The translations under genes were made by a program, and so were the position numbers. DNA of 64,000 nt from Dysosmobacter segnis (lineage in GTDB: Bacteria > Bacillota > Clostridia > Oscillospirales > Oscillospiraceae): NCBI RefSeq assembly GCF_014297285.1, contig NZ_JACOQI010000002.1, positions 186,001 through 250,000 of the forward strand, in the 5' to 3' direction. Below, in pieces: positions 1 through 64,000 of this stretch. The notes under the pieces were generated by a model, which was not told the DNA's origin, ran no database searches, and was given only the letters and a program-made list of their open reading frames with translations. Positions within the stretch are counted from its first letter, which is position 1. Every line of letters begins with the position of its first letter.

Positions 1-1765
1 TGACGATAGCGGCCTTCATGTACTTCACGGCGTCCTCAATGGGGATAATGCCGGAGAGCTTGAAGAAGGCAGCCTGCAGCACGGTGTTGGTGCGGTTGCC
101 CAGGCCCAGCTCCATAGCGATAGCGGTAGCGTCGATGGTGTAGAAGTTGATCTCACGCTCGGCGATCTGACGCTTCACGCGGTTGGGCAGGTGCTCCTCC
201 AGCTCAGCGCCGGTCCAGCTGGTGTTCAGCAGGAAGGTGCCGTGAGGCTTGATCTCGGAAACGATATCGAAGTCCTTGATGTAAGAGGTCTTGTGGCAGG
301 CCACAAAGTCAGCCATGGTGACATAGTAGGTGCTGTGGATGGGCTCATGGCCAAAGCGCAGGTGGGACTTGGTAACGCCGCCGGACTTCTTGGAGTCATA
401 CTCGAAGTAAGCCTGAGCGTACTGATCGGTGTGGTCACCGATGATCTTGATGGAGTTCTTGTTGGCGCCAACGGTACCGTCGGAGCCCAGGCCCCAGAAC
501 TTGCAGGAGATGATGGACTTGCCGGCGGTGACGATGTTCTCGCCAACGGGCAGGGACAGATGCGTAACGTCATCGTTGATGCCGACGGTGAAGTGGTTCT
601 TCTTCTCACCCTTCATGTTGTCGAACACGGCCTTCATCTGGGCAGGAGTGGTATCCTTGGAACCCAGGCCATAACGGCCGCACAGAGCCTCGATGTTGGT
701 ACGCTTGCCTTCCCACAGGGCGTCGCACACGTCCAGATACAGAGGCTCGCCGGGAGCGCCGGGCTCCTTGGTGCGGTCCAGAACGGTCAGGCACTTGCAG
801 GTAGCGGGGATCTTCTCCAGCAGACGCTCCATGGAGAAGGGACGGAACAGGTGGACCTGAATGAAGCCGACCTTCTCGCCGCGCTCCACCAGATAATCAA
901 CAACCTCCAGCAGGGTCTCGCAGACGGAGCCCATAGCCACCACAACGCGCTCAGCATCGGGAGCACCGTAGTAGTTGAACAACTGATAGTTGCGGCCAGT
1001 GACCTCGTTGATCTTGCCCATGTACTCCTCGACAATGGCGGGCAGCGCATCATAGGCGCTGTTGCAGGCCTCGCGGGACTGGAAGAAGGTATCGGGATTC
1101 TGCAGAGTGTTGCGCAGAGTGGGATGCTCGGTGCTCAGGGCATGATCCTTGAAGCGCTGAACAGCGTCCCAATCCAGCATCTTGCCCAGATCCTCATAGT
1201 CCAGAACCTCGATCTTCTGGATCTCGTGAGAGGTCCGGAAGCCATCGAAGAAATGCTGGAAGGGGATAGAGCCCTTGATGGCAGACAGATGGGCAACGGC
1301 GCCCAAGTCCATGCTCTCCTGCACGCTGGCGGAAGCCAGCTGTGCCCAACCGGTCTGGCGGCAGGCCATGACGTCGGAGTGGTCGCCGAAGATGGACAGA
1401 GAGTGGGTGGCCACGGTACGGGCAGAGACGTGCATAACGCCGGGCAGCTGAGAGCCGGCGATACGGTACATGGGCGGGATCATCAGCAGCAGGCCCTGAG
1501 AAGCAGTGTAGGTGCTGGTCAGGGAGCCGGTCTCCAGAGAGCCGTGCATTGCGCCGGCCGCGCCGGACTCCGCCTGCATCTCGACCAGCTTTACGGGCTG
1601 GCCAAACAGGTTCTTCTTGCCATTGGTAGCCCATGCATCCACATGGTCAGCCATGGGGCTGGAAGGAGTGATGGGGTAAATGGTAGCTACCTCGGTAAAC
1701 GCATAAGATACGTATGCGGCAGCCTCATTACCGTCCATCGTCTTAAACACTTTGTTTTTTGCCAT
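1..1765 (-). CDS. nifJ: pyruvate:ferredoxin (flavodoxin) oxidoreductase, N-terminal half (cut by window edge)
   Basis: The minus frame is open from an ATG at 1765 to the window edge, giving 588 residues of a protein that is normally about 1,170. It begins MAKNKVFKTMDGNEAAA and contains YPITPSSPMADHVDAWA, the pyrimidine-binding/TPP domain I signature, followed by the domain II region. A GGAGG at 1776-1780 fixes the start. NifJ oxidises pyruvate plus CoA to acetyl-CoA and CO2 and reduces ferredoxin, the central catabolic step of clostridial anaerobes. Together with pflAB and ackA nearby it makes acetyl-CoA and then acetate plus ATP. The iron-sulfur and C-terminal TPP domains lie outside the window. 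The long plus-strand ORF over the same bases is a codon-bias shadow. Confidence 0.95.
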   Translation of the reverse strand, partial: MAKNKVFKTMDGNEAAAYVSYAFTEVATIYPITPSSPMADHVDAWATNGKKNLFGQPVKLVEMQAESGAAGAMHGSLETGSLTSTYTASQGLLLMIPPMYRIAGSQLPGVMHVSARTVATHSLSIFGDHSDVMACRQTGWAQLASASVQESMDLGAVAHLSAIKGSIPFQHFFDGFRTSHEIQKIEVLDYEDLGKMLDWDAVQRFKDHALSTEHPTLRNTLQNPDTFFQSREACNSAYDALPAIVEEYMGKINEVTGRNYQLFNYYGAPDAERVVVAMGSVCETLLEVVDYLVERGEKVGFIQVHLFRPFSMERLLEKIPATCKCLTVLDRTKEPGAPGEPLYLDVCDALWEGKRTNIEALCGRYGLGSKDTTPAQMKAVFDNMKGEKKNHFTVGINDDVTHLSLPVGENIVTAGKSIISCKFWGLGSDGTVGANKNSIKIIGDHTDQYAQAYFEYDSKKSGGVTKSHLRFGHEPIHSTYYVTMADFVACHKTSYIKDFDIVSEIKPHGTFLLNTSWTGAELEEHLPNRVKRQIAEREINFYTIDATAIAMELGLGNRTNTVLQAAFFKLSGIIPIEDAVKYMKAAIV

Positions 1766-1813
1766 GAACGTAATTCCTCCTATTATTCTTCCCTGTATTT
1801 AACGCGAAGACTC

Positions 1814-1923
1814 TCCGCCCTTTGAGGTGGCCCCCTAATCGGGCGGATCAGCCTACTGAGCAAGCTGTATCTTAGAAACTGCTCCTCCGTTCCTACTGAG
1901 GGGCAGGCCATATTAATACAGCT
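1814..1923 (-). promoter_or_regulatory. structured 5' leader of nifJ, class unknown
   Basis: Read on the minus strand, the untranslated leader folds well. A perfect 8-bp stem pairs 1916-1923 with 1863-1870 (AGCTGTAT/ATACAGCT). It encloses a 9-bp stem with one mismatch pairing 1898-1906 with 1879-1887. A second hairpin pairs 1841-1847 with 1814-1820 (TCCGCCC/GGGCGGA). The 9-mer CTCAGTAGG occurs twice, at 1892-1900 and 1852-1860, once in the first hairpin and once between the two. There is no T-run, so control of translation or mRNA stability is more likely than termination. I do not recognise a known riboswitch family. Confidence 0.45.
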
Positions 1924-1937
1924 ACGTTCTTGATATG

Positions 1938-1967
1938 ATTATAACTCTACACATTGCAAGTTTGCAA
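1938..1967 (-). promoter_or_regulatory. putative nifJ promoter with TTGCAA repeats
   Basis: On the minus strand, TTGCAA (1967-1962), an 18-bp spacer and a perfect TATAAT (1943-1938) lie about 175 bp upstream of nifJ, just before the structured leader. TTGCAA, itself a palindrome, is repeated 8 bp downstream within the spacer, which could be an operator half-site. The -35 match is weak. Confidence 0.5.
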
Positions 1968-2625
1968 GTCCAAAAATGTTTCAAATGACGTAAGCGCTTT
2001 GTCGATAGCAAAGCATTTACGTTATTTTTACTTAATGCATGCCGCATCCCCTGTCCCGGTCTCCTATCCTGTTCTGGCAAATATACGGCCCTCCTACCGC
2101 TGTAAATACTGTAAATACAGTATAATAGGCTGTCGAAGCAAAAAAGTTCCACATAAAGTTCGTCGAATGGCCTATAACTTTTTTCAATAGTTTGCTATGA
2201 AATAATGGTATATGCTGTTTTTGCGGTAAAACGCCACAGTCTCTCATGTATCTGCCCACTGCGACACCAACCCCGTGTCAACGGGTGTGCTTTCTTTTGC
2301 ATACAGGCGAAATGCTCAAACAGCTGTGGCATTCCGGAGCGGCCCGTATAACCTTTCGGTCACTATAAAGTTGAACCTTGCATTTTCGCATTTTCTCCAT
2401 TGTCTGCCGCACAACTAAATCGTCACCGCCGTCACACTCCATTTAAGATTTCCGCACTGCGCAGGTCATGTGCCGCTTTTCAAAGCAGTCCTGATAGCGC
2501 AGGCTGTCACCCATAGAGTTTGACCCCTTCCCTGTTCAGCTTGCGGGCAAAGCTCTGGCTATCTGCCGCGCTGCGTTCCACTCCTCCGGCGTATACACGT
2601 TGAGAAAGTCACCGCGCGTTGGTGC
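1968..2625. other. long intergenic region between nifJ and pflA, no gene recognised
   Basis: About 660 bp without a convincing reading frame. At 2108-2121 there is a palindrome ACTGTAAATACAGT directly abutting a TATAAT at 2121-2126 (plus strand). It looks like an operator-promoter pair, but no gene follows it. Between about 2440 and 2625 the minus strand gives a short, interrupted peptide-like stretch (VYTPEEWNAARQIARAL) with stops and frame breaks, possibly the remnant of a decayed gene. Nothing else is supported. Confidence 0.4.
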
Positions 2626-2654
2626 TTGACAAAAGCTTCCAAAGCCCATATACT
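2626..2654 (+). promoter_or_regulatory. consensus sigma-70/SigA promoter of pflA-pflB
   Basis: TTGACA at 2626-2631, a 17-bp spacer and TATACT at 2649-2654. Transcription would start at about 2661, immediately before the riboswitch aptamer. Confidence 0.85.
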
Positions 2655-2663
2655 ATGGGCATG

Positions 2664-2737
2664 GTGATCATATGACTGACGGAAGTGGATGTTACCACAT
2701 GGAGTATGATCGTGAAACCAGCCGACCGTCTGGGCAG
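2664..2737 (+). promoter_or_regulatory. ZTP riboswitch (pfl motif) upstream of pflA
   Basis: The aptamer shows P1 pairing 2666-2672 (GATCATA) with 2705-2711 (TATGATC), the conserved TGACTGACGG after the P1 5' strand, a small P2 hairpin GTGG/CCAC (2685-2688 with 2695-2698), CATGGAG before the P1 3' strand, and then the hallmark pseudoknot domain GCCGACCGTCTGGGCA at 2721-2736. This motif was first described upstream of pfl genes. It senses ZMP/ZTP, which signals shortage of 10-formyl-tetrahydrofolate. Here it would turn on formate production for one-carbon metabolism. Assignment is by motif recall, not by a covariance search. Confidence 0.85.
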
Positions 2738-2770
2738 AAAAAGCTCAGATCGGTGCGGCTTTTTCTTTTT
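2721..2770 (+). terminator. riboswitch expression-platform terminator before pflA
   Basis: 2721-2732 (GCCGACCGTCTG) can pair, with two bulged bases, with 2746-2759 (CAGATCGGTGCGGC), followed by TTTTTCTTTTT at 2760-2770. The 5' half of the stem is the conserved ZTP pseudoknot strand, so ligand-bound aptamer and terminator are mutually exclusive. This is an ON switch in which ZTP permits read-through into pflA. Confidence 0.8.
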
Positions 2771-2810
2771 ATACGGATCATTTGATCTGTTGAAAAGGAG
2801 GTTTTTCTAT

Positions 2811-3533
2811 TTGATCGAGGGATACATCCATTCCATTGAATCAATGGGTCTTGTGGACGGCCCCGGTATTCGCACGGTGGTATTCTTTCAGGGCTGCCGC
2901 CTGCGCTGCCGCTACTGCCACAACCCCGACACCTGGGCCATGCGCAGCGGAAAAGAGCAGATCTTCACGCCTGAACAGCTGGTGAACAAGCTTCTCCGCT
3001 TCAAGCCGTATTTCGGCGATAACGGCGGCGTCACCTTTTCCGGCGGCGAGCCGCTCCTGCAAAAGGACTTTTTATGTGAGGTCCTGCGCCTGTGCAAACA
3101 CGCGGGCATCCACACCTGCATTGACACCGCAGGCTGCGGCAGCGGCGGCTACGAGGAGATTCTGGCCCATACCGACCTCGTTTTGCTGGACATCAAGCAC
3201 TTCTCGCTGGACGGCTACCACAGCATCACGGGACAGTCTCCGCAGGAGTTTTTACAATTCCTCTCCGCCGTGCAAAAGGCCGGTACGCCTCTTTGGATCC
3301 GTCACGTGGTGGTCCCCGGACTCACGGATTCCGACGCCCATCTGGAAGGGCTGCGCGCGTATCTGCATACGATCCACAACATTCAGCGGGTGGAGCTGCT
3401 GCCCTACCACACGCTGGGTGCGAACAAGTATCATGCACTGGGTATCCCGTATTCCTTAGAGGACGTACCCGCCCTTCCGCCGGAAGCCTTGGCTGACTGG
3501 CAGCAGCGATTTGACCGTGAATTCCATATTTAA
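2811..3533 (+). CDS. pflA: pyruvate formate-lyase activating enzyme (radical SAM)
   Basis: A 240-aa radical-SAM activase that installs the glycyl radical on PflB using S-adenosylmethionine and a 4Fe-4S cluster. From the chosen start it reads MIEGYIHSIESMGLVDGPGIR and then FFQGCRLRCRYC, the CX3CX2C cluster motif at Cys29, Cys33 and Cys36. GGVTFSGGEPLLQ is the GGE SAM-binding motif. I chose the TTG at 2811 because AAGGAGG (2795-2801) lies 9 nt upstream and the length matches the family (about 245 aa). The upstream in-frame ATG at 2685 falls inside the riboswitch and is not a real start. pflB follows 27 bp downstream, an inverted order relative to E. coli pflB-pflA. Confidence 0.95.
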   Translation: MIEGYIHSIESMGLVDGPGIRTVVFFQGCRLRCRYCHNPDTWAMRSGKEQIFTPEQLVNKLLRFKPYFGDNGGVTFSGGEPLLQKDFLCEVLRLCKHAGIHTCIDTAGCGSGGYEEILAHTDLVLLDIKHFSLDGYHSITGQSPQEFLQFLSAVQKAGTPLWIRHVVVPGLTDSDAHLEGLRAYLHTIHNIQRVELLPYHTLGANKYHALGIPYSLEDVPALPPEALADWQQRFDREFHI

Positions 3534-3560
3534 ATAAAATAGACAGGAGCGTATAAAACT

Positions 3561-5804
3561 ATGCCTATTGATGTAAACTGCAGCGCCTGGAAGGGCTTTC
3601 GTACCGGCGAGTGGCGTCATCTCGTCAACGTGCGTAATTTCATTCAGAAGAACTACACCCCCTACGCCGGTGACGAGAGCTTTCTGGCCCCAACGTCCGA
3701 ACGCACTCAGAAGGTTTGGGACAAGTCCCACGCCTTGATTTTAGAGGAGCTGCGCAAGGGGATCTTAGATGTGGAAACCGATGCCATCTCCGGCATCAAT
3801 AACTTCGCTCCCGGCTATATTGACCGGGACAATGAGGTGATCATCGGCCTGCAGACCGACGCTCCCCTGAAGCGCATCGTAAACCTGTACGGCGGTATGC
3901 GCATGGCCGAATCCGCTCTGGAGCAGTACGGCTACACGCTGAACCCCGAAATTGAAAAGCATTTCAGAACCTACCGCAAGACCCACAACGACGGTGTGTT
4001 CGACGCCTATCCCCACCGCACCCGAGTGGCCCGTACTGTGGGCCTGCTCACCGGCCTGCCCGACGCTTACGGCCGTGGCCGCATCGTGGGCGACTACCGC
4101 CGTGTCCCCCTGTACGGCACTGATTTTCTGATTGAAGAGAAGAAAAAGGATCTGGACGCTCTGGACGGCGCTATGACCGACGAGCGTATCCGCCTGCGGG
4201 AAGAAGTGCAGATGCAGATCCGCGCTCTGCAGGAGATGGCCCTGATGGCCAAGGGCTACGGCTGTGACATCACCAGGCCCGCCGAGACCGCCCATGACGC
4301 TGTGCAGAGCCTGTACATGGCCTATCTCGCCGGTGTAAAGGAAAACAACGGCGCTGCCACCAGCCTGGGCCGCACCGCTACCTTCCTGGATATTTACATC
4401 CAGCGGGATCTGGACAACGGCACGCTGGACGAAGCCGGCGCGCAGGAGCTGATCGACCAGTTCATCATCAAGCTGCGGCTGGTGCGCCATCTGCGTACTC
4501 CGGAATACAATGAGCTGTTCGGCGGTGATCCCACCTGGATCACCGAGTCTCTGGGCGGCATGGGCATCGACGGCCGCACTTTGGTGACCCGCAACACTTT
4601 CCGCTACCTTCACACCCTCACCAATCTGGGCACCGCCCCTGAGCCCAACCTGACCGTTCTGTGGAGCCAGAACCTCCCCGACGCCTTCAAGCGCTACTGC
4701 GCCAGAATGAGCATCGACACCGACTCCATCCAGTACGAAAATGATGACATTATGCGCCCCATGTACGGCGACGACTACTGCATCGCCTGCTGCGTATCCG
4801 CTATGGCGGTAGGCAAGCAGATGCAGTTCTTCGGTGCCCGTGCCAACCTGGCCAAGAGCCTGCTGTACGCCATCAACGGCGGCGTGGATGAGAAAAAGGG
4901 CCTGCTGGTCATCCCCGAGATTCAGAAGGACGATGACGAGGTGCTGGACTATCCCAAGGTGCTGGCGAACTACAAGAAGGTGCTCTCCTACGTTGCCGAG
5001 CTGTATGTGGACACCATCAATATCATCCACTTTATGCATGACAAATACGCCTATGAATCCAGCCAGATGGCCCTCCACGATACGCTGGTGGAGCGGCTGG
5101 CCGCTTTCGGCGTGGCGGGTCTTTCCATCGCCGCCGACTCTCTCTCCGCCATCAAGTTTGCCAAGGTGAAGCCCGTCCGCAATGAAAACGGCATTGCGGT
5201 GGATTTCGTCACCGAGGGTGACTTCCCCAAGTACGGCAATGACGATGACCGGGTGGACGATATCGCTGTGGAAATTGTTTCCTACTTCTCTGCTGAGCTG
5301 AAAAAGCACGCGCTGTACCGGGATGCCATTCACACGCTGTCCGCCCTGACCATCACCAGCAACGTGATGTACGGCAAAAAGACCGGCTCCACCCCTGACG
5401 GCCGCAAGGCGGGCGAGCCCTTCGCCCCCGGCGCCAACCCCATGCACGGCCGGGATGAGAGCGGCGCGCTGGCCAGCCTGAACTCTGTAGCCAAGATCCC
5501 CTACCGGGCCGTGTGCCAGGACGGTGTTTCCAACACCTTCTCCATTGTGCCCAACGCACTGGGCAAGACCGCCGAGGAACGCCGCAGCAATCTGGTACAG
5601 ATCCTGGACGGCTATTTCGTCCAGGGCGCGCACCATCTGAACGTGAACGTGATGAACCGCGAAATTCTGCTGGATGCTATGGAGCATCCAGAGAAGTACC
5701 CCACGCTGACTATCCGTGTGTCCGGCTACGCCGTGAACTTCAACCGCCTGAGCCGCGAGCAGCAGCTGGAGGTGGTCAAGCGCACCTTCCACGAATCCAT
5801 GTAA
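3561..5804 (+). CDS. pflB: formate C-acetyltransferase (pyruvate formate-lyase)
   Basis: A 747-aa glycyl-radical enzyme converting pyruvate plus CoA to acetyl-CoA plus formate. The adjacent catalytic cysteines are in [13 protein letters not shown] (Cys410-Cys411). The glycyl-radical site is in [13 protein letters not shown] (Gly722), close to the C-terminus as expected. Length matches the family (about 750-760). It has its own SD (GACAGGAG) and is cotranscribed with pflA behind the ZTP riboswitch, so formate supply is tied to folate one-carbon status. A strong terminator follows. The 693-aa antisense ORF is a shadow. Confidence 0.97.
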
Positions 5805-5828
5805 GCACCTGCGTATTCCCGAATGTTT

Positions 5829-5873
5829 ACAGCCCGCTGTTTTCAAACAGCGGGCTGTGTTTTATCTTTTTGT
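5829..5873 (+). terminator. Rho-independent terminator of pflAB
   Basis: A perfect 14-bp stem (5829-5842 with 5845-5858) is followed by the T-rich stretch GTTTTATCTTTTTG. It ends the pflA-pflB transcript. Confidence 0.92.
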
Positions 5874-5930
5874 TTTATTTGAGTACTGCGCAGCTTTTCT
5901 GACTGGTTTCTGAAGCAAAATAGCCAAAAC

Positions 5931-5960
5931 CCCCGGCGGCTGTTTCAACAGCCGCCGGGG
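5931..5960 (-). terminator. Rho-independent terminator of the lysine-type ABC operon
   Basis: A perfect 14-bp GC-rich stem (5931-5944 with 5947-5960) is followed on the minus strand by GTTTTGG. It lies 24 bp after the ATPase gene stop. Confidence 0.8.
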
Positions 5961-5983
5961 TCTCTTTTACGATTGCAGTCTCC

Positions 5984-6727
5984 TTATTCCACGCCCCGGA
6001 ATCGGGCCAGGAACTCCTTCGTCTCCCGCTGTTGGGGGTCGCCAAAGACCTGTGCCGGCGTACCCTGTTCGCAGATCACGCCCTGGTGCATGAACACCAC
6101 CTGTGAGCTGACATCCCGGGCAAAGGCCATCTCGTGAGTCACCACCAGCATGGTCATACCCTCCTGGGCCAGCGCCTGCATGACGTTCAGCACCTCGCCC
6201 ACCATTTCCGGGTCCAGAGCGGAGGTGGGTTCATCGAACAGCAGCACCTCCGGGTCCATGGCCAGTGCCCGGGCGATGGCCACCCGCTGCTTCTGACCGC
6301 CGGAGATCTGCCGGGGCTTGGCGTTGATATAGGGGGCCATACCCACCTTTTCCAGATATTTCAGTGCCTGCTGCCGGGCCTCCTCCTTGCTGCGCTTGAG
6401 GACCTTCATCTGTCCCACCATGCAGTTTTTGAGGACCGACATATTGTTGAACAGGTTGAAGGACTGGAACACCATGCCCACATGGGAGCGGTACTCCGGG
6501 GCATTGACGCCCCGGCCCGCCACGTCGGTGCCATGGTAGAGGATCTGACCGCTACTGGGGGTCTCCAGCAGGTTGACACACCGCAGCAGCGTGGACTTGC
6601 CGGAGCCGGAAGCGCCGATGATGGAAATAACGTCGCCCCTCTTGACAGTAAAGTCAATATCCCGCAAAACCTCATGGGTGCCGAAGGACTTGCCGAGGTG
6701 GCGGATCTCTAAAATATTCTCGCTCAT
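5984..6727 (-). CDS. amino-acid ABC transporter ATP-binding protein, probable lysine importer
   Basis: 247-aa GlnQ/HisP-type ATPase. Walker [10 protein letters not shown] is at residues 38-46, with the ABC signature ISGGQKQR, Walker [13 protein letters not shown] and the switch histidine in [11 protein letters not shown]. It energises uptake through the permease whose gene ends 1 bp upstream, so the two are translationally coupled. The whole operon (binding protein, permease, ATPase) lies downstream of a lysine riboswitch, which makes lysine or a related basic amino acid the likely substrate. Sequence alone does not separate lysine from other polar amino acids. Confidence 0.93.
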
Positions 6728-6728
6728 A

Positions 6729-7625
6729 TCAGCGTCCTCCTCTCGTGCTGCCGTTGCGGTTTTTCAGGCCGATGCGGATGCGGTTTCTCTTTTCCTCGCC
6801 GGTGTATTCCCGGTTGACCTCGTCAAAGGGTGTTCCCCGGTCGGGATGGCTGTAAGTGCCAGCCGCCATCACCAGCTGATCTCCCTGGGCCAGCTCGTAG
6901 CTGTCAGAGCCGTCCATGAGCTTTTCCACCAGCCGCAGGATCAGGGATGCGATCAGCGTCAGGGTCAGGTAGCCGATCATTTCAATGGTAGCAGAGGGGA
7001 AGTACATATTGTTGACGCCCACGATGTAGCGGTGCTGGGCGAAGAACTCCGTAAAGCCGATGATAAACATAACGGAGGTGTCCTTCACGTTGATGATGTA
7101 GTTGTTGCCGATCTGGGGCATGATGTTCCGCAGGGCCTGGGGCATGATGACGTTCACCATGGTCTGGAAATGGGTCATGCCAATGGCCTTGGCCCCCTCG
7201 GTCTGGCCGGGGTCAATGGAAATGATGCCGCCCCGAACGGATTCCGCCATGTACGCGCCGGTATTGATGGCCACGATCAGAAGCGCGGCGGCGAAAATAT
7301 TGTCGAACCGGAGGGCGTTATTGGAAAAGTAGGGCAGGCCGTAGTAAATGAACACGGATTGCAGCACCATGGGGGTTCCCCGGAACACCTCTACATAAAT
7401 GCGGATGATGATCCGCAGCAGCTTCAGCAGGAACCGCTTGGGCAGAGGGTCCTTCTTCGTATAAGGAATGGTATTCAGCACACCGCACAGCAGTCCGATG
7501 AAGCAGCCGATCAGTGTGGCGAGGAAGGCCAGCTTCAGTGTATTCCAGATACCGGCCCAGTACATCACCTTGTACTTGCTCCACAGCAGGACCATATCCT
7601 GTCCCAGCTTCACAAACTTATCCAT
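6729..7625 (-). CDS. amino-acid ABC transporter permease, probable lysine importer
   Basis: 298-aa inner-membrane permease of the HisM/GlnP family. The N-terminus carries the first membrane span ([20 protein letters not shown]), and several more hydrophobic spans follow. The EAA coupling loop appears as [25 protein letters not shown]. The protein is longer than the usual 220-240 aa because of a charged, Arg-rich C-terminal tail of about 60 residues after the last span (from roughly [10 protein letters not shown]). Its gene sits between the binding protein and the ATPase. A pair of GC hairpins precedes it and probably lowers its expression relative to the binding protein. Confidence 0.92.
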
Positions 7626-7659
7626 GGTCAGTCTCCAATCATCTGTAATAATCAGCGAG

Positions 7660-7710
7660 GCCCCGCGCCGGGGCGTTTCTTGGGATCACCGGGGGGCCGG
7701 AGCCCCCCGG
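7660..7710 (-). promoter_or_regulatory. tandem hairpins between binding-protein and permease genes
   Basis: Two GC hairpins lie in the 93-bp gap: CCGGGGGGC/GCCCCCCGG (7689-7710, 4-nt loop) and GCCCCG/CGGGGC (7660-7674, 3-nt loop). Only a short T-run (GTTTC-like) is present. Such stem-loops usually protect the upstream binding-protein mRNA and allow partial read-through. Confidence 0.55.
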
Positions 7711-7718
7711 CGGATCAC

Positions 7719-8678
7719 TCAGATCTCAGGCTGAATGGAAATAGCCTGATCCATCAGGGCGTTGAACTGCTCCTCATTCAGAGCGGAGAGGACGGTGTCG
7801 ATGGCGTCGGCCAGCTGGGTGTTGCCCTTCTGGACAGAGATGCCGATGTTCACGTTCTCGGCCCGCTCTTCTTCAGTAGCAAACTGGAAGTCGCCGTCGG
7901 TGCCGGAGAAGTTCAGGATCACCAGATTGTCGTCCTTGGCGACGGCGGCCAGAGCGGTGGGCATATCGGTGCAGACATAGTCCACAGCGCCGGTCTGGAG
8001 CTGCATGATCATTGCGGGGGCACTGTCGGCAGGAGCCAGCAGGTTGGTATTCTCGATCTGGGGCAGGCAGGAATCATACCAGATGGTGCCGGACTGGGAG
8101 GTGCAGGTGCCGCCGGCCAGATCAGCGATAGAGGCTGCGTTGGCGTACTGGCTGTCCTTGGTGGTCAGGACCACGATGGTAGCGTAGTAGTAGGGGCCTG
8201 CCATATCCACTTCATTCATGCGGTCGGCGGTCATGGACTGACCGGCAATGTTGGCGTCCATGGTGCCGGACTGCACGGCGGGGCACAGGGAATCCCACGC
8301 GGAGGACACGATCTCAAGCTCCCAACCATAGGTCTCACAGATGCGCTGGGCGATCATTACATCGTAGCCGTTGGCGTAAGCGCCGGGAACGTTGGAAATG
8401 GGCACCGCGCCGTTGGAATCGTCCATCTGGGTCCAGTTGTAGGGCGCGTAGGCGCACTCCATGCCAACGGTGAGCACACCGTCCTCCAGGCCCGGAATGG
8501 CGCTGGTGTCCGTGCCGGTCAGATCCTCCACAGGGGGGATCTCCACGGTGGGAGCGGCGGGGGTGGTCTCCGCAGGGGTGCTGTCATTGTTGGAGGAACT
8601 GCTGCTGTCGCCGCCGCAGGCGGTGAGGGCCAGAGCCATGGTCAGGACCAGAATTGCGCTCATCCATCTTCTTCTCAT
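7719..8678 (-). CDS. amino-acid ABC transporter substrate-binding lipoprotein, probable lysine importer
   Basis: 319-aa extracellular solute-binding protein (family 3). It starts MRRRWMSAILVLTMALAL and has a lipobox LTACGG, so it is a lipid-anchored binding protein; a Ser/Asn-rich linker follows. The mature part has the family hallmarks VGMECAYAPYNW and GYDVMIAQRICE. I chose the ATG at 8678 because of GAAGGAGAC just upstream and the signal peptide. The longer in-frame ORF runs into the leader terminator and riboswitch. It is the first gene of the operon, immediately downstream of the lysine riboswitch, so it probably binds lysine; this is inferred from regulation. Confidence 0.94.
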   Translation of the reverse strand: MRRRWMSAILVLTMALALTACGGDSSSSSNNDSTPAETTPAAPTVEIPPVEDLTGTDTSAIPGLEDGVLTVGMECAYAPYNWTQMDDSNGAVPISNVPGAYANGYDVMIAQRICETYGWELEIVSSAWDSLCPAVQSGTMDANIAGQSMTADRMNEVDMAGPYYYATIVVLTTKDSQYANAASIADLAGGTCTSQSGTIWYDSCLPQIENTNLLAPADSAPAMIMQLQTGAVDYVCTDMPTALAAVAKDDNLVILNFSGTDGDFQFATEEERAENVNIGISVQKGNTQLADAIDTVLSALNEEQFNALMDQAISIQPEI

Positions 8679-8728
8679 ACTGTCTCCTTCTTGTCCGGCG
8701 TTTTTCTTCCCCGCCGGCGAGGAATGAT

Positions 8729-8761
8729 GAAAAAAATGAACCGCTTTGCCAAGCGGTTCAT
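8729..8761 (-). terminator. lysine riboswitch terminator
   Basis: A perfect 11-bp stem (8736-8746 with 8751-8761, loop GGCA) is followed on the minus strand by a run of seven T (8735-8729). It lies between the aptamer and the binding-protein gene. It is the OFF state formed when lysine is bound. Confidence 0.88.
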
Positions 8762-8834
8762 GGAATATACGGAAAATCTGTCCCTTGAAAATAGGACGTC
8801 TCCGAACAGCCAATGATAGCGCTTCACAAAAAAT

Positions 8835-8980
8835 TCTTGTGACAGTCCGGCAGATCTTCTCTGCCGACCCAGCATCCGGACAACAGGCATTGTCCTGACA
8901 CTTCGGCGGTGGCCCCTTTCCCACTCCACGGCTGCTCTGGCCTTGTGGAGAGTACTGATGGATACCGCGCCTCTATCAAG
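8835..8980 (-). promoter_or_regulatory. lysine riboswitch (L box)
   Basis: On the minus strand the leader carries the L-box conserved blocks in order: GATAGAGGCGCGG, CAGTA, a GTGGAGTGGGAAAGGGG block, CACCGCCGAAGTG, a stem-loop GGACAATGCCTGTTGTCC, GATGCTGGGTC, and the closing GACTGTCACAAG. Order and spacing fit the five-helix lysine aptamer. Together with the terminator downstream it should shut off the ABC transporter when lysine is plentiful. Recognised by motif; no covariance score computed. Confidence 0.9.
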
Positions 8981-8998
8981 CGATTCAATTTTGACTGC

Positions 8999-9027
8999 AT
9001 CTTAGCACCGCTTTTCGCCATTGTCAA
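8999..9027 (-). promoter_or_regulatory. consensus promoter of the lysine-type ABC operon
   Basis: Minus strand TTGACA (9027-9022), a 17-bp spacer and TAAGAT (9004-8999). The transcript starts at about 8990, just ahead of the riboswitch. Confidence 0.85.
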
Positions 9028-9158
9028 CCATTTTTCCAAATTTTTAGTATCTTTAGCAGGTGTTGGCAAAAAACGGATGCTTTACAGGCTGATTTATGGT
9101 ATGCTTTCACAATAAGCCTTGTCATTAACGTTGCTTATGTTGGGAGTCCAGACCGCTC

Positions 9159-9187
9159 TTGTCTTTTCTGCTCAAGTCCCGTATAAT
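9159..9187 (+). promoter_or_regulatory. promoter of the HI0933-type flavoprotein gene
   Basis: TTGTCT (9159-9164), a 17-bp spacer and a perfect TATAAT (9182-9187), 50 bp upstream of the start codon. Confidence 0.75.
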
Positions 9188-9237
9188 GAACAGCGTAACA
9201 ATATTCCTGTGCCGAATTGCGGCGAAAGGAGCCAACC

Positions 9238-10449
9238 ATGAATGTCATCGTTATCGGCGGCGGGGCCTCCGGCCTCATGGCCGCCATCACCGCCGCCAAG
9301 GGCGGCCATAGCGTCACGCTGCTGGAGCGGCAAGCCCGTGTTGGCCGCAAGCTGCTCTCCACCGGCAACGGCCGCTGCAACCTCACCAATCTGAACATGG
9401 GCCTTCCCTACTATCACGGACAGGACGCCGCTTTCATCCGCCCCGCCTTTGAAGCGCTGAGTCTGGATGCCACGCTGGATTTCTTTCACGGTCTGGGCCT
9501 GCTGACAACGGCGGAGGACAATGGCCGGGTCTATCCCTACTCCGATCAGGCAGGCAGCGTGGTGGACGTGCTGCGCTTCGCCGCCGACGCCGCCGGGGTC
9601 ATGACCCGCGCCGGGTTCGAGGTGACGGGCCTGAAGAAAACAAAACGGGGGTTCACCGTCCTCTCCGCCGAGGAAACCCTCCCGGCGGACCGGGTCATCG
9701 TCTGCTGCGGCGGCATGGCCGGCGGTAAGCTGGGCGGGACCCGCAGCGGCTATGAGCTGCTGCAATCCTTGGGCCACAGCGTCACCAAGCTGTATCCCGC
9801 ACTGGTGCAGATCAAGACGGACAACACCTTTGTCAAGGCTTTGAAGGGCGTCCGGGCCAATGCTGACCTCCGGCTCTGTCGGAATCGGGACGCCGTGTCT
9901 GCCAGCCGGGGTGAGGTTCAGTTTACCGACTTCGGTGTCAGCGGCCCCGCCGTGTTCGAGCTGTCCCGGGCCGCCGCCACGGAAAAAGGGCCTCTGACAC
10001 TTCATATCGATTTGCTGCCCCAGCTTTCCACACCGGAAATCGAGGAGCTGCTCCGCAGGCGGCTTAGTTCCATGCCGGAGCTGACCACGGAAAACCTGTT
10101 GGCCGGGGTGCTCCACAACCGTCTGGGCCGCACGGTCCTGCGGTATGCAGGCTACGGGCTGACGGACCCGGTGGCATCCCTGTCTCCCGCCGATCTGCGG
10201 AAGATCGCGGGAGCCGCCAAGGACTTCGCTCTGCCGGTGGTCAGCGTACTGGGCTTTGACGGGGCGCAGGTCACAGCCGGCGGTATCCGTACCGCCGAGT
10301 TTGACCCCAAAACCCTCCAAAGCCGCCTGGTGCCGGGACTATACGCCGCCGGTGAGGTGCTGGACATCGACGGTGACTGCGGCGGCTACAATCTGCAATG
10401 GGCCTGGTCCAGCGGCTATCTGGCCGGCCTGCTGAAAAGCGGAACATAG
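9238..10449 (+). CDS. NAD(P)/FAD-dependent oxidoreductase, HI0933/BaiN family
   Basis: 403-aa flavoprotein. The N-terminal Rossmann FAD motif is MNVIVIGGGASGLMAAITAA, followed by VTLLERQARVGRKLLSTGNGRCNLTN, the family signature. The C-terminus has the FAD-closing segment GLYAAGEVLDIDGDCGGYNLQWA. I chose the ATG at 9238 because GAAAGGAG lies 7 nt upstream. The family includes BaiN, reported as a bile-acid flavin reductase in Clostridium scindens, but most members have unknown substrates. A role in bile-acid reduction here would be speculation. Monocistronic, with its own promoter and terminator. Confidence 0.9.
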   Translation: MNVIVIGGGASGLMAAITAAKGGHSVTLLERQARVGRKLLSTGNGRCNLTNLNMGLPYYHGQDAAFIRPAFEALSLDATLDFFHGLGLLTTAEDNGRVYPYSDQAGSVVDVLRFAADAAGVMTRAGFEVTGLKKTKRGFTVLSAEETLPADRVIVCCGGMAGGKLGGTRSGYELLQSLGHSVTKLYPALVQIKTDNTFVKALKGVRANADLRLCRNRDAVSASRGEVQFTDFGVSGPAVFELSRAAATEKGPLTLHIDLLPQLSTPEIEELLRRRLSSMPELTTENLLAGVLHNRLGRTVLRYAGYGLTDPVASLSPADLRKIAGAAKDFALPVVSVLGFDGAQVTAGGIRTAEFDPKTLQSRLVPGLYAAGEVLDIDGDCGGYNLQWAWSSGYLAGLLKSGT

Positions 10450-10460
10450 TAATAGTAAAA

Positions 10461-10493
10461 AATCAAGGGAACGGAATAACCGTTCCCTTGATT
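10461..10493 (+). terminator. terminator hairpin after the flavoprotein gene
   Basis: A perfect 14-bp stem (10461-10474 with 10480-10493). The bases expected to hold the T-run are replaced by the start of a dispersed repeat copy (10498 on), so the T-tract is weak. Confidence 0.7.
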
Positions 10494-10497
10494 CATC

Positions 10498-10650
10498 GTG
10501 TCGAAAAATCTTTTCTCCCCGCTGAATTCATTTTCAGTACTTTATAAAAGTTCTGAAAATGTATTATTTCAACAACGCAGGACACCCTTCTTGGGTTTCC
10601 CGCGCACACTCTTCCTTACCGTTGTGGAAAATCTATCTTCCTATCGATAG
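10498..10650 (+). repeat. dispersed inverted-repeat element, copy 1
   Basis: First of three related copies of about 154 bp. It has the same order of blocks as copies 2 and 3: a GTGTCGAAAAA end, TCTTTTCTCCCCGCTGA, an internal inverted repeat around TTATAA, GCAGGACACCCTTCTTGG, TTTCCCGCGCACACT, and a TATCGATAG end. It is the most diverged copy. It directly follows a terminator hairpin, but no second copy of that hairpin is seen on its other side. It carries no gene. Confidence 0.85.
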
Positions 10651-10671
10651 ATTCAATCAATTCAGAACCAA

Positions 10672-12114
10672 TCAGAACCAGTTCAATGAGAAGAAATCGT
10701 TCACCTGTCCCGCCAGCACCAGCAGCATACCGATGGGCGTGATATACTTGATGCAGATCCGATAGAAGGTGTCGATCCTGCCGGTATAGCCGATATGGAG
10801 CTCGTCCAGAACCGTCTGAGGACGGATCTCCCAGCCCACCATAATGCTCATCATCAAAGCCCCGATGGGCATGGCCAGGCCCTCAGACAGCATATCCACA
10901 AAGTCCAGCATGGAATCGTTCCAGCCGGCGGTCGCAGGCCAGGGGAACACACCGGTGGTACCCAGACCGTCGATCCCTACCAGCACCGAAACTGCGAAGA
11001 TGGCAAGACAGACCAGAAACGCCACCTTGGGGCGGTTTCCCTTTCTGCCTTTCTGCTCCGCCCGGTCCAGGAAATAGGTGATGTCCACTTCGATCAGGGC
11101 GATGGCGGAGGAAATGGCGGCAATCAGCACCAGCAGATAGAAAATCACGCCGAACAGCGCGCCGGCGGTGCCCATGGCCCGGAACACATCCTGTAAGGTG
11201 ACAAACAGCAGGTTCGGGCCGCCCAGCTTGATCTGGTCCAGCGGCGTTCCGCTGGCGATGCCGTTGGCTACGGCGGCGGGGATCACAGCGATACCGGCCA
11301 TAGTAGCCACCAGCGTATCCGCAAACACAATGATGGCGGAATTTTTCACCAGATCCTCTTTCTGGTTCAGGTAGGAGCCGTAGGTGATCATGGCGCCCAT
11401 CGCCAGAGACAGGGAGAAGAACATCTGCCCGCCGGCGCTGGCAAACACGGACAGCAGGCTGGGCGTCTCCGCCACAAATCCGGCCTCCACAGCGTATCCC
11501 GGCACGAACATGAACTTCAGGCCCTCCATAGCGCCGGGCAGGGTCAGGGAGCGGATGATGATGACCACCAGCATGACAAACAGCGTGGGCATGCCTACGT
11601 TATTGAACTTTTCAATGCCGCCGGAAATACCGCTCCGGTTGATAAGATAGCACAGAGCCAGAAACAGGGCGGCAAACAGCACCGCTCCGGCAGGATTGGA
11701 CAGCATGGCGGCAAACAGTTCCCCGCCGGTGGCCAGCGATTCGCTGCCGAAGGCAAAGTTGCTGAGGTTCAGGGCCATATATTCGATACAGTAACCGCCC
11801 AGCACCGCGTAAAAGCCCATCACCGCAAAGGGAGAGAACAGCGCCAGCCAGCCGATCCACCGGAATTTCTTCGTCAGGGCGTGATAGGTGCCCATAGCGC
11901 CCTGCCCGGTCTTGCGGCCCATGGCAAGCTCCGAGGCCATGACGATAAAGCCCACGAAAATTGCCAGCAGTGCATAGACCGCCAGATACGCGAAGCCGCC
12001 GGACTTACCCATTTTGTAGGGGAAGCCCCAGATATTACCCAAGCCAACCGCAGAGCCGATGGCCGCCATCAGGAAGCCCAGATTGCTGGCCCAACTGGCA
12101 CGTTTTGTCTCCAT
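10672..12114 (-). CDS. sodium-dependent neurotransmitter-symporter (NSS/SNF) family transporter
   Basis: 480-aa inner-membrane Na+-coupled transporter. It opens with the NSS signature ASWASNLGFLMAAIGSAVGL followed by GNIWGFPYKMGKSGG, which lines the Na+ and substrate sites of transmembrane helix 1. About 11-12 hydrophobic spans follow, which is normal for bacterial members such as LeuT, TnaT and MhsT. Substrate is probably an amino acid; it cannot be specified further. It is transcribed from a promoter divergent from rimM. Confidence 0.93.
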   Translation of the reverse strand: METKRASWASNLGFLMAAIGSAVGLGNIWGFPYKMGKSGGFAYLAVYALLAIFVGFIVMASELAMGRKTGQGAMGTYHALTKKFRWIGWLALFSPFAVMGFYAVLGGYCIEYMALNLSNFAFGSESLATGGELFAAMLSNPAGAVLFAALFLALCYLINRSGISGGIEKFNNVGMPTLFVMLVVIIIRSLTLPGAMEGLKFMFVPGYAVEAGFVAETPSLLSVFASAGGQMFFSLSLAMGAMITYGSYLNQKEDLVKNSAIIVFADTLVATMAGIAVIPAAVANGIASGTPLDQIKLGGPNLLFVTLQDVFRAMGTAGALFGVIFYLLVLIAAISSAIALIEVDITYFLDRAEQKGRKGNRPKVAFLVCLAIFAVSVLVGIDGLGTTGVFPWPATAGWNDSMLDFVDMLSEGLAMPIGALMMSIMVGWEIRPQTVLDELHIGYTGRIDTFYRICIKYITPIGMLLVLAGQVNDFFSLNWF

Positions 12115-12152
12115 AAACGATTCCTCTCTTCTTCAGTATGCAAAACATATTA

Positions 12153-12181
12153 CTTATACCCTCTTTTTTTCCGTCCGTCAA
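12153..12181 (-). promoter_or_regulatory. promoter of the NSS transporter
   Basis: Minus strand TTGACG (12181-12176), a 17-bp spacer and TATAAG (12158-12153), 39 bp upstream of the start codon. Confidence 0.7.
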
Positions 12182-12251
12182 GACGCTGATTGCACGAAAG
12201 CGCAGATCGCCGACAAAAAAGTCTCCCATTTTTTCAGAAATCAGGTTCCTA

Positions 12252-12280
12252 TTGCCTGCCCCGCCGAAAACGTATATAAT
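12252..12280 (+). promoter_or_regulatory. promoter of rimM-trmD
   Basis: TTGCCT (12252-12257), a 17-bp spacer and TATAAT (12275-12280), divergent from the NSS promoter. Confidence 0.65.
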
Positions 12281-12317
12281 AACAGGCAAGAAATCAAACA
12301 CAGACAAGGAGTGCTTT

Positions 12318-12809
12318 ATGAAGCAGGAATTTATCCGGGTGGGCCGCATCGTCAACGCCCACGGCATCCGGGGCGAGGTGCGGGTGCAGCCCCGCCGGGT
12401 CTCCCCCGCGCTGCTGACCCGCTGCAAAACCTTTTATATCGACGGTCAGCCCGTCGCCCCCACGGCGAATCACGTCCACAAGGAGCTGGTGCTGCTGAAG
12501 CTCCCCGGCGTGGACGATATGAACGCCGCCCTGACCTATAAAAATAAAGACCTGTTCCTCCGCCGGGCCGACATCGTTCTCCCGGAGGGAGAGTATTTTG
12601 ACGATGAACTGCTGGGGCTGGAGGTCTATGACTGTGACACCGGCGCCCTGCTGGGAACTCTGACGGCGGTGGACGAGTACCCCGCCAGCAAGGTCTACAC
12701 CGTCAAGGGTGAGCGGGAGATCCTGATCCCCGCCGTGAAGGACGCCTTTATCCGCTCCGTTGATTTGGACGGGGGACGGATGGAGGTCAAGGTCTGGGAG
12801 GGGCTGTAA
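12318..12809 (+). CDS. rimM: 16S rRNA processing/30S maturation factor RimM
   Basis: 163-aa ribosome maturation factor with the N-terminal RimM beta-barrel (VGRIVNAHGIRGEVRVQP) and a C-terminal PRC-barrel (LGTLTAVDEYPASKVYTV, then ILIPAVKDAFIRSVD). It helps process the 16S 3' domain and binds S19. I chose the ATG at 12318 because AAGGAG lies 6-7 nt upstream. The stop TAA abuts the trmD ATG, so the two are translationally coupled, as in most bacteria. Confidence 0.96.
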   Translation: MKQEFIRVGRIVNAHGIRGEVRVQPRRVSPALLTRCKTFYIDGQPVAPTANHVHKELVLLKLPGVDDMNAALTYKNKDLFLRRADIVLPEGEYFDDELLGLEVYDCDTGALLGTLTAVDEYPASKVYTVKGEREILIPAVKDAFIRSVDLDGGRMEVKVWEGL

Positions 12810-13601
12810 ATGGACATGCAGATCGACATTTTGACCCTGTTCCCGGAATCCGTGGACGCCATGCTGAACGTCAGCATCTTAGGCCGGGCGCAGGAGCGGG
12901 GCTATATCGCCATCCGCACCCATCAGATCCGTGCCTACACCACCAACAAGCAGATGCAGGTGGACGATTACCCCTACGGCGGAGGCCGTGGGGCCGTGAT
13001 GCAGGCAGACCCCCTGTTCCGCTGCTGGGAGCACGTTGTCAACACCTACGGCCCCGGCCGGACCATCTTCATGTCCCCCTGCGGTCGGACCTTCACCCAG
13101 TCCGTCGCCAGAGAACTGAAGGCCCAATATGACCACCTGATTTTAGTCTGCGGCCACTACGAGGGCATCGACCAGCGGTTCATCGACGCGTGTGTGGACG
13201 AGGAACTGTCCATGGGCGATTTCGTCCTCACCGGCGGAGAGATCCCCGCCATGGCGGTAGCGGACGCCGTGTGCCGCATGGTGCCCGGTGTGCTGCCGGA
13301 CGCCGAGTGCTTTGAGGAGGAATCCCACTGGGACGGACTGCTGGAATATCCCCAGTATTCCCGGCCCGCCGTGTGGCATGACCGGGCCGTACCGGAGATT
13401 CTGCTCTCCGGAGACCACGCCAAGGTTGCCGCGTGGCGAAAAAAGGAGAGCTACAAGCGCACCATGACCCGCCGCCCGGACCTGTTTGCGAATTTTGACG
13501 AATCGAAGCTCACCACCAAGGTGGAGCGGAAAATTCTGGCGCAGGCCAAGGAGGAATTTGCTGCGGAACAAGCTGAAACTTCCACGGAACCGGAGGAATA
13601 A
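12810..13601 (+). CDS. trmD: tRNA (guanine37-N1)-methyltransferase
   Basis: 263-aa SPOUT-fold methyltransferase that makes m1G37 and prevents frameshifting. The knot region is visible as LVCGHYEGIDQRF, followed by SMGDFVLTGGEIPAMAVADAVCR, both strongly conserved in TrmD. It ends with a slightly long acidic tail. It starts directly after the rimM stop codon. Confidence 0.97.
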   Translation: MDMQIDILTLFPESVDAMLNVSILGRAQERGYIAIRTHQIRAYTTNKQMQVDDYPYGGGRGAVMQADPLFRCWEHVVNTYGPGRTIFMSPCGRTFTQSVARELKAQYDHLILVCGHYEGIDQRFIDACVDEELSMGDFVLTGGEIPAMAVADAVCRMVPGVLPDAECFEEESHWDGLLEYPQYSRPAVWHDRAVPEILLSGDHAKVAAWRKKESYKRTMTRRPDLFANFDESKLTTKVERKILAQAKEEFAAEQAETSTEPEE

Positions 13602-13628
13602 ACCCTCCCCATCAGAAAGGAGGCCCCC

Positions 13629-14180
13629 ATGAAAAAGCGCGTCATTCTGATTCTCTGCGTGCTTGCGGTTCTGCTGACAGCCGTCATCTGTCTGCCCTTT
13701 GCCCGGAAGATCGATACCACCGTCACTGCCACGGAATACCGGTTCAATGATCCGGCATACGCCGTGGAGCACACGGTCGTGATCCACGGTCATGACACCC
13801 GGAACCTGCTGGGCTACGGCGTTTTTGAGGGCACCTTTGCCGTCAGCGGCTTTGAAAGCGGTCAGGAGGGGTGGACGTTCCGTGTCTCCTTTTCCGACAA
13901 GAAGTCCCTCGGCACCGCACTCAGCCGGCGTCCCAGCGGGGAAACCTGCACCCGGGATCTCTTTCATCTGCGGGCTGACCGGGACTGGTCAGACTTTGCG
14001 GGGCTGATCATGGAGGTCTCCGACACGGCAGACCATGCCTCCATCGGAACCTTCGACCCTGACACGGGACGGTTTCTGGTCAGCGGTCCCGCCGACCGGG
14101 AGGCCGCCGTCGCTAAAGCGGCGGCGCTGTTCCGAAAGGACCCCGACTGGTACGGCGTGTTTCAAAGACAACCCGACTGA
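13629..14180 (+). CDS. membrane-anchored protein of unknown function
   Basis: 183 aa with one N-terminal hydrophobic segment (RVILILCVLAVLLTAVICLPF) after MKK, so it is a signal anchor or signal peptide with the rest extracytoplasmic. No Cys lipobox and no recognised domain. It lies 27 bp after trmD with a good SD (AGAAAGGAGG), so it could be cotranscribed with rimM-trmD. A terminator hairpin follows the stop immediately. Confidence 0.7.
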   Translation: MKKRVILILCVLAVLLTAVICLPFARKIDTTVTATEYRFNDPAYAVEHTVVIHGHDTRNLLGYGVFEGTFAVSGFESGQEGWTFRVSFSDKKSLGTALSRRPSGETCTRDLFHLRADRDWSDFAGLIMEVSDTADHASIGTFDPDTGRFLVSGPADREAAVAKAAALFRKDPDWYGVFQRQPD

Positions 14181-14183
14181 CAT

Positions 14184-14220
14184 AACCGAGGCCGGACGCT
14201 TGTGCGTCCGGCCTCGGCTC
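14184..14220 (+). terminator. terminator hairpin, left copy of a duplicated pair
   Basis: A perfect 14-bp stem with a TTGT loop (14186-14217). The same 37-bp block recurs exactly at 14382-14418, with repeat copy 2 between them. Neither copy now has a proper T-run. Confidence 0.7.
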
Positions 14221-14223
14221 AGC

Positions 14224-14377
14224 GTGTCGAAAAAGTCTTTTCTCCCCGCTGAGCCAGTTTTCAGAACTTTATAAAAGTTCTGAAAACTAAGGATTTCAAT
14301 GGCGCAGGACACCCTTCTTGGGTTTCCCGCGCACACTCTTCCTTTCCGTTGCGGAGAATCTACCTCTTTATCGACAG
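14224..14377 (+). repeat. dispersed inverted-repeat element, copy 2
   Basis: A 154-bp element with terminal inverted repeats TGTCGAAAAAG / CTTTATCGACA (10 of 11 match). An internal perfect 13-bp inverted repeat GTTTTCAGAACTT / AAGTTCTGAAAAC surrounds TATAA. Close to copy 3 and clearly related to copy 1. It is flanked on both sides by an identical 37-bp terminator hairpin block. It carries no gene; short ORFs across it are chance. It behaves like a MITE that inserts at terminators. Confidence 0.85.
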
Positions 14378-14381
14378 CCTC

Positions 14382-14418
14382 AACCGAGGCCGGACGCTTG
14401 TGCGTCCGGCCTCGGCTC
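14382..14418 (+). terminator. terminator hairpin, right copy of a duplicated pair
   Basis: An exact copy of the block at 14184-14220. It lies 9 bp beyond the stop of the convergent LURP-one gene and can also serve that gene on the minus strand. Confidence 0.65.
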
Positions 14419-14426
14419 CTGTATAT

Positions 14427-14900
14427 TCAGTTGCTTCTGGAGCACTTCTCCGCGTCGATGGCCAGCACCAGCATCAGCGCCCGGAGGGCGTCGGCGGGGT
14501 TTACCACGTCGATGACATAGGTATCCGTCCAGTGGAACAGCTCCTTGGTGACGGTGGCCACCAGCGCCCCGCAAGGCTCCGTTACCTGATAGTCCCATTC
14601 CATGAAGCTGCCCTGAACCTGCCAGCCGTTGCAGTCAATGTCGAATTTCGGGGTAAAAAAAGTAAATGCCTTTTGGATACTGCCGATATATTCATCATTT
14701 TCGTACAGCTCGAATTTGGGCAGCAGCGTCAGCACCCGCTCCTTCACCGTGCCGATGTGGTTCCCGGCGGCGTCAAGAATGTGAAGGCAATGGCCCCACG
14801 AGAGTTTGCCCTCCACGGTGTAGACCGTCTCCCCCGCCTCGTTATAAATGTCATAGCTGTCGAACCACGAGAAAAACCGCTGCTTGAAAAGTAGCTTCAT
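14427..14900 (-). CDS. LURP-one-related / YxjI-type protein
   Basis: 157 aa matching the LURP-one (tubby C-terminal-like) fold. It opens MKLLFKQRFFSWFDSYDIYN, then short beta strands such as YTVEGKLSWGHCLHILDAAG and ELYENDEYIGSIQKAFTFF. The family has a beta-barrel around a buried helix, sometimes proposed to sense membranes or lipids; function in bacteria is unknown. It precedes nothing on its strand but ends 9 bp from the duplicated terminator. It may be cotranscribed with the M18 peptidase upstream (12-bp gap). Confidence 0.8.
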   Translation of the reverse strand: MKLLFKQRFFSWFDSYDIYNEAGETVYTVEGKLSWGHCLHILDAAGNHIGTVKERVLTLLPKFELYENDEYIGSIQKAFTFFTPKFDIDCNGWQVQGSFMEWDYQVTEPCGALVATVTKELFHWTDTYVIDVVNPADALRALMLVLAIDAEKCSRSN

Positions 14901-14912
14901 AGGCCCTCCCTG

Positions 14913-16214
14913 TCAAAAGACGATGCCGCCGTCACGGTCGCGGTGAAAATCTCTGGAAAAATAGGCGGTCATGGCTTTTACCAGATGGTCCGTATCCGCC
15001 GCCCCCGCCGTCTCGCAGACGCTGTGCATAGCCAGCTGAGGCAGGCCGATGTCCACGGTGGGGACGGAGAGATGGGCTGTGGAGATATTGCCCAGGGTGG
15101 AGCCGCCGGGGAGATCCGCCCGGTTGCTGTATCGCTGGACCGGCACCCCCGCCTCCTGACAGATAGCCTGAAACACCGCCCCGGATACGGCGTCCGTGGT
15201 GTAGCGCTGGTTGGCGTTGTACTTGATGACGATGCCGCCGCCCAGTACCGGGAACTCCCCCTTGTCGGCGTACTCCGGGTGGGCGGGGTGGATGGCGTGG
15301 GCGTTGTCCGCCGACACCATGAAGCTGTTGGCGACGGCTGCCTTCCACGCTTCGCTGTCAAGGCCGCAGCCGTGGGCGATCCGCTCCAGCACATCGGTCA
15401 GGAAGGTGGAATCCGCCCCCTGACGGGTGTTGCTGCCCACCTCTTCGTTGTTGAACACCGCCAGCACCGGCAGGCTCCCGCCGGGCTTTGCCGCCAGAAA
15501 GCCCTCCAGACAGCCGAACACGCATTGAAGGTCGTCCAGCCGGGGGGAAACGATAAATTCCCCGTTCAGGCCGGTCTGCACCGCTTTTGTTCTGGGATAG
15601 AGGAACAGTTCCGTGGAGAGCAGATGCTCCTCCCGCACCCCAGCCGCTTCGGCGATGAGCTTTCGGAAGGTCCCCGGCTCCTTTCCGCAGCCCAGCAGGG
15701 GCAACAGGTCCACCGCCGGGTTCAACTCCGCTCCCTTGTTCACGCTCCGGTCCATGTGGATCGCCACGCCGGGGATCACCAGCAGATCCCGGTCAATGTT
15801 CACCAGACGGCTCACAAGGCGGTCTCCCTGCCGGATCATCACCCGGCCCGCCACAGACAAGGGCCGATCCAGCCAGCCACGCCACACACCGCCGCCGTAA
15901 GGCTCCACGCTGAGCCGCAGGGTATTGCCGGCGGAAGCCGCTTCTGCGGTCTCCCGCACCTTGAAGGTGGGAGAATCGCTGTGGGACGCCGCCATCAAAA
16001 AGCCGTGAAGCGGCCCCTCAGGCACCCGGAACGCCACCAGAGCGGAGTCACCCCGCTCCACAATATATAGTGTCCCCTTTTCCAGCTTCCACTGCTCAGA
16101 TTCCCGCAGCTCCACCGCTCCCGCCGCCGTCAAGGCCGCTTTGGCGTTGGCCGCCGCATGGTAGCAGGTGGGGCTTTCGTCTAAAAAGCGAAACAGCTTT
16201 TGCACCGTATCCAC
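14913..16214 (-). CDS. M18 family aminopeptidase
   Basis: 433-aa cocatalytic zinc aminopeptidase of the aspartyl aminopeptidase type, releasing N-terminal acidic residues in the cytoplasm. Zinc-site motifs are visible: AASHSDSPTFKV (His/Asp), the FNNEEVGS segment with the catalytic Glu pair, MVSADNAHAIHP, and the closing TVDIGLPQLAMHSVCE. I chose the GTG at 16214 because AGGAGG lies 8 nt upstream. Full length. Confidence 0.93.
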   Translation of the reverse strand: MDTVQKLFRFLDESPTCYHAAANAKAALTAAGAVELRESEQWKLEKGTLYIVERGDSALVAFRVPEGPLHGFLMAASHSDSPTFKVRETAEAASAGNTLRLSVEPYGGGVWRGWLDRPLSVAGRVMIRQGDRLVSRLVNIDRDLLVIPGVAIHMDRSVNKGAELNPAVDLLPLLGCGKEPGTFRKLIAEAAGVREEHLLSTELFLYPRTKAVQTGLNGEFIVSPRLDDLQCVFGCLEGFLAAKPGGSLPVLAVFNNEEVGSNTRQGADSTFLTDVLERIAHGCGLDSEAWKAAVANSFMVSADNAHAIHPAHPEYADKGEFPVLGGGIVIKYNANQRYTTDAVSGAVFQAICQEAGVPVQRYSNRADLPGGSTLGNISTAHLSVPTVDIGLPQLAMHSVCETAGAADTDHLVKAMTAYFSRDFHRDRDGGIVF

Positions 16215-16337
16215 GTAGTTTTCCTCCTATCCGATCCTGATTTTTTATTATTATACGCTCTTTTGTCCCCGAGGTAAAGATAGGTGCCAAAGTTTTCTTG
16301 CGCTTTTTATGACATATTACAAATCTGTTTTCAGCCC

Positions 16338-16389
16338 TTGAAACGCAAGATATTGTATGTTATGATTCTTTTGCTACAAAAATATTGAG
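16338..16389 (+). promoter_or_regulatory. nrdD promoter with tandem NrdR boxes
   Basis: TTGAAA (16338-16343), a 17-bp spacer and TATGAT (16361-16366). Two NrdR-box-like sites, ACGCAAGATATTGTAT (16343-16358) and CTACAAAAATATTGAG (16374-16389), start exactly 31 bp apart, the three-helical-turn spacing typical of NrdR operators. The first lies between -35 and -10 and the second at the start site, so NrdR should repress nrdD when dATP is high. Confidence 0.75.
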
Positions 16390-16433
16390 GGCGCCCTGTG
16401 CGCCCTTTCAAAATGTAATGGAGGAAGATCAGC

Positions 16434-18632
16434 ATGACAGTCATTAAGCGGAACGGCTCGGAGGTAACCTTTGATATCACCAAGATCATTGCGGCCATCA
16501 CCAAGGCCAATGAAAGCGTGGACGAGTCCATCCGGATGACCCCCATGCAGATCCAGCGGATTGCGGAAAGTGTAGAGTTCTCCTGCCTGAAGATGAACCG
16601 CTCCCCCTCCGTGGAGGAAATACAAGATTTAGTGGAGTACCAGATCATGGCCCACGGCGCCTTTGAGGTGGCCAAAAACTATGTGACCTACCGCTACACC
16701 CGCTCTCTGGTCCGCCGCTCCAACACCACCGACGAGAAGATTCTCTCCCTGATCGAGTGCTGCAACGAGGAGGCCAAGCAGGAAAACGCCAACAAGAACC
16801 CGGTGGTGAATTCCACCCAGCGGGACTACATGGCCGGCGAGGTGAGCCGTGACATCACGGAGCGCATCCTGCTGCCTCAGGAGATCGTGGAGGCCCACCG
16901 GGAGGGCATCATCCACTTCCATGACGCTGATTATTACGCCCAGCACATGCACAACTGCGATCTGGTGAACCTGGAGGATATGCTGCAAAACGGCACCGTC
17001 ATCACCGGCACCCTCATCGAGCGGCCTCACAGCTTCGCCACTGCCTGCAATATCGCCACCCAGATCGTGGCGCAGGTGGCCTCTAACCAGTACGGCGGCC
17101 AGTCTATCTCCCTGACCCATCTGGCCCCCTTTGTGGAGGTCAGCCGTCAGAAGATCCGTAAGATCGTGGAGGCGGAAATGGCCTCCATCGGCGCGGACCC
17201 CGGTGCGGAAAAGATCACGGAGCTGGTGGAGACCCGTTTGCGGGAGGAGATCCGCCGCGGTGTTCAGACCATTCAGTATCAGGTGGTAACGCTGCTGACC
17301 ACCAATGGACAGGCTCCCTTCATCACCGTGTTCATGTATCTGGGCGAGGCTGAAAACGAGCGAGAAAAGAAAGATCTGGCCATGATCATCGAGGAGATGC
17401 TGCTCCAGCGGTATCAGGGCGTGAAGAATGAGGACGGCGTTTGGGTCACCCCTGCCTTCCCCAAGCTGATCTACGTACTGGAGGAGGACAACATCACCGA
17501 GGATGCCCCCTACTGGTATCTCACAGAGCTGGCCGCCAAATGCACCGCCCGCCGCATGGTGCCGGACTACATCTCCGAGAAGAAGATGCGGGAGCTGAAG
17601 GGCGACGTCTATACCTGCATGGGCTGCCGCTCCTTCCTGACGCCGGACCGCTTCACCGACGCGGGTATCGGCAACATTGCCAACGCCAAGAATTACCAGC
17701 CCGGCAAGCACAAGTACTACGGCCGCTTCAATCAGGGCGTGGTCACCATCAACCTGCCGGACGTGGCACTGTCCTCCGGCGGCAATCTGGACAAGTTCTG
17801 GAAGATTTTTGAGGATCGTCTGGAGCTGTGCCACCGGGCCCTTCAGTGCCGCCATGAGCGGCTCAAGGGCACCACCTCCGACGCCGCCCCCATTTTGTGG
17901 CAGTACGGTGCGCTGGCCCGGCTGAAAAAGGGCGAAACCATCGACAAGCTGCTCTACAACGGCTATTCCACCATTTCTCTGGGCTACGCGGGCCTGTATG
18001 AATGCGTGAAGTACATGACCGGCAAGAGCCACACCGACCCCAGTGCCACCCCCTTCGCCCTATCCATCATGCAGAAGATGAACGACAAGTGCGCCGAGTG
18101 GAAGAAAGCCGAAAACATCGACTATTCTCTGTACGGCACGCCGCTGGAATCCACCACTTACAAATTTGCCAAGTGTCTCCAGCGCCGGTTCGGCATCATC
18201 CCCGGCATCACTGACAAGGGCTACATCACCAACAGCTACCATGTCCACGTCACGGAGGAGATCAACGCCTTTGACAAGCTGAAATTCGAGGCCCAGTTCC
18301 AGCACCTCTCCCCCGGCGGCGCCATCAGCTATGTGGAGGTGCCGGACATGCAGAACAACATCCCCGCCGTGCTGGAGGTGATGAAGTTCATCTACAACAA
18401 CATCATTTACGCCGAACTCAACACCAAGAGCGACTACTGCCAAGTCTGCGGCTGGGACGGTGAGATCCAGATCGTGGAGGAAAACGGCAAGCTCATCTGG
18501 AAGTGCCCCAAGTGCGGCAACACGGATCAGGACAAGATGAATGTGGCCCGCCGCACCTGCGGCTATATCGGCACCCAGTTCTGGAATCAGGGCCGGACGC
18601 AGGAGATCCGGGACCGGGTCCTGCATCTGTAA
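16434..18632 (+). CDS. nrdD: anaerobic ribonucleoside-triphosphate reductase (class III)
   Basis: 732-aa glycyl-radical enzyme that reduces ribonucleotides to deoxyribonucleotides under anoxia. The N-terminal ATP-cone (TVIKRNGSEVTFDITKIIAA) gives allosteric dATP control. A zinc site near the C-terminus uses CQVCG and CPKCG. The glycyl radical is in RRTCGYIGTQFWNQGR (Gly710). Its activase gene nrdG is usually next door but is not present here, so it must lie elsewhere. Good SD (GGAGGAAG). Control by NrdR is indicated by the tandem boxes upstream. Confidence 0.96.
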   Translation: MTVIKRNGSEVTFDITKIIAAITKANESVDESIRMTPMQIQRIAESVEFSCLKMNRSPSVEEIQDLVEYQIMAHGAFEVAKNYVTYRYTRSLVRRSNTTDEKILSLIECCNEEAKQENANKNPVVNSTQRDYMAGEVSRDITERILLPQEIVEAHREGIIHFHDADYYAQHMHNCDLVNLEDMLQNGTVITGTLIERPHSFATACNIATQIVAQVASNQYGGQSISLTHLAPFVEVSRQKIRKIVEAEMASIGADPGAEKITELVETRLREEIRRGVQTIQYQVVTLLTTNGQAPFITVFMYLGEAENEREKKDLAMIIEEMLLQRYQGVKNEDGVWVTPAFPKLIYVLEEDNITEDAPYWYLTELAAKCTARRMVPDYISEKKMRELKGDVYTCMGCRSFLTPDRFTDAGIGNIANAKNYQPGKHKYYGRFNQGVVTINLPDVALSSGGNLDKFWKIFEDRLELCHRALQCRHERLKGTTSDAAPILWQYGALARLKKGETIDKLLYNGYSTISLGYAGLYECVKYMTGKSHTDPSATPFALSIMQKMNDKCAEWKKAENIDYSLYGTPLESTTYKFAKCLQRRFGIIPGITDKGYITNSYHVHVTEEINAFDKLKFEAQFQHLSPGGAISYVEVPDMQNNIPAVLEVMKFIYNNIIYAELNTKSDYCQVCGWDGEIQIVEENGKLIWKCPKCGNTDQDKMNVARRTCGYIGTQFWNQGRTQEIRDRVLHL

Positions 18633-18650
18633 AAAAAATCACTCCGAAGC

Positions 18651-18685
18651 AACAGGCCTCCTCTGCCAAGATGAGGCCTGTTTTT
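18651..18685 (+). terminator. Rho-independent terminator of nrdD
   Basis: A 10-bp stem (18651-18660 with 18673-18682) followed by TTTTTC. It lies 18 bp after the stop. Confidence 0.88.
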
Positions 18686-18743
18686 CTTTGGTAAGACGGC
18701 AGCAGCCGCCCCGATGGGAATTTCCGTCAGGGCGGCTGTCTGT

Positions 18744-19664
18744 TTATTCATGGACCCGCAGCTCCAATACGTCCGGCCGGGCGTAGTGGCCCACGCCGTC
18801 AAACTCCATGCGGCTGGCGATGGCCTGCTGCATATCCAGATCGGCGTAGATGATGTCCTCCTTGTCCCACACCGGCTGCGTTACATAGTGGCCGTAGGGG
18901 TCCACCACGCAGCTTCCGCCCCGGCAGGGGATGTCGCTCAGCTGTTCGATCTCCTGCGGGCAGTGGAGATCCTTGGGGTACATCTCCTTGGTGAACACCA
19001 TGTCGGCGTTGATGAAGAAGCAGTGGCCCTCAATGGCAATGTGCTTGATGGTGTCCTGCCATTCGGGGTTATCGTTGGTGTTGGGGGAAATGTAGAGGGT
19101 AATGCCCTTCTGGTACAGGGCCACCCGAGCCAGAGGCATATAGCTCTCCCAGCAGATCAGATTGCCCATAGGTCCCCAGGGGGTATCGGTGATGGGGAAA
19201 TAGTCCTTGTTGGCGTCACCGTACACCAGACGCTCCGCTCCGGTGGGCTTCAGCTTGCGGTGCACGTTCAGCAGCTCGCCTTCGGGAGAGAACACGATGT
19301 TGGAGTTATACAGCGTGGCGCTGTCCTCTCCCCGCTCGGACACGCCGATGCTGACATAGGCGTGAGCCTCCTTCGCCGCCTGTCCCAGCAGCTCCGTCTC
19401 AGGGCCGGGGACGCAGAGGGAGTTGTCATAGTACCGTTTCCAGTCCAGACGGCCTACCTTGTCCCGGCTGCCCACGGTGTAGCCGAAGGTCATGCCATAG
19501 GGGTAGCAGGGGATGATCAGTTCCGGGAACACGATCAGCTCCGCGCCGTTTTTCCCGGCTTCCCGGATCAGTTCCACCATTTTTTCCGTACCGGCTTTTT
19601 TGTCAAACATCACCGGGGCGCACTGCACCACAGCCACCCGGCAGGTATCTTTCAGATCTTTCAT
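18744..19664 (-). CDS. nitrilase (carbon-nitrogen hydrolase family)
   Basis: 306 aa with the full Glu-Lys-Cys catalytic set: Glu48 in IVFPELIIPCYPYG, Lys137 in VHRKLKPTGAER, Cys171 in GNLICWESYMPLAR. The CWESYMPLAR context is that of true nitrilases (nitrile to carboxylate plus ammonia) rather than amidases. The natural substrate is unknown; aryl-acetonitriles or cyanide-type substrates are possible. Good SD (CAGGAGGAG). Not obviously in an operon. Confidence 0.9.
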   Translation of the reverse strand: MKDLKDTCRVAVVQCAPVMFDKKAGTEKMVELIREAGKNGAELIVFPELIIPCYPYGMTFGYTVGSRDKVGRLDWKRYYDNSLCVPGPETELLGQAAKEAHAYVSIGVSERGEDSATLYNSNIVFSPEGELLNVHRKLKPTGAERLVYGDANKDYFPITDTPWGPMGNLICWESYMPLARVALYQKGITLYISPNTNDNPEWQDTIKHIAIEGHCFFINADMVFTKEMYPKDLHCPQEIEQLSDIPCRGGSCVVDPYGHYVTQPVWDKEDIIYADLDMQQAIASRMEFDGVGHYARPDVLELRVHE

Positions 19665-19756
19665 AAATGCTCCTCCTGACTGGACCGGCGCTTCTGCGCC
19701 GCGTTACAGCTTCATGATAGCAAATCCCTTCGCCCATGGCAATACGGAAAAAACGA

Positions 19757-20311
19757 TCATTCCTTCCAGATAAAAATGGGGACCGGGGGATCGTTCCGCC
19801 GGTTGGCCCAATCGCAGCGGAGGACGGAAAATTTCCGGTCATCCAGCGTTTCCAGCCATGTCATCACGGCATCCCGCTCCCCGTAGCCGTTGGCGCCGCC
19901 GTAATACAGGGCAATGGCGATGACGCCGCCGGGCTTCAGCAGCCGCAGAGCCGCCTCCAACGCCGCTACGGAGGTATCCGACCGGGTAAAGATAGACGGG
20001 TCCCCGCCGGGAAGCCGTCCGAAGTTAAACACCACACAGTCCACCGTTTCCGCCACCGCGTAGCGCTCCATATTGGCGTGGCTGTCCCGGATCACCTCCG
20101 CCGTCAGGCCCTCCGCCGCCAGCAGGGCCTTGGTCTGCGCCACCGCCGCCTCCTGAATGTCAAAGGCCAGCACCCGGCCCGTTTCTCCTGTCAGGCGGCA
20201 CAGCAGGGCCGTATCCCGGCCCTTTCCCGCCGTGGCGTCGATGCAGAAGTCTCCGGGCTTCACGGTCCGGCGCAGGAATTCGTGGACCATAGACAGTGTG
20301 TTCAGTTGCAT
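19757..20311 (-). CDS. mnmM: class I SAM-dependent methyltransferase, MnmM (YtqB) type
   Basis: 184 aa. Motif I is CIDATAGKGRDTALLCRL, followed by VLAFDIQEAAVAQTKALL and FNFGRLPGGDPSIFTR, with a late GGVIAIALYYGG strand, all typical of YtqB. This family methylates the aminomethyl group of nm5s2U34 in tRNA in Gram-positives; it was formerly annotated as an rRNA methylase. Convergence with no partner and its proximity to ackA suggest no functional link. Start ATG preceded by GGAGG. Confidence 0.85.
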   Translation of the reverse strand: MQLNTLSMVHEFLRRTVKPGDFCIDATAGKGRDTALLCRLTGETGRVLAFDIQEAAVAQTKALLAAEGLTAEVIRDSHANMERYAVAETVDCVVFNFGRLPGGDPSIFTRSDTSVAALEAALRLLKPGGVIAIALYYGGANGYGERDAVMTWLETLDDRKFSVLRCDWANRRNDPPVPIFIWKE

Positions 20312-20332
20312 AGATCAGTTCCTCCGTATAGA

Positions 20333-20359
20333 AAAGGGACCCTCATCGAGGGTCCCTTT
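20333..20359 (-). terminator. Rho-independent terminator of ackA
   Basis: A perfect 12-bp stem (20333-20344 with 20348-20359) followed on the minus strand by TTTTC. It begins 18 bp after the ackA stop and ahead of mnmM. Confidence 0.8.
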
Positions 20360-20376
20360 GATGGATCGAATATAGC

Positions 20377-21582
20377 TTAGCCCTTGACGATGGAAGCGGT
20401 GTCCATAGCGATCATGAGCTCCTCATTGGTGGGGATCAGCAGGACCTTCACCTTGGAGTCAGCGGCGGAGATGACGGCTTCCTTGCCGCGGACATTGTTG
20501 GCCTCGGCGTCCATCTTCACGCCCATGAACTCCAGACCGGAGGCGATGTCCAGACGCTGAGAAGCACTGTTCTCGCCCACGCCAGCGGTGAAGATGATGG
20601 CGTCCACGCCGCCCATAGCGGCAGCATAAGCGCCGATGAGCTTCTTCACGCCATAATTGAACATATCCACGGCCAGACCGGCGCGCTCGTTGCCGTCCTT
20701 GTGGGCATTCTCCAGATCACGGAAGTCGGAGGACACACCGGACACACCCTGAACGCCGGACTTCTTATTGAGGATATCCAGCATGGTGTCGATGTTCATG
20801 TCATACTTATTCATCAGGTACTGCAGGATACCGGCGTCCAGATCGCCGGCGCGGGTGCCCATGGGCAGACCGGCCAGGGGGGTGAAGCCCATGGAGGTAT
20901 CCACGCTCTTGCCGCCGTCCACGGCGGTGACGGAGGAACCGTTGCCCAAGTGGCAGGAGATCAGCTTCAGCTCCTCAGGCTTCTTGCCCAGCATAGCGGC
21001 AGCGCGCTGAGAGACATACTTATGAGAGGTGCCGTGGAAGCCGTAGCGACGGACCTTGTCATTCTCATAGTACTCATAAGGCAGAGCATACATATAGGCC
21101 TTGGCGGGCATGGTCTGATGGAAAGCGGTATCGAACACGGCCACCTGAGGCACGTCCTTGCCCATAACGGCGGTGCAGGCGTTGATGCCGGTGATATTGG
21201 CAGGGTTGTGGAGAGGAGCCAGGGGGATGCAGTCCTCCAGAGCCTTCATGACCTCATCGGTGATGAGAACAGACTTGTTGAAGGCCTCGCCGCCGTGCAC
21301 CACGCGGTGACCCACAGCGTCGATCTCCTTCATGGAGCCGATCACGCCGTTGTCCTTGTCCACCAGAGCGTTCAGCACAGCCTGAATGGCCTCGGAATGG
21401 GTGGGCATAGCCACATCCACGGCGTCCAGGACCTGCTTGCCCTCGATCTGGGGCTTGTAGGTGAACTTGCCGTCGATGCCGATGCGCTCGCACAGGCCCT
21501 TGGCCAGCAGAACGCCGGTCTCGGGGTTCAGCAGCTGATACTTCAAAGAGGAACTGCCCGCGTTGATAACCAGAATATTCAT
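20377..21582 (-). CDS. ackA: acetate kinase
   Basis: 401 aa. The N-terminal MNILVINAGSSSLKYQLL and GHRVVHGGEAFNKSV, the phosphate-binding ISCHLGNGSSVTAVDGGKS and the TAGVGENSASQR segment are acetate-kinase signatures. It converts acetyl phosphate plus ADP to acetate plus ATP, the main substrate-level ATP step after NifJ/PFL. pta is not adjacent. SD GAAGGAGAT precedes the ATG. A small hairpin (GGAAAGC/GCTTTCC) at about 21605-21625 lies in its leader. Confidence 0.97.
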   Translation of the reverse strand: MNILVINAGSSSLKYQLLNPETGVLLAKGLCERIGIDGKFTYKPQIEGKQVLDAVDVAMPTHSEAIQAVLNALVDKDNGVIGSMKEIDAVGHRVVHGGEAFNKSVLITDEVMKALEDCIPLAPLHNPANITGINACTAVMGKDVPQVAVFDTAFHQTMPAKAYMYALPYEYYENDKVRRYGFHGTSHKYVSQRAAAMLGKKPEELKLISCHLGNGSSVTAVDGGKSVDTSMGFTPLAGLPMGTRAGDLDAGILQYLMNKYDMNIDTMLDILNKKSGVQGVSGVSSDFRDLENAHKDGNERAGLAVDMFNYGVKKLIGAYAAAMGGVDAIIFTAGVGENSASQRLDIASGLEFMGVKMDAEANNVRGKEAVISAADSKVKVLLIPTNEELMIAMDTASIVKG

Positions 21583-21653
21583 CGTTGGATCTCCTTCTTC
21601 TTTTGGGAAAGCCTTGCCAGCTTTCCATATTTAAGCTACAATGTAAATATAAT

Positions 21654-21671
21654 GTTTGCACTTGCGCAAAC
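21654..21671 (-). promoter_or_regulatory. palindrome in the ackA promoter region
   Basis: An inverted repeat GTTTGC-N6-GCAAAC (21654-21671) in the divergent region between ackA and tmcAL. Size and symmetry fit an operator. It shares TGCAAAC with the TTGCAA repeats in the nifJ promoter, hinting at a common fermentation regulator. It does not match the Rex consensus. Speculative. Confidence 0.35.
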
Positions 21672-21762
21672 TCTCTTTTTCATTATAACAAATCCTCCAC
21701 AAGATACAACCTACATTTTTACCGAATTGACATTATTTTGTAACCGCTTTGAGGTGACAAAT

Positions 21763-22968
21763 GTGAAAACCGCTGGTATCATAACAGAATATAATCCCCT
21801 GCACTATGGTCACCTCGCCCTGATACAGGCCGTCCGGCAGCAATTTGGCGAAGACATCGCCATTATTTGCGCCATGAGCGGCGATTTTGTCCAGCGGGGT
21901 GACTTTGCGTTGGTACGCCGTCACGCCCGGGCGGAAGCCGCCGTCCGGAGCGGGGCGGATCTGGTATTGGAGCTACCCCTCCCCTGGGCCGTCAGCTCTG
22001 CCGAGGGATTCGCCCAAGGCGGCGTCGAGGTTCTCACCGCCACGGGGCTGCTGGACGTGCTGGCTTTCGGCAGCGAATGCGGAGACAGCGCCGCTCTTCT
22101 GCGAACCGCAAGGGCGCTGGAGGGCAATGCCTTTCAGTCGGCTCTGCAAGCAGAACTGACCAAGGGGGACAGCTTTGCCGCCGCCCGCCAGCGGGCCGTG
22201 GCCGCCTTGCTTTCCCCATCGGATGCCGCCCTGCTGTCCTCCCCCAACAACACCCTTGGGATCGAATACGGCCGGGCACTGCTGCGTGTGGGCGCGGCTC
22301 CTGCGCTGTTTACGATCCCCCGGACCGGTGCGGCCCATGACGCCGCCCCGGAGAACGCCGGGGGCTATTCCGCCTCCGCCATTCGGCACCTGCTGGCAGA
22401 AGGACGCCGAGCCGATGCCCTGTCCCGGATGGTCCCGACCATGAGGGCCGTTTACGAGGCGGAGGAATCTGCGGGCCGCGCGCCGGTATTCGCCGCCGCC
22501 TGTGAGCGGGCAATTCTGGCCCGGCTCCGGTCCATGACTCCGGCTGAATTCGATACGTTGGACACCGGACACGAGGGCGTCGGCCAGCGGCTGTACAACG
22601 CCAGCCGGAACGCCGCCACCCTCGACGCCGTTTTAGACAACGCCAAAACCAAGCGCTACGCTTACGCCCGGCTGCGGCGGATGGTCCTCTGGGCCTATCT
22701 GGGCCTGACCCCCGCCAAGCTGCCCGCCTCCGTCCCTTACCTGCGAGTCCTGGCCGCTAATGAGATCGGTCGCGCGCTGCTGGGCCGGATGCGGAAAACC
22801 GCCCGCCTTCCGGTCATTACGAAGCCCGCCGCCATCCGGTCCCTCTTCCCTGACGCTCAGCGTCTCTTTGAGACCGAGAGCCGGGCCGCCGACCTGTACG
22901 CTCTGGCGTATCCAGAACTGACAGAAGCCTGCGGCTCCCTCTGGCGGCAGAATCCCGTCATGCCCTGA
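21763..22968 (+). CDS. tmcAL: tRNA(Met) cytidine acetate ligase TmcAL
   Basis: 401-aa nucleotidyltransferase-fold enzyme that makes ac4C at the wobble position of elongator tRNA-Met using acetate and ATP. It starts (GTG) KTAGIITEYNPLHYGHL, with the HxGH nucleotide-binding motif, followed by CAMSGDFVQRGDFALV and ADLVLELPLPWAVSSAEGFA, all diagnostic. I chose the GTG at 21763 with GAGGTG 6-8 nt upstream; the long in-frame extension to 20701 is antisense ackA and not coding. It is divergent from ackA, and acetate is its substrate. Confidence 0.93.
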   Translation: MKTAGIITEYNPLHYGHLALIQAVRQQFGEDIAIICAMSGDFVQRGDFALVRRHARAEAAVRSGADLVLELPLPWAVSSAEGFAQGGVEVLTATGLLDVLAFGSECGDSAALLRTARALEGNAFQSALQAELTKGDSFAAARQRAVAALLSPSDAALLSSPNNTLGIEYGRALLRVGAAPALFTIPRTGAAHDAAPENAGGYSASAIRHLLAEGRRADALSRMVPTMRAVYEAEESAGRAPVFAAACERAILARLRSMTPAEFDTLDTGHEGVGQRLYNASRNAATLDAVLDNAKTKRYAYARLRRMVLWAYLGLTPAKLPASVPYLRVLAANEIGRALLGRMRKTARLPVITKPAAIRSLFPDAQRLFETESRAADLYALAYPELTEACGSLWRQNPVMP

Positions 22969-22994
22969 CTCATTTCCTGAAAGGAGTTCCTCAC

Positions 22995-23879
22995 ATGAAA
23001 AAGTATCTCTCTCTGATTCTGGCCCTATGCCTGCCGGCGCTGCTGGGCGGCTGCGGCGCTGTTCCGCTCCCCATGCCGGAATCCCCGACGCCGCCTCCCG
23101 CTGCGGATACAGAGGAAATTACTTATGAAGTGTCCACCGACCCCTATGAACAAACGGTGACAGCGGAGGACGGCACCACTTTGATGGTTATTGATTTCCA
23201 AATCCCTCATTTGCAGGCCTACGCCAACGGTGCGCTGATCGAAGATCCTTCCACCCCTGCGCAGGAGCAGGCCATGGACCGGGTCCATACCTTTAACGAA
23301 AATTTCGACCAGTGGCGGGAATCAAATTCCTCAGAGGAAAACATTTCCTTTGTGAAGGATCTGTATCGGGATATGCCTGAGATGTTTTCCGAGGACCATA
23401 TGGCTCCTCTTTCAGAGGAACTGACTTACACCTGCTACCGCACCGGCACCCTCATCAGCATTGCCGCCGATTATTACAGCTATCTGGGCGGTGCGCACCC
23501 CAACACCGTGTATTTCGCATGGAACTATGATCTGGACAGCGGCATGTTCCTCACCATCTCGGAGCTGGCTGCCGATCCCCAGACCTTCACGCTGGCAGTG
23601 GCGGATATGATCGAGGTACAGGCGGAGGAACAGATCGCATCGACACCGGAGCTGGAGGGGCAGTCCCTCTCCGATGTCTATTGGGATAATTACCGGGAGA
23701 CTTTGGAGAAATGGAGCAGCGACTACGCCGCCTCCTTTGACGCGGACGGTCTGACGGTGATCTTCTCCGCCTACGAGCTGGCCTCTTACGCCAACGGCCC
23801 GCAGGAGTTCCATTTCCCCTACGCCGCACTGGACAGCTATTGGAGCGACAGCGGTCGGGCGGTGCTGGGCCTGGACTGA
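22995..23879 (+). CDS. DUF3298/RsiV-like lipoprotein
   Basis: 294 aa. Signal peptide MKKYLSLILALCLPA with lipobox LLGGC, a Pro-rich spacer, then a DUF4163-like N-terminal part (EVSTDPYEQTVTAEDGTTLM) and a C-terminal DUF3298 region (YYSYLGGAHPNTVYFAWNYD, then LTISELAADPQTF). This pair of domains is found in the anti-sigma factor RsiV and in stand-alone lipoproteins. With a lipobox and no cytoplasmic part it is a surface lipoprotein. It lies 26 bp after tmcAL with a strong SD. Confidence 0.82.
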   Translation: MKKYLSLILALCLPALLGGCGAVPLPMPESPTPPPAADTEEITYEVSTDPYEQTVTAEDGTTLMVIDFQIPHLQAYANGALIEDPSTPAQEQAMDRVHTFNENFDQWRESNSSEENISFVKDLYRDMPEMFSEDHMAPLSEELTYTCYRTGTLISIAADYYSYLGGAHPNTVYFAWNYDLDSGMFLTISELAADPQTFTLAVADMIEVQAEEQIASTPELEGQSLSDVYWDNYRETLEKWSSDYAASFDADGLTVIFSAYELASYANGPQEFHFPYAALDSYWSDSGRAVLGLD

Positions 23880-23925
23880 TATTTTCGCAGCCGTAAAACA
23901 GTCCTTACAACTCAATTTGCAAAAA

Positions 23926-23949
23926 GGGCAGTCCCAATCGGGACTGCCC
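23926..23949 (-). terminator. metG terminator hairpin, left copy of a duplicated pair
   Basis: A 24-nt block with an 11-bp stem, GGGCAGTCCCA/TGGGACTGCCC-like with a short loop, followed on the minus strand by TTTTT (23925-23921). An exact copy of the hairpin recurs at 24114-24137, with repeat copy 3 between. Confidence 0.75.
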
Positions 23950-23954
23950 TCAGC

Positions 23955-24108
23955 GTGTCGAAAAAGTCTTTTCTCCCCGCTGAGCAAGTTTTCAGAACTT
24001 CATAAAAGTTCTGAAAACTTAGGATTTTAATGGCGCGGGACACCCCTCTTGGGTTTCCCGCGCACACCCTTCCTTACCGTCGCGGAGAATTTACTACTTT
24101 ATCGACAG
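23955..24108 (+). repeat. dispersed inverted-repeat element, copy 3
   Basis: 154 bp, same blocks and terminal repeats (TGTCGAAAAAG / CTTTATCGACA) as copy 2, internal inverted repeat around CATAA. It sits between two exact copies of a terminator hairpin. The outer T-runs are intact (TTTTT on the minus strand at the left, TTTCATTTT on the plus strand at the right), as if one bidirectional terminator was split and its stem duplicated. Confidence 0.85.
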
Positions 24109-24113
24109 TCTCA

Positions 24114-24137
24114 GGGCAGTCCCAATCGGGACTGCCC
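24114..24137 (+). terminator. terminator hairpin, right copy of a duplicated pair
   Basis: Same 24-nt hairpin as 23926-23949, followed on the plus strand by TTTCATTTTG. It closes the DUF3298 transcript and lies 32 bp from the metG stop. Confidence 0.7.
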
Positions 24138-24169
24138 TTTCATTTTGACTTTTGACAGAAACGCAAATC

Positions 24170-24634
24170 TTAGTACAGCTTCGCGCCGGCGGGGATCCGG
24201 TCATCCACCATCAGGAGATTCAGGCCCTCGTGACCGTCCTCCTCATGAACAGCGGAGATCAGCATACCCTCGGAATCAATGCCCATCATCTTTCTGGGAG
24301 GCAGGTTCACGATGGCGATGGCCGTCTTGCCGACCAGCTCTTCCGGCTCATAATATTCATGGATACCGCTCAAAATCACGCGATCCGTGCGCTCGCCGTC
24401 ATTCAAAGTGAACTTCAGCAGCTTCTTGGACTTCTTCACCGCTTCGCAGGCCAGGATCTTCACGGCACGGAAATCGCTCTTGGAGAAGGTGTCAAAATCC
24501 ACCATATCCTTGAAGATGGGTTCGATCTTCACGTTGGAGAAGTCGATCTTCTCCTGCACGGGAGCCGCGGCAGGCACGGAAATGGCCTTTTCAGCCTTCT
24601 TGTCGGTATCCAGCGGCTTCATGGTCGGGAACAA
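24170..24634 (-). pseudogene. metG: methionyl-tRNA synthetase, C-terminal tRNA-binding domain only (gene split by prophage)
   Basis: 154 codons matching the EMAP/Trbp111-type C-terminal domain of MetRS: DFDTFSKSDFRAVKILACEA, KKSKKLLKFTL, VGKTAIAIVNLPPRKMMG and DSEGMLISAV. A full MetRS with this domain is about 650 aa; the catalytic Rossmann core and KMSKS region are missing. The frame begins at a TTG encoding the Leu of LFPTMKPLD, the linker before the domain; upstream codons are phage-like and reach a stop 12 codons earlier. I infer that the prophage integrated in the linker, so the catalytic part lies beyond the right end of the prophage. The fragment might still be translated as a separate dimerisation/tRNA-binding protein. 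Confidence 0.8.
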
Positions 24635-24740
24635 TTCACGGTATGCTCTATCTTGTCTTATCAGGCTTTATTACCTCGCATTTTACATGAAATCCAAAAC
24701 TTTTTGCCCATTTTGCTTTTATCTTGTTTTATCTTGTGAT
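24635..24740. other. attL region with putative integrase arm sites
   Basis: Between the metG fragment and the phage genes. TATCTTGT occurs three times: 24649-24656, 24720-24727 and 24730-24737. The 14-mers starting at 24649 and 24720 differ at one base. Such short direct repeats next to the junction are typical integrase arm or core sites. The exact crossover cannot be set without attR. The remaining bases to 24,864 hold no gene. Confidence 0.5.
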
Positions 24741-24864
24741 AGTCAAATGGGGTAAAATTTGGGGTAACGCCTTGAAACCCCAGATAGGCTTCGTGGTTTG
24801 TACATACCTTATATATTATACACACCAATACCACCCATGTCAAATAGAGACTATTGGCGAAAAA

Positions 24865-24892
24865 AAGAGGGGTACATTTCTGTACCCCTCTT
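24865..24892 (-). terminator. terminator at the end of the prophage late transcript
   Basis: A perfect 12-bp stem (24865-24876 with 24881-24892, loop GAAA) followed on the minus strand by six T (24864 down). It lies directly after the last phage gene and insulates metG and the host genes. Confidence 0.92.
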
Positions 24893-24895
24893 CAT

Positions 24896-25342
24896 TCATA
24901 CAAGGAACCCACCGTTTTTCTCATGGTCTTGGTATACCCGCTTGATGTTGGCAATAGCCATGACCGCTCGGTTGTTCTTATATCCGGGGTGTGTTTCACA
25001 GAATCTCTCATACTCGTCGATGTCAAGGAGCATATCATTAAAACACTCATGTGTAAAGTCCTCGCCCCTCATAAGCTCAATGTTGAACCGCAGAATACGC
25101 TGGCGGTGCATACTCGCATCTCGCTCATCACCGTCCTGAATATGTTTTTCGAGCTTGTCCTGTGTCTCACGTTGTTCCTTTTTGATGTCGGCGATCTCAT
25201 TCAACACCTCACCGTTGATTGCTCTGCCAATCTTCTTTGACAACCATGACCAAGGATTTACCTTGATCGGGGCAATCTGAACAAAGGTCATAAGCAAAAG
25301 GAGCGTTCCGCCGCTCCATCCCAAGATCTCTCCCATGTTCAT
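24896..25342 (-). CDS. phage membrane protein of the lysis region
   Basis: 148 aa. The N-terminal hydrophobic span is followed by QIAPIKVNPWSWLSKKIGRA, a recurring motif in small proteins next to phage holins in Clostridia, and then a long charged helical region. Probably a membrane-anchored coiled-coil helper of lysis. I chose the ATG at 25342 because GGAGG lies 8 nt upstream; the longer ORF overlaps the preceding gene. It is the last gene before the terminator. Confidence 0.65.
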   Translation of the reverse strand: MNMGEILGWSGGTLLLLMTFVQIAPIKVNPWSWLSKKIGRAINGEVLNEIADIKKEQRETQDKLEKHIQDGDERDASMHRQRILRFNIELMRGEDFTHECFNDMLLDIDEYERFCETHPGYKNNRAVMAIANIKRVYQDHEKNGGFLV

Positions 25343-25362
25343 GTCATGTCCCTCCAAAGTGC

Positions 25363-25692
25363 TTATCGCACCGTATTGGAGGTGCCGTTGACAATCTTGC
25401 TCATATCGCACAGACTGTCAATCAGATCGGAAATCTTGTCCATATCGAGATCATAATTTACAGTATCGGCAGAAGCCTTAACCATAGCCATGACCCATTC
25501 CTTCCGATCTGCACCCTTCTCGAACATCGTCTCGGCGCGTTCCATGTAACTGGTAACGAGCTTAACAACTTCCGGCCAGTTTTTGTCCTGGATCGTTTTC
25601 CGCACATACTTCACCAGCTGGATTACCAGCGGGATAGTTGCGGCAAGACCAGACAACACCGATACAATCAGTCGTACCCATTCAGAATCCAT
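25363..25692 (-). CDS. holin-like protein (LLH type)
   Basis: 109 aa. One N-terminal membrane span (VRLIVSVLSGLAATIPLVIQ) followed by an amphipathic part with KNWPEVVKLVTSYMERAE and KEWVMAMVKASADTVNYD, which matches the phage LL-H holin family. It probably opens the membrane to release the lysins. Good SD (GGAGGATAG). Confidence 0.75.
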   Translation of the reverse strand: MDSEWVRLIVSVLSGLAATIPLVIQLVKYVRKTIQDKNWPEVVKLVTSYMERAETMFEKGADRKEWVMAMVKASADTVNYDLDMDKISDLIDSLCDMSKIVNGTSNTVR

Positions 25693-25712
25693 AGCACTCT
25701 ATCCTCCTTTTT

Positions 25713-26072
25713 TCATATTGCAGGGCTTTCTTTGCTGCCCTCTATGCCATCCTCACAAAAATTGTGTGCTTTAGCAGTTGCGAATTTAATTCCTTCTCCA
25801 TCAGCACCAGAGTTTTCTACCTCGCTCTTGTGTACAATTTTACTGAGCACAATGCTGCAGGCAGTTCCTATCGGAGCAAAAGCCGCCGTATAGCAAGCCA
25901 GCGCTCCGGTATACCCATATACGATACTCAGTCGAGCAAGGTAAAAGCCGCCAGCCAGTCCAGCGGCAAGGAAAATCATGATACATACAGCAAGCCAGTT
26001 AGTAAACCCAAGGCGTGGCCTCTTCGATTTCGGCTTGCTTTTCTTCTTACCACGCTCGATTGAGATGGTCAT
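25713..26072 (-). CDS. small membrane protein, possible second holin
   Basis: 119 aa with a Lys-rich start (KKKSKPKSKRPR), then two hydrophobic segments (WLAVCIMIFLAAGLAGGFYL and the ALACYTAAFAPIGTACSIV region), then a charged tail. Two-span topology with a positively charged cytoplasmic start resembles class II holins. No specific family recognised. Its start lies one base after the amidase gene stop. Confidence 0.5.
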   Translation of the reverse strand: MTISIERGKKKSKPKSKRPRLGFTNWLAVCIMIFLAAGLAGGFYLARLSIVYGYTGALACYTAAFAPIGTACSIVLSKIVHKSEVENSGADGEGIKFATAKAHNFCEDGIEGSKESPAI

Positions 26073-26073
26073 T

Positions 26074-26928
26074 TTACGCCTTACCCATCATCTGAGTCCA
26101 ACGATAAAGAACGGTGACGAACTGCTCGCGGGTCAAAATGTCGCCCCACATACAATTCGGCTCGCCGTTGACGGTTGTACCATTACCGGCGATCAGACCA
26201 TTCTTCGTTGCCCACTCGCGTGCTTCTGCGCTGTATGCGCTTGCGTCATTGTCCTGGAGTTCCTTACGCATTTCACCCCAGAGTTCTTTGAAGCGTGCTA
26301 CATCCATGTCATCATCCTCCGTTTCGCCATTGAGAATTTCCTGAACTTCCTTCCGCAGAGCATCCATGCTCTTGCAATGCTTCGGCCACCACTGTCCCAC
26401 GTCGCCATGGTTGGAGCCATAGCCGGCACGATATGACTCTGCATGATCGCTGATCCCAGAAATCGGATATCCGAATTTCTTGACCATATAGACATTCCAT
26501 GCCACGACCATTTTCCACATCCGGTCAAAATAGCGCTGGTTTTTCGCCACGTCGTATCCGACCATCGTGCCGCCAGCATAGGTGTGGCCTGCGGGTTCGC
26601 AAATCTCCCACTGCACCTTCGTGTTATTCCATGAACCCTTACTACCGGAGCCGCATCCCCACGGGCGACCATTCCATTGCAAGGTGAGAACGATTCGCCC
26701 TTCACCCTTATGGAAGTCACCAAGGAGAGCATTAACACCCCAGCCCGCACTGGACTTGTTCATCGCGTTGAAAAACACATCGACAGAAGGTTGGGCACAG
26801 CCAACAGAATGGTTTACGCAGCCGGCAGGTCTAATCGTTCTTCCGCTGGTATAAGCTCCGTTATCCGTCGCAGGGCGGATCTCCAGATGGCTTTCAACGT
26901 ACTGGATACATTCTTGAACTGTCATCAT
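26074..26928 (-). CDS. endolysin: N-acetylmuramoyl-L-alanine amidase with C-terminal SLH-like module
   Basis: 284 aa. The N-terminal part (residues 1-180) resembles amidase_2 endolysins: NHSVGCAQPSVDVFF supplies the first zinc His, then GWGVNALLGDFHKGEGRIV, WEICEPAGH and ISDHAESYRAGYGSNHGDVG. Residues about 215-284 form a module (ELWGEMRKELQDND, then SAEAREWATKNGLIAGNG and TREQFVTVLYRW) that looks like an S-layer-homology-type wall-binding motif. The same module ends the second lysin (27276-28031). It cuts the amide bond between the glycan and the stem peptide at lysis. Confidence 0.8.
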   Translation of the reverse strand: MMTVQECIQYVESHLEIRPATDNGAYTSGRTIRPAGCVNHSVGCAQPSVDVFFNAMNKSSAGWGVNALLGDFHKGEGRIVLTLQWNGRPWGCGSGSKGSWNNTKVQWEICEPAGHTYAGGTMVGYDVAKNQRYFDRMWKMVVAWNVYMVKKFGYPISGISDHAESYRAGYGSNHGDVGQWWPKHCKSMDALRKEVQEILNGETEDDDMDVARFKELWGEMRKELQDNDASAYSAEAREWATKNGLIAGNGTTVNGEPNCMWGDILTREQFVTVLYRWTQMMGKA

Positions 26929-26929
26929 T

Positions 26930-27214
26930 TCAAACCACCTCCACGTATTCTCTGCCCCAGTAAGGCTCGCCGCCGTCCTCTGATGTCTTCAGCACAGCGT
27001 ACCAAGCCTTACCGCCGTCTTTACGGAAACGCGGATCGAGTGTCTTAGAGCAGAACCCGAAGCCACCCTCATCCTCTGCCCCGTCGCCCCGACACATTTC
27101 ACGATTACATTCCGTGTTTTTTCTGGGATCGCACTCATAGAACAGGACTTTCTCTCCTGTCGCGCCATCCACCAGGTACCCACCACGGGATACAATGTTG
27201 TTGATATCGACCAT
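26930..27214 (-). CDS. small phage protein of unknown function
   Basis: 94 aa, hydrophilic, with four cysteines (CDP...CNREMCRG...FCSK) that could bind metal or form disulfides, and several Gly/Trp/Tyr. It lies between the two lysin genes on the same transcript. It overlaps neither neighbour (1-bp gap to the amidase gene). No family recognised. Confidence 0.55.
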   Translation of the reverse strand: MVDINNIVSRGGYLVDGATGEKVLFYECDPRKNTECNREMCRGDGAEDEGGFGFCSKTLDPRFRKDGGKAWYAVLKTSEDGGEPYWGREYVEVV

Positions 27215-27275
27215 TGAAGTTCACCTCTTTATTTCCGAACGGTCAGATATTTTCGTTACTAACCGTAGATACTTT

Positions 27276-28031
27276 TCATGCCGGCGACCCCATGATTTGA
27301 GCAAGACGGTAGAGCACCGTCACGAACTGTTCACGGGTAACAAGGTCTTGCCACATATAGTTAGGTTCACCATTGATGACAGTCCCGTTGCCGGTAATCA
27401 AACCCATATCCAACGCCCACTGCCGCGCCTCAGCGCTCCACTGGCCGCAGTCGTTGTCCTGCAGTTCAGCTCTCATTTCCTGAAAGAGTTTTCTGAACTG
27501 TTTCAAATCAGAGTCGGACGCAGGAGCAGTCTGTGAGGCAAACTGGTCATAGTACCGCTGCCCATACTCAGCACGCTTCTTCTGAACATCCTTACTCTGG
27601 TTTGCTGGCTTCTCAAAGTTCAGCAGCACAGCATTGGAAGCCTCCAATACAGAGGTTGCCGCCCGCAACATCGCCAGCACGCCGGGGTAGCTCTCGGACA
27701 GCTCTTTCCAAAGAAAACCCAGCTGCATAGCGAGATCGCCGATAGACTTTCCAGACGACTTAGCAAAATCCAGCAGGGCTTGCTTCCGAGTCCAAAACGT
27801 CCACTGAGCAAGGCCAAAACCAGCCTTGTCCTGCACGAAATTTGTGTAGGTACCGTTATCCACAGCAGCTACATAAGCATTGTCATTCATGCCAAGGACG
27901 TTTTCATAACTGTTCTGCAAATTCCGAGGATTAAGGCCGCTTTCGGCAAACAAGTTGCCCATCAACCCAGCGATCCCATACTCATTCAATCCCTTCTTTT
28001 GAAGGTAGTCATGAATTGTCAGTTCGTTCAT
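27276..28031 (-). CDS. second lysin: phage tail-lysozyme domain plus the same SLH-like module
   Basis: 251 aa. Residues about 1-150 match the phage_lysozyme2 / tail-lysin fold (GIAGLMGNLFAESGLNPRN, then GFGLAQWTFWTRKQALLDFA), where the Glu in AESGL is the likely catalytic acid cleaving the glycan. Residues about 180-251 are paralogous to the C-terminus of the amidase: FRKLFQEMRAELQDND, SAEARQWALDMGLITGNG, TREQFVTVLYRLAQ. Two lysins with different cutting activity and a shared targeting module suggest recent shuffling within the lysis cassette. Confidence 0.8.
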   Translation of the reverse strand: MNELTIHDYLQKKGLNEYGIAGLMGNLFAESGLNPRNLQNSYENVLGMNDNAYVAAVDNGTYTNFVQDKAGFGLAQWTFWTRKQALLDFAKSSGKSIGDLAMQLGFLWKELSESYPGVLAMLRAATSVLEASNAVLLNFEKPANQSKDVQKKRAEYGQRYYDQFASQTAPASDSDLKQFRKLFQEMRAELQDNDCGQWSAEARQWALDMGLITGNGTVINGEPNYMWQDLVTREQFVTVLYRLAQIMGSPA

Positions 28032-28042
28032 CTCGCACCTCC

Positions 28043-29068
28043 TTACAGATCAGAAAGCGCGGCTTGCTTCTGCCCGACGATTTCACCGTTCATGCAATAC
28101 TTGCCGATTTCGTCCTCATCGTCGATATCCTTGTAGATATCCACCATTTCCAAGCTCTCCCATCCAATGATGGTCTTGATCACAGAATCGGGCAGGTTTG
28201 CCTTGGCAAGTGAAGTCGTAAAGAAGTGCCGGAGACTATGCCAATACACAGGGATACCCAGAATATTGGAGAAGGTCTCCGCCCAGCTGTTCAGTGTAGA
28301 GATAGGCACCGTCTTCGTAGGATCGTCCCTGTCAGGGAACAGCCACTCACTTTCGATACCCAGATCTGCCCGCTTCGCCATCCACGCATCGAAGTAGGGC
28401 TTGAAAGGCTTTGCCAGCACATAGCAGGTAAGCATTTTTCCATTGACGCCCTTGCCCTTCGTTCTGACTTTCTCAGGCGTTTTGTAAAACGTGCCATAGA
28501 TGATGTTCTCGTCGTCGAAGTACGACACTTTGAATCGCGTCAGCTCAGACTTGCGCCGTCCAGAATACCGCGCCAAAGCGAAGCAGCAGGCTTTCTCGTA
28601 CTGCCCGCGCTCCATCAGATAGTCCAAGAGTTGATCTGCCTGTTCGTCGGTCAGCACCGTCTTCTCTCTGGTCGGCTCATTTACCGGATTCTCGATCTTG
28701 CGGACGATTGACCGGAAGTTGGGAAGCTCGTCATCCAAGATTGCTTCGATGTAGTTGCTCAAAGATGACAACGTACTCTTCAGCCGGCGCACACGGGCGG
28801 GAGAGTTCTCATTGTTCCGCAACAGCCAGTTTTGATACGAGATGATGTCACGCTTGCTAATCTCCGGGAAATACTTGTTGTCCGCATTTTGGAGTACCCA
28901 CACGAAGAAAATATACAAATCGCTCGTATATGCCTTAACGGTGGAATCCGCCTTGCCGATACTCCGCAGGTATTCCAGAAAATCGTTCATCAGCCGAATG
29001 TTCTTCGGGTTGATCTGGGCGATCAATTCCGGGCTGGTGATCTTGTTTTGTCTCGTCTTCCGTCCCAT
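28043..29068 (-). CDS. int: tyrosine recombinase (prophage integrase)
   Basis: 341 aa. An N-terminal SAM-like core-binding domain (NDFLEYLRSIGKADSTVKAY) and a C-terminal catalytic domain with Arg172 (SGRRKSEL), His277 and Arg280 (YWHSLRH), Trp303 (IIGWES) and nucleophile Tyr312 (DIYKDI). It catalyses site-specific integration and excision, here presumably at the metG linker. I chose the ATG at 29068 because GGAGG lies 8 nt upstream. Unusually, it sits co-directional inside the late lysis region, 3.4 kb from attL, between lysin and small membrane genes, rather than divergent at the end. Confidence 0.93.
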   Translation of the reverse strand: MGRKTRQNKITSPELIAQINPKNIRLMNDFLEYLRSIGKADSTVKAYTSDLYIFFVWVLQNADNKYFPEISKRDIISYQNWLLRNNENSPARVRRLKSTLSSLSNYIEAILDDELPNFRSIVRKIENPVNEPTREKTVLTDEQADQLLDYLMERGQYEKACCFALARYSGRRKSELTRFKVSYFDDENIIYGTFYKTPEKVRTKGKGVNGKMLTCYVLAKPFKPYFDAWMAKRADLGIESEWLFPDRDDPTKTVPISTLNSWAETFSNILGIPVYWHSLRHFFTTSLAKANLPDSVIKTIIGWESLEMVDIYKDIDDEDEIGKYCMNGEIVGQKQAALSDL

Positions 29069-29095
29069 AACTCTCACCTCCTTTTTCGTATGAAG

Positions 29096-29132
29096 AAAGA
29101 GCCGTACCTAAAAAAGGTGCGGCTCTTAAAAA
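29096..29132 (-). terminator. hairpin between CmpB-like gene and integrase
   Basis: An inverted repeat AAGAGCCGTACCT / AGGTGCGGCTCTT (one mismatch) followed on the minus strand by TTCTTC. A weak terminator or attenuator directly ahead of the integrase RBS; it would limit late transcription into int. Confidence 0.55.
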
Positions 29133-29160
29133 ATGGTTAGCAAATAGCTGTTTTATTCTG

Positions 29161-29604
29161 TTATGTGTAGCGGGGCTTCTCTCCACCCTCTACCGCATAC
29201 CTCATCCAGTCCAGTATGACAATGCCCACAACGGATAGGACAATCCACAGCAAAGTAAACTGCGGGCAGATTTGTCCCAGGATATTCCCGGCCAAGTGCG
29301 AATAATCCCACACTCCCAAACCAAGCCACACATTCAAAACAAGTCCGGTAACGAACTCTAACGCTGTAATCGCGGCAGCACAGATACACGCCTGCCCTAC
29401 CAGCGGCATTCCCCAGGGAAGCTCTGCTCCGAAGCGTTCCAGGGGGACGGCCAGAATAATCGCCAACGCAAACATCGTCCAACTGATCGTTTCTGGCCTG
29501 CCCTGAGAAGTCTTCCAGATGACCTCACCGAAGAAATACACACCGCCAGTCCAAAACCAGAGCAGAACAGAAAGCACCCACTTTCCAATTCGTTTCCGTT
29601 CCAT
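29161..29604 (-). CDS. membrane protein, CmpB-like putative permease family
   Basis: 147 aa with about four hydrophobic spans (WVLSVLLWFWTGGVYFFGEV; MFALAIILAVPLERFGAELP; ACICAAAITALEFVTGLVL; LLWIVLSVVGIVILDWMRYA). Matches the small family often annotated as putative ABC transporter permease (CmpB), with ALEFVTGLVLN and GVWDYSHL typical. Function in phages is unknown. I chose the ATG at 29604 with GGGAG 10 nt upstream. Confidence 0.65.
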   Translation of the reverse strand: MERKRIGKWVLSVLLWFWTGGVYFFGEVIWKTSQGRPETISWTMFALAIILAVPLERFGAELPWGMPLVGQACICAAAITALEFVTGLVLNVWLGLGVWDYSHLAGNILGQICPQFTLLWIVLSVVGIVILDWMRYAVEGGEKPRYT

Positions 29605-29611
29605 GCTTATC

Positions 29612-29779
29612 TTACTCCCATTCCCCGGCAATTTCTTTCAGCCGGTTTTGTTCCCGCAGTGCCTCTTCCTCTTTGACCTCAGCGCCGAACTGTGCCAACA
29701 TAAAGGCTTGCGCCTTAATGATCTCGGCCTGACGAATGCAGATGTCGGTTAGTTCCGCAATCAGCTCAACACTGCTCAT
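29612..29779 (-). CDS. small phage protein (55 aa)
   Basis: A short ORF reading MSSVELIAELTDICIRQAEI and ending LKEIAGEWE, predicted to be one long helix. Its ATG overlaps the stop of the DUF4376 gene (ATGA at 29779-29776) and its stop falls 7 bp before the CmpB-like gene, so it is tightly packed between two genes. Small helical proteins of this type commonly follow tail genes and XkdX-like proteins. Confidence 0.65.
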   Translation of the reverse strand: MSSVELIAELTDICIRQAEIIKAQAFMLAQFGAEVKEEEALREQNRLKEIAGEWE

Positions 29780-30369
29780 GCGACACCGCCCAGCTTTTGC
29801 ATGATAGCTTCCATCTGAGCCTGGGCTACTGCCATCTTCTCAGACAAAGCTGCAGCATAGGGTTCGGGCAGATCCATACCGTACTGCACAGCAGCGATCT
29901 CCTCAGCGTCCGCCATGGCATTGACATAGCTCTTGAGAGCATTGTGATATGCCGTCTGACTGGTAATCAGCGTCTGAGCCGCTACGTAAATCTGAGCGAT
30001 TTCCGTAGCAGAATACACCGTGCAGGTTCCATCATCGGCCTGATAGGGGTACTCAGTACCACCCAGCTCAACCACACGGAACAGGTTGTTGATATTGCTC
30101 TGATCCTCCAGTTTCAGATTGAAGTGGTCACGGCGATCCCCGATAGGTACGTCTACGCCGGCTACGATGACCGCGTTGCAAGCCTTGGAAATTTCCAAGA
30201 GTTTCGCTGCACGTACAGTTTCCAAGGCATTGTCACTGCCAAGGATTTCCACTGCATCTTCGGTCGTGATCCAACCATTCGCAACGGCCTTCAAAAGGCC
30301 ACCCGCTGAAATGGAGGGTTCGATTCCACGCAGGCCATTTTCATACATTTCTCTCAGTTTGTCCTTCAT
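29776..30369 (-). CDS. tail fibre-associated protein, DUF4376-like
   Basis: 197 aa. The N-terminal GGLLKAVANGWITTEDAVEILG resembles XkdX-type tail-tip proteins, and the middle HFNLKLEDQSNINNLFRVVE with the following YQADDGTCTVYSATEIAQIY matches DUF4376, found in tail fibre assembly or tip proteins. The C-terminal half is helical. It lies in the run of small genes downstream of the DGR and upstream of the lysis genes, so it may belong to the tail tip. Confidence 0.65.
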   Translation of the reverse strand: MKDKLREMYENGLRGIEPSISAGGLLKAVANGWITTEDAVEILGSDNALETVRAAKLLEISKACNAVIVAGVDVPIGDRRDHFNLKLEDQSNINNLFRVVELGGTEYPYQADDGTCTVYSATEIAQIYVAAQTLITSQTAYHNALKSYVNAMADAEEIAAVQYGMDLPEPYAAALSEKMAVAQAQMEAIMQKLGGVA

Positions 30370-30372
30370 TTC

Positions 30373-30642
30373 TCAGCCCTCCAAAATCGTCCGAATCAGA
30401 CCCTCGATGGTAGTCTGATGGCTTTTGAGTTCTTGCCCACCGTCGATCTCTGAGACAACGACAGTACCGGCACCCTCAATGTCTTCGTGCCCAACCAGAT
30501 TATAGGCTACACTCTTGAATGCCACACCAATAGCATCTTCACGGGTGGCCGGAGTAAAACATCCGTTATCACCATAACGAATGTAGTTGACAGAATCAGT
30601 AATGCCCAATTCTGTCCCGTCAATTTTGATAATCCGATACAT
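30373..30642 (-). CDS. small phage protein of unknown function
   Basis: 89 aa, beta-rich start (MYRIIKIDGTELGITDSVNYIRYG) and a helical end. Its ATG overlaps the stop of the upstream gene by one base (TAATG), showing translational coupling. Similar small proteins sit near tail-tip genes in clostridial phages. No function can be assigned. Confidence 0.55.
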   Translation of the reverse strand: MYRIIKIDGTELGITDSVNYIRYGDNGCFTPATREDAIGVAFKSVAYNLVGHEDIEGAGTVVVSEIDGGQELKSHQTTIEGLIRTILEG

Positions 30643-31052
30643 TACTTGACCTCCTTTGCACCAATCAACTTGGCGATATGTTTCAGATCTTCGATTTCAG
30701 CATTATAGAAATCGTGATTCCAAAGCCAGAAATCATCACGATCACTGCACTTGTACTGCTGGCAGCGGGGATCATCCCAAATCTTATCCCATCTATCCTG
30801 ATGTGCCTCATCATGCTTTGCAAGCGTAGACTTGATGGTTTGAATGAGTTTTCCACGCAGAAGCCCTTGTCCATCGTCGTTTTGCGCAAAGAACTCATAT
30901 GCGCAATCACTGAACACGGCACATACCGGTTTCCCGTTGTGCAGCAAAACATTTCCACCTACTTCCAGCTTCGTGCCGTATGGGATATTTACTTCGCCGC
31001 TAATAGTCTTGAATTTTGCTCTTTTTACTGTGATATAGCTATTGTGGTTCAC
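30642..31052 (-). CDS. phage protein of unknown function
   Basis: 136 aa. N-terminal beta strands (ISGEVNIPYGTKLEVGGNVL, CAVFSDCAYEFFAQNDDG), then a helical charged part with WDKIWDDPRCQQYKC and FWLWNHDFYNAEIEDLKHIA. I chose the GTG at 31052 with GGAGG 9 nt upstream. It directly follows the DGR reverse transcriptase and could be cotranscribed with it. No known family recognised. Confidence 0.55.
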   Translation of the reverse strand: MNHNSYITVKRAKFKTISGEVNIPYGTKLEVGGNVLLHNGKPVCAVFSDCAYEFFAQNDDGQGLLRGKLIQTIKSTLAKHDEAHQDRWDKIWDDPRCQQYKCSDRDDFWLWNHDFYNAEIEDLKHIAKLIGAKEVK

Positions 31053-31118
31053 CGTGATATACCTCCAAATAAGAAAACACCCGAAGACTTGCTTCGAGTG
31101 CAATCTGTTAGTTATTTT

Positions 31119-32282
31119 TTACGCGGACTTCTTTAGTTGTTCTTGCTCTCTATACCGACTAAACATGGCATAGTGCAGCCGTCTCAACCGTAACAACCTG
31201 CCGTGATCGTCAAAATTCCTGTAGTACGCAGTCTGGCATTCCATGTATTGATCTATCTCGAAAAGTGTTTTCCTACCGGCAAGATATTCCCTATGGAACA
31301 TTTTCAACTTACGCCTTGCACGCTTCACACCATCACGGCTACCGTTGATCTTGATTGCTCCGGTTTCCGTCAATGTGAAACGAGCTTTACAAAACCTAAA
31401 CGGCTTTGTAAGCGGAATGATTTTACACTTTTTCTTATTCACCCTAATACCGAAAGACTCAAACTTTTTAACAATATCTCTCGCTATCTGTTTCAGTTCT
31501 TCAATATCATGGTAAATAACATAGTAGTCATCCATGTAGTGACCCGCACAGTGAAGACCAAGTTGACACTTGATATAGTTGTCAATCGCACTTGGGAGAG
31601 ACACCATCTCCTGCTGGCTTGGTTCCACACCCAAAGGCATACCTCTACCAGGCGCATTGCCATAAGGCGCATAGTCAATGATCGCGTCTGCCACTGCTCG
31701 GATCTGCGGATCAAACATTACTTGCTGATGCCGACGATAGATGATATCTCTATTAGCATTCGGAAAGAAGCTCTTCAAGTCAAGAAGGAATATACCTCCT
31801 TCTCTTCCATAGCGTCGGTAATGCCATGCAAGCTGCTGTGTTAGCCTGCGGAAATGCCAATGTAGTCCTTTACCTCTCTGACTTGCTCCATTGTCGCAAA
31901 TCATACTCGGATGATAAAGGGGAATGAGGACTTCATTTGTGAAAACCTTATGAATCTGCCGATCGTCGATGTGCGGGGCATCAATCGGTCGCACTTTTCC
32001 ACGCTCAGAAATGGTGAAATGTGCGCACTTCTTTTGTTTCCACTTACCATCCAAAACTTCACGCCGTCTCTTGGCTGTTCCAGAAAATAAGTGAAGCTCA
32101 AAGTTTTGCGTACTCTGTTTCCAACGGACACCCGTACAACATTTTCTCCCATAGAAGAACATATCGTGATAGTTGAAAACATCTTGAAGTGTACCGACTT
32201 CTTTGCTTCGTTTCAGTCTGTTTGCTTGTCGCTTTGATTTCCTGCGATGATATCTTGCCTCTCGGCGTTCTTCGCTTGTCAT
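31119..32282 (-). CDS. diversity-generating retroelement reverse transcriptase
   Basis: 387 aa. Reverse-transcriptase palm motifs are clear: motif A IFLLDLKSFFPNA (Asp168), motif 4 MPLGVEPSQQEM (residues 215-225) and the catalytic YMDDYYVI (Tyr249-Asp252). The LGxxxSQ form of motif 4, in place of QGxxxSP of retroviral and group II intron enzymes, is diagnostic of DGR reverse transcriptases and is linked to their adenine-specific infidelity. The basic N-terminus (RRKSKRQANRLKRSK) probably binds RNA. There is no maturase, RNase H or endonuclease domain, as expected. It lies downstream of the template repeat and the Avd-like gene. It copies the template RNA into mutated cDNA that replaces the variable repeat. 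Confidence 0.97.
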   Translation of the reverse strand: MTSEERREARYHRRKSKRQANRLKRSKEVGTLQDVFNYHDMFFYGRKCCTGVRWKQSTQNFELHLFSGTAKRRREVLDGKWKQKKCAHFTISERGKVRPIDAPHIDDRQIHKVFTNEVLIPLYHPSMICDNGASQRGKGLHWHFRRLTQQLAWHYRRYGREGGIFLLDLKSFFPNANRDIIYRRHQQVMFDPQIRAVADAIIDYAPYGNAPGRGMPLGVEPSQQEMVSLPSAIDNYIKCQLGLHCAGHYMDDYYVIYHDIEELKQIARDIVKKFESFGIRVNKKKCKIIPLTKPFRFCKARFTLTETGAIKINGSRDGVKRARRKLKMFHREYLAGRKTLFEIDQYMECQTAYYRNFDDHGRLLRLRRLHYAMFSRYREQEQLKKSA

Positions 32283-32506
32283 AAAAAGTATTCGCCCTCC
32301 GCATAGTTGTCTTGTAGGTGCGCGTCTAAACTACTTTGACCCGACACATGAAACGAGGATAGCGCAAGTACCCCGCCATGCAAGCAGCGTCCGTGTAAGG
32401 TCGTCAAAGGGCAGTTTTAGGGATTTTCACCCAGGGAAGTATCTCTCCTTTTGCGAGGGTCGTCTTTCACCTATCGGTTACTCCATGTGACCCCGCATCG
32501 CAAAAT
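32283..32506 (-). ncRNA. DGR spacer region between template repeat and reverse transcriptase
   Basis: About 224 bp without a gene. In the Bordetella phage DGR the RNA just 3' of the template (Sp) folds and primes cDNA synthesis together with Avd and the RT. This stretch occupies the same place. Function here is inferred from position only. Confidence 0.5.
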
Positions 32507-32624
32507 CCGGGCGCGAGCGCAGCCGCATTCCTTGCATTGTTATTGTTGGCGCTGCCATCAGTGTTCACATTGCAGAAATTGTTATTGTTGTTGTAATTAG
32601 CAGAGCGGAGCCACCACCACGCCG
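32507..32624 (-). repeat. DGR template repeat (TR)
   Basis: 118 bp that align without gaps to 33619-33736 (offset 1,112). There are 10 mismatches, and every one is an adenine on the TR coding strand (plus-strand T at 32529, 32537, 32565, 32570, 32571, 32579, 32583, 32585, 32586, 32598). Read in the VR frame it has 13 AAY codons, including runs of five and four Asn, the usual DGR design since A-to-N changes in AAY avoid stop codons. The GC-rich 3' end (32507-32528, identical in VR) followed by a different short tail fits the IMH/IMH* boundary. It is non-coding despite a chance ORF. Confidence 0.96.
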
Positions 32625-32636
32625 CCAAAGGCGGCG
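32620..32636 (-). other. hairpin at the 5' border of the template repeat
   Basis: A perfect 7-bp stem CGCCGCC / GGCGGCG with a 3-nt loop. Its 3' arm on the minus strand contains the first 5 bases of TR. It is absent from the VR, where identity stops at the same point. It may shape the DGR RNA. Confidence 0.6.
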
Positions 32637-32679
32637 AAAACACCAAGGACACGTTTTCAGAAATACACCCAATAAAGAT

Positions 32680-33144
32680 TTAGCTCTTTTTGATTTGCCC
32701 TAACGATTTCAGAGTCCCTTTGATCAACTCATCTTCGTTGTCAATCATTTCCCCAAGACTTGCAGCCATTCTGTCTAACTTTTCCGTTGCCTCCTTCGGA
32801 GATACTGAATTTCCCTTAGAAGTTGTAAAACATCCCTCGGGGTTCTTCATTATCACGAGATAGCAATGCGTAAGTCTGACATCCAGTGCTTTTAAGGAAG
32901 CTCTTGCTTCCAGCAAATGCGCTTTGCGTAACTCAATTCTCTGATCGTCTGATGGGAAAATACTGTTCGCTTTCTCAGCATGATCCACTACTTCTCCAGC
33001 CAACTTAGCCACAGGTTCGGCCAAAAGTCTGGAATACCGTGCAGACATCCTTGTGAGAAAATTCAGCGTTTCTACATAGATTTGGTTAGCAGTATTGACA
33101 TACTCAGCCTTACTCGTAGTCCGCCTTGCTTTCAATACAGACAT
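32680..33144 (-). CDS. avd: Avd-like accessory variability determinant (DGR)
   Basis: 154 aa, almost entirely helical and basic-rich, with AEYVNTANQIYVETLNFLTR, then LAGEVVDHAEKANSIFPSDD and LLEARASLKALDVRLTHCYL, consistent with the four-helix-bundle Avd fold (S23-like). Avd forms a pentameric barrel that binds the RT and template RNA and is needed for cDNA synthesis. Somewhat longer than Bordetella Avd (128 aa), by a C-terminal extension. Its gene lies immediately 5' of the template repeat, the standard order. Identified by fold, position and context. Confidence 0.85.
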   Translation of the reverse strand: MSVLKARRTTSKAEYVNTANQIYVETLNFLTRMSARYSRLLAEPVAKLAGEVVDHAEKANSIFPSDDQRIELRKAHLLEARASLKALDVRLTHCYLVIMKNPEGCFTTSKGNSVSPKEATEKLDRMAASLGEMIDNEDELIKGTLKSLGQIKKS

Positions 33145-33176
33145 TCTTTTACCTCTCTGGTGAATGGTCTTTTGCC

Positions 33177-33365
33177 CTATTCATCTGACTTAGTTTGATT
33201 AGCAGTAATCGCTCCCTCCGCTTTTTCGACTTCTTCCAGATGTTTCAAAAGCACAAACTCGATGTAGTTTGTCATGGAGCGATGCTGTTTTGTCGCCAGC
33301 GCACCAATCTTATCAAACACCTCATCAGATAGACGCAGCGTGAAAACACGTTTGTTTGATGCCAT
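33177..33365 (-). CDS. ribbon-helix-helix protein of the DGR cassette
   Basis: 62 aa. KRVFTLRLSDEVFDKI gives the RHH beta strand and first helix, followed by RSMTNYIEFVLLKHLEEVEK as the second helix, an Arc/MetJ-like DNA-binding fold. I chose the ATG at 33365 because GGGAGG lies 5 nt upstream. It is the first gene of the DGR transcription unit, just after a terminator, so it may autoregulate the cassette; alternatively it could bind the VR region. Such a regulator is not an established core DGR component. Confidence 0.75.
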   Translation of the reverse strand: MASNKRVFTLRLSDEVFDKIGALATKQHRSMTNYIEFVLLKHLEEVEKAEGAITANQTKSDE

Positions 33366-33482
33366 ACTCAACCTCCCACTTACCTGCACATAAATATTTT
33401 AGTGCTATTTTCAGCTTTTGTATGCAGTATTTAGACTGTTAAGTGATAGCATTTTATAGGGCATTTTTCTAAAAATCGCGTC

Positions 33483-33501
33483 GGCGGCGCAAAGCGCCGC
33501 C
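33483..33501. terminator. bidirectional terminator between target gene and DGR cassette
   Basis: An 8-bp GC stem (33483-33490 with 33494-33501, 3-nt loop). The plus side is followed by TTTTGTTTTTTTG and the minus side by ATTTTTAG after 6 bases. On the minus strand it would stop late tail transcription before the DGR genes, implying that RHH-avd-TR-RT have their own promoter within 33366-33480. Confidence 0.65.
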
Positions 33502-33556
33502 TCCGCTTTTGTTTTTTTGTCTCCGTATCTGTTACCTTATCTGTCCTATCGGGAAA

Positions 33557-33578
33557 CCCGCCCATTTTCATGGGCGGG
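33557..33578 (-). other. DGR target-site hairpin/cruciform downstream of VR
   Basis: A perfect 9-bp inverted repeat (33557-33565 with 33570-33578). On the coding (minus) strand it reads CCCGCCCAT GAAA ATGGGCGGG, with a 4-nt GAAA loop. It lies 27 bp past the target gene stop. Known DGR targets carry such short hairpins with 4-nt loops just 3' of the VR, and they raise homing efficiency. There is no T-run after it, so it is not a terminator. Confidence 0.85.
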
Positions 33579-33605
33579 ATATGGATTGGGATACTCTGCG
33601 GAGGA

Positions 33606-35699
33606 TTAGACAGCAAAGCCGGGCGCGAGCGCAGCCGCATACCTTGCACTGTTATTGTTGGCGCTGCCATCAGTGTACACACCGCAGAAAGTGTAAGAGT
33701 TGTTGTAATAAGCAGAGCGGAGCCACCACCACGCCGTAGAGCCGGTAGCGTTGTGTCTATACATGACCCTGCTGTTACCGGAAGAGTAATAGGCGTACTG
33801 CTTCTGGTAGTTCTGCTCATACTGGTTAGCATAATAACGAGTGCCCTGTACCTCGAACTCAGCCAGCAGGAACAGATAGTCGGTGAATGCCTTGACATTC
33901 GCAGCCACATTGGAGCTGTTGCCAACGGCATCGGCGTATTTGGTAACGCCCTTCATAACCGCTCTCAGGTCAGCAGGAAGCGCAGCCATCAGCGTATTCG
34001 CAACAGGGTTTGTAGCACAAGTGGCACTTGCGTTATAACCAACTCTGGATGTAGTTACAGTAGAACCGTAGCCAGAAGGAGGCACATCGGTACTACCCAA
34101 AACATCGTAACGCAGGTCACAACCAGCCCAGCCACCATAGTTATAGTTGCCCCAATGGTTCATATTGAAATACTTTGTACCATTGGTATAATAGCTATTG
34201 TAGCCACTGTCAATCAGGCCAATCAACCTACTACTGATCTTACCAATCTGGAAGTGAATCCTGTTGCTGCCCTCGACAGAGCTGTTGTGGTCAAAGCCCA
34301 AAATAAAAACATCAACAGACAGGTTGGAAAGAGAAAGCGTTCCAACTGTACCGTTGATGGTAATGGTCTTTGTTGCGCCGACTGACCAGTATGTGCTTGC
34401 CAAACCAGCCGCAGCGATCTTGCTGATATCTTCCCAAGAGCAGTCGTTCAATGCAGTTCCGACAGCAGGAAGGAACTCCGCAGACACCGCGACCGTCTTA
34501 CTGCCAGGGGCAGTATGGTTTGTACCAGCGGCTACACTGATAGTGATTTTCGCCGTACCAGTCTTATCGTTCACGCTTTGGATAGTCACCACGTTCCCGC
34601 TGACAGAAACCGTAGCAACACTGGCGTCACTGGTTTGTGCGGAAATTGCGCCGTCGCCGGCGCGGGTAACGGTGACTGTCTTGCTTTTGGCCGAACTATT
34701 CAGAACTACGCTCGTCGCACTCAGACTCAAAGAGCCTGCTGCCTTACTGATAGCCCAGCGTACCGTCTTAGCAGATGTGCTGCCGTCAGACCAGCAATAA
34801 TCGTCCTTGGGAGTGAAGGCGGCGTTGTAGCTTCCGGCATTGATGCCGCTTGTAACTCCACCCAATGTCATTTTGGAGCTATCATAGTTGCTCCATGACG
34901 GGCTTTGAGTATTGCCCGTATATGTCAGGCTACCTCTCTGACTGGGAACCGTAGAGATTGCAAGTCGATTAGGTACGCCGGTGACACGATTGGCAGTGCT
35001 CGTGTTTACTGCTCCGTCTGTAGAAGTCGGGAAGAACGACACATAATAGGTCACTCCGTTTTGCAGACCGGTAACAATCAGCGGGCTACTGGCATACTGA
35101 TTGCGAGTCGTTACCACCAGCCGATATGCAGCATCCACGTCGTCGGGATCAGTAGCATAACCGCCCGCCTTAACTACTACAGTAGTCTTCGCCCAGGTCG
35201 CCAGCGTTACGCCGTCATTCACCATGGTAGCCGAAGGATCAGTCCATTTCAGCGCCAGCTTGCCGTTACCAGCGGCAATAGCACTCATGCTGGACACATT
35301 GCCAACTGCCACGGGAGTGGGTGTCTTGTTGAACTCGTCGTCTGCGCTGTCCGTATAGGAACCTTGCGTAGTGTAGGGGAAGAACTTATAGTAGTAGGTT
35401 ACGCCGTCTGTCAGGCCGGAATCGCAGAAATATTTATTTTGATACGCATTGCGAGTCTTGCTATCCAAGACTACCGTACCATCACGACGGCTTACGGGGG
35501 CACTACCTGCCTTACGCACCAGCAGAGTACCGCCCCATGCTGCCAGTGTGGAGCCGGCCACAACCAGATCGTCAGGGTCAGTCCACTTCACATAAACCTT
35601 GCCGGCAGCGGCCAAGGTCTGAATATCTGTCACAGCGGCCAGGGTCAGACCGCCTGTTCCGCCTCCACCACCAGAGGGGAAATTGCCAAGAATAGGCAT
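33606..35699 (-). CDS. DGR target protein: tail lectin with Fn3/Ig-like repeats and variable C-type-lectin-fold C-terminus
   Basis: 697 aa. A Gly-rich start (NFPSGGGGGTGGL), two fibronectin-III-like repeats (about 18-115 and 128-245; DGVTYYYKFFPYT and NGVTYYVSFFPTS are matching strands), a further beta module (about 250-325), a BIG2-like Ig domain (about 330-415; TVTVTRAGDGAISAQTSDAS), and a C-terminal DUF6273-type formylglycine-enzyme/C-type-lectin-like domain (about 420-697) ending GSTAWWWLRSAYY...ALAPGFAV. The variable repeat encodes residues 655-694. Compared with the template, residues 664, 668, 669, 670, 673, 675, 684 and 687 are changed (all Asn in TR). It follows the other tail fibre genes, so I infer a receptor-binding tail protein comparable to Mtd of Bordetella phage. 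Confidence 0.93.
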   Translation of the reverse strand: MPILGNFPSGGGGGTGGLTLAAVTDIQTLAAAGKVYVKWTDPDDLVVAGSTLAAWGGTLLVRKAGSAPVSRRDGTVVLDSKTRNAYQNKYFCDSGLTDGVTYYYKFFPYTTQGSYTDSADDEFNKTPTPVAVGNVSSMSAIAAGNGKLALKWTDPSATMVNDGVTLATWAKTTVVVKAGGYATDPDDVDAAYRLVVTTRNQYASSPLIVTGLQNGVTYYVSFFPTSTDGAVNTSTANRVTGVPNRLAISTVPSQRGSLTYTGNTQSPSWSNYDSSKMTLGGVTSGINAGSYNAAFTPKDDYCWSDGSTSAKTVRWAISKAAGSLSLSATSVVLNSSAKSKTVTVTRAGDGAISAQTSDASVATVSVSGNVVTIQSVNDKTGTAKITISVAAGTNHTAPGSKTVAVSAEFLPAVGTALNDCSWEDISKIAAAGLASTYWSVGATKTITINGTVGTLSLSNLSVDVFILGFDHNSSVEGSNRIHFQIGKISSRLIGLIDSGYNSYYTNGTKYFNMNHWGNYNYGGWAGCDLRYDVLGSTDVPPSGYGSTVTTSRVGYNASATCATNPVANTLMAALPADLRAVMKGVTKYADAVGNSSNVAANVKAFTDYLFLLAEFEVQGTRYYANQYEQNYQKQYAYYSSGNSRVMYRHNATGSTAWWWLRSAYYNNSYTFCGVYTDGSANNNSARYAAALAPGFAV
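33619..33736 (-). repeat. DGR variable repeat (VR)
   Basis: The 3' end of the target gene, aligned gaplessly to the TR at 32507-32624: 108 of 118 identical, with 10 substitutions only where TR has A on the coding strand (to T five times, G three times, C twice). Eight of the 13 AAY codons are altered, giving Tyr, Ser, Tyr, Thr, Gly, Tyr, Ser and Tyr. The stop codon lies 11 bp beyond the VR. The hairpin at 33557-33578 follows. Confidence 0.96.
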
Positions 35700-35718
35700 A
35701 TTGAATCCTCCTTTTCTT

Positions 35719-36126
35719 TTATCCCAGGAGAGTGATTACCACAGGGATATCAATATCGGGCATTTCACCGTCTGCTGAGATAATGAGCTTTCCATCAGAC
35801 TGCCCGGTTACGCAGAGTTTGGCATCTCGTGCCATCTCACGTTGCTCAAAAGTTGCGCTATGAGCGACCGAGATATTACCGTTTTGCGCAGCACCAAGAT
35901 CAGTGACGGCCAGTTCTTGCGTAAACGGAGCATCTACCCCTACCCATGAGCTGGCGATCAGCGTACATTCAATACTCACGCTCTTGTCGCCTTTCTCCGC
36001 CAAAATCTCGTCAACCTTAATGAAGTTGGAGTTAGATGCACCGTTGATTGCTTCACGCCAGTCCTTAAATTTTGTCGAAGAATCGTCTTCCAGGATAAGC
36101 CCATAGTTCGTCGTTGTTTGGCTCAC
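35719..36126 (-). CDS. phage tail-region protein, paralogue of the next gene
   Basis: 135 aa. The N-terminal GLILEDDSSTKFKDWREAIN is a recurrent phage tail motif. The C-terminal half (FTQELAVTDLGAAQNGNISV, ATFEQREMARDAKLCVTGQSDG, ISADGEMPDIDIPVVITLLG) is homologous to the end of 36140-36709. Likely a small fibre or baseplate appendage protein. Start GTG with GGAGG 8 nt upstream. It lies just ahead of the DGR target gene on the same transcript. Confidence 0.65.
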   Translation of the reverse strand: MSQTTTNYGLILEDDSSTKFKDWREAINGASNSNFIKVDEILAEKGDKSVSIECTLIASSWVGVDAPFTQELAVTDLGAAQNGNISVAHSATFEQREMARDAKLCVTGQSDGKLIISADGEMPDIDIPVVITLLG

Positions 36127-36139
36127 AGCTCATCCCTCC

Positions 36140-36670
36140 TTAACCGAACAGAATAACCGTGATCGGGATATCACACGTAGGTTTGTCTCCACCAATGGCG
36201 ACAGTAAAGGAACCGTCCTGCTGCCCACAAACATAAAGGCTGGCGGTTTCTGCCGCCTCTCTTTCCTCCATGGACACACTCTGAGACAAACCCACGATGC
36301 CGTTTTGATCTGCCGTCAGTCCAGAAATCTCAATATTTTGTTTATTGTCTGACCAAGACGCAACAGACAGCACCTTGTCAACCGACGTACTTCCACCACC
36401 GGAATATTTGACCCATGAGCTGTTGTTATATCTCCAAAGAGCGCCAGATCCCTTCACGAAGTAGAACTTCTCGAACGGTGAGGTCAGCGCAAGACGTTGT
36501 GACTCTGTGTCCAGGACGATGATATCCGTCAACTGAACACGTGTTCCGTCAGAATCGTAAAAGATGTCACCTGAATCAGTTACGATAAGGAATTGCTTGT
36601 CCTTGATCGGAACCGTAGATGTATTCCGCGCTTTACTGGCAACCGTCTGATTTACGTTGAATAGGGACAA
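36140..36670 (-). CDS. phage tail-region protein with shared C-terminal module
   Basis: 176 aa. The N-terminal ARNTSTVPIKDKQFLIVTDSG, then IFYDSDGTRVQLTDIIVLDT, resembles appendage proteins that read out like tail-fibre head domains. The C-terminus (NIEISGLTADQNGIVGLSQS, MEEREAAETASLYVCGQQDG, ...CDIPITVILFG) is paralogous to the neighbour 35719-36126. I chose the TTG at 36670 with GGAGG 8 nt upstream. Possibly trimeric fibre segments. Confidence 0.6.
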   Translation of the reverse strand: MSLFNVNQTVASKARNTSTVPIKDKQFLIVTDSGDIFYDSDGTRVQLTDIIVLDTESQRLALTSPFEKFYFVKGSGALWRYNNSSWVKYSGGGSTSVDKVLSVASWSDNKQNIEISGLTADQNGIVGLSQSVSMEEREAAETASLYVCGQQDGSFTVAIGGDKPTCDIPITVILFG

Positions 36671-36750
36671 TTTGTACACCTCCTTTAATTGAAAAAGGAG
36701 GGGCGGCATCTAAGCCGCTCCCTCCTCGGTCAGTTTACCGGATTCCCTGA

Positions 36751-37842
36751 TCAGAACGTACCGACAGTCAGAGCTGCAACAACAGCGTCCAGGTTAGCCT
36801 TGTCGCCCTCGGCGATCTTGTCCAGCTCGGTCTTGTTGGCGTGCTCGTGAGCCTTTGCAGCCGCAGCATCCCACTTAGCCTTGTCGCCCTCAACGATCTT
36901 ATCCAGTTCGGTCTTGTTGGCGTGGCTGTGCTTCTTGGCAACAGCGTCCTTCAGATTCTCGTTGGTCTGATCGTAGGTGTCGAGCAGGGCCTTGTTAGCG
37001 TGGGTGTGGGTATCCTTCTCCAGAGCAGCGATGCGGCCAATAGCAGCAGTCAGGTCAGCAGCCTTGGCATAGTCACCGATATTCAGAGCGGCGATAGCGC
37101 CGTCAGTATACTCCTTGATGTAGGCAACCACAGTGTCGCTGACAGCCCCCTCGGGCAGAGTGCCAACCAGGTTCTTCAGGGCGGTGATAGCCTGATTCAT
37201 CGCAGAGGCGTCATCGGGGTGAGACTGAATCCAAGCGGCGATCTCGGCCAGAGTATTCAGAGACTCCTTGGCGCTCTCGGGGATCAGCTGGGCAGCCAGC
37301 TCCTCATTGGCAATGGTACGGGCAGACTTACCGGCATCAGCACCAATCAGAGTGGTCAGCTTGCCATTGGCGGTATCCAGATCGGTCTGTTCAGCCTTGC
37401 CGTTGATCTTGGCCTTCAGGGTAGCCTCCAGCTCGGTCTCGCTCACCTCGTCCTTCTTTGCCAGAGCGCCCAGACCATCAACAATGCCGGCAACCTCTGC
37501 GACCTTCGCATCGGTGTAGTCCTTCACAGCCTTGCTGGTAGGCACAGTGCTGTCATCAGCGTTCTTGCCGATAGCGGTAGCATAACCCTTGATCACAACG
37601 ACCCAAGCGGAGCTATTGTAGACCTCGCCAACACCGGTATCGGTATTGACATAGATCACGCCCTCGGCAGGAGTGGTAGGCTTACCCTCAGCGCTGGTAT
37701 AGAGACGGACGCCCTCACCGTACTTCTTGTCACCGAAATACAGCTCGCGGGTGTCGTCGGTCAGGTAGAAGCTACCAGCGTCGCGGACGGCAGGCAGGTT
37801 AACCTTATTACCATGGTACACAAGTTTGTAGTTCTCAGTCAT
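36751..37842 (-). CDS. tail fibre/appendage protein with HxHxN repeats
   Basis: 363 aa. The N-terminal appendage-attachment-like region is rich in beta strands (AGSFYLTDDTRELYFGDKKY, GVIYVNTDTGVGEVYNSSAW). The middle is helical. The C-terminus contains three HxHxN-type repeats (THTHANKALLD, KHSHANKTELDKI, AHEHANKTELDKIAEGDK). Such HxH motifs bind metal inside trimeric phage fibre tips and collar a coiled coil. Probably a host-binding side fibre next to the DGR target. A conserved leader motif (37914-37933) lies upstream. Confidence 0.75.
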   Translation of the reverse strand: MTENYKLVYHGNKVNLPAVRDAGSFYLTDDTRELYFGDKKYGEGVRLYTSAEGKPTTPAEGVIYVNTDTGVGEVYNSSAWVVVIKGYATAIGKNADDSTVPTSKAVKDYTDAKVAEVAGIVDGLGALAKKDEVSETELEATLKAKINGKAEQTDLDTANGKLTTLIGADAGKSARTIANEELAAQLIPESAKESLNTLAEIAAWIQSHPDDASAMNQAITALKNLVGTLPEGAVSDTVVAYIKEYTDGAIAALNIGDYAKAADLTAAIGRIAALEKDTHTHANKALLDTYDQTNENLKDAVAKKHSHANKTELDKIVEGDKAKWDAAAAKAHEHANKTELDKIAEGDKANLDAVVAALTVGTF

Positions 37843-37913
37843 AGCAATTCATCCTTCCTTCTCACGTATTGTGGATTGGTGTATTTGTAAAGGGTGTTTA
37901 CCCGTTTACACAC

Positions 37914-37933
37914 GATTGTTTTCTTTGTTGCTT
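37914..37933 (-). repeat. recurring intergenic motif, copy 1
   Basis: AAGCAACAAAGAAAA on the minus strand, upstream of the HxHxN fibre gene. The same 15-mer stands at 40012-40035 and 54145-54168. Confidence 0.6.
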
Positions 37934-37953
37934 TTTGCAACAGGTGGCATAAA

Positions 37954-38334
37954 TTAGAATGTGCCAACCATTTCGCGTACTACCTCTTCGGCAGTTGCGA
38001 TTGCGTTCTCCTTGATATCGGCAGCGCTGCCGCCAGTAGGTACGCCATAGGTCTTGATCTGGCCTGCACTGATCCATGTCAGCTTGCTTTCCGTGCGATC
38101 GTTCATCACGTAGAACAAATCGTCAGCCAGCGTCTCACGCTCCACATCGTCGTCCGTGATTTTCCATGTACCTTCGATGTTATAAACGCCAGTCGCCAAA
38201 GAGCTGATTACAATACCTGTACCAGCAATGTTGATAACAGGCCGGTTCGTCAACTGATCGTAGTTAGAAACACCGCCAGATCCGCCACCTCCGCCCTGAT
38301 TGGTCAAGGCAGAAATCCAGCTCAAATCAGCCAT
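37954..38334 (-). CDS. phage tail-region protein of unknown function
   Basis: 126 aa. Starts MADLSWISALTNQGGGGG, a Gly stretch like the N-terminus of the DGR target, then QLTNRPVINIAGTGIVISSL and YNIEGTWKITDDDVERE, a pattern common in small tail appendage proteins. The C-terminus EEVVREMVGTF. Good SD. Probably a structural fibre component. Confidence 0.6.
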   Translation of the reverse strand: MADLSWISALTNQGGGGGSGGVSNYDQLTNRPVINIAGTGIVISSLATGVYNIEGTWKITDDDVERETLADDLFYVMNDRTESKLTWISAGQIKTYGVPTGGSAADIKENAIATAEEVVREMVGTF

Positions 38335-38348
38335 AATTGTGCCTCCTC

Positions 38349-38639
38349 TCAGAACATATAGTAAATATTGACATTAACCGCCTCAGAAAATTCCAGAGAC
38401 GTAATGTTAATCTGATCCATGCCCAGCTCAAAAATACCAGTGATCAGTGGGATCTCCTTCCCGTTGATTTTCACTTTCGTTCCTTCTGGACAAATCATAC
38501 TGAGCTTCCGCAGCGACATTTGACCGAAGTTCAAAATGCTATTGGGGTTATCCGCACGCTCATTCTGTTTGAAGATATCCAGCATATTGACATTCGGCGT
38601 CACAGTCCCGCTGAAACAACCCAAATGTGCCTGTGACAT
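38349..38639 (-). CDS. phage tail-region protein of unknown function
   Basis: 96 aa, beta-rich (AHLGCFSGTVTPNVNMLDIF, LSMICPEGTKVKINGKEIPL, FELGMDQINITSLEFSE). I chose the ATG at 38639 because GGAAAGGAG lies 7-8 nt upstream; the longer frame overlaps the gene upstream. Located in the baseplate/fibre run. No family recognised. Confidence 0.55.
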   Translation of the reverse strand: MSQAHLGCFSGTVTPNVNMLDIFKQNERADNPNSILNFGQMSLRKLSMICPEGTKVKINGKEIPLITGIFELGMDQINITSLEFSEAVNVNIYYMF

Positions 38640-38655
38640 TTTTCTTACTCCTTTC

Positions 38656-39579
38656 CTAAGCAAGTACAACAAAGTCCAACTCTTCCAGAGTCATATCGTC
38701 GATCTCTGCCAAGGTTTTATCGTCCAGATCTGACAACAGGCGGTAGCGCTTCATGCCCGCATTCAGTGTCATTAGGATCTCTGCATCATTTGACACAGCA
38801 AACAAGCTGATCGTCTCGACAACCAGTTCGTAGAACATTTCGATAGCATTACCAATTTGCAGTTTCTTTTCTGCAATGGTTTCTGGTTCGGAAGTCTCAA
38901 TACCGATTGCATTGCTACCGTCCCCCAGAGAATAGTGGAACTCTGTTTCTCCAATGCTTGCCGCAATCGCAAATGCGGCCTCCATTCCTGTTGTATAGCG
39001 ATAAAGCAGCTCCGGGCTTGTCTGGTCAATACCGATCGCACTACTGCCTGACTCAAAATCGTGTTTCCGAAATGCAAGATCATTTGCACCAAAAACAGTC
39101 TGATTTTGAATAGTGTCAAAGACTTGCTTTTGTTCCGCAAGACTTTTTGCTACAATCGCCATTGCACTCTGCGCATCGCCAAGGGAACTCTTAGCATAAG
39201 CAATCGGCTGGCTAACTTTGATACCGATTTGACTTTCCAAGGCAAAGAAACTCTGGGCAAACAGCGTGAAAGCTGGGATATCCAGCCTCATCGCTGCCTG
39301 CTCCAGTTCGTTTCGATACTTGATAGTAAGTGCGGCGCTCGCTTCCAGACAAACTTGATCACCGATTTTCTCACTGACCGTAGCCAGCATCTCGTCGATC
39401 TCCGACAACAGAGCAGATTGATTTGCCACTGCAATTTTCTTTTGCAGGCTGAAATATGACAGCATCGCCCGCAAAACTACTCTGTTTACAGCTGATACGC
39501 CATCACGAAATGGGAGGGAGTAAACGATGATTGAACCTTCAGTCAAACGCTGTTTCAGGAAAATATCGTACTCCTTCAT
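38656..39579 (-). CDS. phage tail-region protein of unknown function
   Basis: 307 aa, mainly helical and rich in Ala/Glu/Ser, with repeated SAIGI-type segments (GSSAIGIDQTSPELLYRYTT and GSNAIGIETSEPETIAEKKL) separated by about 45 residues. The end is acidic (DDKTLAEIDDMTLEELDFV). Possibly a long helical spacer of the fibre or baseplate. No known family. Confidence 0.55.
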   Translation of the reverse strand: MKEYDIFLKQRLTEGSIIVYSLPFRDGVSAVNRVVLRAMLSYFSLQKKIAVANQSALLSEIDEMLATVSEKIGDQVCLEASAALTIKYRNELEQAAMRLDIPAFTLFAQSFFALESQIGIKVSQPIAYAKSSLGDAQSAMAIVAKSLAEQKQVFDTIQNQTVFGANDLAFRKHDFESGSSAIGIDQTSPELLYRYTTGMEAAFAIAASIGETEFHYSLGDGSNAIGIETSEPETIAEKKLQIGNAIEMFYELVVETISLFAVSNDAEILMTLNAGMKRYRLLSDLDDKTLAEIDDMTLEELDFVVLA

Positions 39580-39592
39580 CTCCTATCGCTCC

Positions 39593-39997
39593 TTATGCCG
39601 TCGGGTTCACCACAGACAGGTTCAGAGAACCCAGCTTGATGGTCATGATGGTTGCAGCCTCAACACGACGACTTGCAGACAGCTCGCCGTACATCAGCAG
39701 GTTGCCACCAGTCAGAGCATCGTAAACAACAAAGTGGGTCATAGTGCCCCACTCGGAAGTGCTCTCCGCAAAATCAATCGCAGCATTGTTGGTCACGACG
39801 CCATTAACAGGGGCGCTCAAAGAAGTCAGCTCTACACGAGCATAGCCGGTGCCATCACCAGGCTCAACAACGCCACTGCCATCCAGAGCAGGCGCGGCGC
39901 TACTCAGACCCAGATAATACTTCTCCGGCACAGCCGGGGTTTTCTTGGAGCCAAACACATTGCCTGACACCAAATTCAGAAAATAGGTCGTATTCAT
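39593..39997 (-). CDS. phage tail fibre protein, gp53-like
   Basis: 134 aa. YFLNLVSGNVFGSKKTPAVP, KYYLGLSSAAP and GTGYARVELTSLSAPVNGVV match small baseplate/tail-fibre proteins in Firmicute phages, with the closing LLMYGELSASRRVEAATIMT. I chose the ATG at 39997, 9 nt from AAGGA. It is preceded by a conserved leader motif (40012-40035). Confidence 0.7.
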   Translation of the reverse strand: MNTTYFLNLVSGNVFGSKKTPAVPEKYYLGLSSAAPALDGSGVVEPGDGTGYARVELTSLSAPVNGVVTNNAAIDFAESTSEWGTMTHFVVYDALTGGNLLMYGELSASRRVEAATIMTIKLGSLNLSVVNPTA

Positions 39998-40011
39998 CGT
40001 CCTCATCCTTT

Positions 40012-40035
40012 CTCAATGATTTTCTTTGTTGCTTA
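40012..40035 (-). repeat. recurring intergenic motif, copy 2
   Basis: Minus strand TAAGCAACAAAGAAAA followed by TCATTGAG. It differs from copy 3 (54145-54168) at one base of 24, and in both it begins with the TAA stop codon of the upstream gene. Confidence 0.7.
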
Positions 40036-40419
40036 ATGAGGGAAACTTTTGTTGATATTGTTCGCAATGCGAATAATACCCTGATCCGGAATCTCAATTT
40101 CCCCTGAGATATCCTGAATAGTAATCTGATAGATAAACTTACCGACCAGATCTACCGTTTCCTCTGGCAGCAACACCACACGCAGAACATTTGTTACAGT
40201 TCCGTCGCCGTCCTCACTCTTACTAACCTCCATCGGTTTGGCAATAAGCGGTGATCCGTTTTTGTTGACAAAATTGATCAACGCAAAACTGGCCGTACAG
40301 GAGGATAGATCAAACGGCTTTTTGTTTTGTGAAAAGAACGTGTGGAACACAAGTTCCTGCGTTGATCCTCCCACAAAGTCGATGGTAGGAAGTGAGTAAG
40401 GGCTGTAATCACAATTCAT
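40033..40419 (-). CDS. BppU-like baseplate protein
   Basis: 128 aa. An N-terminal domain of Ig type (FVGGSTQELVFHTFFSQNKK, SSCTASFALINFVNKNG, KFIYQITIQDISGEIEIPDQ), as in baseplate upper proteins that hold receptor-binding fibres in lactococcal-type phages. Ends in INKSFPH. ATG at 40419 chosen. Position directly after the tail endopeptidase/S74 protein supports a baseplate role. Confidence 0.65.
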   Translation of the reverse strand: MNCDYSPYSLPTIDFVGGSTQELVFHTFFSQNKKPFDLSSCTASFALINFVNKNGSPLIAKPMEVSKSEDGDGTVTNVLRVVLLPEETVDLVGKFIYQITIQDISGEIEIPDQGIIRIANNINKSFPH

Positions 40420-40442
40420 ACCTATCACCGCCCTTTCAAATA

Positions 40443-40622
40443 TTATTTTTCAGCGGATTTTGAAGTAGCTTCAACAATTTCCGCATTGTTCAAAACGTCG
40501 GCAACCTCTTCGAGAATGGCGATACTACCACTCAGATTTGCCAAATTCGCCTTGCCTTTTACATAGACATTGTTCAGCGCATTCAGCACGAATCCCAGTT
40601 GCTGCATAACTTGATCCTTCAT
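40443..40622 (-). CDS. small helical phage protein (59 aa)
   Basis: A short ORF MKDQVMQQLGFVLNALNNVY...EATSKSAEK with a GGAGG at 40628-40632, filling the gap between the S74 tail protein and the BppU-like gene. Predicted largely helical. Unknown function. Confidence 0.6.
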   Translation of the reverse strand: MKDQVMQQLGFVLNALNNVYVKGKANLANLSGSIAILEEVADVLNNAEIVEATSKSAEK

Positions 40623-40632
40623 ATAGTCCTCC

Positions 40633-43600
40633 TTACAAAGACTTGATTTTTTCTTCCAGTTCGGAGATGCGACGGTAAAGCGTTTGAATCATGTAGGTAT
40701 TCAAAGAGATAAACTCCCCATACCGCAGACGATAGAAAACGTCATCAATACCGTCTTTGGGATTGACTTCTTGGACAGGAGTAATTGTCAGGCCGGCAAA
40801 GTCATTCGTCGTCAAACCACTTTCCAACAATGCACGCTCAACGTCCTGCGCGATAAATCCAGTATGAAGTCTCTTAGACTTTCCAGCTTTTAGCTGATAC
40901 TGAGTAGGTTTCAGCTTCATAAAGAAATTCTCGTACTTGTCCATTCTGTACTCGATCGCTTGCTTCAATCTCCTATCAGATCCGACCGAGATCTCTTCAT
41001 CAGCAAACAAACCATTGTTTGTAATGGTAAAACCATGATCCGGTGCCTGCATACGCACACCTTTGTTGGTCGCAATAAAGTAGTATTCATCATCACTTCC
41101 GTACATTTTAGCGCCGTAAGTAAAACTCACGCCGTCGCTGCCCCTCGCGCAACAGAATCCACCATACTCACTGCCAAGAGTGATCAAATCGGCGTCAATC
41201 TGACCTGCACGAATATAGCTTGCATTGATATACAGCTTGCGCGTCGAAGAATCACTAAAAACGCCAAACTTTGTACCGCCATTTGTCAAAACATTAAAAA
41301 CGTTTCGCTCATTGACGGTCGCATCGCTTCCGTCCATACCATCCTGGCCGTCTTTACCATTCTGACCGTCTTCACCGCGAATCTTAATCGCCGAAGTCCA
41401 GGTCACTCCGCCATCGTAGGTATAAGAAGCATAGAGATCTCCGTCATTGATAGACTTGTGCCAACTGGTACTTCCCCTGGACGGATACGAGTTGTATGAC
41501 CCGGTAGGAGGTGAGGCGGCAATACTGCAATACAACACCAAGCACGGGCTGTTGCCGCTGCCCCAAGTAATGCTGCCGTCCGCCATATTGATGCTGCCCT
41601 TCATAGTGACATTGCCGGACGGATCGACATAGAACGCGCCGTTGTTTACATCAATACCGCAGCCTTTCAGCCATCCACCAGATTGTGGATCGGCGGTCAG
41701 ATTTCCGCTCAGTCTTGAGGCAGAGAGCGTACCGCTAAACTCGCCATCTCTTGCGTGCAGTGTGCCGTCTCGCTTTACCCAGAATTTTGCATTCTCAGGT
41801 TTTGTAGCACCCGCCCAAATCGCATACAGCGAATTGGTATCCTTGGAAGAGTTGAGGGCAACAAAAGTAGAGTTTGATCCACAATGAAGCTCATTCTCGG
41901 CCAGTTCCCACCCGCCAATCGAACCGGAGTCGGCCTTGATTCTTCCTCTGAAATAAGCGCTGCCGTCTCGAAGATCCAGATAGAAGTTTGCGTTCTCAGG
42001 CATACCGTCCGCATCGAACTTGATATCGCCCCAATCGTCAATAAACTCCGGGGTCACGGTTGTACCGTTAGTATTGAACAGGAGCTTATTGCCGGCCACG
42101 ATACCATACTTCGGATCGAAGATCATCAGGCCACCGTCGTCATGCTGCATAATGTACGAGGCGTTATACAACCACGCTCCAGTGGCGTCCACCTTGAATT
42201 GCATTACGCCGTTATCGTTGGCGTTCTCCAAGACGAGGTTGTTACCAATAATGAGACTACCCGCAAGCAGTTCTGTATTGATACCCCATGTCTCTCCAAT
42301 CAGGATATCGTTACCCTTATCATCTTTGAGACCTGTTTTCGCATCGGAGTAAAACCGACCGATACCCAGTTTAGCAGTCTTCCAACCATCGTCAGTCATG
42401 GCAATCATGTTGTCCACGATACGCAGTTGATACTTACTGTCACCACCCACTTGGATACCCGCACCATTGATCACAACGCTCTGATTACTTGCACCAATAA
42501 TGGTGTTTACTGCCGCATTCAAGGCGTTCTCCATAAACTGCGAAACCTGAGTAGTCTTATTCGCAGTTCTGTTGTAGAGGTATTTGCTGGTATCAAAACT
42601 GCGGCTGGACGCACTGACCTTATTGACCTCACTCAGCCAATTCGCAACTACGTCACGTTTTTGGAAACGATTAGAAAAGGTCAATGTCAACTTCTCGGGG
42701 TTCCCAAAGTCCAGAGCTACCCCGATCAGCTTCGGCTCGATCACACCACCATCACCGACGTTCAGATAAATGCTCTTGCCGAACTCCAATTTATTCTTAA
42801 ACGGCTCAAATTCTTTCTGGAACAAGAAATTAGCCGTATCAATGGAGAACTCGTAAACAGGCCATGCCCATTCATCCAAAAGCTCTTCGCCAAATGCGTA
42901 CAGCTCTTGCGCCACAGAATATTTTTGATACTCGTTCACATTTACTGTGAAAAACAGCTTGGATGTGCCCGCCTCAAAAGAAATCTGGGTGCCTTTGTTC
43001 TCCGTTACCCCATCCTGAGAAACAGGAGAAATATCACTGCTGAACTGAGAAAGTATGCCGGATGCAGTAACAAGTCCGCTCGGGAAGCTATGCTCATCAA
43101 ACGTCGTAGATCCCATGTACACCGTCAGTACATATTCGTTTGTACTTGGGTTAACCTCCAAAGTACCACGCACAATGTCTGCCGTCAGCTTTGCGCTGGC
43201 AATTTTCAAAACGCCGCCCGCAATAGCATACATACTTTTACCGTTAAGACTTGCCTGTGCAATATCAGCCCCGGTCAATGTAACCTCCCCCTGCAATGTG
43301 GAGATGGCACCAGAAGCCGATGTATCTACATCGGTCGCAACGAAAGTTTCTTCTGCCGCTTCGCCCTCAATCAAATAGTGGTTGAGGATTTTTTGTTCGG
43401 CTTTTGTGAAATACTTGGAAATAGACAGCTGCTCTACAACACCCTGAATATCAGTGGTATACCGATCAATCTCTGCCTGCAAATTCGCAATCACTGTTTC
43501 TTGCGCCTCAATCTCAGAGTTCTTTGCAGAGATTTTCTCATTGATCTCTGTCAGCTGTTGCTGTTGACTTGTCTTTCCAGCGGCAGTGGATTCCAGAGCC

Positions 43601-44601
43601 ATTGTCTGGATAATTACGCTTTGTTGCGTAGTCAGGACTTCCAAATCGCCTTTCAGCGAAGCGAGTGTCACTTCCTCCGCCAGCCTTTGGGCGGTTCTGG
43701 ATGCCCGTGCTGCTACCAGATTGGTGTAGTGAGTTTGGTTGCTTTTAATTGCAGCATTCCAGCTCTTGACACGCTCGGCCAAAGTAACTGTGCTGCCCTC
43801 GGCGATCACATCAAAATCGCCGTTGGAAATGAAGTATGACAGGTTTACCATGTAGTCTGTGCCGATCGGGTTTACATCCCGAATACTCAGGTCGTCCGAT
43901 CCGTACAGATGGAGCTTTGTCACCATATCATCGGTAAGCTCTTCCAGATCAACCGCGTCCACCAAATTCTGATAACTCAGATAGATAGGTACGGTTCCAC
44001 GGCTTTTGCCCGCGTCGTAAGCACTAATTGTCCTGGCGTACACGTCAAACACAATCGTGCAGTTATACTTCTCCATAGCACTGCCATAGCAAAAACTCAA
44101 GGCGTCGCTATCGTACTCGTCAAAGGTGCGATAACATCCAATCAGCTTGGGGTCAACATACCCAATACTCCATGTCGTATCCAATTCCAGAATACGGCCC
44201 AGAATAGTATCCTCCGGCTGAACAGGATTCCAGAAGTTATACGTTCCTTCTTCCAAATAGAGTTTCTTTTTCTCAAAAAGCTGCTCAATAGAGTATCCGG
44301 TAATATGCTTTACCTCAGATACACCGTCACCTGATGTAGCTGGCCTCTGAAGAATGTAGATACCAAGTTGTTCGGTAAACAGCATTTTGTAGCTGGTCAG
44401 CAAATGATAAACCGGATTGATTTTCCCATCGGAATGCCGAGGAACATCGAACTCAACGCGGCTTACATCCGCATAGTTCAATTCAAAATTAAGGTTGCTG
44501 ACCCAAGGGATAACCCCAAGCTCTTTACCGGCCAGAGTCTGCAACCGCAAAGCGGGCTGCTTAATCTGGCTGGCTTCCAATTTAGAATAATCCAGATACA
44601 C
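40633..44601 (-). CDS. tail tip protein: prophage tail domain, coiled coil, collagen-like segment and S74 chaperone
   Basis: 1,322 aa. The N-terminus (about 1-260) matches the prophage_tail/endopeptidase hub domain (GVIPWVSNLNFELNYADVSR, TEQLGIYILQRPAT, LHLYGSDDLSIRDVNPIG). About 280-395 is a coiled coil. A beta-rich middle follows, then a short collagen-like GxY run (GEDGQNGKDGQDGMDG, about 1072-1088). The C-terminus (from Ser1208) is an intramolecular chaperone: SDRRLK, then HTGFIAQDVE, with the Ser-Lys dyad that cleaves itself off after trimer folding. It is probably a homotrimeric tail spike hub. GTG start with AAAGGAGG 7 nt upstream. Directly follows Dit. Confidence 0.85.
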   Translation of the reverse strand: MYLDYSKLEASQIKQPALRLQTLAGKELGVIPWVSNLNFELNYADVSRVEFDVPRHSDGKINPVYHLLTSYKMLFTEQLGIYILQRPATSGDGVSEVKHITGYSIEQLFEKKKLYLEEGTYNFWNPVQPEDTILGRILELDTTWSIGYVDPKLIGCYRTFDEYDSDALSFCYGSAMEKYNCTIVFDVYARTISAYDAGKSRGTVPIYLSYQNLVDAVDLEELTDDMVTKLHLYGSDDLSIRDVNPIGTDYMVNLSYFISNGDFDVIAEGSTVTLAERVKSWNAAIKSNQTHYTNLVAARASRTAQRLAEEVTLASLKGDLEVLTTQQSVIIQTMALESTAAGKTSQQQQLTEINEKISAKNSEIEAQETVIANLQAEIDRYTTDIQGVVEQLSISKYFTKAEQKILNHYLIEGEAAEETFVATDVDTSASGAISTLQGEVTLTGADIAQASLNGKSMYAIAGGVLKIASAKLTADIVRGTLEVNPSTNEYVLTVYMGSTTFDEHSFPSGLVTASGILSQFSSDISPVSQDGVTENKGTQISFEAGTSKLFFTVNVNEYQKYSVAQELYAFGEELLDEWAWPVYEFSIDTANFLFQKEFEPFKNKLEFGKSIYLNVGDGGVIEPKLIGVALDFGNPEKLTLTFSNRFQKRDVVANWLSEVNKVSASSRSFDTSKYLYNRTANKTTQVSQFMENALNAAVNTIIGASNQSVVINGAGIQVGGDSKYQLRIVDNMIAMTDDGWKTAKLGIGRFYSDAKTGLKDDKGNDILIGETWGINTELLAGSLIIGNNLVLENANDNGVMQFKVDATGAWLYNASYIMQHDDGGLMIFDPKYGIVAGNKLLFNTNGTTVTPEFIDDWGDIKFDADGMPENANFYLDLRDGSAYFRGRIKADSGSIGGWELAENELHCGSNSTFVALNSSKDTNSLYAIWAGATKPENAKFWVKRDGTLHARDGEFSGTLSASRLSGNLTADPQSGGWLKGCGIDVNNGAFYVDPSGNVTMKGSINMADGSITWGSGNSPCLVLYCSIAASPPTGSYNSYPSRGSTSWHKSINDGDLYASYTYDGGVTWTSAIKIRGEDGQNGKDGQDGMDGSDATVNERNVFNVLTNGGTKFGVFSDSSTRKLYINASYIRAGQIDADLITLGSEYGGFCCARGSDGVSFTYGAKMYGSDDEYYFIATNKGVRMQAPDHGFTITNNGLFADEEISVGSDRRLKQAIEYRMDKYENFFMKLKPTQYQLKAGKSKRLHTGFIAQDVERALLESGLTTNDFAGLTITPVQEVNPKDGIDDVFYRLRYGEFISLNTYMIQTLYRRISELEEKIKSL

Positions 44602-44616
44602 CTCTGGCCTCCTTTC

Positions 44617-45402
44617 TTATGCTCCGACGTTATAAAGGTATCGACCGCTGATCGTTACGCTCCCAGTTCCAGTGAATACCAATTCATTGTCTCCGGGTTC
44701 CAACTCCAAAAACACAAAATTGAAGTGTTCATAAAGATCGTAGCCAGAAACTTCCTCGGTAACTACCTGGTTCTCATTGTCAACACGGATAGACAAACTG
44801 CTTCCCGGCAAATTATCAAACCGCATTTCTGCTCCGGTCGTCTTGTTCTTTACTGCAAAACTGGTACAGCCGGCAGCAAGAGTGACCAACATTTCTGGGC
44901 GCAACTTTTCCATGCAGGTACTGTCGTTGTAAAACCGCACCGCTGTTCCCCCGCTGATTTGATAGGTCTTCGCAAATGGATAACTATATCCATATGGGCA
45001 GTCGCAGATGATTTTAGCTTCAAACGCCATAGGCACCCAGCTGAGATGAATAGGCGTCAGTTCCTGAACGAGACACCGGAATTGAATATGCTCCATATCC
45101 GGCTGATCAATACTGAGCCATTGGTACTCCTGATACCCTGTCAGCCATTTTGAAACCGCCTGCATTTCATAGCGATCCAACTTATGATCTGCTCCGAAAA
45201 TCAACGTAAAGCTCAACGGACTATCGTTATATCGCACACCATAGTGGATCGGCGCAACACGATTTGCCAGCCGCGTCTCCACCAGATTTGCTTTATTGCC
45301 AAAACTATTGGCACTATGTTTATTGCTGGACATATCCGCAATGTACATACCAAACATGGAAGCGGGCATACCAGCATAGGTAAATTCATAGCTTTTGAAC
45401 AT
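44617..45402 (-). CDS. distal tail protein (Dit)
   Basis: 261 aa. MFKSYEFTYAGMPASMFGMY and the MSSNKHSAN stretch are typical of Dit N-termini, with the belt-domain segment YNDSPLSFTLIFGADHKLDR and the galectin-like end FLELEPGDNELVFTGTGSVT. It forms the hexameric hub at the tail end, joining the tube to the tip. Placed, as usual, between tape measure and tail tip. Confidence 0.85.
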   Translation of the reverse strand: MFKSYEFTYAGMPASMFGMYIADMSSNKHSANSFGNKANLVETRLANRVAPIHYGVRYNDSPLSFTLIFGADHKLDRYEMQAVSKWLTGYQEYQWLSIDQPDMEHIQFRCLVQELTPIHLSWVPMAFEAKIICDCPYGYSYPFAKTYQISGGTAVRFYNDSTCMEKLRPEMLVTLAAGCTSFAVKNKTTGAEMRFDNLPGSSLSIRVDNENQVVTEEVSGYDLYEHFNFVFLELEPGDNELVFTGTGSVTISGRYLYNVGA

Positions 45403-45428
45403 TGTCTTCCCTTCCTTGCTATATGAAA

Positions 45429-45452
45429 GGGACGCCCAATTTCGGGCGTCCC
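45429..45452 (-). terminator. hairpin between tape measure and Dit genes
   Basis: A perfect 9-bp stem (45429-45437 with 45444-45452) followed on the minus strand by TTTC. A weak terminator or mRNA-protecting hairpin; read-through is needed for the tail-tip genes. Confidence 0.6.
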
Positions 45453-45456
45453 AATC

Positions 45457-48400
45457 TTATCTCCCGATTCCAATGAGCCGTCCAATCTGATTGACCATAT
45501 CGCGTGTAACCTTGATATGCTTATCAACTGTAGACTGGTCGGCACCATGAATGATCGTATCGCCAATCTGCACTTCAATGGGTCTGCTGTTGTTGGTGAT
45601 ATTATTTACCGTCTTACTGCCGCCTACCTGCTTCATCACATCAGACAAAGTAGACTTGCCAGCATAATCCGGCAGATCACTCATTGCGTCAGAGAGCATA
45701 TTGATACGATCCATCTGTGTGGTCAGATTGTCCACCATCTGTTCGCTCAATACCCACTCCTTGGTTTTCAGCAGAGAGAGTTGTTCGTTGGACTTGATAT
45801 CTCCTCCGCCGACAATGCCACCCTCATGATAGGTGTACTTTCTGTACTTATCGTACAGCAGTTGCCCACCCACGCGATCTACGTACCAAACACCATCACT
45901 GCCGCGCACCGCAGTAATGCCATACTGTGCCAGCTGTGCGCCAAGCTCAAGATTGCGCCGGTTCAGATAGAGCTTGCCGGCAGCATCTTCATAAGCGTGC
46001 TGCTTGCTGTTTGCATACATTTCTTTGATGATCGCATGGATCATATCTTCGCCGCTGGAGCTATTGTCGTAGGTAGCATTCCCAACTTGGAAATTTGTTC
46101 CGCTGGACTGCGTGGCCTTGATGTCTCCTCCGATACTTCCCAGAGCAGACACGTAACTTCCATACCGTTGTGCAGCAGCCAAGCAGTTATCCCAAGCATT
46201 CGTAATATCACTGTTCAGCACATCACCATACTGCGTGTTCCAACTGATCAGCTCGCTATACAGCGTATCCCAGTGAGACTCGATATAAGAGATTGCCATA
46301 TCATAGAGCTTCTGATGAGAAGAGATACTGTCTTCCAGAATCCCAATTTCCTTATCCTTCTCGTCATGATAGGACTCTTCCATCTTATCCAGAGCGTCCT
46401 CCTGAGCCTCCAGTGTTCTGTCCGCCTGTTCGTCGGCCAAATCAGACTGAAGCTCACTCAGTTCTTTGAGCAACGCAGCTTTTTCAGCTTGAGCTTCGCG
46501 GCTGTCATCCAGAGAAAGCATATCAATACGAGCTTGCAGCTTCGCAATCTCACGCATTTTAGATGCCATGGTCTTCTGGTGATCTGCCTCGTCTTTGCTG
46601 GCCTCCAATGACTGCTTCTTCAGGTCGATAATTTCAGAGTACGCATCCTTCATGTCCTCCAATCCGTCGATCTGATCTTGGATACGCTGTTTCAGCATAT
46701 CCATTACATAATCGAGGATGTCGTTCAATCCGTTCTGCATCTCCTCTAACTCGTCCGTCACGCCACCCACGGTTTTACCAATGCTCTGTACGGCGCTGTC
46801 CGCCATAGCCCGAATTGCATTGATATTCCGCAACGCCGCTTGGTACTGATCTTCGTCCAGTCCAGCCAAAGCCAGATTTGCATAGACCAATCCCCAAGTT
46901 GCGTCAGTAGCCTGTTCGGTTGCATACAGCAAATTATTCAGAGTTGCGATATCGCCCTCAGACTTTGCCATACGAAGCGCTTCTACATAGGCCAAAGAAC
47001 TCTCAATCGCCATCTGCTGCGTCCGTGCGGCAATAACCGCCTGGATGCGCTCTTCGTTGATGACAAGCTGCCCATTCTCATCAATCAGGTACGCTACGTA
47101 CTTCTGCCCAAGCCCGATAATACTTTGCAAAGTATCTACGGTAATGAACCCGCTCTGGGCATACTCGTCCGCCGCGTCATGGAGTGTGTCATAAACATTT
47201 TGGATAGTATCAACCGCGTCGGAAGCCTCTTCAACGATACCATCCAGAAGCTCCGTAATCTGCTTACGGGCTTCCTTGATATCCTGTCCAAGTTCTTTCC
47301 AACTTTCCGAACCGTCACGATTTTCCTCGTTCAAGTCCGTCAGAGAATTGATAAGATCCTCAGTTTCCTTCCTCAAACCATTTGTGGCCTCCTGCAGAGT
47401 GTCGTATCCACCCTTACTATCGGCCACCAGCTCATTCAGGTGCTCCATGTTTGCGATCCAAAGTTCATTGGTATCGGCGTTATACTGTACCTCGAACCCC
47501 AGATCTCGCAGCGCCTTAGCGCCTGAAGAGATCGTGCTTTCCCTTTGGTCATTCAGATTTTGCAGCGCCTCTTGCTCACGCTGATAGGCACCGATCAGCT
47601 GACGCTCCAAAAGGATTTTCTCTCTCAAATCGTCAGAGTTATCAATTTTGGTTTCAAGCTCCGCTCTGGCCTCTTGTGTCTTGCGCAGCCGTTCAACCGC
47701 CTCTCGATAGTCGTCAATGGTAGCGACATACTCTTCGACATCTTTCTTAGAGCTGCTACCCGACTTCGTATCGCTCTTGAAACTCTTCAAAGGCGCATTT
47801 TTCAACGCCTGCAAAGCCGCGATTTGTCCATCAATCTGGCTGATCGCGTCTTGGTACTTGGAAACATCCAGTTCAATCTGGGAAATAAAGTCCTCCAGAT
47901 TGCTTTCCTTAGCGGTGTAGGAATATTCTGTCCCCTTAAAGCTACCGCTTGTTAGGTTGAGCTTAATGCCACTACCGCCAGTACCACCACCAGACCCACC
48001 TTGTACGTCAGCCGATCCAGCTACTGTACCGCTTGCAACACCAGCAATAGCCTTAGCTGTCTGGTGTGCCTGCTTTGCGACAGAAGCAAGATCCGTCTTT
48101 ACGCTGGTCAGGTTGTTGTACATCGTCTGCGCCAGATCATAGGCAGCTTGATTAAAGTTGCCATTTACATCCGTGCAGACCTCAGCCGCTACCCGGTTGA
48201 ACTCTTCCGCATTTTGAGCCATAGCAGCCGCCGCCAGCTTAAACGCAGTCGCCTCATCAACGCCAGCATCAATCAGAGCCTGAGCAACAGCGTTACCGGC
48301 ATTGATCCGATACTCCGCCAGCTCTTTTGAGATATCTCCCTCACCCTCAGCAACCGCTTTGGCAAGGTCAAGCTGCGTCTGAGCTGCTTCCATCTTGGCC

Positions 48401-51400
48401 TGCAAGACTGCCTTTTCAGCTTCCAGCTGGGCAATTTGCCCATCAATCTGAGCATCCAATTCAGCCTTTTTGCCTTGAATGAAAGAGTTTACTACGCCCT
48501 CGTTAAGGATAATCTGACCATCAGCCGCTACTTGGGCATTGTTCATGATCTCAGGATAGACCTTGGCGAACTCCAAAGCCTTATCCAATGACATGGTAAA
48601 CCCGTTGGCTACCCCAGCCTGCAAATCTGCAAGCGTCCGGAAAGAATCAGAGATAGTATCAATGGTAGTTGCAACATTCGAGAAGTTTTGCAAAGCAGAA
48701 GTATATGCGTCCAGATCACCGGTGATTGAACCGTACAAACTGCTGTAGATCGCCAACTTGCCCTGGTTTTCAGCAATCGCCTCGTTGTTTTTCTTGATTT
48801 CCTCTGTGGCATTGCCGATCATGCCCGACCACAGACCACCATCATTGCCAAGGTTACGCTGCTCCTCGTAATACTTAATGCTCTCTTGCAGGGTGGCGTT
48901 ACGCTCTTGAAGCGAGTCGATCTCCTTTTGGATCTCGTCCATCTCGCCCTGCATTTTAGCATTAGCGTTTTCTTTCCATGCCGCTGTGTTGAGCTTTACG
49001 ACGCCGTTCTCCTCGTAGAGGTAGTCCAGATATTTTTCCTCAGCGCCGGCAAGAGACTCAATAGTTTCAGCAGACAATCCGCCGCCACCGGCCATATCAC
49101 TTTCGGCAGACGCCAAAGCATCATACGAAGACTGCAACCCCGAAATAACATCGGTCAGTTTTTCCAGCTGTGCGATATATACAGAAGTACCACCGTTGTT
49201 TGTGGCCTGTTGCATTGCTCCGCTGAACTCCGGGAAGGTATCGTTGGCAAGCTCCAAAAGGATCTTCTTATATGCCTCAGAATACTCCGTGCTATCCTTG
49301 ATCCCCTGGATATATCCGTCGAAAGCATCCTGAGTATTGATATCAGTAGTTTTCAGCGTCTCTCCAAGGTCAATGACCGCCTCATTTTTGAGGAAGTTCT
49401 CTTGAGCGGAGTTATAATCGTCTACGAGTCCCTGATAAAACTCAATCTGCTGCTGGACGTTGTTGAGGACATTTTGGGATGAGTCCCCAAGCCAGCTATC
49501 AGCCATGCTTTGCCAGCTATCGTCACTCAAAAGTACGTGCTGGAGTTCTTTGTACATTGCCAGGACTTCTTCTGCGTTCTTTCCTGCCAGTGCATAGCTA
49601 ATACTGATTTGCCCGTTGACATTTTCCCACGCATCATTAACATAACCGATCTTTCGCAAAATCTGGTCAATGCCCCCTGCGTCAGTAACAACGCCAAGGA
49701 AATTCGTTCCAGAACCTTCAGCGTTGATACCTTGGTTATATCGTGACATTGCGTCACGGTACTTGGTATCCAAAGTATCTCTGGCGTCATACGCTGCTTG
49801 CAGTTTAATGTTGTCGAGCTTCTTAATCTCGTCATCCAGCTTGCCATTAACCAGATCAAGATTATCAGCCTGCGCCCCAACCAGATCCGTAATATCTTTC
49901 TGGATACGCTTCGCCGTCTCTCTGGCAGAAGAGTCGAAGTCGCCGGCAGTTGCCAGCTCTTTATACTCTGCAATCAGATCGGCAAGCGAATTACGCTGAT
50001 CGTTAGCGACCTCCGCAGCCTCAGTCATAGACTGACGAGCTTCTTCTGCCCGTTGCTTTACGCTTTGCCATACCTGAGCCAAAGCCATGACAGCAGTAAC
50101 TGCCAGGGTAATCCATGTCATGGGGTTAGTCGCCATCGCCGCAAATGCGGCCTTGGCGTTGGCACCGAGAACCTTCAAAGAAAATGCCTGCTTCTCATTC
50201 GCTGCGGTCTGTTGCAGAGCAGCAACGATTGCTTCCTTCTGAGCAGCCGTCAGTTTCTTGGAGTTTAGGATCTCGGTCATCATTGCGGCGGTAATCTGCT
50301 CGGTCGTCCGCTTCTCGGTAGCTTTCGCCATATTCTTGGCAAGCGTAGCAGCAGTCGTTTTATCCGTAGTAGCCTTTTCCGCCAACTCTTGGATCGTATA
50401 TCTCTGTGCAGAAGCAATCAGACTGGTCATTGTCATGACCTGCTTCTTCTGCTCCGCAGTCAGTCCAAGTGCGCTCATTGCTGCCGCACGCTGAGACTTA
50501 TCAAGTCCCATCAGCTTAGTAGCATAATACTGTACACTTGTGGCGCTACCGTCCATAACCACGCCAGACGCTCTGATAGCCTCTGTCACCGGAAGGACAG
50601 TGCTCTGGAGCATATTCATTTCGGCACGGAATTTATAAATCAACGCAATCGCACCAACAAGACCGATTGTACCAAACAATCCCAGCTTCTCCGTCAGCTG
50701 GTCAATCCCGTTGGAAACAAGGTTCAAAGCATCAACAACGAGCTTCATATCGTCGGTCTGGAACAGGTTCTGAGCCACACCAACCCATGTTTCTTTCAGT
50801 GCATTCAGCTTATAATCCAACGATTGCGTAATCTTGTCCATCTCGCGTCCTGCGCTGCCGGCGCTCTCTTCCATCTTTACGATGGCACTACGCGCCTGAT
50901 CAAAGTTGGACAAAATCGCGGCACCAATCTGAGCCTGCCGTTTACCGAACAGAGCCTCCAAAAGGTTAGCTCTATTCTTATCGGTCAGCTCATCCCAGAT
51001 ATCCGCAATATCGGACAGAATGTCATAGGTCGAACGATAAGTCTCGGGATCGTCCGCCTCAAACAAACTGATACCCCGGTTATTATTGCTTGCGACCTTA
51101 GTGAGATCGGCAATCGTACCGGTCAATTCGGACACGTCTGCGGAGTATTCCTCCGTCTCCTCATCATAGCCACGGATACGCATTGACAAGGTTTTCAGAC
51201 CGTTACCAACCGTCGCCGCGTCTCTTGTGATTTCGATAGCGGCGGTCGCCAGAGCTACCGTTTCCTCAAATGTATTGTTTGCAGCAGCCATAGCAGCAGA
51301 GCTACGGGTCATAGCCTCCACAATATCACCGTTGGACACGGCGAACTTATTACCCACTTCGTTGACCTTGGAGATAATACCATCCAAAGAGTCTTCAACA

Positions 51401-53613
51401 TCGAGGTCGTAAGCCTTGATGATACTTACCAAGCCGTCTGTCGCCTGGGTAATATCCATGTCGGGAGAAATAGCTTCAAAGATAGCAGAGTTTTCTGCCA
51501 GCTTTGCGGCATCTTGCATAGCATAGCCCAGTCGTGCCCATTCCGCCGTCTGAGAAATAACTTCCTCAGTGGTTACACCCAGCGCTTTGGCTGTGCCATT
51601 GGCACTATGATAGAAACGGTCATACTCCTCTCTGGTCGCGGTCGTGACTTTTTGCAGGTCAATCATGGCCGTATCCAGATCAACGATCGTAGTAAGTGCA
51701 GATCTCAGCAGCCGGAACGCACGGAAGAGAAGCGTAGTAGCAGATACCCACTGGAGTACCTTACCTACGTTGTTCTTCAAAATGTCGCCCAAAGACTGCA
51801 TATTCTTTCCAGCAGCTTTGACCTCAGATTTGAACGTGCTAAATTGCGCCGTCCATTTTCTCAAATCCATCTGATTGTCAACGCGCTTAAGGTTTTCACT
51901 CAGCTGTTGGAATTGCGCATTAAGACCGGGATCTTGCTTCAATGCACTCCACGTTCTTCCAACTGTTTCCAAATCCGCCTTTGCTTTCTCCAAGTTTTGA
52001 GTAAACTTGAAGTCGTTGACATCACCACGCTGGACGCGGAAAAGTTCAGACATTTCCTTACTGCAAGCACCAATCAGAGATTGCAGCCGCTCATATGTCG
52101 TAACCTTCTCCCTATCCCCCATATCAGCGCCATACTGTGCCGCTGTCTCCCGGAGCAGTCTCATATTCTGCACGAGATTTTCTGTGGGGGCCACCACCTG
52201 GCTAAACTTCGTTTGCAAATCAGCAATGGTAGACGGGATACTCTGCATTGCGACATCGTAATCTCGCGCTTTGTCAGCCAGCTCCATCTGGGTATAAACC
52301 AGTTGGGTACCATTCAAAAGACGGCTCTGTTCAAGAGCCGTCGCCTGTTTCGCATATTGAATAATATCAGCATAGGGAACCAGCTGTGCCTCCAGAGCCG
52401 CCCGCTGATTATTCAGCACAGACAGTTGACCTTGCAAAGCCAGCAACTTGTTTTTGTCGTCGCTGGTATTCAGCTTTGTCATAGAAGACTGAACAGAGGT
52501 AATCTGCTTGTCCAGAGAGATCAACTGAGTATAGATCTTGTTCGCACCACGCAGCCGCTCCTGGAAGACAGCCACATCATTGTTCAGCTGGTCAAAACTG
52601 TTGAGGAAAGCTACCAACTGATCTTTGGTGCCGACGCCTTGCAAAGTTTTCTTCAATCCGTCGATCTTACTCTTGAACGTGTCGGTCAGTGTTCCGGCAG
52701 ATTCCAGTCGTTTCTCCAAGGCTTCCAGCCCGGAAAGCTGATCGGCCTTGATAGAACCGATGTCCTTTGTTCTCAGCTTGGTTGCTACATACTCGGCATT
52801 CTGGTACTCTTTGACCAAACGCTGCAAGCCGGAAATCTGAGCTTCCAGATTAGAGCGTTGAACATTATCCAGCCGCCCTTCGGCGGCAATCATGGTCTCA
52901 ATCCGGGCATTGACTGCGGCGTAAGTATCATTCAGCGCTGTCAAATGAGCGCTATCCGTAATCGGCTTTACAGAAGTTTGACCGACATAAGCGGCTTGAA
53001 TATCAGCCAAAAGAGCCTTTTGGCGATTCAAGTATGAAACCCTTGATTCATTGTCCTTCTTGGCCTGAGCCGCTACCTGCTCCTGCTCTCTGCGCTGACG
53101 CTCCAGATTTGCAGTCACATTGGTCAAATGGGTATTGATTTCGCCCGTCTCCGCATTATAGGTTTGCAGATACGTGACGGTTCTCTGCATCTGATCCGTA
53201 CCCTGAATGGTCAGATTCAGCATACGTTCCTCTTCGCCGTTCACCGCTTCCCAGCGGCCAGTGATTCGGTCAATCTGGATACCCATTTGATCCAGTTGAT
53301 CAGTCATGGCACGAGAGATGTCGGGGCTGACCTTCAAATTATTAAGCTCAGTCTTAATCTTGTTGACAGAGCTTTGATCCAAGCTCAAAGAAACACCAAC
53401 GCTTTTGGATTTTGTTGCTCTGGCGATTTGCTGAGTAATCCGCTGAGTTTGAGACTGAATACCAGCTTCGTCCAGAGTTACACCAACCTTGATGCTGCTT
53501 TTGGAATTGATCAGCTTTGCAATGTTGGGAAGTTGCGCAGAAATACGTTGTGCGGAAGCCTCTTCATCAGCCTCCAGCTCACTGGTCAATACAATTTTCA
53601 GATCTTCGTCCAC
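45457..53613 (-). CDS. giant tail tape measure protein
   Basis: About 2,718 aa, largely alpha-helical. The phage TMP domain is at about 650-850 (EEYDRFYHSANGTAKALG, WARLGYAMQDAAKLAE, GNGLKTLSMRIRGYDEETEE). Hydrophobic spans occur at about 974-994 (LGLFGTIGLVGAIALIYKF) and about 1155-1184 (MTWITLAVTAVMALAQ). Long Gln/Glu/Ala-rich coiled coils flank them. By the usual rule of about 0.15 nm per residue it implies a tail near 400 nm. I chose the GTG at 53613, since the SD-like AAAGGTGGTGA lies 5-8 nt upstream; a GTG at 53625 is possible. Confidence 0.93.
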   Translation of the reverse strand: MDEDLKIVLTSELEADEEASAQRISAQLPNIAKLINSKSSIKVGVTLDEAGIQSQTQRITQQIARATKSKSVGVSLSLDQSSVNKIKTELNNLKVSPDISRAMTDQLDQMGIQIDRITGRWEAVNGEEERMLNLTIQGTDQMQRTVTYLQTYNAETGEINTHLTNVTANLERQRREQEQVAAQAKKDNESRVSYLNRQKALLADIQAAYVGQTSVKPITDSAHLTALNDTYAAVNARIETMIAAEGRLDNVQRSNLEAQISGLQRLVKEYQNAEYVATKLRTKDIGSIKADQLSGLEALEKRLESAGTLTDTFKSKIDGLKKTLQGVGTKDQLVAFLNSFDQLNNDVAVFQERLRGANKIYTQLISLDKQITSVQSSMTKLNTSDDKNKLLALQGQLSVLNNQRAALEAQLVPYADIIQYAKQATALEQSRLLNGTQLVYTQMELADKARDYDVAMQSIPSTIADLQTKFSQVVAPTENLVQNMRLLRETAAQYGADMGDREKVTTYERLQSLIGACSKEMSELFRVQRGDVNDFKFTQNLEKAKADLETVGRTWSALKQDPGLNAQFQQLSENLKRVDNQMDLRKWTAQFSTFKSEVKAAGKNMQSLGDILKNNVGKVLQWVSATTLLFRAFRLLRSALTTIVDLDTAMIDLQKVTTATREEYDRFYHSANGTAKALGVTTEEVISQTAEWARLGYAMQDAAKLAENSAIFEAISPDMDITQATDGLVSIIKAYDLDVEDSLDGIISKVNEVGNKFAVSNGDIVEAMTRSSAAMAAANNTFEETVALATAAIEITRDAATVGNGLKTLSMRIRGYDEETEEYSADVSELTGTIADLTKVASNNNRGISLFEADDPETYRSTYDILSDIADIWDELTDKNRANLLEALFGKRQAQIGAAILSNFDQARSAIVKMEESAGSAGREMDKITQSLDYKLNALKETWVGVAQNLFQTDDMKLVVDALNLVSNGIDQLTEKLGLFGTIGLVGAIALIYKFRAEMNMLQSTVLPVTEAIRASGVVMDGSATSVQYYATKLMGLDKSQRAAAMSALGLTAEQKKQVMTMTSLIASAQRYTIQELAEKATTDKTTAATLAKNMAKATEKRTTEQITAAMMTEILNSKKLTAAQKEAIVAALQQTAANEKQAFSLKVLGANAKAAFAAMATNPMTWITLAVTAVMALAQVWQSVKQRAEEARQSMTEAAEVANDQRNSLADLIAEYKELATAGDFDSSARETAKRIQKDITDLVGAQADNLDLVNGKLDDEIKKLDNIKLQAAYDARDTLDTKYRDAMSRYNQGINAEGSGTNFLGVVTDAGGIDQILRKIGYVNDAWENVNGQISISYALAGKNAEEVLAMYKELQHVLLSDDSWQSMADSWLGDSSQNVLNNVQQQIEFYQGLVDDYNSAQENFLKNEAVIDLGETLKTTDINTQDAFDGYIQGIKDSTEYSEAYKKILLELANDTFPEFSGAMQQATNNGGTSVYIAQLEKLTDVISGLQSSYDALASAESDMAGGGGLSAETIESLAGAEEKYLDYLYEENGVVKLNTAAWKENANAKMQGEMDEIQKEIDSLQERNATLQESIKYYEEQRNLGNDGGLWSGMIGNATEEIKKNNEAIAENQGKLAIYSSLYGSITGDLDAYTSALQNFSNVATTIDTISDSFRTLADLQAGVANGFTMSLDKALEFAKVYPEIMNNAQVAADGQIILNEGVVNSFIQGKKAELDAQIDGQIAQLEAEKAVLQAKMEAAQTQLDLAKAVAEGEGDISKELAEYRINAGNAVAQALIDAGVDEATAFKLAAAAMAQNAEEFNRVAAEVCTDVNGNFNQAAYDLAQTMYNNLTSVKTDLASVAKQAHQTAKAIAGVASGTVAGSADVQGGSGGGTGGSGIKLNLTSGSFKGTEYSYTAKESNLEDFISQIELDVSKYQDAISQIDGQIAALQALKNAPLKSFKSDTKSGSSSKKDVEEYVATIDDYREAVERLRKTQEARAELETKIDNSDDLREKILLERQLIGAYQREQEALQNLNDQRESTISSGAKALRDLGFEVQYNADTNELWIANMEHLNELVADSKGGYDTLQEATNGLRKETEDLINSLTDLNEENRDGSESWKELGQDIKEARKQITELLDGIVEEASDAVDTIQNVYDTLHDAADEYAQSGFITVDTLQSIIGLGQKYVAYLIDENGQLVINEERIQAVIAARTQQMAIESSLAYVEALRMAKSEGDIATLNNLLYATEQATDATWGLVYANLALAGLDEDQYQAALRNINAIRAMADSAVQSIGKTVGGVTDELEEMQNGLNDILDYVMDMLKQRIQDQIDGLEDMKDAYSEIIDLKKQSLEASKDEADHQKTMASKMREIAKLQARIDMLSLDDSREAQAEKAALLKELSELQSDLADEQADRTLEAQEDALDKMEESYHDEKDKEIGILEDSISSHQKLYDMAISYIESHWDTLYSELISWNTQYGDVLNSDITNAWDNCLAAAQRYGSYVSALGSIGGDIKATQSSGTNFQVGNATYDNSSSGEDMIHAIIKEMYANSKQHAYEDAAGKLYLNRRNLELGAQLAQYGITAVRGSDGVWYVDRVGGQLLYDKYRKYTYHEGGIVGGGDIKSNEQLSLLKTKEWVLSEQMVDNLTTQMDRINMLSDAMSDLPDYAGKSTLSDVMKQVGGSKTVNNITNNSRPIEVQIGDTIIHGADQSTVDKHIKVTRDMVNQIGRLIGIGR

Positions 53614-53641
53614 ATCTCTCACCACCTTTTTCTGTTAAATT

Positions 53642-54130
53642 TCATTTCACATTGATCCCCTGTCGTCTCAGTCCAGCTTTCAAAGCATTTACATGAGCGC
53701 GGCTTTCTTTCAGGTGCTCAATGGTTTTTGCAGTAAAAGGACGAGGCTCCATATAGCGCCTACGGCTGGGAAAATCATAGTGATAGAATTTATAACCGTC
53801 TCCAAATTCCACCAGCCCAGGTAGATTTTTACCAGTCGTTACCTGATCGTCGTTCATACAGCCACCCGGATTCGGTTCAGTCATATTGACCACGACCATC
53901 ACGCCGCCCTTTGCTGCTCCGCCTCGGATTTCAATGTTGTAGGGATCTCCCAATCCGCCGTATTCTCCACGGCGACGGTACATCCGAGGGGTATAGACCT
54001 TGTACACCTCAGAGTAGATGGTGGCAGCTTCTTCATCCTGGACTTCCTCAAAGACTTCTTTTGTCATTGCGTCGTCGATTTTTGCCATAAGCTGCTTGTT
54101 TGCCTTTTCAAGCGCTTCCCGAATGTTCAT
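53642..54130 (-). CDS. phage head-tail/tail protein (HK97 gp10-like)
   Basis: 162 aa. Helical N-terminus (REALEKANKQLMAKIDDAM), then YSEVYKVYTPRMYRRRGEYG and a basic C-terminus (PRPFTAKTIEHLKESRAHV). The YTPRMYRRR segment is common to small phage proteins of the HK97-gp10/tail-completion type. I chose the ATG at 54130 with GGGAGG upstream. It sits between the chaperone-like gene and the tape measure gene. Preceded by the leader motif at 54145-54168. Confidence 0.55.
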   Translation of the reverse strand: MNIREALEKANKQLMAKIDDAMTKEVFEEVQDEEAATIYSEVYKVYTPRMYRRRGEYGGLGDPYNIEIRGGAAKGGVMVVVNMTEPNPGGCMNDDQVTTGKNLPGLVEFGDGYKFYHYDFPSRRRYMEPRPFTAKTIEHLKESRAHVNALKAGLRRQGINVK

Positions 54131-54144
54131 GCCGCCACCTCCCA

Positions 54145-54168
54145 CTCAATAATTTTCTTTGTTGCTTA
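54145..54168 (-). repeat. recurring intergenic motif, copy 3
   Basis: Same 24-mer as 40012-40035 with one change: TAAGCAACAAAGAAAA followed by TTATTGAG. It starts with the stop codon of 54166-54777 and ends just before the next RBS. Confidence 0.7.
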
Positions 54169-54777
54169 CGCCTTTCTTGAGTTCAGCAGACCTTGCAGGA
54201 TTCCACCTTCACCCAGTCCTTTGGTACCTTCGGAAAGGATACCGGCATACTGCATGAGCGACTCCGTGTCGATATCCTTCACCTTATCGGCCAATCCCTC
54301 CAGCAGATCGCGGAGAGCTGTATCCGTACCATGATCGGCAAGAATACTGCTCTTTTTCCAGTCGATAGCCTGCCCGCACAGGGGAACCATCTCATTCAGC
54401 ATATCCTGATATCCGGCGTTCTGGACGTGATCCAAGTCCATAGCCAGATACAGCTCATTCATGGCATCCACATCCAGAGCGGGAACACCCACTTCATCTG
54501 TCTCGTTTTTGAGCGTCATGGCCGGGATATTGGTACACATCTGGAGAATAGTAGCTCGCAGCATAGGCGAGACATACTCAGGGCGGAACTTGCCCGTCGC
54601 ATCGAAACATCCAGAAACCACACGATTCAGAAAGGTGCTCTTCTCTGCGATAGTCAGAGCTGTATGGAATGACACCTCAAAAGAGCTGTCCCCCACAGTA
54701 AACGCCTGGGTGTAAGCATCTTCCTTCTTGTTCTCTTTCAGAAAGGCTTTCACCGTATTTACAGCGATTTTCTTCAT
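54166..54777 (-). CDS. phage tail-region protein, possible tail assembly chaperone
   Basis: 203 aa. Starts MKKIAVNTVKAFLKENKKED, a helical segment, then SFEVSFHTALTIAEKSTFLN and a helical body. Length, helicity and position before the tape measure gene suit a tail assembly chaperone (gpG-like), but I see no slippery site for a gpGT fusion. ATG at 54777 has GGAGG 9 nt upstream; that SD lies within the end of the PhoH gene. Confidence 0.55.
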   Translation of the reverse strand: MKKIAVNTVKAFLKENKKEDAYTQAFTVGDSSFEVSFHTALTIAEKSTFLNRVVSGCFDATGKFRPEYVSPMLRATILQMCTNIPAMTLKNETDEVGVPALDVDAMNELYLAMDLDHVQNAGYQDMLNEMVPLCGQAIDWKKSSILADHGTDTALRDLLEGLADKVKDIDTESLMQYAGILSEGTKGLGEGGILQGLLNSRKA

Positions 54778-54778
54778 T

Positions 54779-55513
54779 TTATTGATCCTCCACAAGATTC
54801 ATTGCCGCACGGAACGTCAGTTCGTCGGCGTGTTGGCTGATCCAGCCGCGATGATTTTCTACCAGTCGGCACACCGCCGTCCGATCATCACCTGCAAACC
54901 AGTTCAGATATGGAACAAAACCGGAGCGCTCCGGGTGATCGAACAAATCATTCTGTCCCTCATGACCGATTACGATGATTTTGCAACTGTCATGTAAACG
55001 AGTCAGAACCTTCTTCAACTCGTCAAAGTAATAGTTCTGCGCCTCGTCGATGATTACCACTTTGTTCTCAAAGTTGGTACCACGCAGAAACGTGTGCGTA
55101 GCGCACTGGATATATGCGGTTTGATACTTCTCGTTGACTGCACCATCGTAAAATGCAGTATTGCGATTTACACCAATTTTTTCCAATGCTTCATAAAATG
55201 GCTCAAAATACGGCTCGGATTTTTCCTCGATCGTGCCCTTCAAATATCCCTGCTTCTGCTCCTGAGTAGGAGAGGCAATATAGACGATGCCATTACACCG
55301 TCCGTATTGATAAAGCAAATTGGCTGTGGCCGTAGCAATCAGTGTCTTGCCGGTACCAGCTTTAGCATTGCAAAACACAATCAGCTTCTCCGTGTCCCAA
55401 ATAGCATCCCGAAAAACTTTCTGGTATTCATCCAGTCTCAGTCCATAAAAAGGATGCTCCTGCAGGGTAGCGGGGACATCATAGATTTCCATGCTGGTAT
55501 TTTTCTTTGCCAT
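54779..55513 (-). CDS. PhoH-family ATPase
   Basis: 244 aa. Walker A AKAGTGKT at residues 50-57, Walker B VVIIDEAQNY (Asp156), and the Arg/His-rich LTRLHDSCKIIVIGHEGQND segment mark a PhoH-like P-loop ATPase. PhoH proteins are frequent in phages and linked to RNA metabolism or phosphate stress, but their function in phages is unknown. I chose the ATG at 55513 with GGAGTGA upstream. It lies between ClpP-like and tail genes, an unusual site. Confidence 0.85.
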   Translation of the reverse strand: MAKKNTSMEIYDVPATLQEHPFYGLRLDEYQKVFRDAIWDTEKLIVFCNAKAGTGKTLIATATANLLYQYGRCNGIVYIASPTQEQKQGYLKGTIEEKSEPYFEPFYEALEKIGVNRNTAFYDGAVNEKYQTAYIQCATHTFLRGTNFENKVVIIDEAQNYYFDELKKVLTRLHDSCKIIVIGHEGQNDLFDHPERSGFVPYLNWFAGDDRTAVCRLVENHRGWISQHADELTFRAAMNLVEDQ

Positions 55514-55529
55514 ATCTTCTTCACTCCTA

Positions 55530-56179
55530 TCAAAGAATGGTATCAATGTCAGTTACGATCTCGTCGGCAATACCCAACACGATCATCTCTTCACTGAACA
55601 AGAACCAATCACGGCGATAGTTCTGGTCGTAGACTTCCTCCGTGATTCGGGTGCTGGACAAGATGTACTCCTTCATGCGTTTTTCCAATTCCTTGGTAAA
55701 CTCCAAGTTGTCCAACATTTTGCCGATGCTTCCGATCGCACCGGAAGATCCATCATGAATGAGACAACTGGTATGAGGAAAGACATAGCGCTTATGGCCG
55801 GCCATCAGCAGAAGTCCGCCAGCGCTGTACACTCGGCCCATACCGATCGTGTAAATCGGTGTCTTGGACAGGTGGATCATGTCGATGATGTGGAGCACCG
55901 TGTCCACGCTGCCGCCATCCGAATTGATGAAGATTTTGATGGGCTTACGCTCTTCCGGCGCAATTCCCTTATCCTCGGAGTTCCACTTCTTGATATACAA
56001 AGCGATATCAATAGTAGCGTCGCTGATATCGTCATTCCAAAGAATCTCGCGCTTTTTCAACCGGCGATAATATTCCACCATAGTGGGATCAGGCAACGTG
56101 GTGTCTAATACCCCCCCACGTCGATAAAATCCTCGTTAAACTCCTCCATGAGCTTCTTAGTCATCTCGTTCTTTTTCAT
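55530..56179 (-). CDS. ClpP-like serine protease, requiring a -1 frameshift at a G7 tract
   Basis: The main frame (188 aa from a TTG at 56096) has the ClpP fold: FINSDGGSVDTVLHIIDM, nucleophile Ser91 in GRVYSAGGLL, His114 in CLIHDGSSG, Asp163 in NYRRDWFLF. The true N-terminus appears to be in the -1-related frame: an ATG at 56179 with GAGG 9 nt upstream opens a 24-codon ORF whose last codons are GTG GGG GGG TAT TAG. A -1 slip on G GGG GGG continues VLDTTLPDPTMVEYY into the protease. The combined N-terminus (KLMEEFNEDFIDVGG-VLDTTLPDP) resembles other phage ClpP-like proteins. Full product about 211 aa. It could be programmed frameshifting, a phase-variable tract, a mutation or a sequence error. 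Lies outside the usual portal-capsid position for a prohead protease. Confidence 0.75.
56105..56179 (-). other. zero-frame leader ORF ending in the slippery G7 tract
   Basis: 24 codons from the ATG at 56179 to TAG at 56107-56105. The G tract occupies 56111-56117 in the register X XXY YYZ (GT-G GGG GGG). It overlaps the end of the RuvC-like gene by 23 bp, so it is probably translationally coupled to it. Confidence 0.7.
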
Positions 56180-56711
56180 TGAAGTCGTCCTCGCTTCCGA
56201 TTTTGATATTGTTTACGACGTAATGCCCAATCATCACGGCGTCCGCCAAGTTGTCGTTTTCAGTAACGATCCCATAAATATCCCTTGCAGCTTGCAACGA
56301 TAGGATTTTTGATGTCTTTTTGCCCGTAGGTTCGACAGATGTGATCTTTGACTTGATCTCCTTTGTCGTCCTACCTCTTGCTTTGCAGTAATTTTGCCAT
56401 TGTGTGGGTGCTACCAAATTGTACAAAATATTCGTTTTTTCACACATATTCACGAGTACGCCCTGTAGTTGAGCCAGTTTTTTGAAAGATTGAACATTCT
56501 TTCTAAGCTGAATGTCCTCCAAAAACACCGCATCAATGTCGTGCGTTCGGATCACCTCACTAAGCAAAGCCTCAATGTGCAAAATTGCCTGCTCGAATGT
56601 ATAGTTTTTGCTATCAAAGCCCCACGTCCCATAGTCCAGCAGTTTCTTTACCTCATAGTCATAAACCGCCCATGCGCCGTGTCTGGCTTGGTCAACGGCC
56701 AAGATTTTCAC
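56157..56711 (-). CDS. RuvC-like Holliday junction resolvase
   Basis: 184 aa with the RNase H-fold acidic tetrad: Asp7 (KILAVDQARHG), Glu65 (VFLEDIQLRKN), Asp153 and Asp157 (NDNLADAVMIGHY). Phage RuvC-like enzymes cut branched DNA before packaging. Location among tail genes is unusual. I chose the GTG at 56711 because the SD-like AAAGGTGGTGA lies 5-8 nt upstream. Confidence 0.82.
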   Translation of the reverse strand: MKILAVDQARHGAWAVYDYEVKKLLDYGTWGFDSKNYTFEQAILHIEALLSEVIRTHDIDAVFLEDIQLRKNVQSFKKLAQLQGVLVNMCEKTNILYNLVAPTQWQNYCKARGRTTKEIKSKITSVEPTGKKTSKILSLQAARDIYGIVTENDNLADAVMIGHYVVNNIKIGSEDDFNEKERDD

Positions 56712-56768
56712 CCGTCTCACCACCTTTCTTTATGAGTCTGAAAAGGAGGGCCGAAGCCCTCCTTCCCA

Positions 56769-57116
56769 TTACTCCTGCTGCGACTCAGCCTCGTTATCCA
56801 CCTGTTCTTCGGCCTTGGTTTCCTCCGCTTCGACTACTGCTTTCTTCGCCCTGCTGTTTTCGTGCGCCAAAGCATAGATTTCCGCCAGCAGTGCTTGCAC
56901 ACTCGGCGTATATTCTGCCGTATTACGAAGGTCGATGCCGCGTTTCCGAAGAGCGCTATATGCCTGTTTCGCATCGTGGTTGGCCTGATACTCCATGAGC
57001 ACCGTCCAAATGTAGTAGTGCTCAGGGGTGTCAGTATGAAGCCTCCAGCTCCGCTCTTTCTCACAGGAATAGCAGGTTTTGTACGAAGTGCCGCACACCT
57101 TGCAATTCCGAATCAT
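56769..57116 (-). CDS. small zinc-ribbon-like phage protein
   Basis: 115 aa. The N-terminus has four cysteines, CKVCGTSYKTCYSC, a compact CxxC-x6-CxxC zinc knuckle, then WRLHTDTPEHYYIWTVLMEY and an acidic Glu-rich tail (EAEETKAEEQVDNEAESQQE). Similar proteins follow tail-tube genes in Firmicute phages; function unknown. Confidence 0.65.
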   Translation of the reverse strand: MIRNCKVCGTSYKTCYSCEKERSWRLHTDTPEHYYIWTVLMEYQANHDAKQAYSALRKRGIDLRNTAEYTPSVQALLAEIYALAHENSRAKKAVVEAEETKAEEQVDNEAESQQE

Positions 57117-57127
57117 GGTAAACCGCC

Positions 57128-57913
57128 TTACTCCTCAAAGAGGATGTAGCACAGCTCCGCGTCGTCGGCGCAATAATCCTTCAGAGCAGTGAAGGAGAAG
57201 GGGTGCGTACCTTCTGTGGTCAGGTTGACCGTGAAGTTGTTGTCGATCTTGGCCTTGGGGAAGACAATCTTACCGGCACGCTTGACAGACGGGTTGCACA
57301 CGTCAGCAGCCAGAATGTCCACGACATACATCGCGGCCTCGGCAAAGCTCTCGGCGCTGTCCACCAGCTTGACGGCAGAATCCGTCTCGTACTCATAGAA
57401 CACACCAACAGTGGTTCCGACGAAGGAAGCGGGCAGAGTGATAACCTTGCCCTCGATCTTGGCGTTACCCTCATCAACACCGACCTCGATCATACCGCTG
57501 ATGTTCTTGTCCTCGCTCATGGTGTACACGGCAGCGGGGGCAGAAGTGGGCACGTGCTTCAGCGTAGCGGTCTTGGTGCCCTTGTCGTCCGTCACGGTGA
57601 GGATAGCAAAGTCGGCACCCTTGACCTTCTTGGAGCTATCGGCCACCTGCACCTCAGATCCGAGCTGTGCGCCCATCAGGTTCAGGTTCAGCAGAGACAG
57701 CTCACCAGAGAAGTTCACACCCTTAGCGGTGTCGAAACGGGCGAGCAGAACGCCCTGAGCGTCAGTCTTGTCGGTAGACTCGCCAGTGAACTCGATCTGA
57801 GGACTCTCCACGCTCGTACCGGTGAAGTCCACCAAACCCGTTGCCAGGTTGATCTGAGTAATTCGACGTACCTTGTCGATGACAAATTGAGTTGCGTTAA
57901 ACATGGTATTCAT
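57128..57913 (-). CDS. likely major tail (tube) protein
   Basis: 261 aa, beta-rich, no signal. FVIDKVRRITQINLATGLVD, SPQIEFTGESTDKTDAQGVL and a two-part body with KVITLPASFVGTTVGVFYEY. Codon use is GC-rich and strongly biased, as for the capsid gene, suggesting high expression. Position between tail-completion genes and the tape measure block supports a tail tube protein. I chose the ATG at 57913 with AAAGGA upstream. Confidence 0.65.
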   Translation of the reverse strand: MNTMFNATQFVIDKVRRITQINLATGLVDFTGTSVESPQIEFTGESTDKTDAQGVLLARFDTAKGVNFSGELSLLNLNLMGAQLGSEVQVADSSKKVKGADFAILTVTDDKGTKTATLKHVPTSAPAAVYTMSEDKNISGMIEVGVDEGNAKIEGKVITLPASFVGTTVGVFYEYETDSAVKLVDSAESFAEAAMYVVDILAADVCNPSVKRAGKIVFPKAKIDNNFTVNLTTEGTHPFSFTALKDYCADDAELCYILFEE

Positions 57914-57939
57914 CGTCCTTTCTATGTTTTTTTTCGGGA

Positions 57940-58665
57940 TCATTTCAGATCCCCCATCCAATGCAGTTCCTTTTTGTCGAGCTTCTTCATATCCACACAG
58001 CCGCTGTAAATGCCTTGCATTACGAAGTTGTAGCTCTTATGCTTCTGAACACGCTCCACGCTGTCCATAAAAACACCGATGGGCAACGTCCATACGTCAT
58101 CCCACCGGTACTTAAATTCTGGGCAGTTTGTCAAAGAAGAGATAAGAGGCAACAGTAATGATTGAAAAGGCTTCTGCATTTGCAGTGCCATTTCATCCCT
58201 GTCATCCTCAATCATGATTTTTCTCGTGGCGTCGTTAAATCCCGTATCCACATTCTTTTTCAGCTTATGGATTTGACGGAGATAGTCAGTCATGAGCTTA
58301 TGAATAGCTCGGTCGATCACCACTTGATCTTTATTCTTCAGTACAAGGTCTGGGAGACCTGTTTGTGTACCGAGCTTAAAGGTCGTGAAGTCCATATCCC
58401 CAAAAAGGATAGACACCTCAGATTTTTGAAGCGTCTGGAAAAGGGATATGAAAAGGTCGTATTCGTCTATCTTCTCCCAGAAGACATGAAGTTTGTCCCA
58501 GATTTCGACTTTTCGATCGGCGGGGGTCGAACAGATAGTGCGCACCAGTCCGAAATACCGCTGCTCGCCAAAATCTACGATTTCCTCCAAGGTGGGTTGC
58601 CTGATCAAGATTTTATCGTTGATCTTGTATCCCTCTCCACGAAACAATTTCAGCTGATCAATCAA
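57940..58665 (-). CDS. phage tail-region protein of unknown function
   Basis: 241 aa, helical and charged. IRQPTLEEIVDFGEQRYFGL at the start is a motif seen in tail assembly proteins near connectors. The C-terminus has RWDDVWTLPIGVFMDSVERV. Its start overlaps the upstream gene by 8 bp. Possibly a tail assembly chaperone. Confidence 0.5.
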   Translation of the reverse strand: MIDQLKLFRGEGYKINDKILIRQPTLEEIVDFGEQRYFGLVRTICSTPADRKVEIWDKLHVFWEKIDEYDLFISLFQTLQKSEVSILFGDMDFTTFKLGTQTGLPDLVLKNKDQVVIDRAIHKLMTDYLRQIHKLKKNVDTGFNDATRKIMIEDDRDEMALQMQKPFQSLLLPLISSLTNCPEFKYRWDDVWTLPIGVFMDSVERVQKHKSYNFVMQGIYSGCVDMKKLDKKELHWMGDLK

Positions 58666-59158
58666 TGATACCAGCCTCCCTATTCATCTCGTGGGTAACG
58701 TACGGGATCGACCACCCGGAGTATCCTTCGTTGAACTGAACTTCATCCGCCGTACTGAGCTTGATCCCACCCAGTCCGAACAGGGGCTTGTCCCCGTTGT
58801 TCAAAATGCGATCCACCTCATCTGCCAGCAGATCCGCTCTGGAACCCTGCAGCAAATCAATCTGGTGCTCGTTACAGATGATATAGACAGTAATCCCTGT
58901 CTCCTTAATCACATTCGAGTCGGTATAGACCACGCGACTACGCATCGTGATAAAGTTTTTGTCATCTGTTTGCGTACCAGGGACATAAAAGTGGGTTTTG
59001 ATGAGGGGTTCCGCAGGGCTTTTACTACCCGTTTTGAAATCCTCAAACTCCGCCACGTTGTTCCCTACGTTACAGAGCAAATTGACCACCGCCTGATTTT
59101 GCAGCAGCTTTCGTTTCAGCAAGATCTTCTGTTGAATCATCGAATCAAAATGCGGCAC
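58658..59158 (-). CDS. tail completion/head-tail joining protein
   Basis: 166 aa. VVNLLCNVGNNVAEFEDFKT, LIKTHFYVPGTQTDDKNFIT and ETGITVYIICNEHQIDLLQG match small connector or tail-terminator proteins. I chose the GTG at 59158 with AAGGAGG 8 nt upstream (same layout as the RuvC-like and tape measure starts). Lies between the closure protein and tail genes. Confidence 0.6.
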   Translation of the reverse strand: MPHFDSMIQQKILLKRKLLQNQAVVNLLCNVGNNVAEFEDFKTGSKSPAEPLIKTHFYVPGTQTDDKNFITMRSRVVYTDSNVIKETGITVYIICNEHQIDLLQGSRADLLADEVDRILNNGDKPLFGLGGIKLSTADEVQFNEGYSGWSIPYVTHEMNREAGIID

Positions 59159-59171
59159 CCTCATCACCTCC

Positions 59172-60224
59172 TTACCAGTTCACAATTTGGATTTTCATAA
59201 CGGCCTCACTGCCGGAGGCGTCGAGGATTGCCTTGATCTCAATTTGTGTTCCCACAAATACGGGATCATCCGACGCCCGCAGCGTGATAACGCCGTTCAT
59301 CTCATCGACAATGCTGGCCGCACCAGCAAAGTCATACTCCAAACGATATTGGAGTGGATCAATAGGAACGCCGCTCTCATCCAAGACTTGGACACGGATT
59401 TGCTTTGTCTCTCCGCCCGCGATCTTGAAATCGCCGTCCAGGTCTGTCAATGTGATATGGACACTCGCTCCCGAGGTTTCCTCCGTCCCACCGGGGACAG
59501 AAGTATAGTAATCTGCCACCATCAACTCGGCGTTATCGGTAGCGGCATTGAATTGGTCTTCCAGTACGGCCCATTGGATCAAGCCATCCTCTGCACGTTC
59601 ATCGCCCACTGCATACGAGATCGGATCAACTCTGGTGATACGATAGGCTGTTGGATCGACCTTGTTCTTGTCCATCAAGAACCGGGTCTGAGTATCCAAC
59701 ATAATCGTTTCCTCATTGTACGGCAGATAAATCAGGTGCTGGTCTTCGCCAACCGTCATCTGCGTTTTACCCGCCTCACCAGTGCCATACTGTGTGCTGT
59801 TTGTGCTATATACGGGGTATTCTACAATCTCACCTGTCAAAGGGGAGACGAATCGGATGGAGTATTTGCACTTCCAGAGTACCGCCTTTTCATAAATGCG
59901 GTTGTTATCTGGCAACGAACTCACCAGCCAAAACGCCCCGTCGTGTTTCACGTACTGCCCACATCTCAAGATACCGATATTGCAAAGAATCTGTCTAACC
60001 GTTGTGCTGTTATACACATCGCTGGTTTTCTGTTGGACAATAGCTCTTACCTGCTGCGGCTCAGTTCCAATCGCCTTATCGTAGATCAAAACATCAGACC
60101 CGATAAAGGAATCGAGCACTTCCTGAAAACCATCTTGGCCGTATGCCCAAAACTCATCATCCTCAAACCCGCTGTTGAAAAGAGGGCGTGTCATTCGATA
60201 CCAGCTTTTGGATTCTTCTGACAT
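59172..60224 (-). CDS. head closure/connector protein with Ig-like C-terminus
   Basis: 350 aa. The N-terminal two-thirds is connector-like (SWYRMTRPLFNSGFEDDEFW, CNIGILRCGQYVKHDGAFW). Residues about 255-350 form a BIG2/Ig-like beta domain (ITLTDLDGDFKIAGGETKQI, VITLRASDDPVFVGTQIEIK). Ig-like add-ons on connectors and capsids may stick weakly to mucus or glycans. ATG with GGGGG-type SD. Confidence 0.6.
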   Translation of the reverse strand: MSEESKSWYRMTRPLFNSGFEDDEFWAYGQDGFQEVLDSFIGSDVLIYDKAIGTEPQQVRAIVQQKTSDVYNSTTVRQILCNIGILRCGQYVKHDGAFWLVSSLPDNNRIYEKAVLWKCKYSIRFVSPLTGEIVEYPVYSTNSTQYGTGEAGKTQMTVGEDQHLIYLPYNEETIMLDTQTRFLMDKNKVDPTAYRITRVDPISYAVGDERAEDGLIQWAVLEDQFNAATDNAELMVADYYTSVPGGTEETSGASVHITLTDLDGDFKIAGGETKQIRVQVLDESGVPIDPLQYRLEYDFAGAASIVDEMNGVITLRASDDPVFVGTQIEIKAILDASGSEAVMKIQIVNW

Positions 60225-60236
60225 ATTGCTACCCCC

Positions 60237-60641
60237 TTATCCATACGCAGGATCTTTCTGACGATGAAGCAAAACTTCAACCTTAGCGATCTGGTCGTCA
60301 AGTTCCTGTTTTGTTACACGTTTGGTCGCATCTTGGCCGGTTAGCTGAACATCCTTTCCATAGATCCCGTTCAGCGCCATTACCCTGCTCAGTTCCCTTT
60401 GCAGGTAAGACACATACATCATCTGGGCGAGAGTACGAACGGCAATACTTTTCAACTTGCCAGAAAACTTGCGTGTCTCCTCGTTATACCCGAGGTCACA
60501 GCCCAAATTCAGTTCAAAATCTGCTACCGCTGTGGATAGCCATTCTGCTTCCAATGCCTCCGGGATCTCATATTTAGTCAAAGGCATGGAGTGGAATTTT
60601 TGCTCAACGTCCGCAAAGGTCGTTTTCTTTTCGTCCGCCAT
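60237..60641 (-). CDS. head-tail connector protein
   Basis: 134 aa, helical. EAEWLSTAVADFELNLGCDL and LKSIAVRTLAQMMYVSYLQR are typical of gp6-like connector subunits that dock below the portal. I chose the ATG at 60641. Located directly after the small head protein gene. Confidence 0.6.
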   Translation of the reverse strand: MADEKKTTFADVEQKFHSMPLTKYEIPEALEAEWLSTAVADFELNLGCDLGYNEETRKFSGKLKSIAVRTLAQMMYVSYLQRELSRVMALNGIYGKDVQLTGQDATKRVTKQELDDQIAKVEVLLHRQKDPAYG

Positions 60642-60666
60642 AATCCACACCTTTTCCTTTCATCGG

Positions 60667-61134
60667 TTAGACCTTGGCAGTCTCAGCCAGCTTGCGCAGA
60701 ACGTCCACCTTCCAGGACTCCGCGTCCTCAGCGCCCACATTGAACGCCAGCTCCACGAGCATTCTCTTTTCGGCGTCGGTTTTCACCATAGCTTCCAGCT
60801 GCTCGTTAAACTTGGCTTTGGAGCGAATAGCCAACAGTTCCTTAACGCTTTCCTCATTCAAGAGGATAGGCGCGGAAACTTCGGCATCATCCAGGCCGAA
60901 CAGCTCCTTACGCTTTGCCTCGTCCACGATCTGGATACGGGCATGATTGCCCATACCATCAGTACCGGTAAACATCACGTTGCCGGTTTGGATCTGAGCC
61001 AGAACCTCCTCTTCGGAGAGGAGGGGAAAATTCCGAGCTTTGCCCGGAATTGAAATATCGCCCTGCCCCGCCAAACGCCGAAAGCCCAGAGGCCAGGAGC
61101 AAAGGTTGTTTACCAGAACATTATTCGTTTTCAT
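60667..61134 (-). CDS. small phage head-region protein
   Basis: 155 aa. LVNNLCSWPLGFRRLAGQGD, an Ig/SH3-like beta segment with IPGKARNFPLLSEEEVLAQI, then a charged helical end. ATG at 61134 chosen with AAAGGGGA upstream. It lies between the capsid gene and the connector gene. No family recognised. Confidence 0.5.
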   Translation of the reverse strand: MKTNNVLVNNLCSWPLGFRRLAGQGDISIPGKARNFPLLSEEEVLAQIQTGNVMFTGTDGMGNHARIQIVDEAKRKELFGLDDAEVSAPILLNEESVKELLAIRSKAKFNEQLEAMVKTDAEKRMLVELAFNVGAEDAESWKVDVLRKLAETAKV

Positions 61135-61159
61135 AACGATTCCCCTTTGATTGAAATTA

Positions 61160-61183
61160 GGGGAGGGGTTTGTGCCCCTCCCC
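61160..61183 (-). terminator. second hairpin downstream of the capsid gene
   Basis: A perfect 9-bp GC stem (61160-61168 with 61175-61183, 6-nt loop), no strong T-run. It lies just before the next RBS; probably an mRNA 5'-end protector or attenuator. Confidence 0.55.
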
Positions 61184-61204
61184 GTTTGTGCCGTCATTCA
61201 GGCA

Positions 61205-61236
61205 TAAAAAAAGACCTCTCACTTAAAAAGTGGGAG
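61205..61236 (-). terminator. terminator overlapping the end of the capsid gene
   Basis: Minus strand CTCCCACTT...AAGTGAGAG stem followed by GTCTTTTTTTA (T-run 61212-61206). The 5' arm includes the last capsid codons. Expected to be leaky, giving a high capsid-to-downstream ratio. Confidence 0.7.
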
Positions 61237-62329
61237 CATCAAAGTTCGTGTCGGAAATCAGACCGATCTGATCTTCCATGCCCTCGGCAACGCCTGCGCC
61301 GAACTCCATATCGAAGCGGGTCAGGTGCTGACGGGTTACGATGTCGTCGCCGGTCATGGTGGTCAGTCCGCCACGCAGGAAGACCTGCAGAGGAGACACA
61401 GAACCGCGAGGCAGGAAGAACAGCAAACCCTGGGGCATATACAGGTCATAATCGGTGCCGTCCTTGTTCAACTGAGTCCAGTTGATCGCGTTGGGCAGCT
61501 CGGTTACAAAAGCACCGTTGTACATACTTACCAGACCAGTCTGGCGGATCTCCTCGGCAACAATGTTGTTGGCGTAGCGGATCTCGTCGGCGGAGAACCG
61601 CTTGAAGCCAGCGAAGTCGTTGAACTGGGACACTACGCTGTAATCGCCGGCAATGTTGACCTTACCATAGCGACGCATGGACTTGAGCATATTGTCAACG
61701 GCGGTCTTGGTGATGCCGTTGTCCTCAGCGAAGTGCTTCACACCCTTGGCGTTTTTCAGGGCGTTGTACAGAACGGTCATGACGTAGTAGGTCATCTTGT
61801 TCTGCATATCAATCTGCACCTGGTTCATACCCTCACGGATATTGCCGTCGAAGTTACCGTTCTGAAGCTCACGGTAGTCAACAGCAAAACCGGCAGAGAT
61901 GGTCTGGGTGCCGATCGGATACTCACGCCAATTCACAGCGGCGAAGGGTACGTCGCTGCTGGATGCCTGGAATCGAGAATCGATGCTCTCGTATCCGTAG
62001 GTCTTCATCATGGGAGCCTCGTTGTAACCGATTCGGCGATAGGTGCCCATGAAGTCGAACAAGCGAACAACCTCCAACAGCTTCGGCTCAATGGAGAACC
62101 GGATGATGGAGTTGATCTCGCTACGGGCGGCGTTATCGCCGTCGATAGCCTTGCTGGACAGCTCTTTGATGGTTGCAACGCTCTTGTCCAGAGTCTTGTC
62201 GTCAACCTCGGGTCGCTTACCGGCGCTCAGAGCAGAAAATACCTCCACGATCTTGGAGTTCTGCTTGACACGACCAGTATTCACATCAGCCTGAGCGTTG
62301 CTCATGTTGATTTCATAAATCGTGCTCAT
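61223..62329 (-). CDS. major capsid protein (HK97 fold)
   Basis: 368 aa. It has the size and composition of a clostridial HK97-fold capsid protein: IRFSIEPKLLEVVRLFDFMG, WREYPIGTQTISAGFAVDYR, GNIREGMNQVQIDMQNKMTY, and the C-terminal LFFLPRGSVSPLQVFLRGGL. Very strong codon bias and a terminator at its stop fit the most abundant phage protein. Follows the scaffold and decoration genes. Confidence 0.85.
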   Translation of the reverse strand: MSTIYEINMSNAQADVNTGRVKQNSKIVEVFSALSAGKRPEVDDKTLDKSVATIKELSSKAIDGDNAARSEINSIIRFSIEPKLLEVVRLFDFMGTYRRIGYNEAPMMKTYGYESIDSRFQASSSDVPFAAVNWREYPIGTQTISAGFAVDYRELQNGNFDGNIREGMNQVQIDMQNKMTYYVMTVLYNALKNAKGVKHFAEDNGITKTAVDNMLKSMRRYGKVNIAGDYSVVSQFNDFAGFKRFSADEIRYANNIVAEEIRQTGLVSMYNGAFVTELPNAINWTQLNKDGTDYDLYMPQGLLFFLPRGSVSPLQVFLRGGLTTMTGDDIVTRQHLTRFDMEFGAGVAEGMEDQIGLISDTNFDAPTF

Positions 62330-62352
62330 CGTTTATCCCTCTCTTTCTCTTC

Positions 62353-62814
62353 TCACTGCACGCGGACAACGACGAGGACGCCCTTGCCCATGTATGCGGT
62401 CTTCTTCGTAACCTCGAAGTACACCTTGTAACCGGTTACGTCGGTGCTCTTAGCGAGCAGGCCATCCGTACCAAAGACCAGCTTATCGCCAACAGAGATG
62501 CCGGCATAGTCGGTGCTGATCTCATAGCTGGCAAACTCCATCTCCAGATTTGCCACAGTTGTCAGGTCGTCGGCGCGTACCTTCTCGCCGGCCTTGACCG
62601 TCAACGTCTCCTCGAAATTACGCATTTCAGGCTTGTCGTTGATATTGCTCACGATGCGGAAGCAAGCCTTAGCCTCCTCCTCAGAGGCGGGCAGGTTGGC
62701 AGTACGAGCGGCGCGATTCAACACCACACCCATGCCGACCTTCAGATCGACGGCGGCATTAACGTCGCCAACGTTCTGCACGTTCTTGTAGTAACCAATC
62801 GTCTTAGCCTTCAT
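62353..62814 (-). CDS. likely capsid decoration/stabilising protein
   Basis: 153 aa, beta-rich, strongly biased codons. TIGYYKNVQNVGDVNAAVDL, VGMGVVLNRAARTANLP and DYAGISVGDKLVFGTDGL. Small beta proteins encoded between the scaffold and the capsid gene are usually capsid-stabilising or decoration proteins. No specific family recognised. Confidence 0.65.
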   Translation of the reverse strand: MKAKTIGYYKNVQNVGDVNAAVDLKVGMGVVLNRAARTANLPASEEEAKACFRIVSNINDKPEMRNFEETLTVKAGEKVRADDLTTVANLEMEFASYEISTDYAGISVGDKLVFGTDGLLAKSTDVTGYKVYFEVTKKTAYMGKGVLVVVRVQ

Positions 62815-62831
62815 TGTTTTTCATCCCTTTC

Positions 62832-63401
62832 TTAAAATACGTCCACGTCGGCGGGGTCGGTGTTCTCCTTCTTGCCGGCGTCATCCGTCATGCCAAACAC
62901 GTCAATCTGGCTGGCGGCATTGGTTTCTGCGATCTTACTCTCACGAGCCGCCTGCACCATAGCGGTGCAGATCTTGCCAACGATGCTGTTGATCTCTACG
63001 CTGCCGGGATTGGAATTGAAAGCGTCGATATCTTCCTTGGCAACTGCACGTTGCTCCTCGGTGTAGGGGGCCAGTGCAGCATTCAGCTCTGCCACGGCAG
63101 CGGCGTTCTGCATTTCGGTGATTTTGGCATTAGCCTCAACGAGGCTGGCCTCTGCCGCTTCCTTCGCGGCGTTAGCCTCAGTCAGTCCGGCCTCTGCCGC
63201 TTCCTTCGCGGCAGCTTCCTTGTCGTAATCCGCCTGAAGCTGCTTGATATCAGCTTCCTTCTGTGCGATGTCAGCTTTCAGCTGGCTAATCTCAGCCAGA
63301 AGCGTGTCAACTTTGGCCCAATACTCCTCCCACTTGGAGTTGACCTCAGAGACAGCACCAGTCACAGCCGCCATCAACTCGTTCTTGGTCTTCTCGTCCA
63401 T
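62832..63401 (-). CDS. internal scaffold protein, in-frame start within the protease-scaffold gene
   Basis: An ATG at 63401 (MDEKTKNELMAAVTGAVSEV) is preceded by a perfect GGAGG (63414-63410) with an 8-nt spacer. This would give a 189-aa coiled-coil scaffold in addition to the long fusion, exactly like lambda C/Nu3. Predicted from the SD; not proven. Confidence 0.7.
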   Translation of the reverse strand: MDEKTKNELMAAVTGAVSEVNSKWEEYWAKVDTLLAEISQLKADIAQKEADIKQLQADYDKEAAAKEAAEAGLTEANAAKEAAEASLVEANAKITEMQNAAAVAELNAALAPYTEEQRAVAKEDIDAFNSNPGSVEINSIVGKICTAMVQAARESKIAETNAASQIDVFGMTDDAGKKENTDPADVDVF

Positions 63402-64000
63402 TGTTCCATCCTCCTTGTCCACTTTTTTATTATTTAGCTCCATTACGATGGCGGCTTCATCAGCCGGTTTAACACTGAGAATCGCATATCCGCTGTAATC
63501 GTAATACTGCGGAACACGACCTTCCTCTTTCCAACCGCCGGAGTAAATAATGTATCCATCGTGCTCGGGCTTACCCACAATTTCCACGGAACCCTTAACA
63601 ACAGAGTCCGCCATATTTTCGCGGAGCCAAGCAACAAACTTGGGATAACGCATTTCATCCAGCGTTCCTTCTGCTACCAAGCAGCGTTTAGTAACGCCTC
63701 CGATTTCTACGTCATCCACATACGCCTTGTCGAAGTGTCCAACCATAGTGGCGTCTTCAAACAAAGGCAGCTTATCCTCCTCCCGCACGTCCGTCATACC
63801 GTGGTTGTATGGAACATCCCGATCTTCGGTCAAAAATTCCGCTACAATCGACATTCCGACAACGGAGTGGAGGTTAGCTTGAACATATTCCTCTTTCCAT
63901 GAGATTCCGTTTTCCTGCCAACGAGTGTTATCAGGGAAGATCTCATGCAATACGACCTTGATAGGTCGTCTGCCAGCAATCTTATTTTCACTGGAGATCT
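62832..64000 (-). CDS. prohead protease fused to scaffold protein, 5' end cut by the window edge
   Basis: The frame is open to the window edge, giving at least 389 residues. The N-terminal part (IKVVLHEIFPDNTRWQENGI, VGHFDKAYVDDVEIGGVTKR, VVKGSVEIVGKPEHDGYIIY) is protease-like as in head-maturation proteins. From about 63401 the protein becomes a Glu/Ala/Lys coiled coil (AVSEVNSKWEEYWAKVDTLL, with two AAKEAAEAxL repeats), as in scaffolds. An internal start lies at 63401. Protease identity is by position and general form; catalytic residues not proven. Confidence 0.7.
   Translation of the reverse strand, partial: ISSENKIAGRRPIKVVLHEIFPDNTRWQENGISWKEEYVQANLHSVVGMSIVAEFLTEDRDVPYNHGMTDVREEDKLPLFEDATMVGHFDKAYVDDVEIGGVTKRCLVAEGTLDEMRYPKFVAWLRENMADSVVKGSVEIVGKPEHDGYIIYSGGWKEEGRVPQYYDYSGYAILSVKPADEAAIVMELNNKKVDKEDGTMDEKTKNELMAAVTGAVSEVNSKWEEYWAKVDTLLAEISQLKADIAQKEADIKQLQADYDKEAAAKEAAEAGLTEANAAKEAAEASLVEANAKITEMQNAAAVAELNAALAPYTEEQRAVAKEDIDAFNSNPGSVEINSIVGKICTAMVQAARESKIAETNAASQIDVFGMTDDAGKKENTDPADVDVF

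Follow-up and report, generated by a model that had tools for sequence, protein, structure and literature searches.

The window, i.e. the whole stretch of 64,000 nucleotides analysed here, carries a complete diversity-generating retroelement (DGR) in the tail module of a prophage. With high confidence, we read it as a prophage DGR whose transcript would run from the Avd-position gene through the template repeat (TR) into an RT-2 RNA, the predicted role of which is to bind the reverse transcriptase (RT) and to prime copying of the template. A first-pass annotation had proposed the minus-strand order target with variable repeat (VR), hairpin, ribbon-helix-helix (RHH) gene, avd, TR and RT, and all these parts were located in that order (Table 1). 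Two points go beyond it: an RNA family already known accounts for the spacer, and a conserved promoter element belongs to the RHH gene. As a DGR, the element belongs to a well-known class, the closest known systems being the DGRs of Faecalibacterium phages.

Table 1. Features of the DGR cassette (window positions, in the order of the minus strand)
Feature	Position	Strand	Basis or remark
Target gene, 697 aa, C-terminal DUF6273 domain, VR at 3' end	33606..35699	-	ORF and Pfam
Variable repeat (VR)	33615..33736	-	11 of 122 positions unlike TR, 11/11 at TR adenines
VR-proximal hairpin with GAAA loop on a GC-rich stem of 9 bp	33557..33578	-	Sequence; 36 nt past VR end
Terminator-like GC hairpin then T run, after target gene	33471..33501	-	Read from sequence, putative
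34-bp promoter/operator-like element upstream of RHH gene	33418..33451	-	26/30 consensus letters
Candidate -10 box (TAAAAT)	33396..33401	-	Read from sequence
Ribbon-helix-helix (RHH, Arc/CopG-like) gene	33177..33365	-	Pfam Arc, comparison with relatives
Avd-position gene, 154 aa	32680..33144	-	Kept across family; remote Avd similarity
Template repeat (TR)	32503..32624	-	Repeat comparison with VR
RT-2 RNA (RF03077), spacer between TR and RT	32274..32495	-	Rfam model match
AGUA-hairpin-GAAA module within spacer RNA	32465..32482	-	RT-2 match and sequence reading
DGR-type reverse transcriptase (RT), 387 aa	31119..32282	-	Pfam, PHROG, PDB sequence match

TR and VR share 91% identity over 122 nt and their mismatches all fall at adenines of the TR coding strand, a pattern with a chance of 1.4e-7 given 33 A in 122; the TR/VR pair put forward earlier is thus well founded. 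Nine of the 40 codons are altered between the repeats, and AAY Asn codons make up eight of these nine. A similar picture was seen among relatives. Sister cassettes L001 and L002 diverge in the VR only (18/18 differences at TR adenines) and are otherwise identical, and in the near-identical cassette pairs of relatives with unlike VRs (n=8) TR adenines account for 158 of 162 VR differences. Some near-identical pairs displayed no VR difference at all, some of them being a single record fetched twice. Across 88 loci, 1456 of 1485 TR/VR mismatches were at A, a total that is biased upward because the finder rejected every pair in which less than 75% of the mismatches fell at a single base.

Motifs of the SQ type, such as LGVEPSQ, mark the RTs of DGRs. 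Both LGVEPSQ and YMDD, named in the first-pass annotation, are legible in the translation of the RT ORF, which begins 220 nt after the TR end and matched Pfam RVT_1 (E 5.5e-14) and the PHROG reverse transcriptase (E 1.4e-63).

The target ORF ends 9 nt beyond the VR and its product matched Pfam DUF6273 (E 4.5e-11). It had been described as an Fn3/Ig/lectin protein: a VR within a tail-associated gene was borne out, but no Fn3 or Ig model of Pfam was recognised in the product at E 0.001, and the domain that Pfam gives is DUF6273, where a C-type-lectin-like domain would be expected of a DGR target. Among relatives, targets with Big_2 and He_PIG (L021) or Big_3 (L083) were encountered. A PDB sequence search with the target returned nothing notable. 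The VR-proximal hairpin, also noted earlier, is present. Of 52 loci examined for such hairpins, 33 had one, where chance would give 1.6. According to the part of PMC3240598 available, they consist of a GRNA (GNRA-like) loop on a stem of 7-10 bp shortly after the VR, the examples there lying at 4-34 bp, versus 36 nt in the window.

The phage setting was likewise recovered. Tape measure, Dit and prophage endopeptidase tail proteins were matched (Pfam, PHROG; the last scores under its Pfam cut-off), as expected from the tail module claimed before. Housekeeping genes of a bacterium were found at 3.6-21.6 kb of the same window, so that the element sits in a prophage, again in line with the earlier claim. 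Megablast found no near phage record. No cassette near-identical to that of the window was found either, the best RT relative displaying 75% identity.

The Avd-like protein announced in the first-pass annotation was upheld in part. There is a gene at the avd position, with a remote profile link to Avd, but its product is unmatched by the curated Avd models NF033474 and PF22296, both of which matched the control, Avd of BPP-1. Profile A1 reached 0.4% probability against the Avd family (A2) and 27.6% (E 6.5e-4) against the Avd of phage Shimadzu, while the broader set A3 reached 40.6% against the Avd family (E 2.9e-4, 109 columns). Nothing notable came up when the Avd-position alignment was compared with PDB sequences (best E 0.34). 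Homology to Avd would therefore be remote only.

The spacer between TR and RT matched the Rfam model RT-2 over its full length (positions 1-222 of 222) with 182.6 bits against a gathering cut-off of 40, and starts 7 nt past the TR end. Rfam Phage_DGR (RF03022) had no match within the window, the positive comparison BPP-1 scoring 104.7 bits. A search of 785 genome draws with RT-2 alone yielded 16 loci above cut-off, all of which carried an RT, an Avd-position gene and a TR/VR pair. Since 16/16 of these loci sit in DGRs, RT-2 is, on sequence grounds, a DGR spacer RNA. Ten of the 16 had not been returned by the earlier RT search (10 and not 11, L132 being identical to L114 and counted once), and the RT-2 model thus provides a second route to DGRs besides RT genes. 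RT-2 was reportedly defined by Weinberg et al. in 2017. The Rfam title gives just 'RT-2', and its assignment as DGR spacer RNA is a step taken in the present analysis: literature searches, outside whose scope lay the defining paper and Wu et al. 2018, found no printed link between RT-2 and DGRs among the matches listed. In one paper on DGRs the citation of Weinberg concerns, in the portion of the text available, two DUF proteins and not RT-2.

The predicted fold agrees with sequence variation, 22 of 28 RT-2 pairs being altered on both sides at least once among 52 sequences. These represent 52 of 62 non-redundant spacers; ten were left out, either because the repeat finder had shortened their TR (L093, L103) or as long, offset or distant (L024, L070, L086, L113, L128, L136, L137, L138). 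The AGUA-hairpin-GAAA module is common to RT-2 and to Phage_DGR, the family of BPP-1, and is present in 6 of 16 RT-2-negative phage DGR spacers. A Phage_DGR search of 197 genomes of the order matched nothing and is uninformative, the controls being equally silent. The RT-2 consensus has 10 nt in common with the end of the BPP-1 TR (CTTGCATGGC), an identity put aside as possibly due to chance.

The RHH gene, correctly called before, matched Pfam Arc just above cut-off (E 2.7e-4, 21.1 bits versus 20.4); its relatives matched RHH_7, or Arc below cut-off, and two of nine had no match. Judging from relatives, it probably starts with the ATG at 33365 and not with the GTG at 33389 of the ORF list. 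Among the literature matches listed, RHH and DGR occurred together in one paper. The 34-bp element was found in 23/23 RHH loci and in 0/66 RHH-less intervals, the consensus having been drawn from the same RHH loci. Locus L038, which carries the element at 25/30, was kept out of both groups, and L093 had no measurable interval. No second site in the window scored above 19/30. A promoter and terminator scan of the window displayed no excess over shuffles (2 promoter-like sites versus a shuffle mean of 6.1; 7 terminator-like sites versus 5.4), so that it is conservation alone that argues for a promoter. Of 51 non-redundant cassettes, 40 lack the RHH gene, which is hence dispensable for DGRs of this family. 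Where given, the gap between its stop and the start of the Avd-position gene is -55 to +33 nt, from which both genes would share one transcript. The co-occurrence of gene and element suggests that the RHH gene is a dedicated regulator of the cassette.

Docking and priming by the spacer RNA are described for BPP-1 in the accessible part of PMC12875486. By analogy with BPP-1, the folded spacer RNA would dock RT and Avd, an adenine within it would prime the cDNA, RT would misread adenines of the template, and the cDNA would replace the VR, aided by the VR-proximal hairpin. RT-2 is thus likely the RNA dock from which the tail gene gets rewritten. Replacement of the VR would re-code Asn codons in the DUF6273 tip of the tail-associated protein, and this protein is likely to be in contact with the host or its surroundings. 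Two further steps are proposed here. In the first, the RHH protein would act on its own promoter by binding the 34-bp element and would set the dose of the cassette. In the second, the closing helix of RT-2 may pair the GGAGG sequence that precedes the start of the RT, in which case the folded transcript would act as template and the open one as RT messenger.

Several other explanations were considered, the most serious of which concerns the RHH gene. The DGR could be an ordinary one in which this gene is a stray passenger; the 34-bp element would then simply be the promoter of that gene and take no part in mutagenesis. The absence of the gene from so many cassettes fits this, as does the fact that gene and element travel together, which any gene with its promoter would do. 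Yet the shared transcript expected from the short gap, the terminator-like hairpin standing ahead of the element and the lack of any other window site above 19/30 speak against it, and we regard it as a possible but rather unlikely explanation. Far less credible is a toxin-antitoxin pair, formed by the RHH gene with the one that follows it, inserted in the cassette. A RelB-like antitoxin model of NCBIfam did match the RHH protein (E 7.6e-6), but with 26 bits for a cut-off of 50, and the next gene is the Avd-position gene, present without RHH in 39 of 40 RHH-less cassettes with a plainly measurable gap.

The DGR itself might be a fossil, whose VR differences are old and whose copy no longer works. 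This copy is known from the window sequence alone, which leaves room for such a view; however, every reading frame is open, the RT-2 RNA scores 182.6 bits and the VR still departs from the TR at adenines only, which makes decay improbable. Finally, the RT could be that of a retron or group II intron lying near repeats by chance. A group II RT model did match it weakly, but with 42 bits where the cut-off is 300, whereas the PDB sequence that it matches best is the BPP-1 DGR RT (8ub7_A); by best matches, the RT thus goes with those of DGRs, a point on which the first-pass annotation had made its claim depend, and the adenine pattern of TR and VR refutes a chance neighbourhood, leaving this origin a negligible probability.

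A complete prophage DGR with an RT-2 spacer remains the preferred reading. A broader synthesis, which we put forward tentatively and hold to be rather doubtful, would make RT-2 and Phage_DGR one RNA machine in two builds, complemented in the window lineage by an RHH switch with its operator and a fold hiding the RT start. The AGUA-hairpin-GAAA core would dock the RT complex in most DGRs, lying at the spacer start in gut Firmicutes DGRs and at the spacer end in BPP-1-like ones, and the cassette of the window lineage would choose between enzyme and template, i.e. be a regulated DGR. If both families do share an RNA module, BPP-1 structures could guide work on gut-phage DGRs. More generally, a catalogued RNA family becomes tied to a testable function, that of an RNA recruiting and priming DGR reverse transcription beyond the studied case of BPP-1. 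The available part of PMC11792537 treats the timing of DGR switch-on as an unanswered question, on which an RHH gene and the conserved promoter element before it would offer a concrete handle.

Among known systems, Faecalibacterium phages Pioen, Roos and FP_Taranis are closest, with RTs 68.5-68.8% identical to that of the window. In Pioen and Taranis the adenine pattern of TR and VR is the same and an RT-2 RNA likewise precedes the RT, although unannotated in their records; unlike in the window, their annotation shows no RHH gene in the interval from the target to the Avd-position gene, a difference that concerns annotation only. The portion of PMC11792537 available gives DUF6273 targets for Roos and Pioen, as in the window, and VRs that vary in sequencing reads for both phages. 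The DGR of Roseburia phage Shimadzu also resembles that of the window by its RT-2 RNA (144.9 bits), by TR/VR differences at A (17/18) and by a gene annotated Avd in the place of the Avd-position gene. Yet its RT is only 37% identical, and its Avd, in contrast to the Avd-position protein, is a sequence intermediate. Bordetella phage BPP-1 displays a comparable order (target-VR, hairpin, avd, TR, spacer RNA, RT), follows the same GNRA-like hairpin rule (PMC3240598, as far as its text was available) and provides the closest RT in the PDB. It departs from the window by its spacer, which is Phage_DGR instead of RT-2, by an Avd of another sequence family and by the lack of an annotated RHH gene.

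The first-pass annotation had recognised a complete diversity-generating retroelement (DGR), which lies on the minus strand. The observation is confirmed, and its reading as a complete DGR is supported both by the cassette parts (see table) and by the differences between template repeat (TR) and variable repeat (VR). The two repeats were 91% identical over 122 nt and all 11 mismatches occurred at TR adenines (five A to T, three A to C, three A to G; chance 1.4e-7). The VR lies at the 3' end of a target gene coding for 697 aa, where nine of 40 in-frame codons differed from the TR; eight were AAY Asn codons changed to Tyr (four), Ser (two), Thr and Gly, and the ninth change was silent. The DGR adds a member to a known kind; the form carrying a ribbon-helix-helix (RHH) gene together with a conserved promoter-like element counts as a new variant.

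Features of the window and of related loci (L numbers)
Sequence	Feature	Position	Strand	Remark
Window	DGR cassette	31119-35699	-	transcription order: target with 3' VR, VR-proximal hairpin, terminator-like hairpin, promoter-like element, RHH gene, Avd-position gene, TR, spacer, RT
Window	VR	33615-33736		
Window	promoter-like element	33418-33451	-	26/30 letters
Window	RHH gene	33177-33365 (likely ATG start)	-	
Window	Avd-position gene	32680-33144	-	
Window	TR	32503-32624		
Window	RT-2 RNA	32274-32495	-	whole model
Window	tyrosine integrase	28043-29077	-	between endolysin and DGR
Window	lysine riboswitch	8809-8983	-	in front of solute-binding-protein gene
Window	ZMP/ZTP riboswitch	2662-2742	+	upstream of gene block containing pyruvate formate-lyase-like gene
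L021	TR	9630-9758		
L096	TR	9630-9758		
L038	RHH-RT fusion	341-1431		
L054	two Avd-position genes, two RT-2 RNAs	196-4566		
L158	RT-15 RNA	2721-2991		ends at TR start

Genes for pyruvate formate lyase, RimM, TrmD, anaerobic ribonucleotide reductase and acetate kinase lie to the left of the cassette. The tail module to its right encodes a tape measure of 2722 aa, Dit and a prophage endopeptidase tail (the last under its Pfam cut-off), and head and packaging genes come next; an integrase and an endolysin adjoin the DGR. The carrier is therefore a prophage with a long tail. Its tyrosine integrase is not at any prophage end visible in the window.

Relatives, mostly from Clostridia genomes, came from RT-based scans (80 loci in viral records, 24 in genomes) and from one that used the Avd-position protein (a further 10). 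Counting the window, an RT was found by profile in 113 of 115 loci and an adenine-biased TR/VR pair in 88. Among 25 loci without a pair, 13 also had no detected Avd-position gene, mostly contigs starting near the RT. The overall adenine share (1456 of 1485 mismatches) is biased by the filter of the TR/VR finder itself, and weight was put on single cases and near-identical pairs. Five loci (L078, L086, L130, L131 and L142) displayed two VRs per single TR, with repeats as detected of only ~50-70 nt in the last three. L054, with one detected RT and no TR/VR pair given by the finder, is perhaps a tandem cassette with one common RT. One RT-2-bearing relative (L113) comes from a bin labelled Desulfovibrionaceae, a group outside Bacillota, owing to either a binning error or transfer.

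The most useful outcome of the analysis is the assignment of RNA family RT-2 (Rfam RF03077) to DGRs. In the window it occupied the spacer between TR and RT, starting 7 nt past the TR (182.6 bits, cut-off 40). It was present in all 15 scanned relatives, starting 7-23 nt past the TR end in the 13 with a located TR, as well as in 38 of 40 viral records (the misses, L004 and L033, are contigs starting just ahead of the RT) and in all eight genomes behind genome loci, one of which had a second match below the cut-off. Genomes were also scanned with RF03077 alone, which avoided choosing loci by their RT. Matches above the cut-off were recorded in 5 of 391 genomes of a class draw and 12 of 394 of an overlapping order draw, yielding 16 distinct loci, six known through their RT and ten not. 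All 16 carried RT, Avd-position gene and TR/VR pair; RT-2 is therefore a DGR RNA. The TR ended at most 31 nt from the RNA start in 15, and 75 nt ahead of it in L128. Six matches below the cut-off were accompanied by an RT in every case, a TR/VR pair in three and an Avd-position gene in one, and fourteen well-known control genomes gave no RF03077 match. The link may already stand in the paper or entry text defining RT-2. RNAalifold predicted 28 pairs on 52 spacers, and for 22 of them one or more sequences had both partners substituted. In the outer helix, CCUUU past the TR pairs with GGAGG 13 nt ahead of the RT ATG, with double changes in four of five pairs; folding may limit RT translation.

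Near-identical cassettes displayed VR differences in eight pairs, 158 of 162 at TR adenines. Loci L001 and L002, which with L005 are the window's closest neighbours in the RT tree, differed at 18 VR positions, all TR adenines; no difference was present in 1501 nt of their cassettes or in the 400 nt flanking the VR. Adenines likewise accounted for every difference in L050/L068 (16/16), L056/L057 (26/26), L078/L079 (23/23), L045/L047 (23/23) and L021/L096 (17/17), for 19/20 in L014/L016 and for 16/19 in L083/L084, a pair with 25 flank differences. Pairs without VR difference also occurred; some of these are duplicates of a single record. VR variation in sequencing reads is described for Faecalibacterium phages Roos and Pioen (PMC11792537), whose RTs were 68.5-68.8% identical to that of the window. 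In the TR of L096, six adenines of L021's TR were replaced, each by the letter of L096's own VR, and both TR differences in L083/L084 followed the same pattern. These changes look like VR-to-TR back-conversion eroding the adenines of the template.

The RHH gene accompanied 11 of 51 RTs in the tree. This label requires five changes, at least three forced by well-supported branches, and was clustered in one 21-row clade (none of 500 shuffles was as low). The gap from VR to Avd-position gene was 374-480 nt with RHH versus 42-275 nt without it (L093 left out). Upstream of RHH, the element TGCTATCACTTGACAGGT-N4-GACTGCATACAA matched 21-30 of 30 letters in all 23 RHH loci (11 non-redundant); since its consensus was drawn from these loci, the yardstick is the 66 RHH-less intervals (at most 18) and background matches of 19-20 elsewhere. 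L006, sister of the RHH-bearing L097, had neither RHH nor element. The RHH protein is predicted to bind the element. L038 shows a natural deletion: its RHH start runs in frame into the RT at about residue 76 of the latter's sequence as fused, the promoter element precedes it, and a search for TR, spacer and Avd-position gene detected none of them.

In 33 of 52 non-redundant loci (1.6 expected), a perfect stem of at least seven pairs lay no more than 110 nt from the VR. Its loops were of GNNA form in 28 and fitted GRNA in 22, a loop rule that figures in a report on phage DGRs (PMC3240598). The Avd-position protein was conserved in the family (13 invariant columns among 40 aligned proteins). None of the 120 homologues listed of 1701 in the database carried a Pfam domain, and PF22296 was found on all 120 listed homologues of the Avd of Bordetella phage BPP-1. 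Direct profile comparison with Avd failed; a broader alignment via intermediates, such as the annotated Avd of Roseburia phage Shimadzu, reached 40.6% probability (E 2.9e-4, 109 columns). The protein is read as a putative divergent Avd.

The spacer of BPP-1 belongs to a different Rfam family, Phage_DGR (RF03022), yet both consensuses contain AGUA, a short hairpin and GAAA within a closing helix. This module (AGTA, hairpin of at least two pairs, GAAA, in 240 nt past the TR) was counted in 16 phage DGRs without RT-2 match (15 phages and BPP-1). It occurred in six (shuffle mean 0.23, maximum 2 in 400), in four of the 16 at most 30 nt from the TR end (mean 0.02, maximum 1), and in all six loci with RT-2 matches below the cut-off. 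The strict pattern was not found in BPP-1 itself, and the module, absent from ten of the 16, is therefore not universal. In the DGR of Shewanella phage vB_Sb_QDWS (L158), which has two VRs, a third Rfam family, RT-15 (RF03018, 166.3 bits), lies directly upstream of the TR and looks DGR-linked too.
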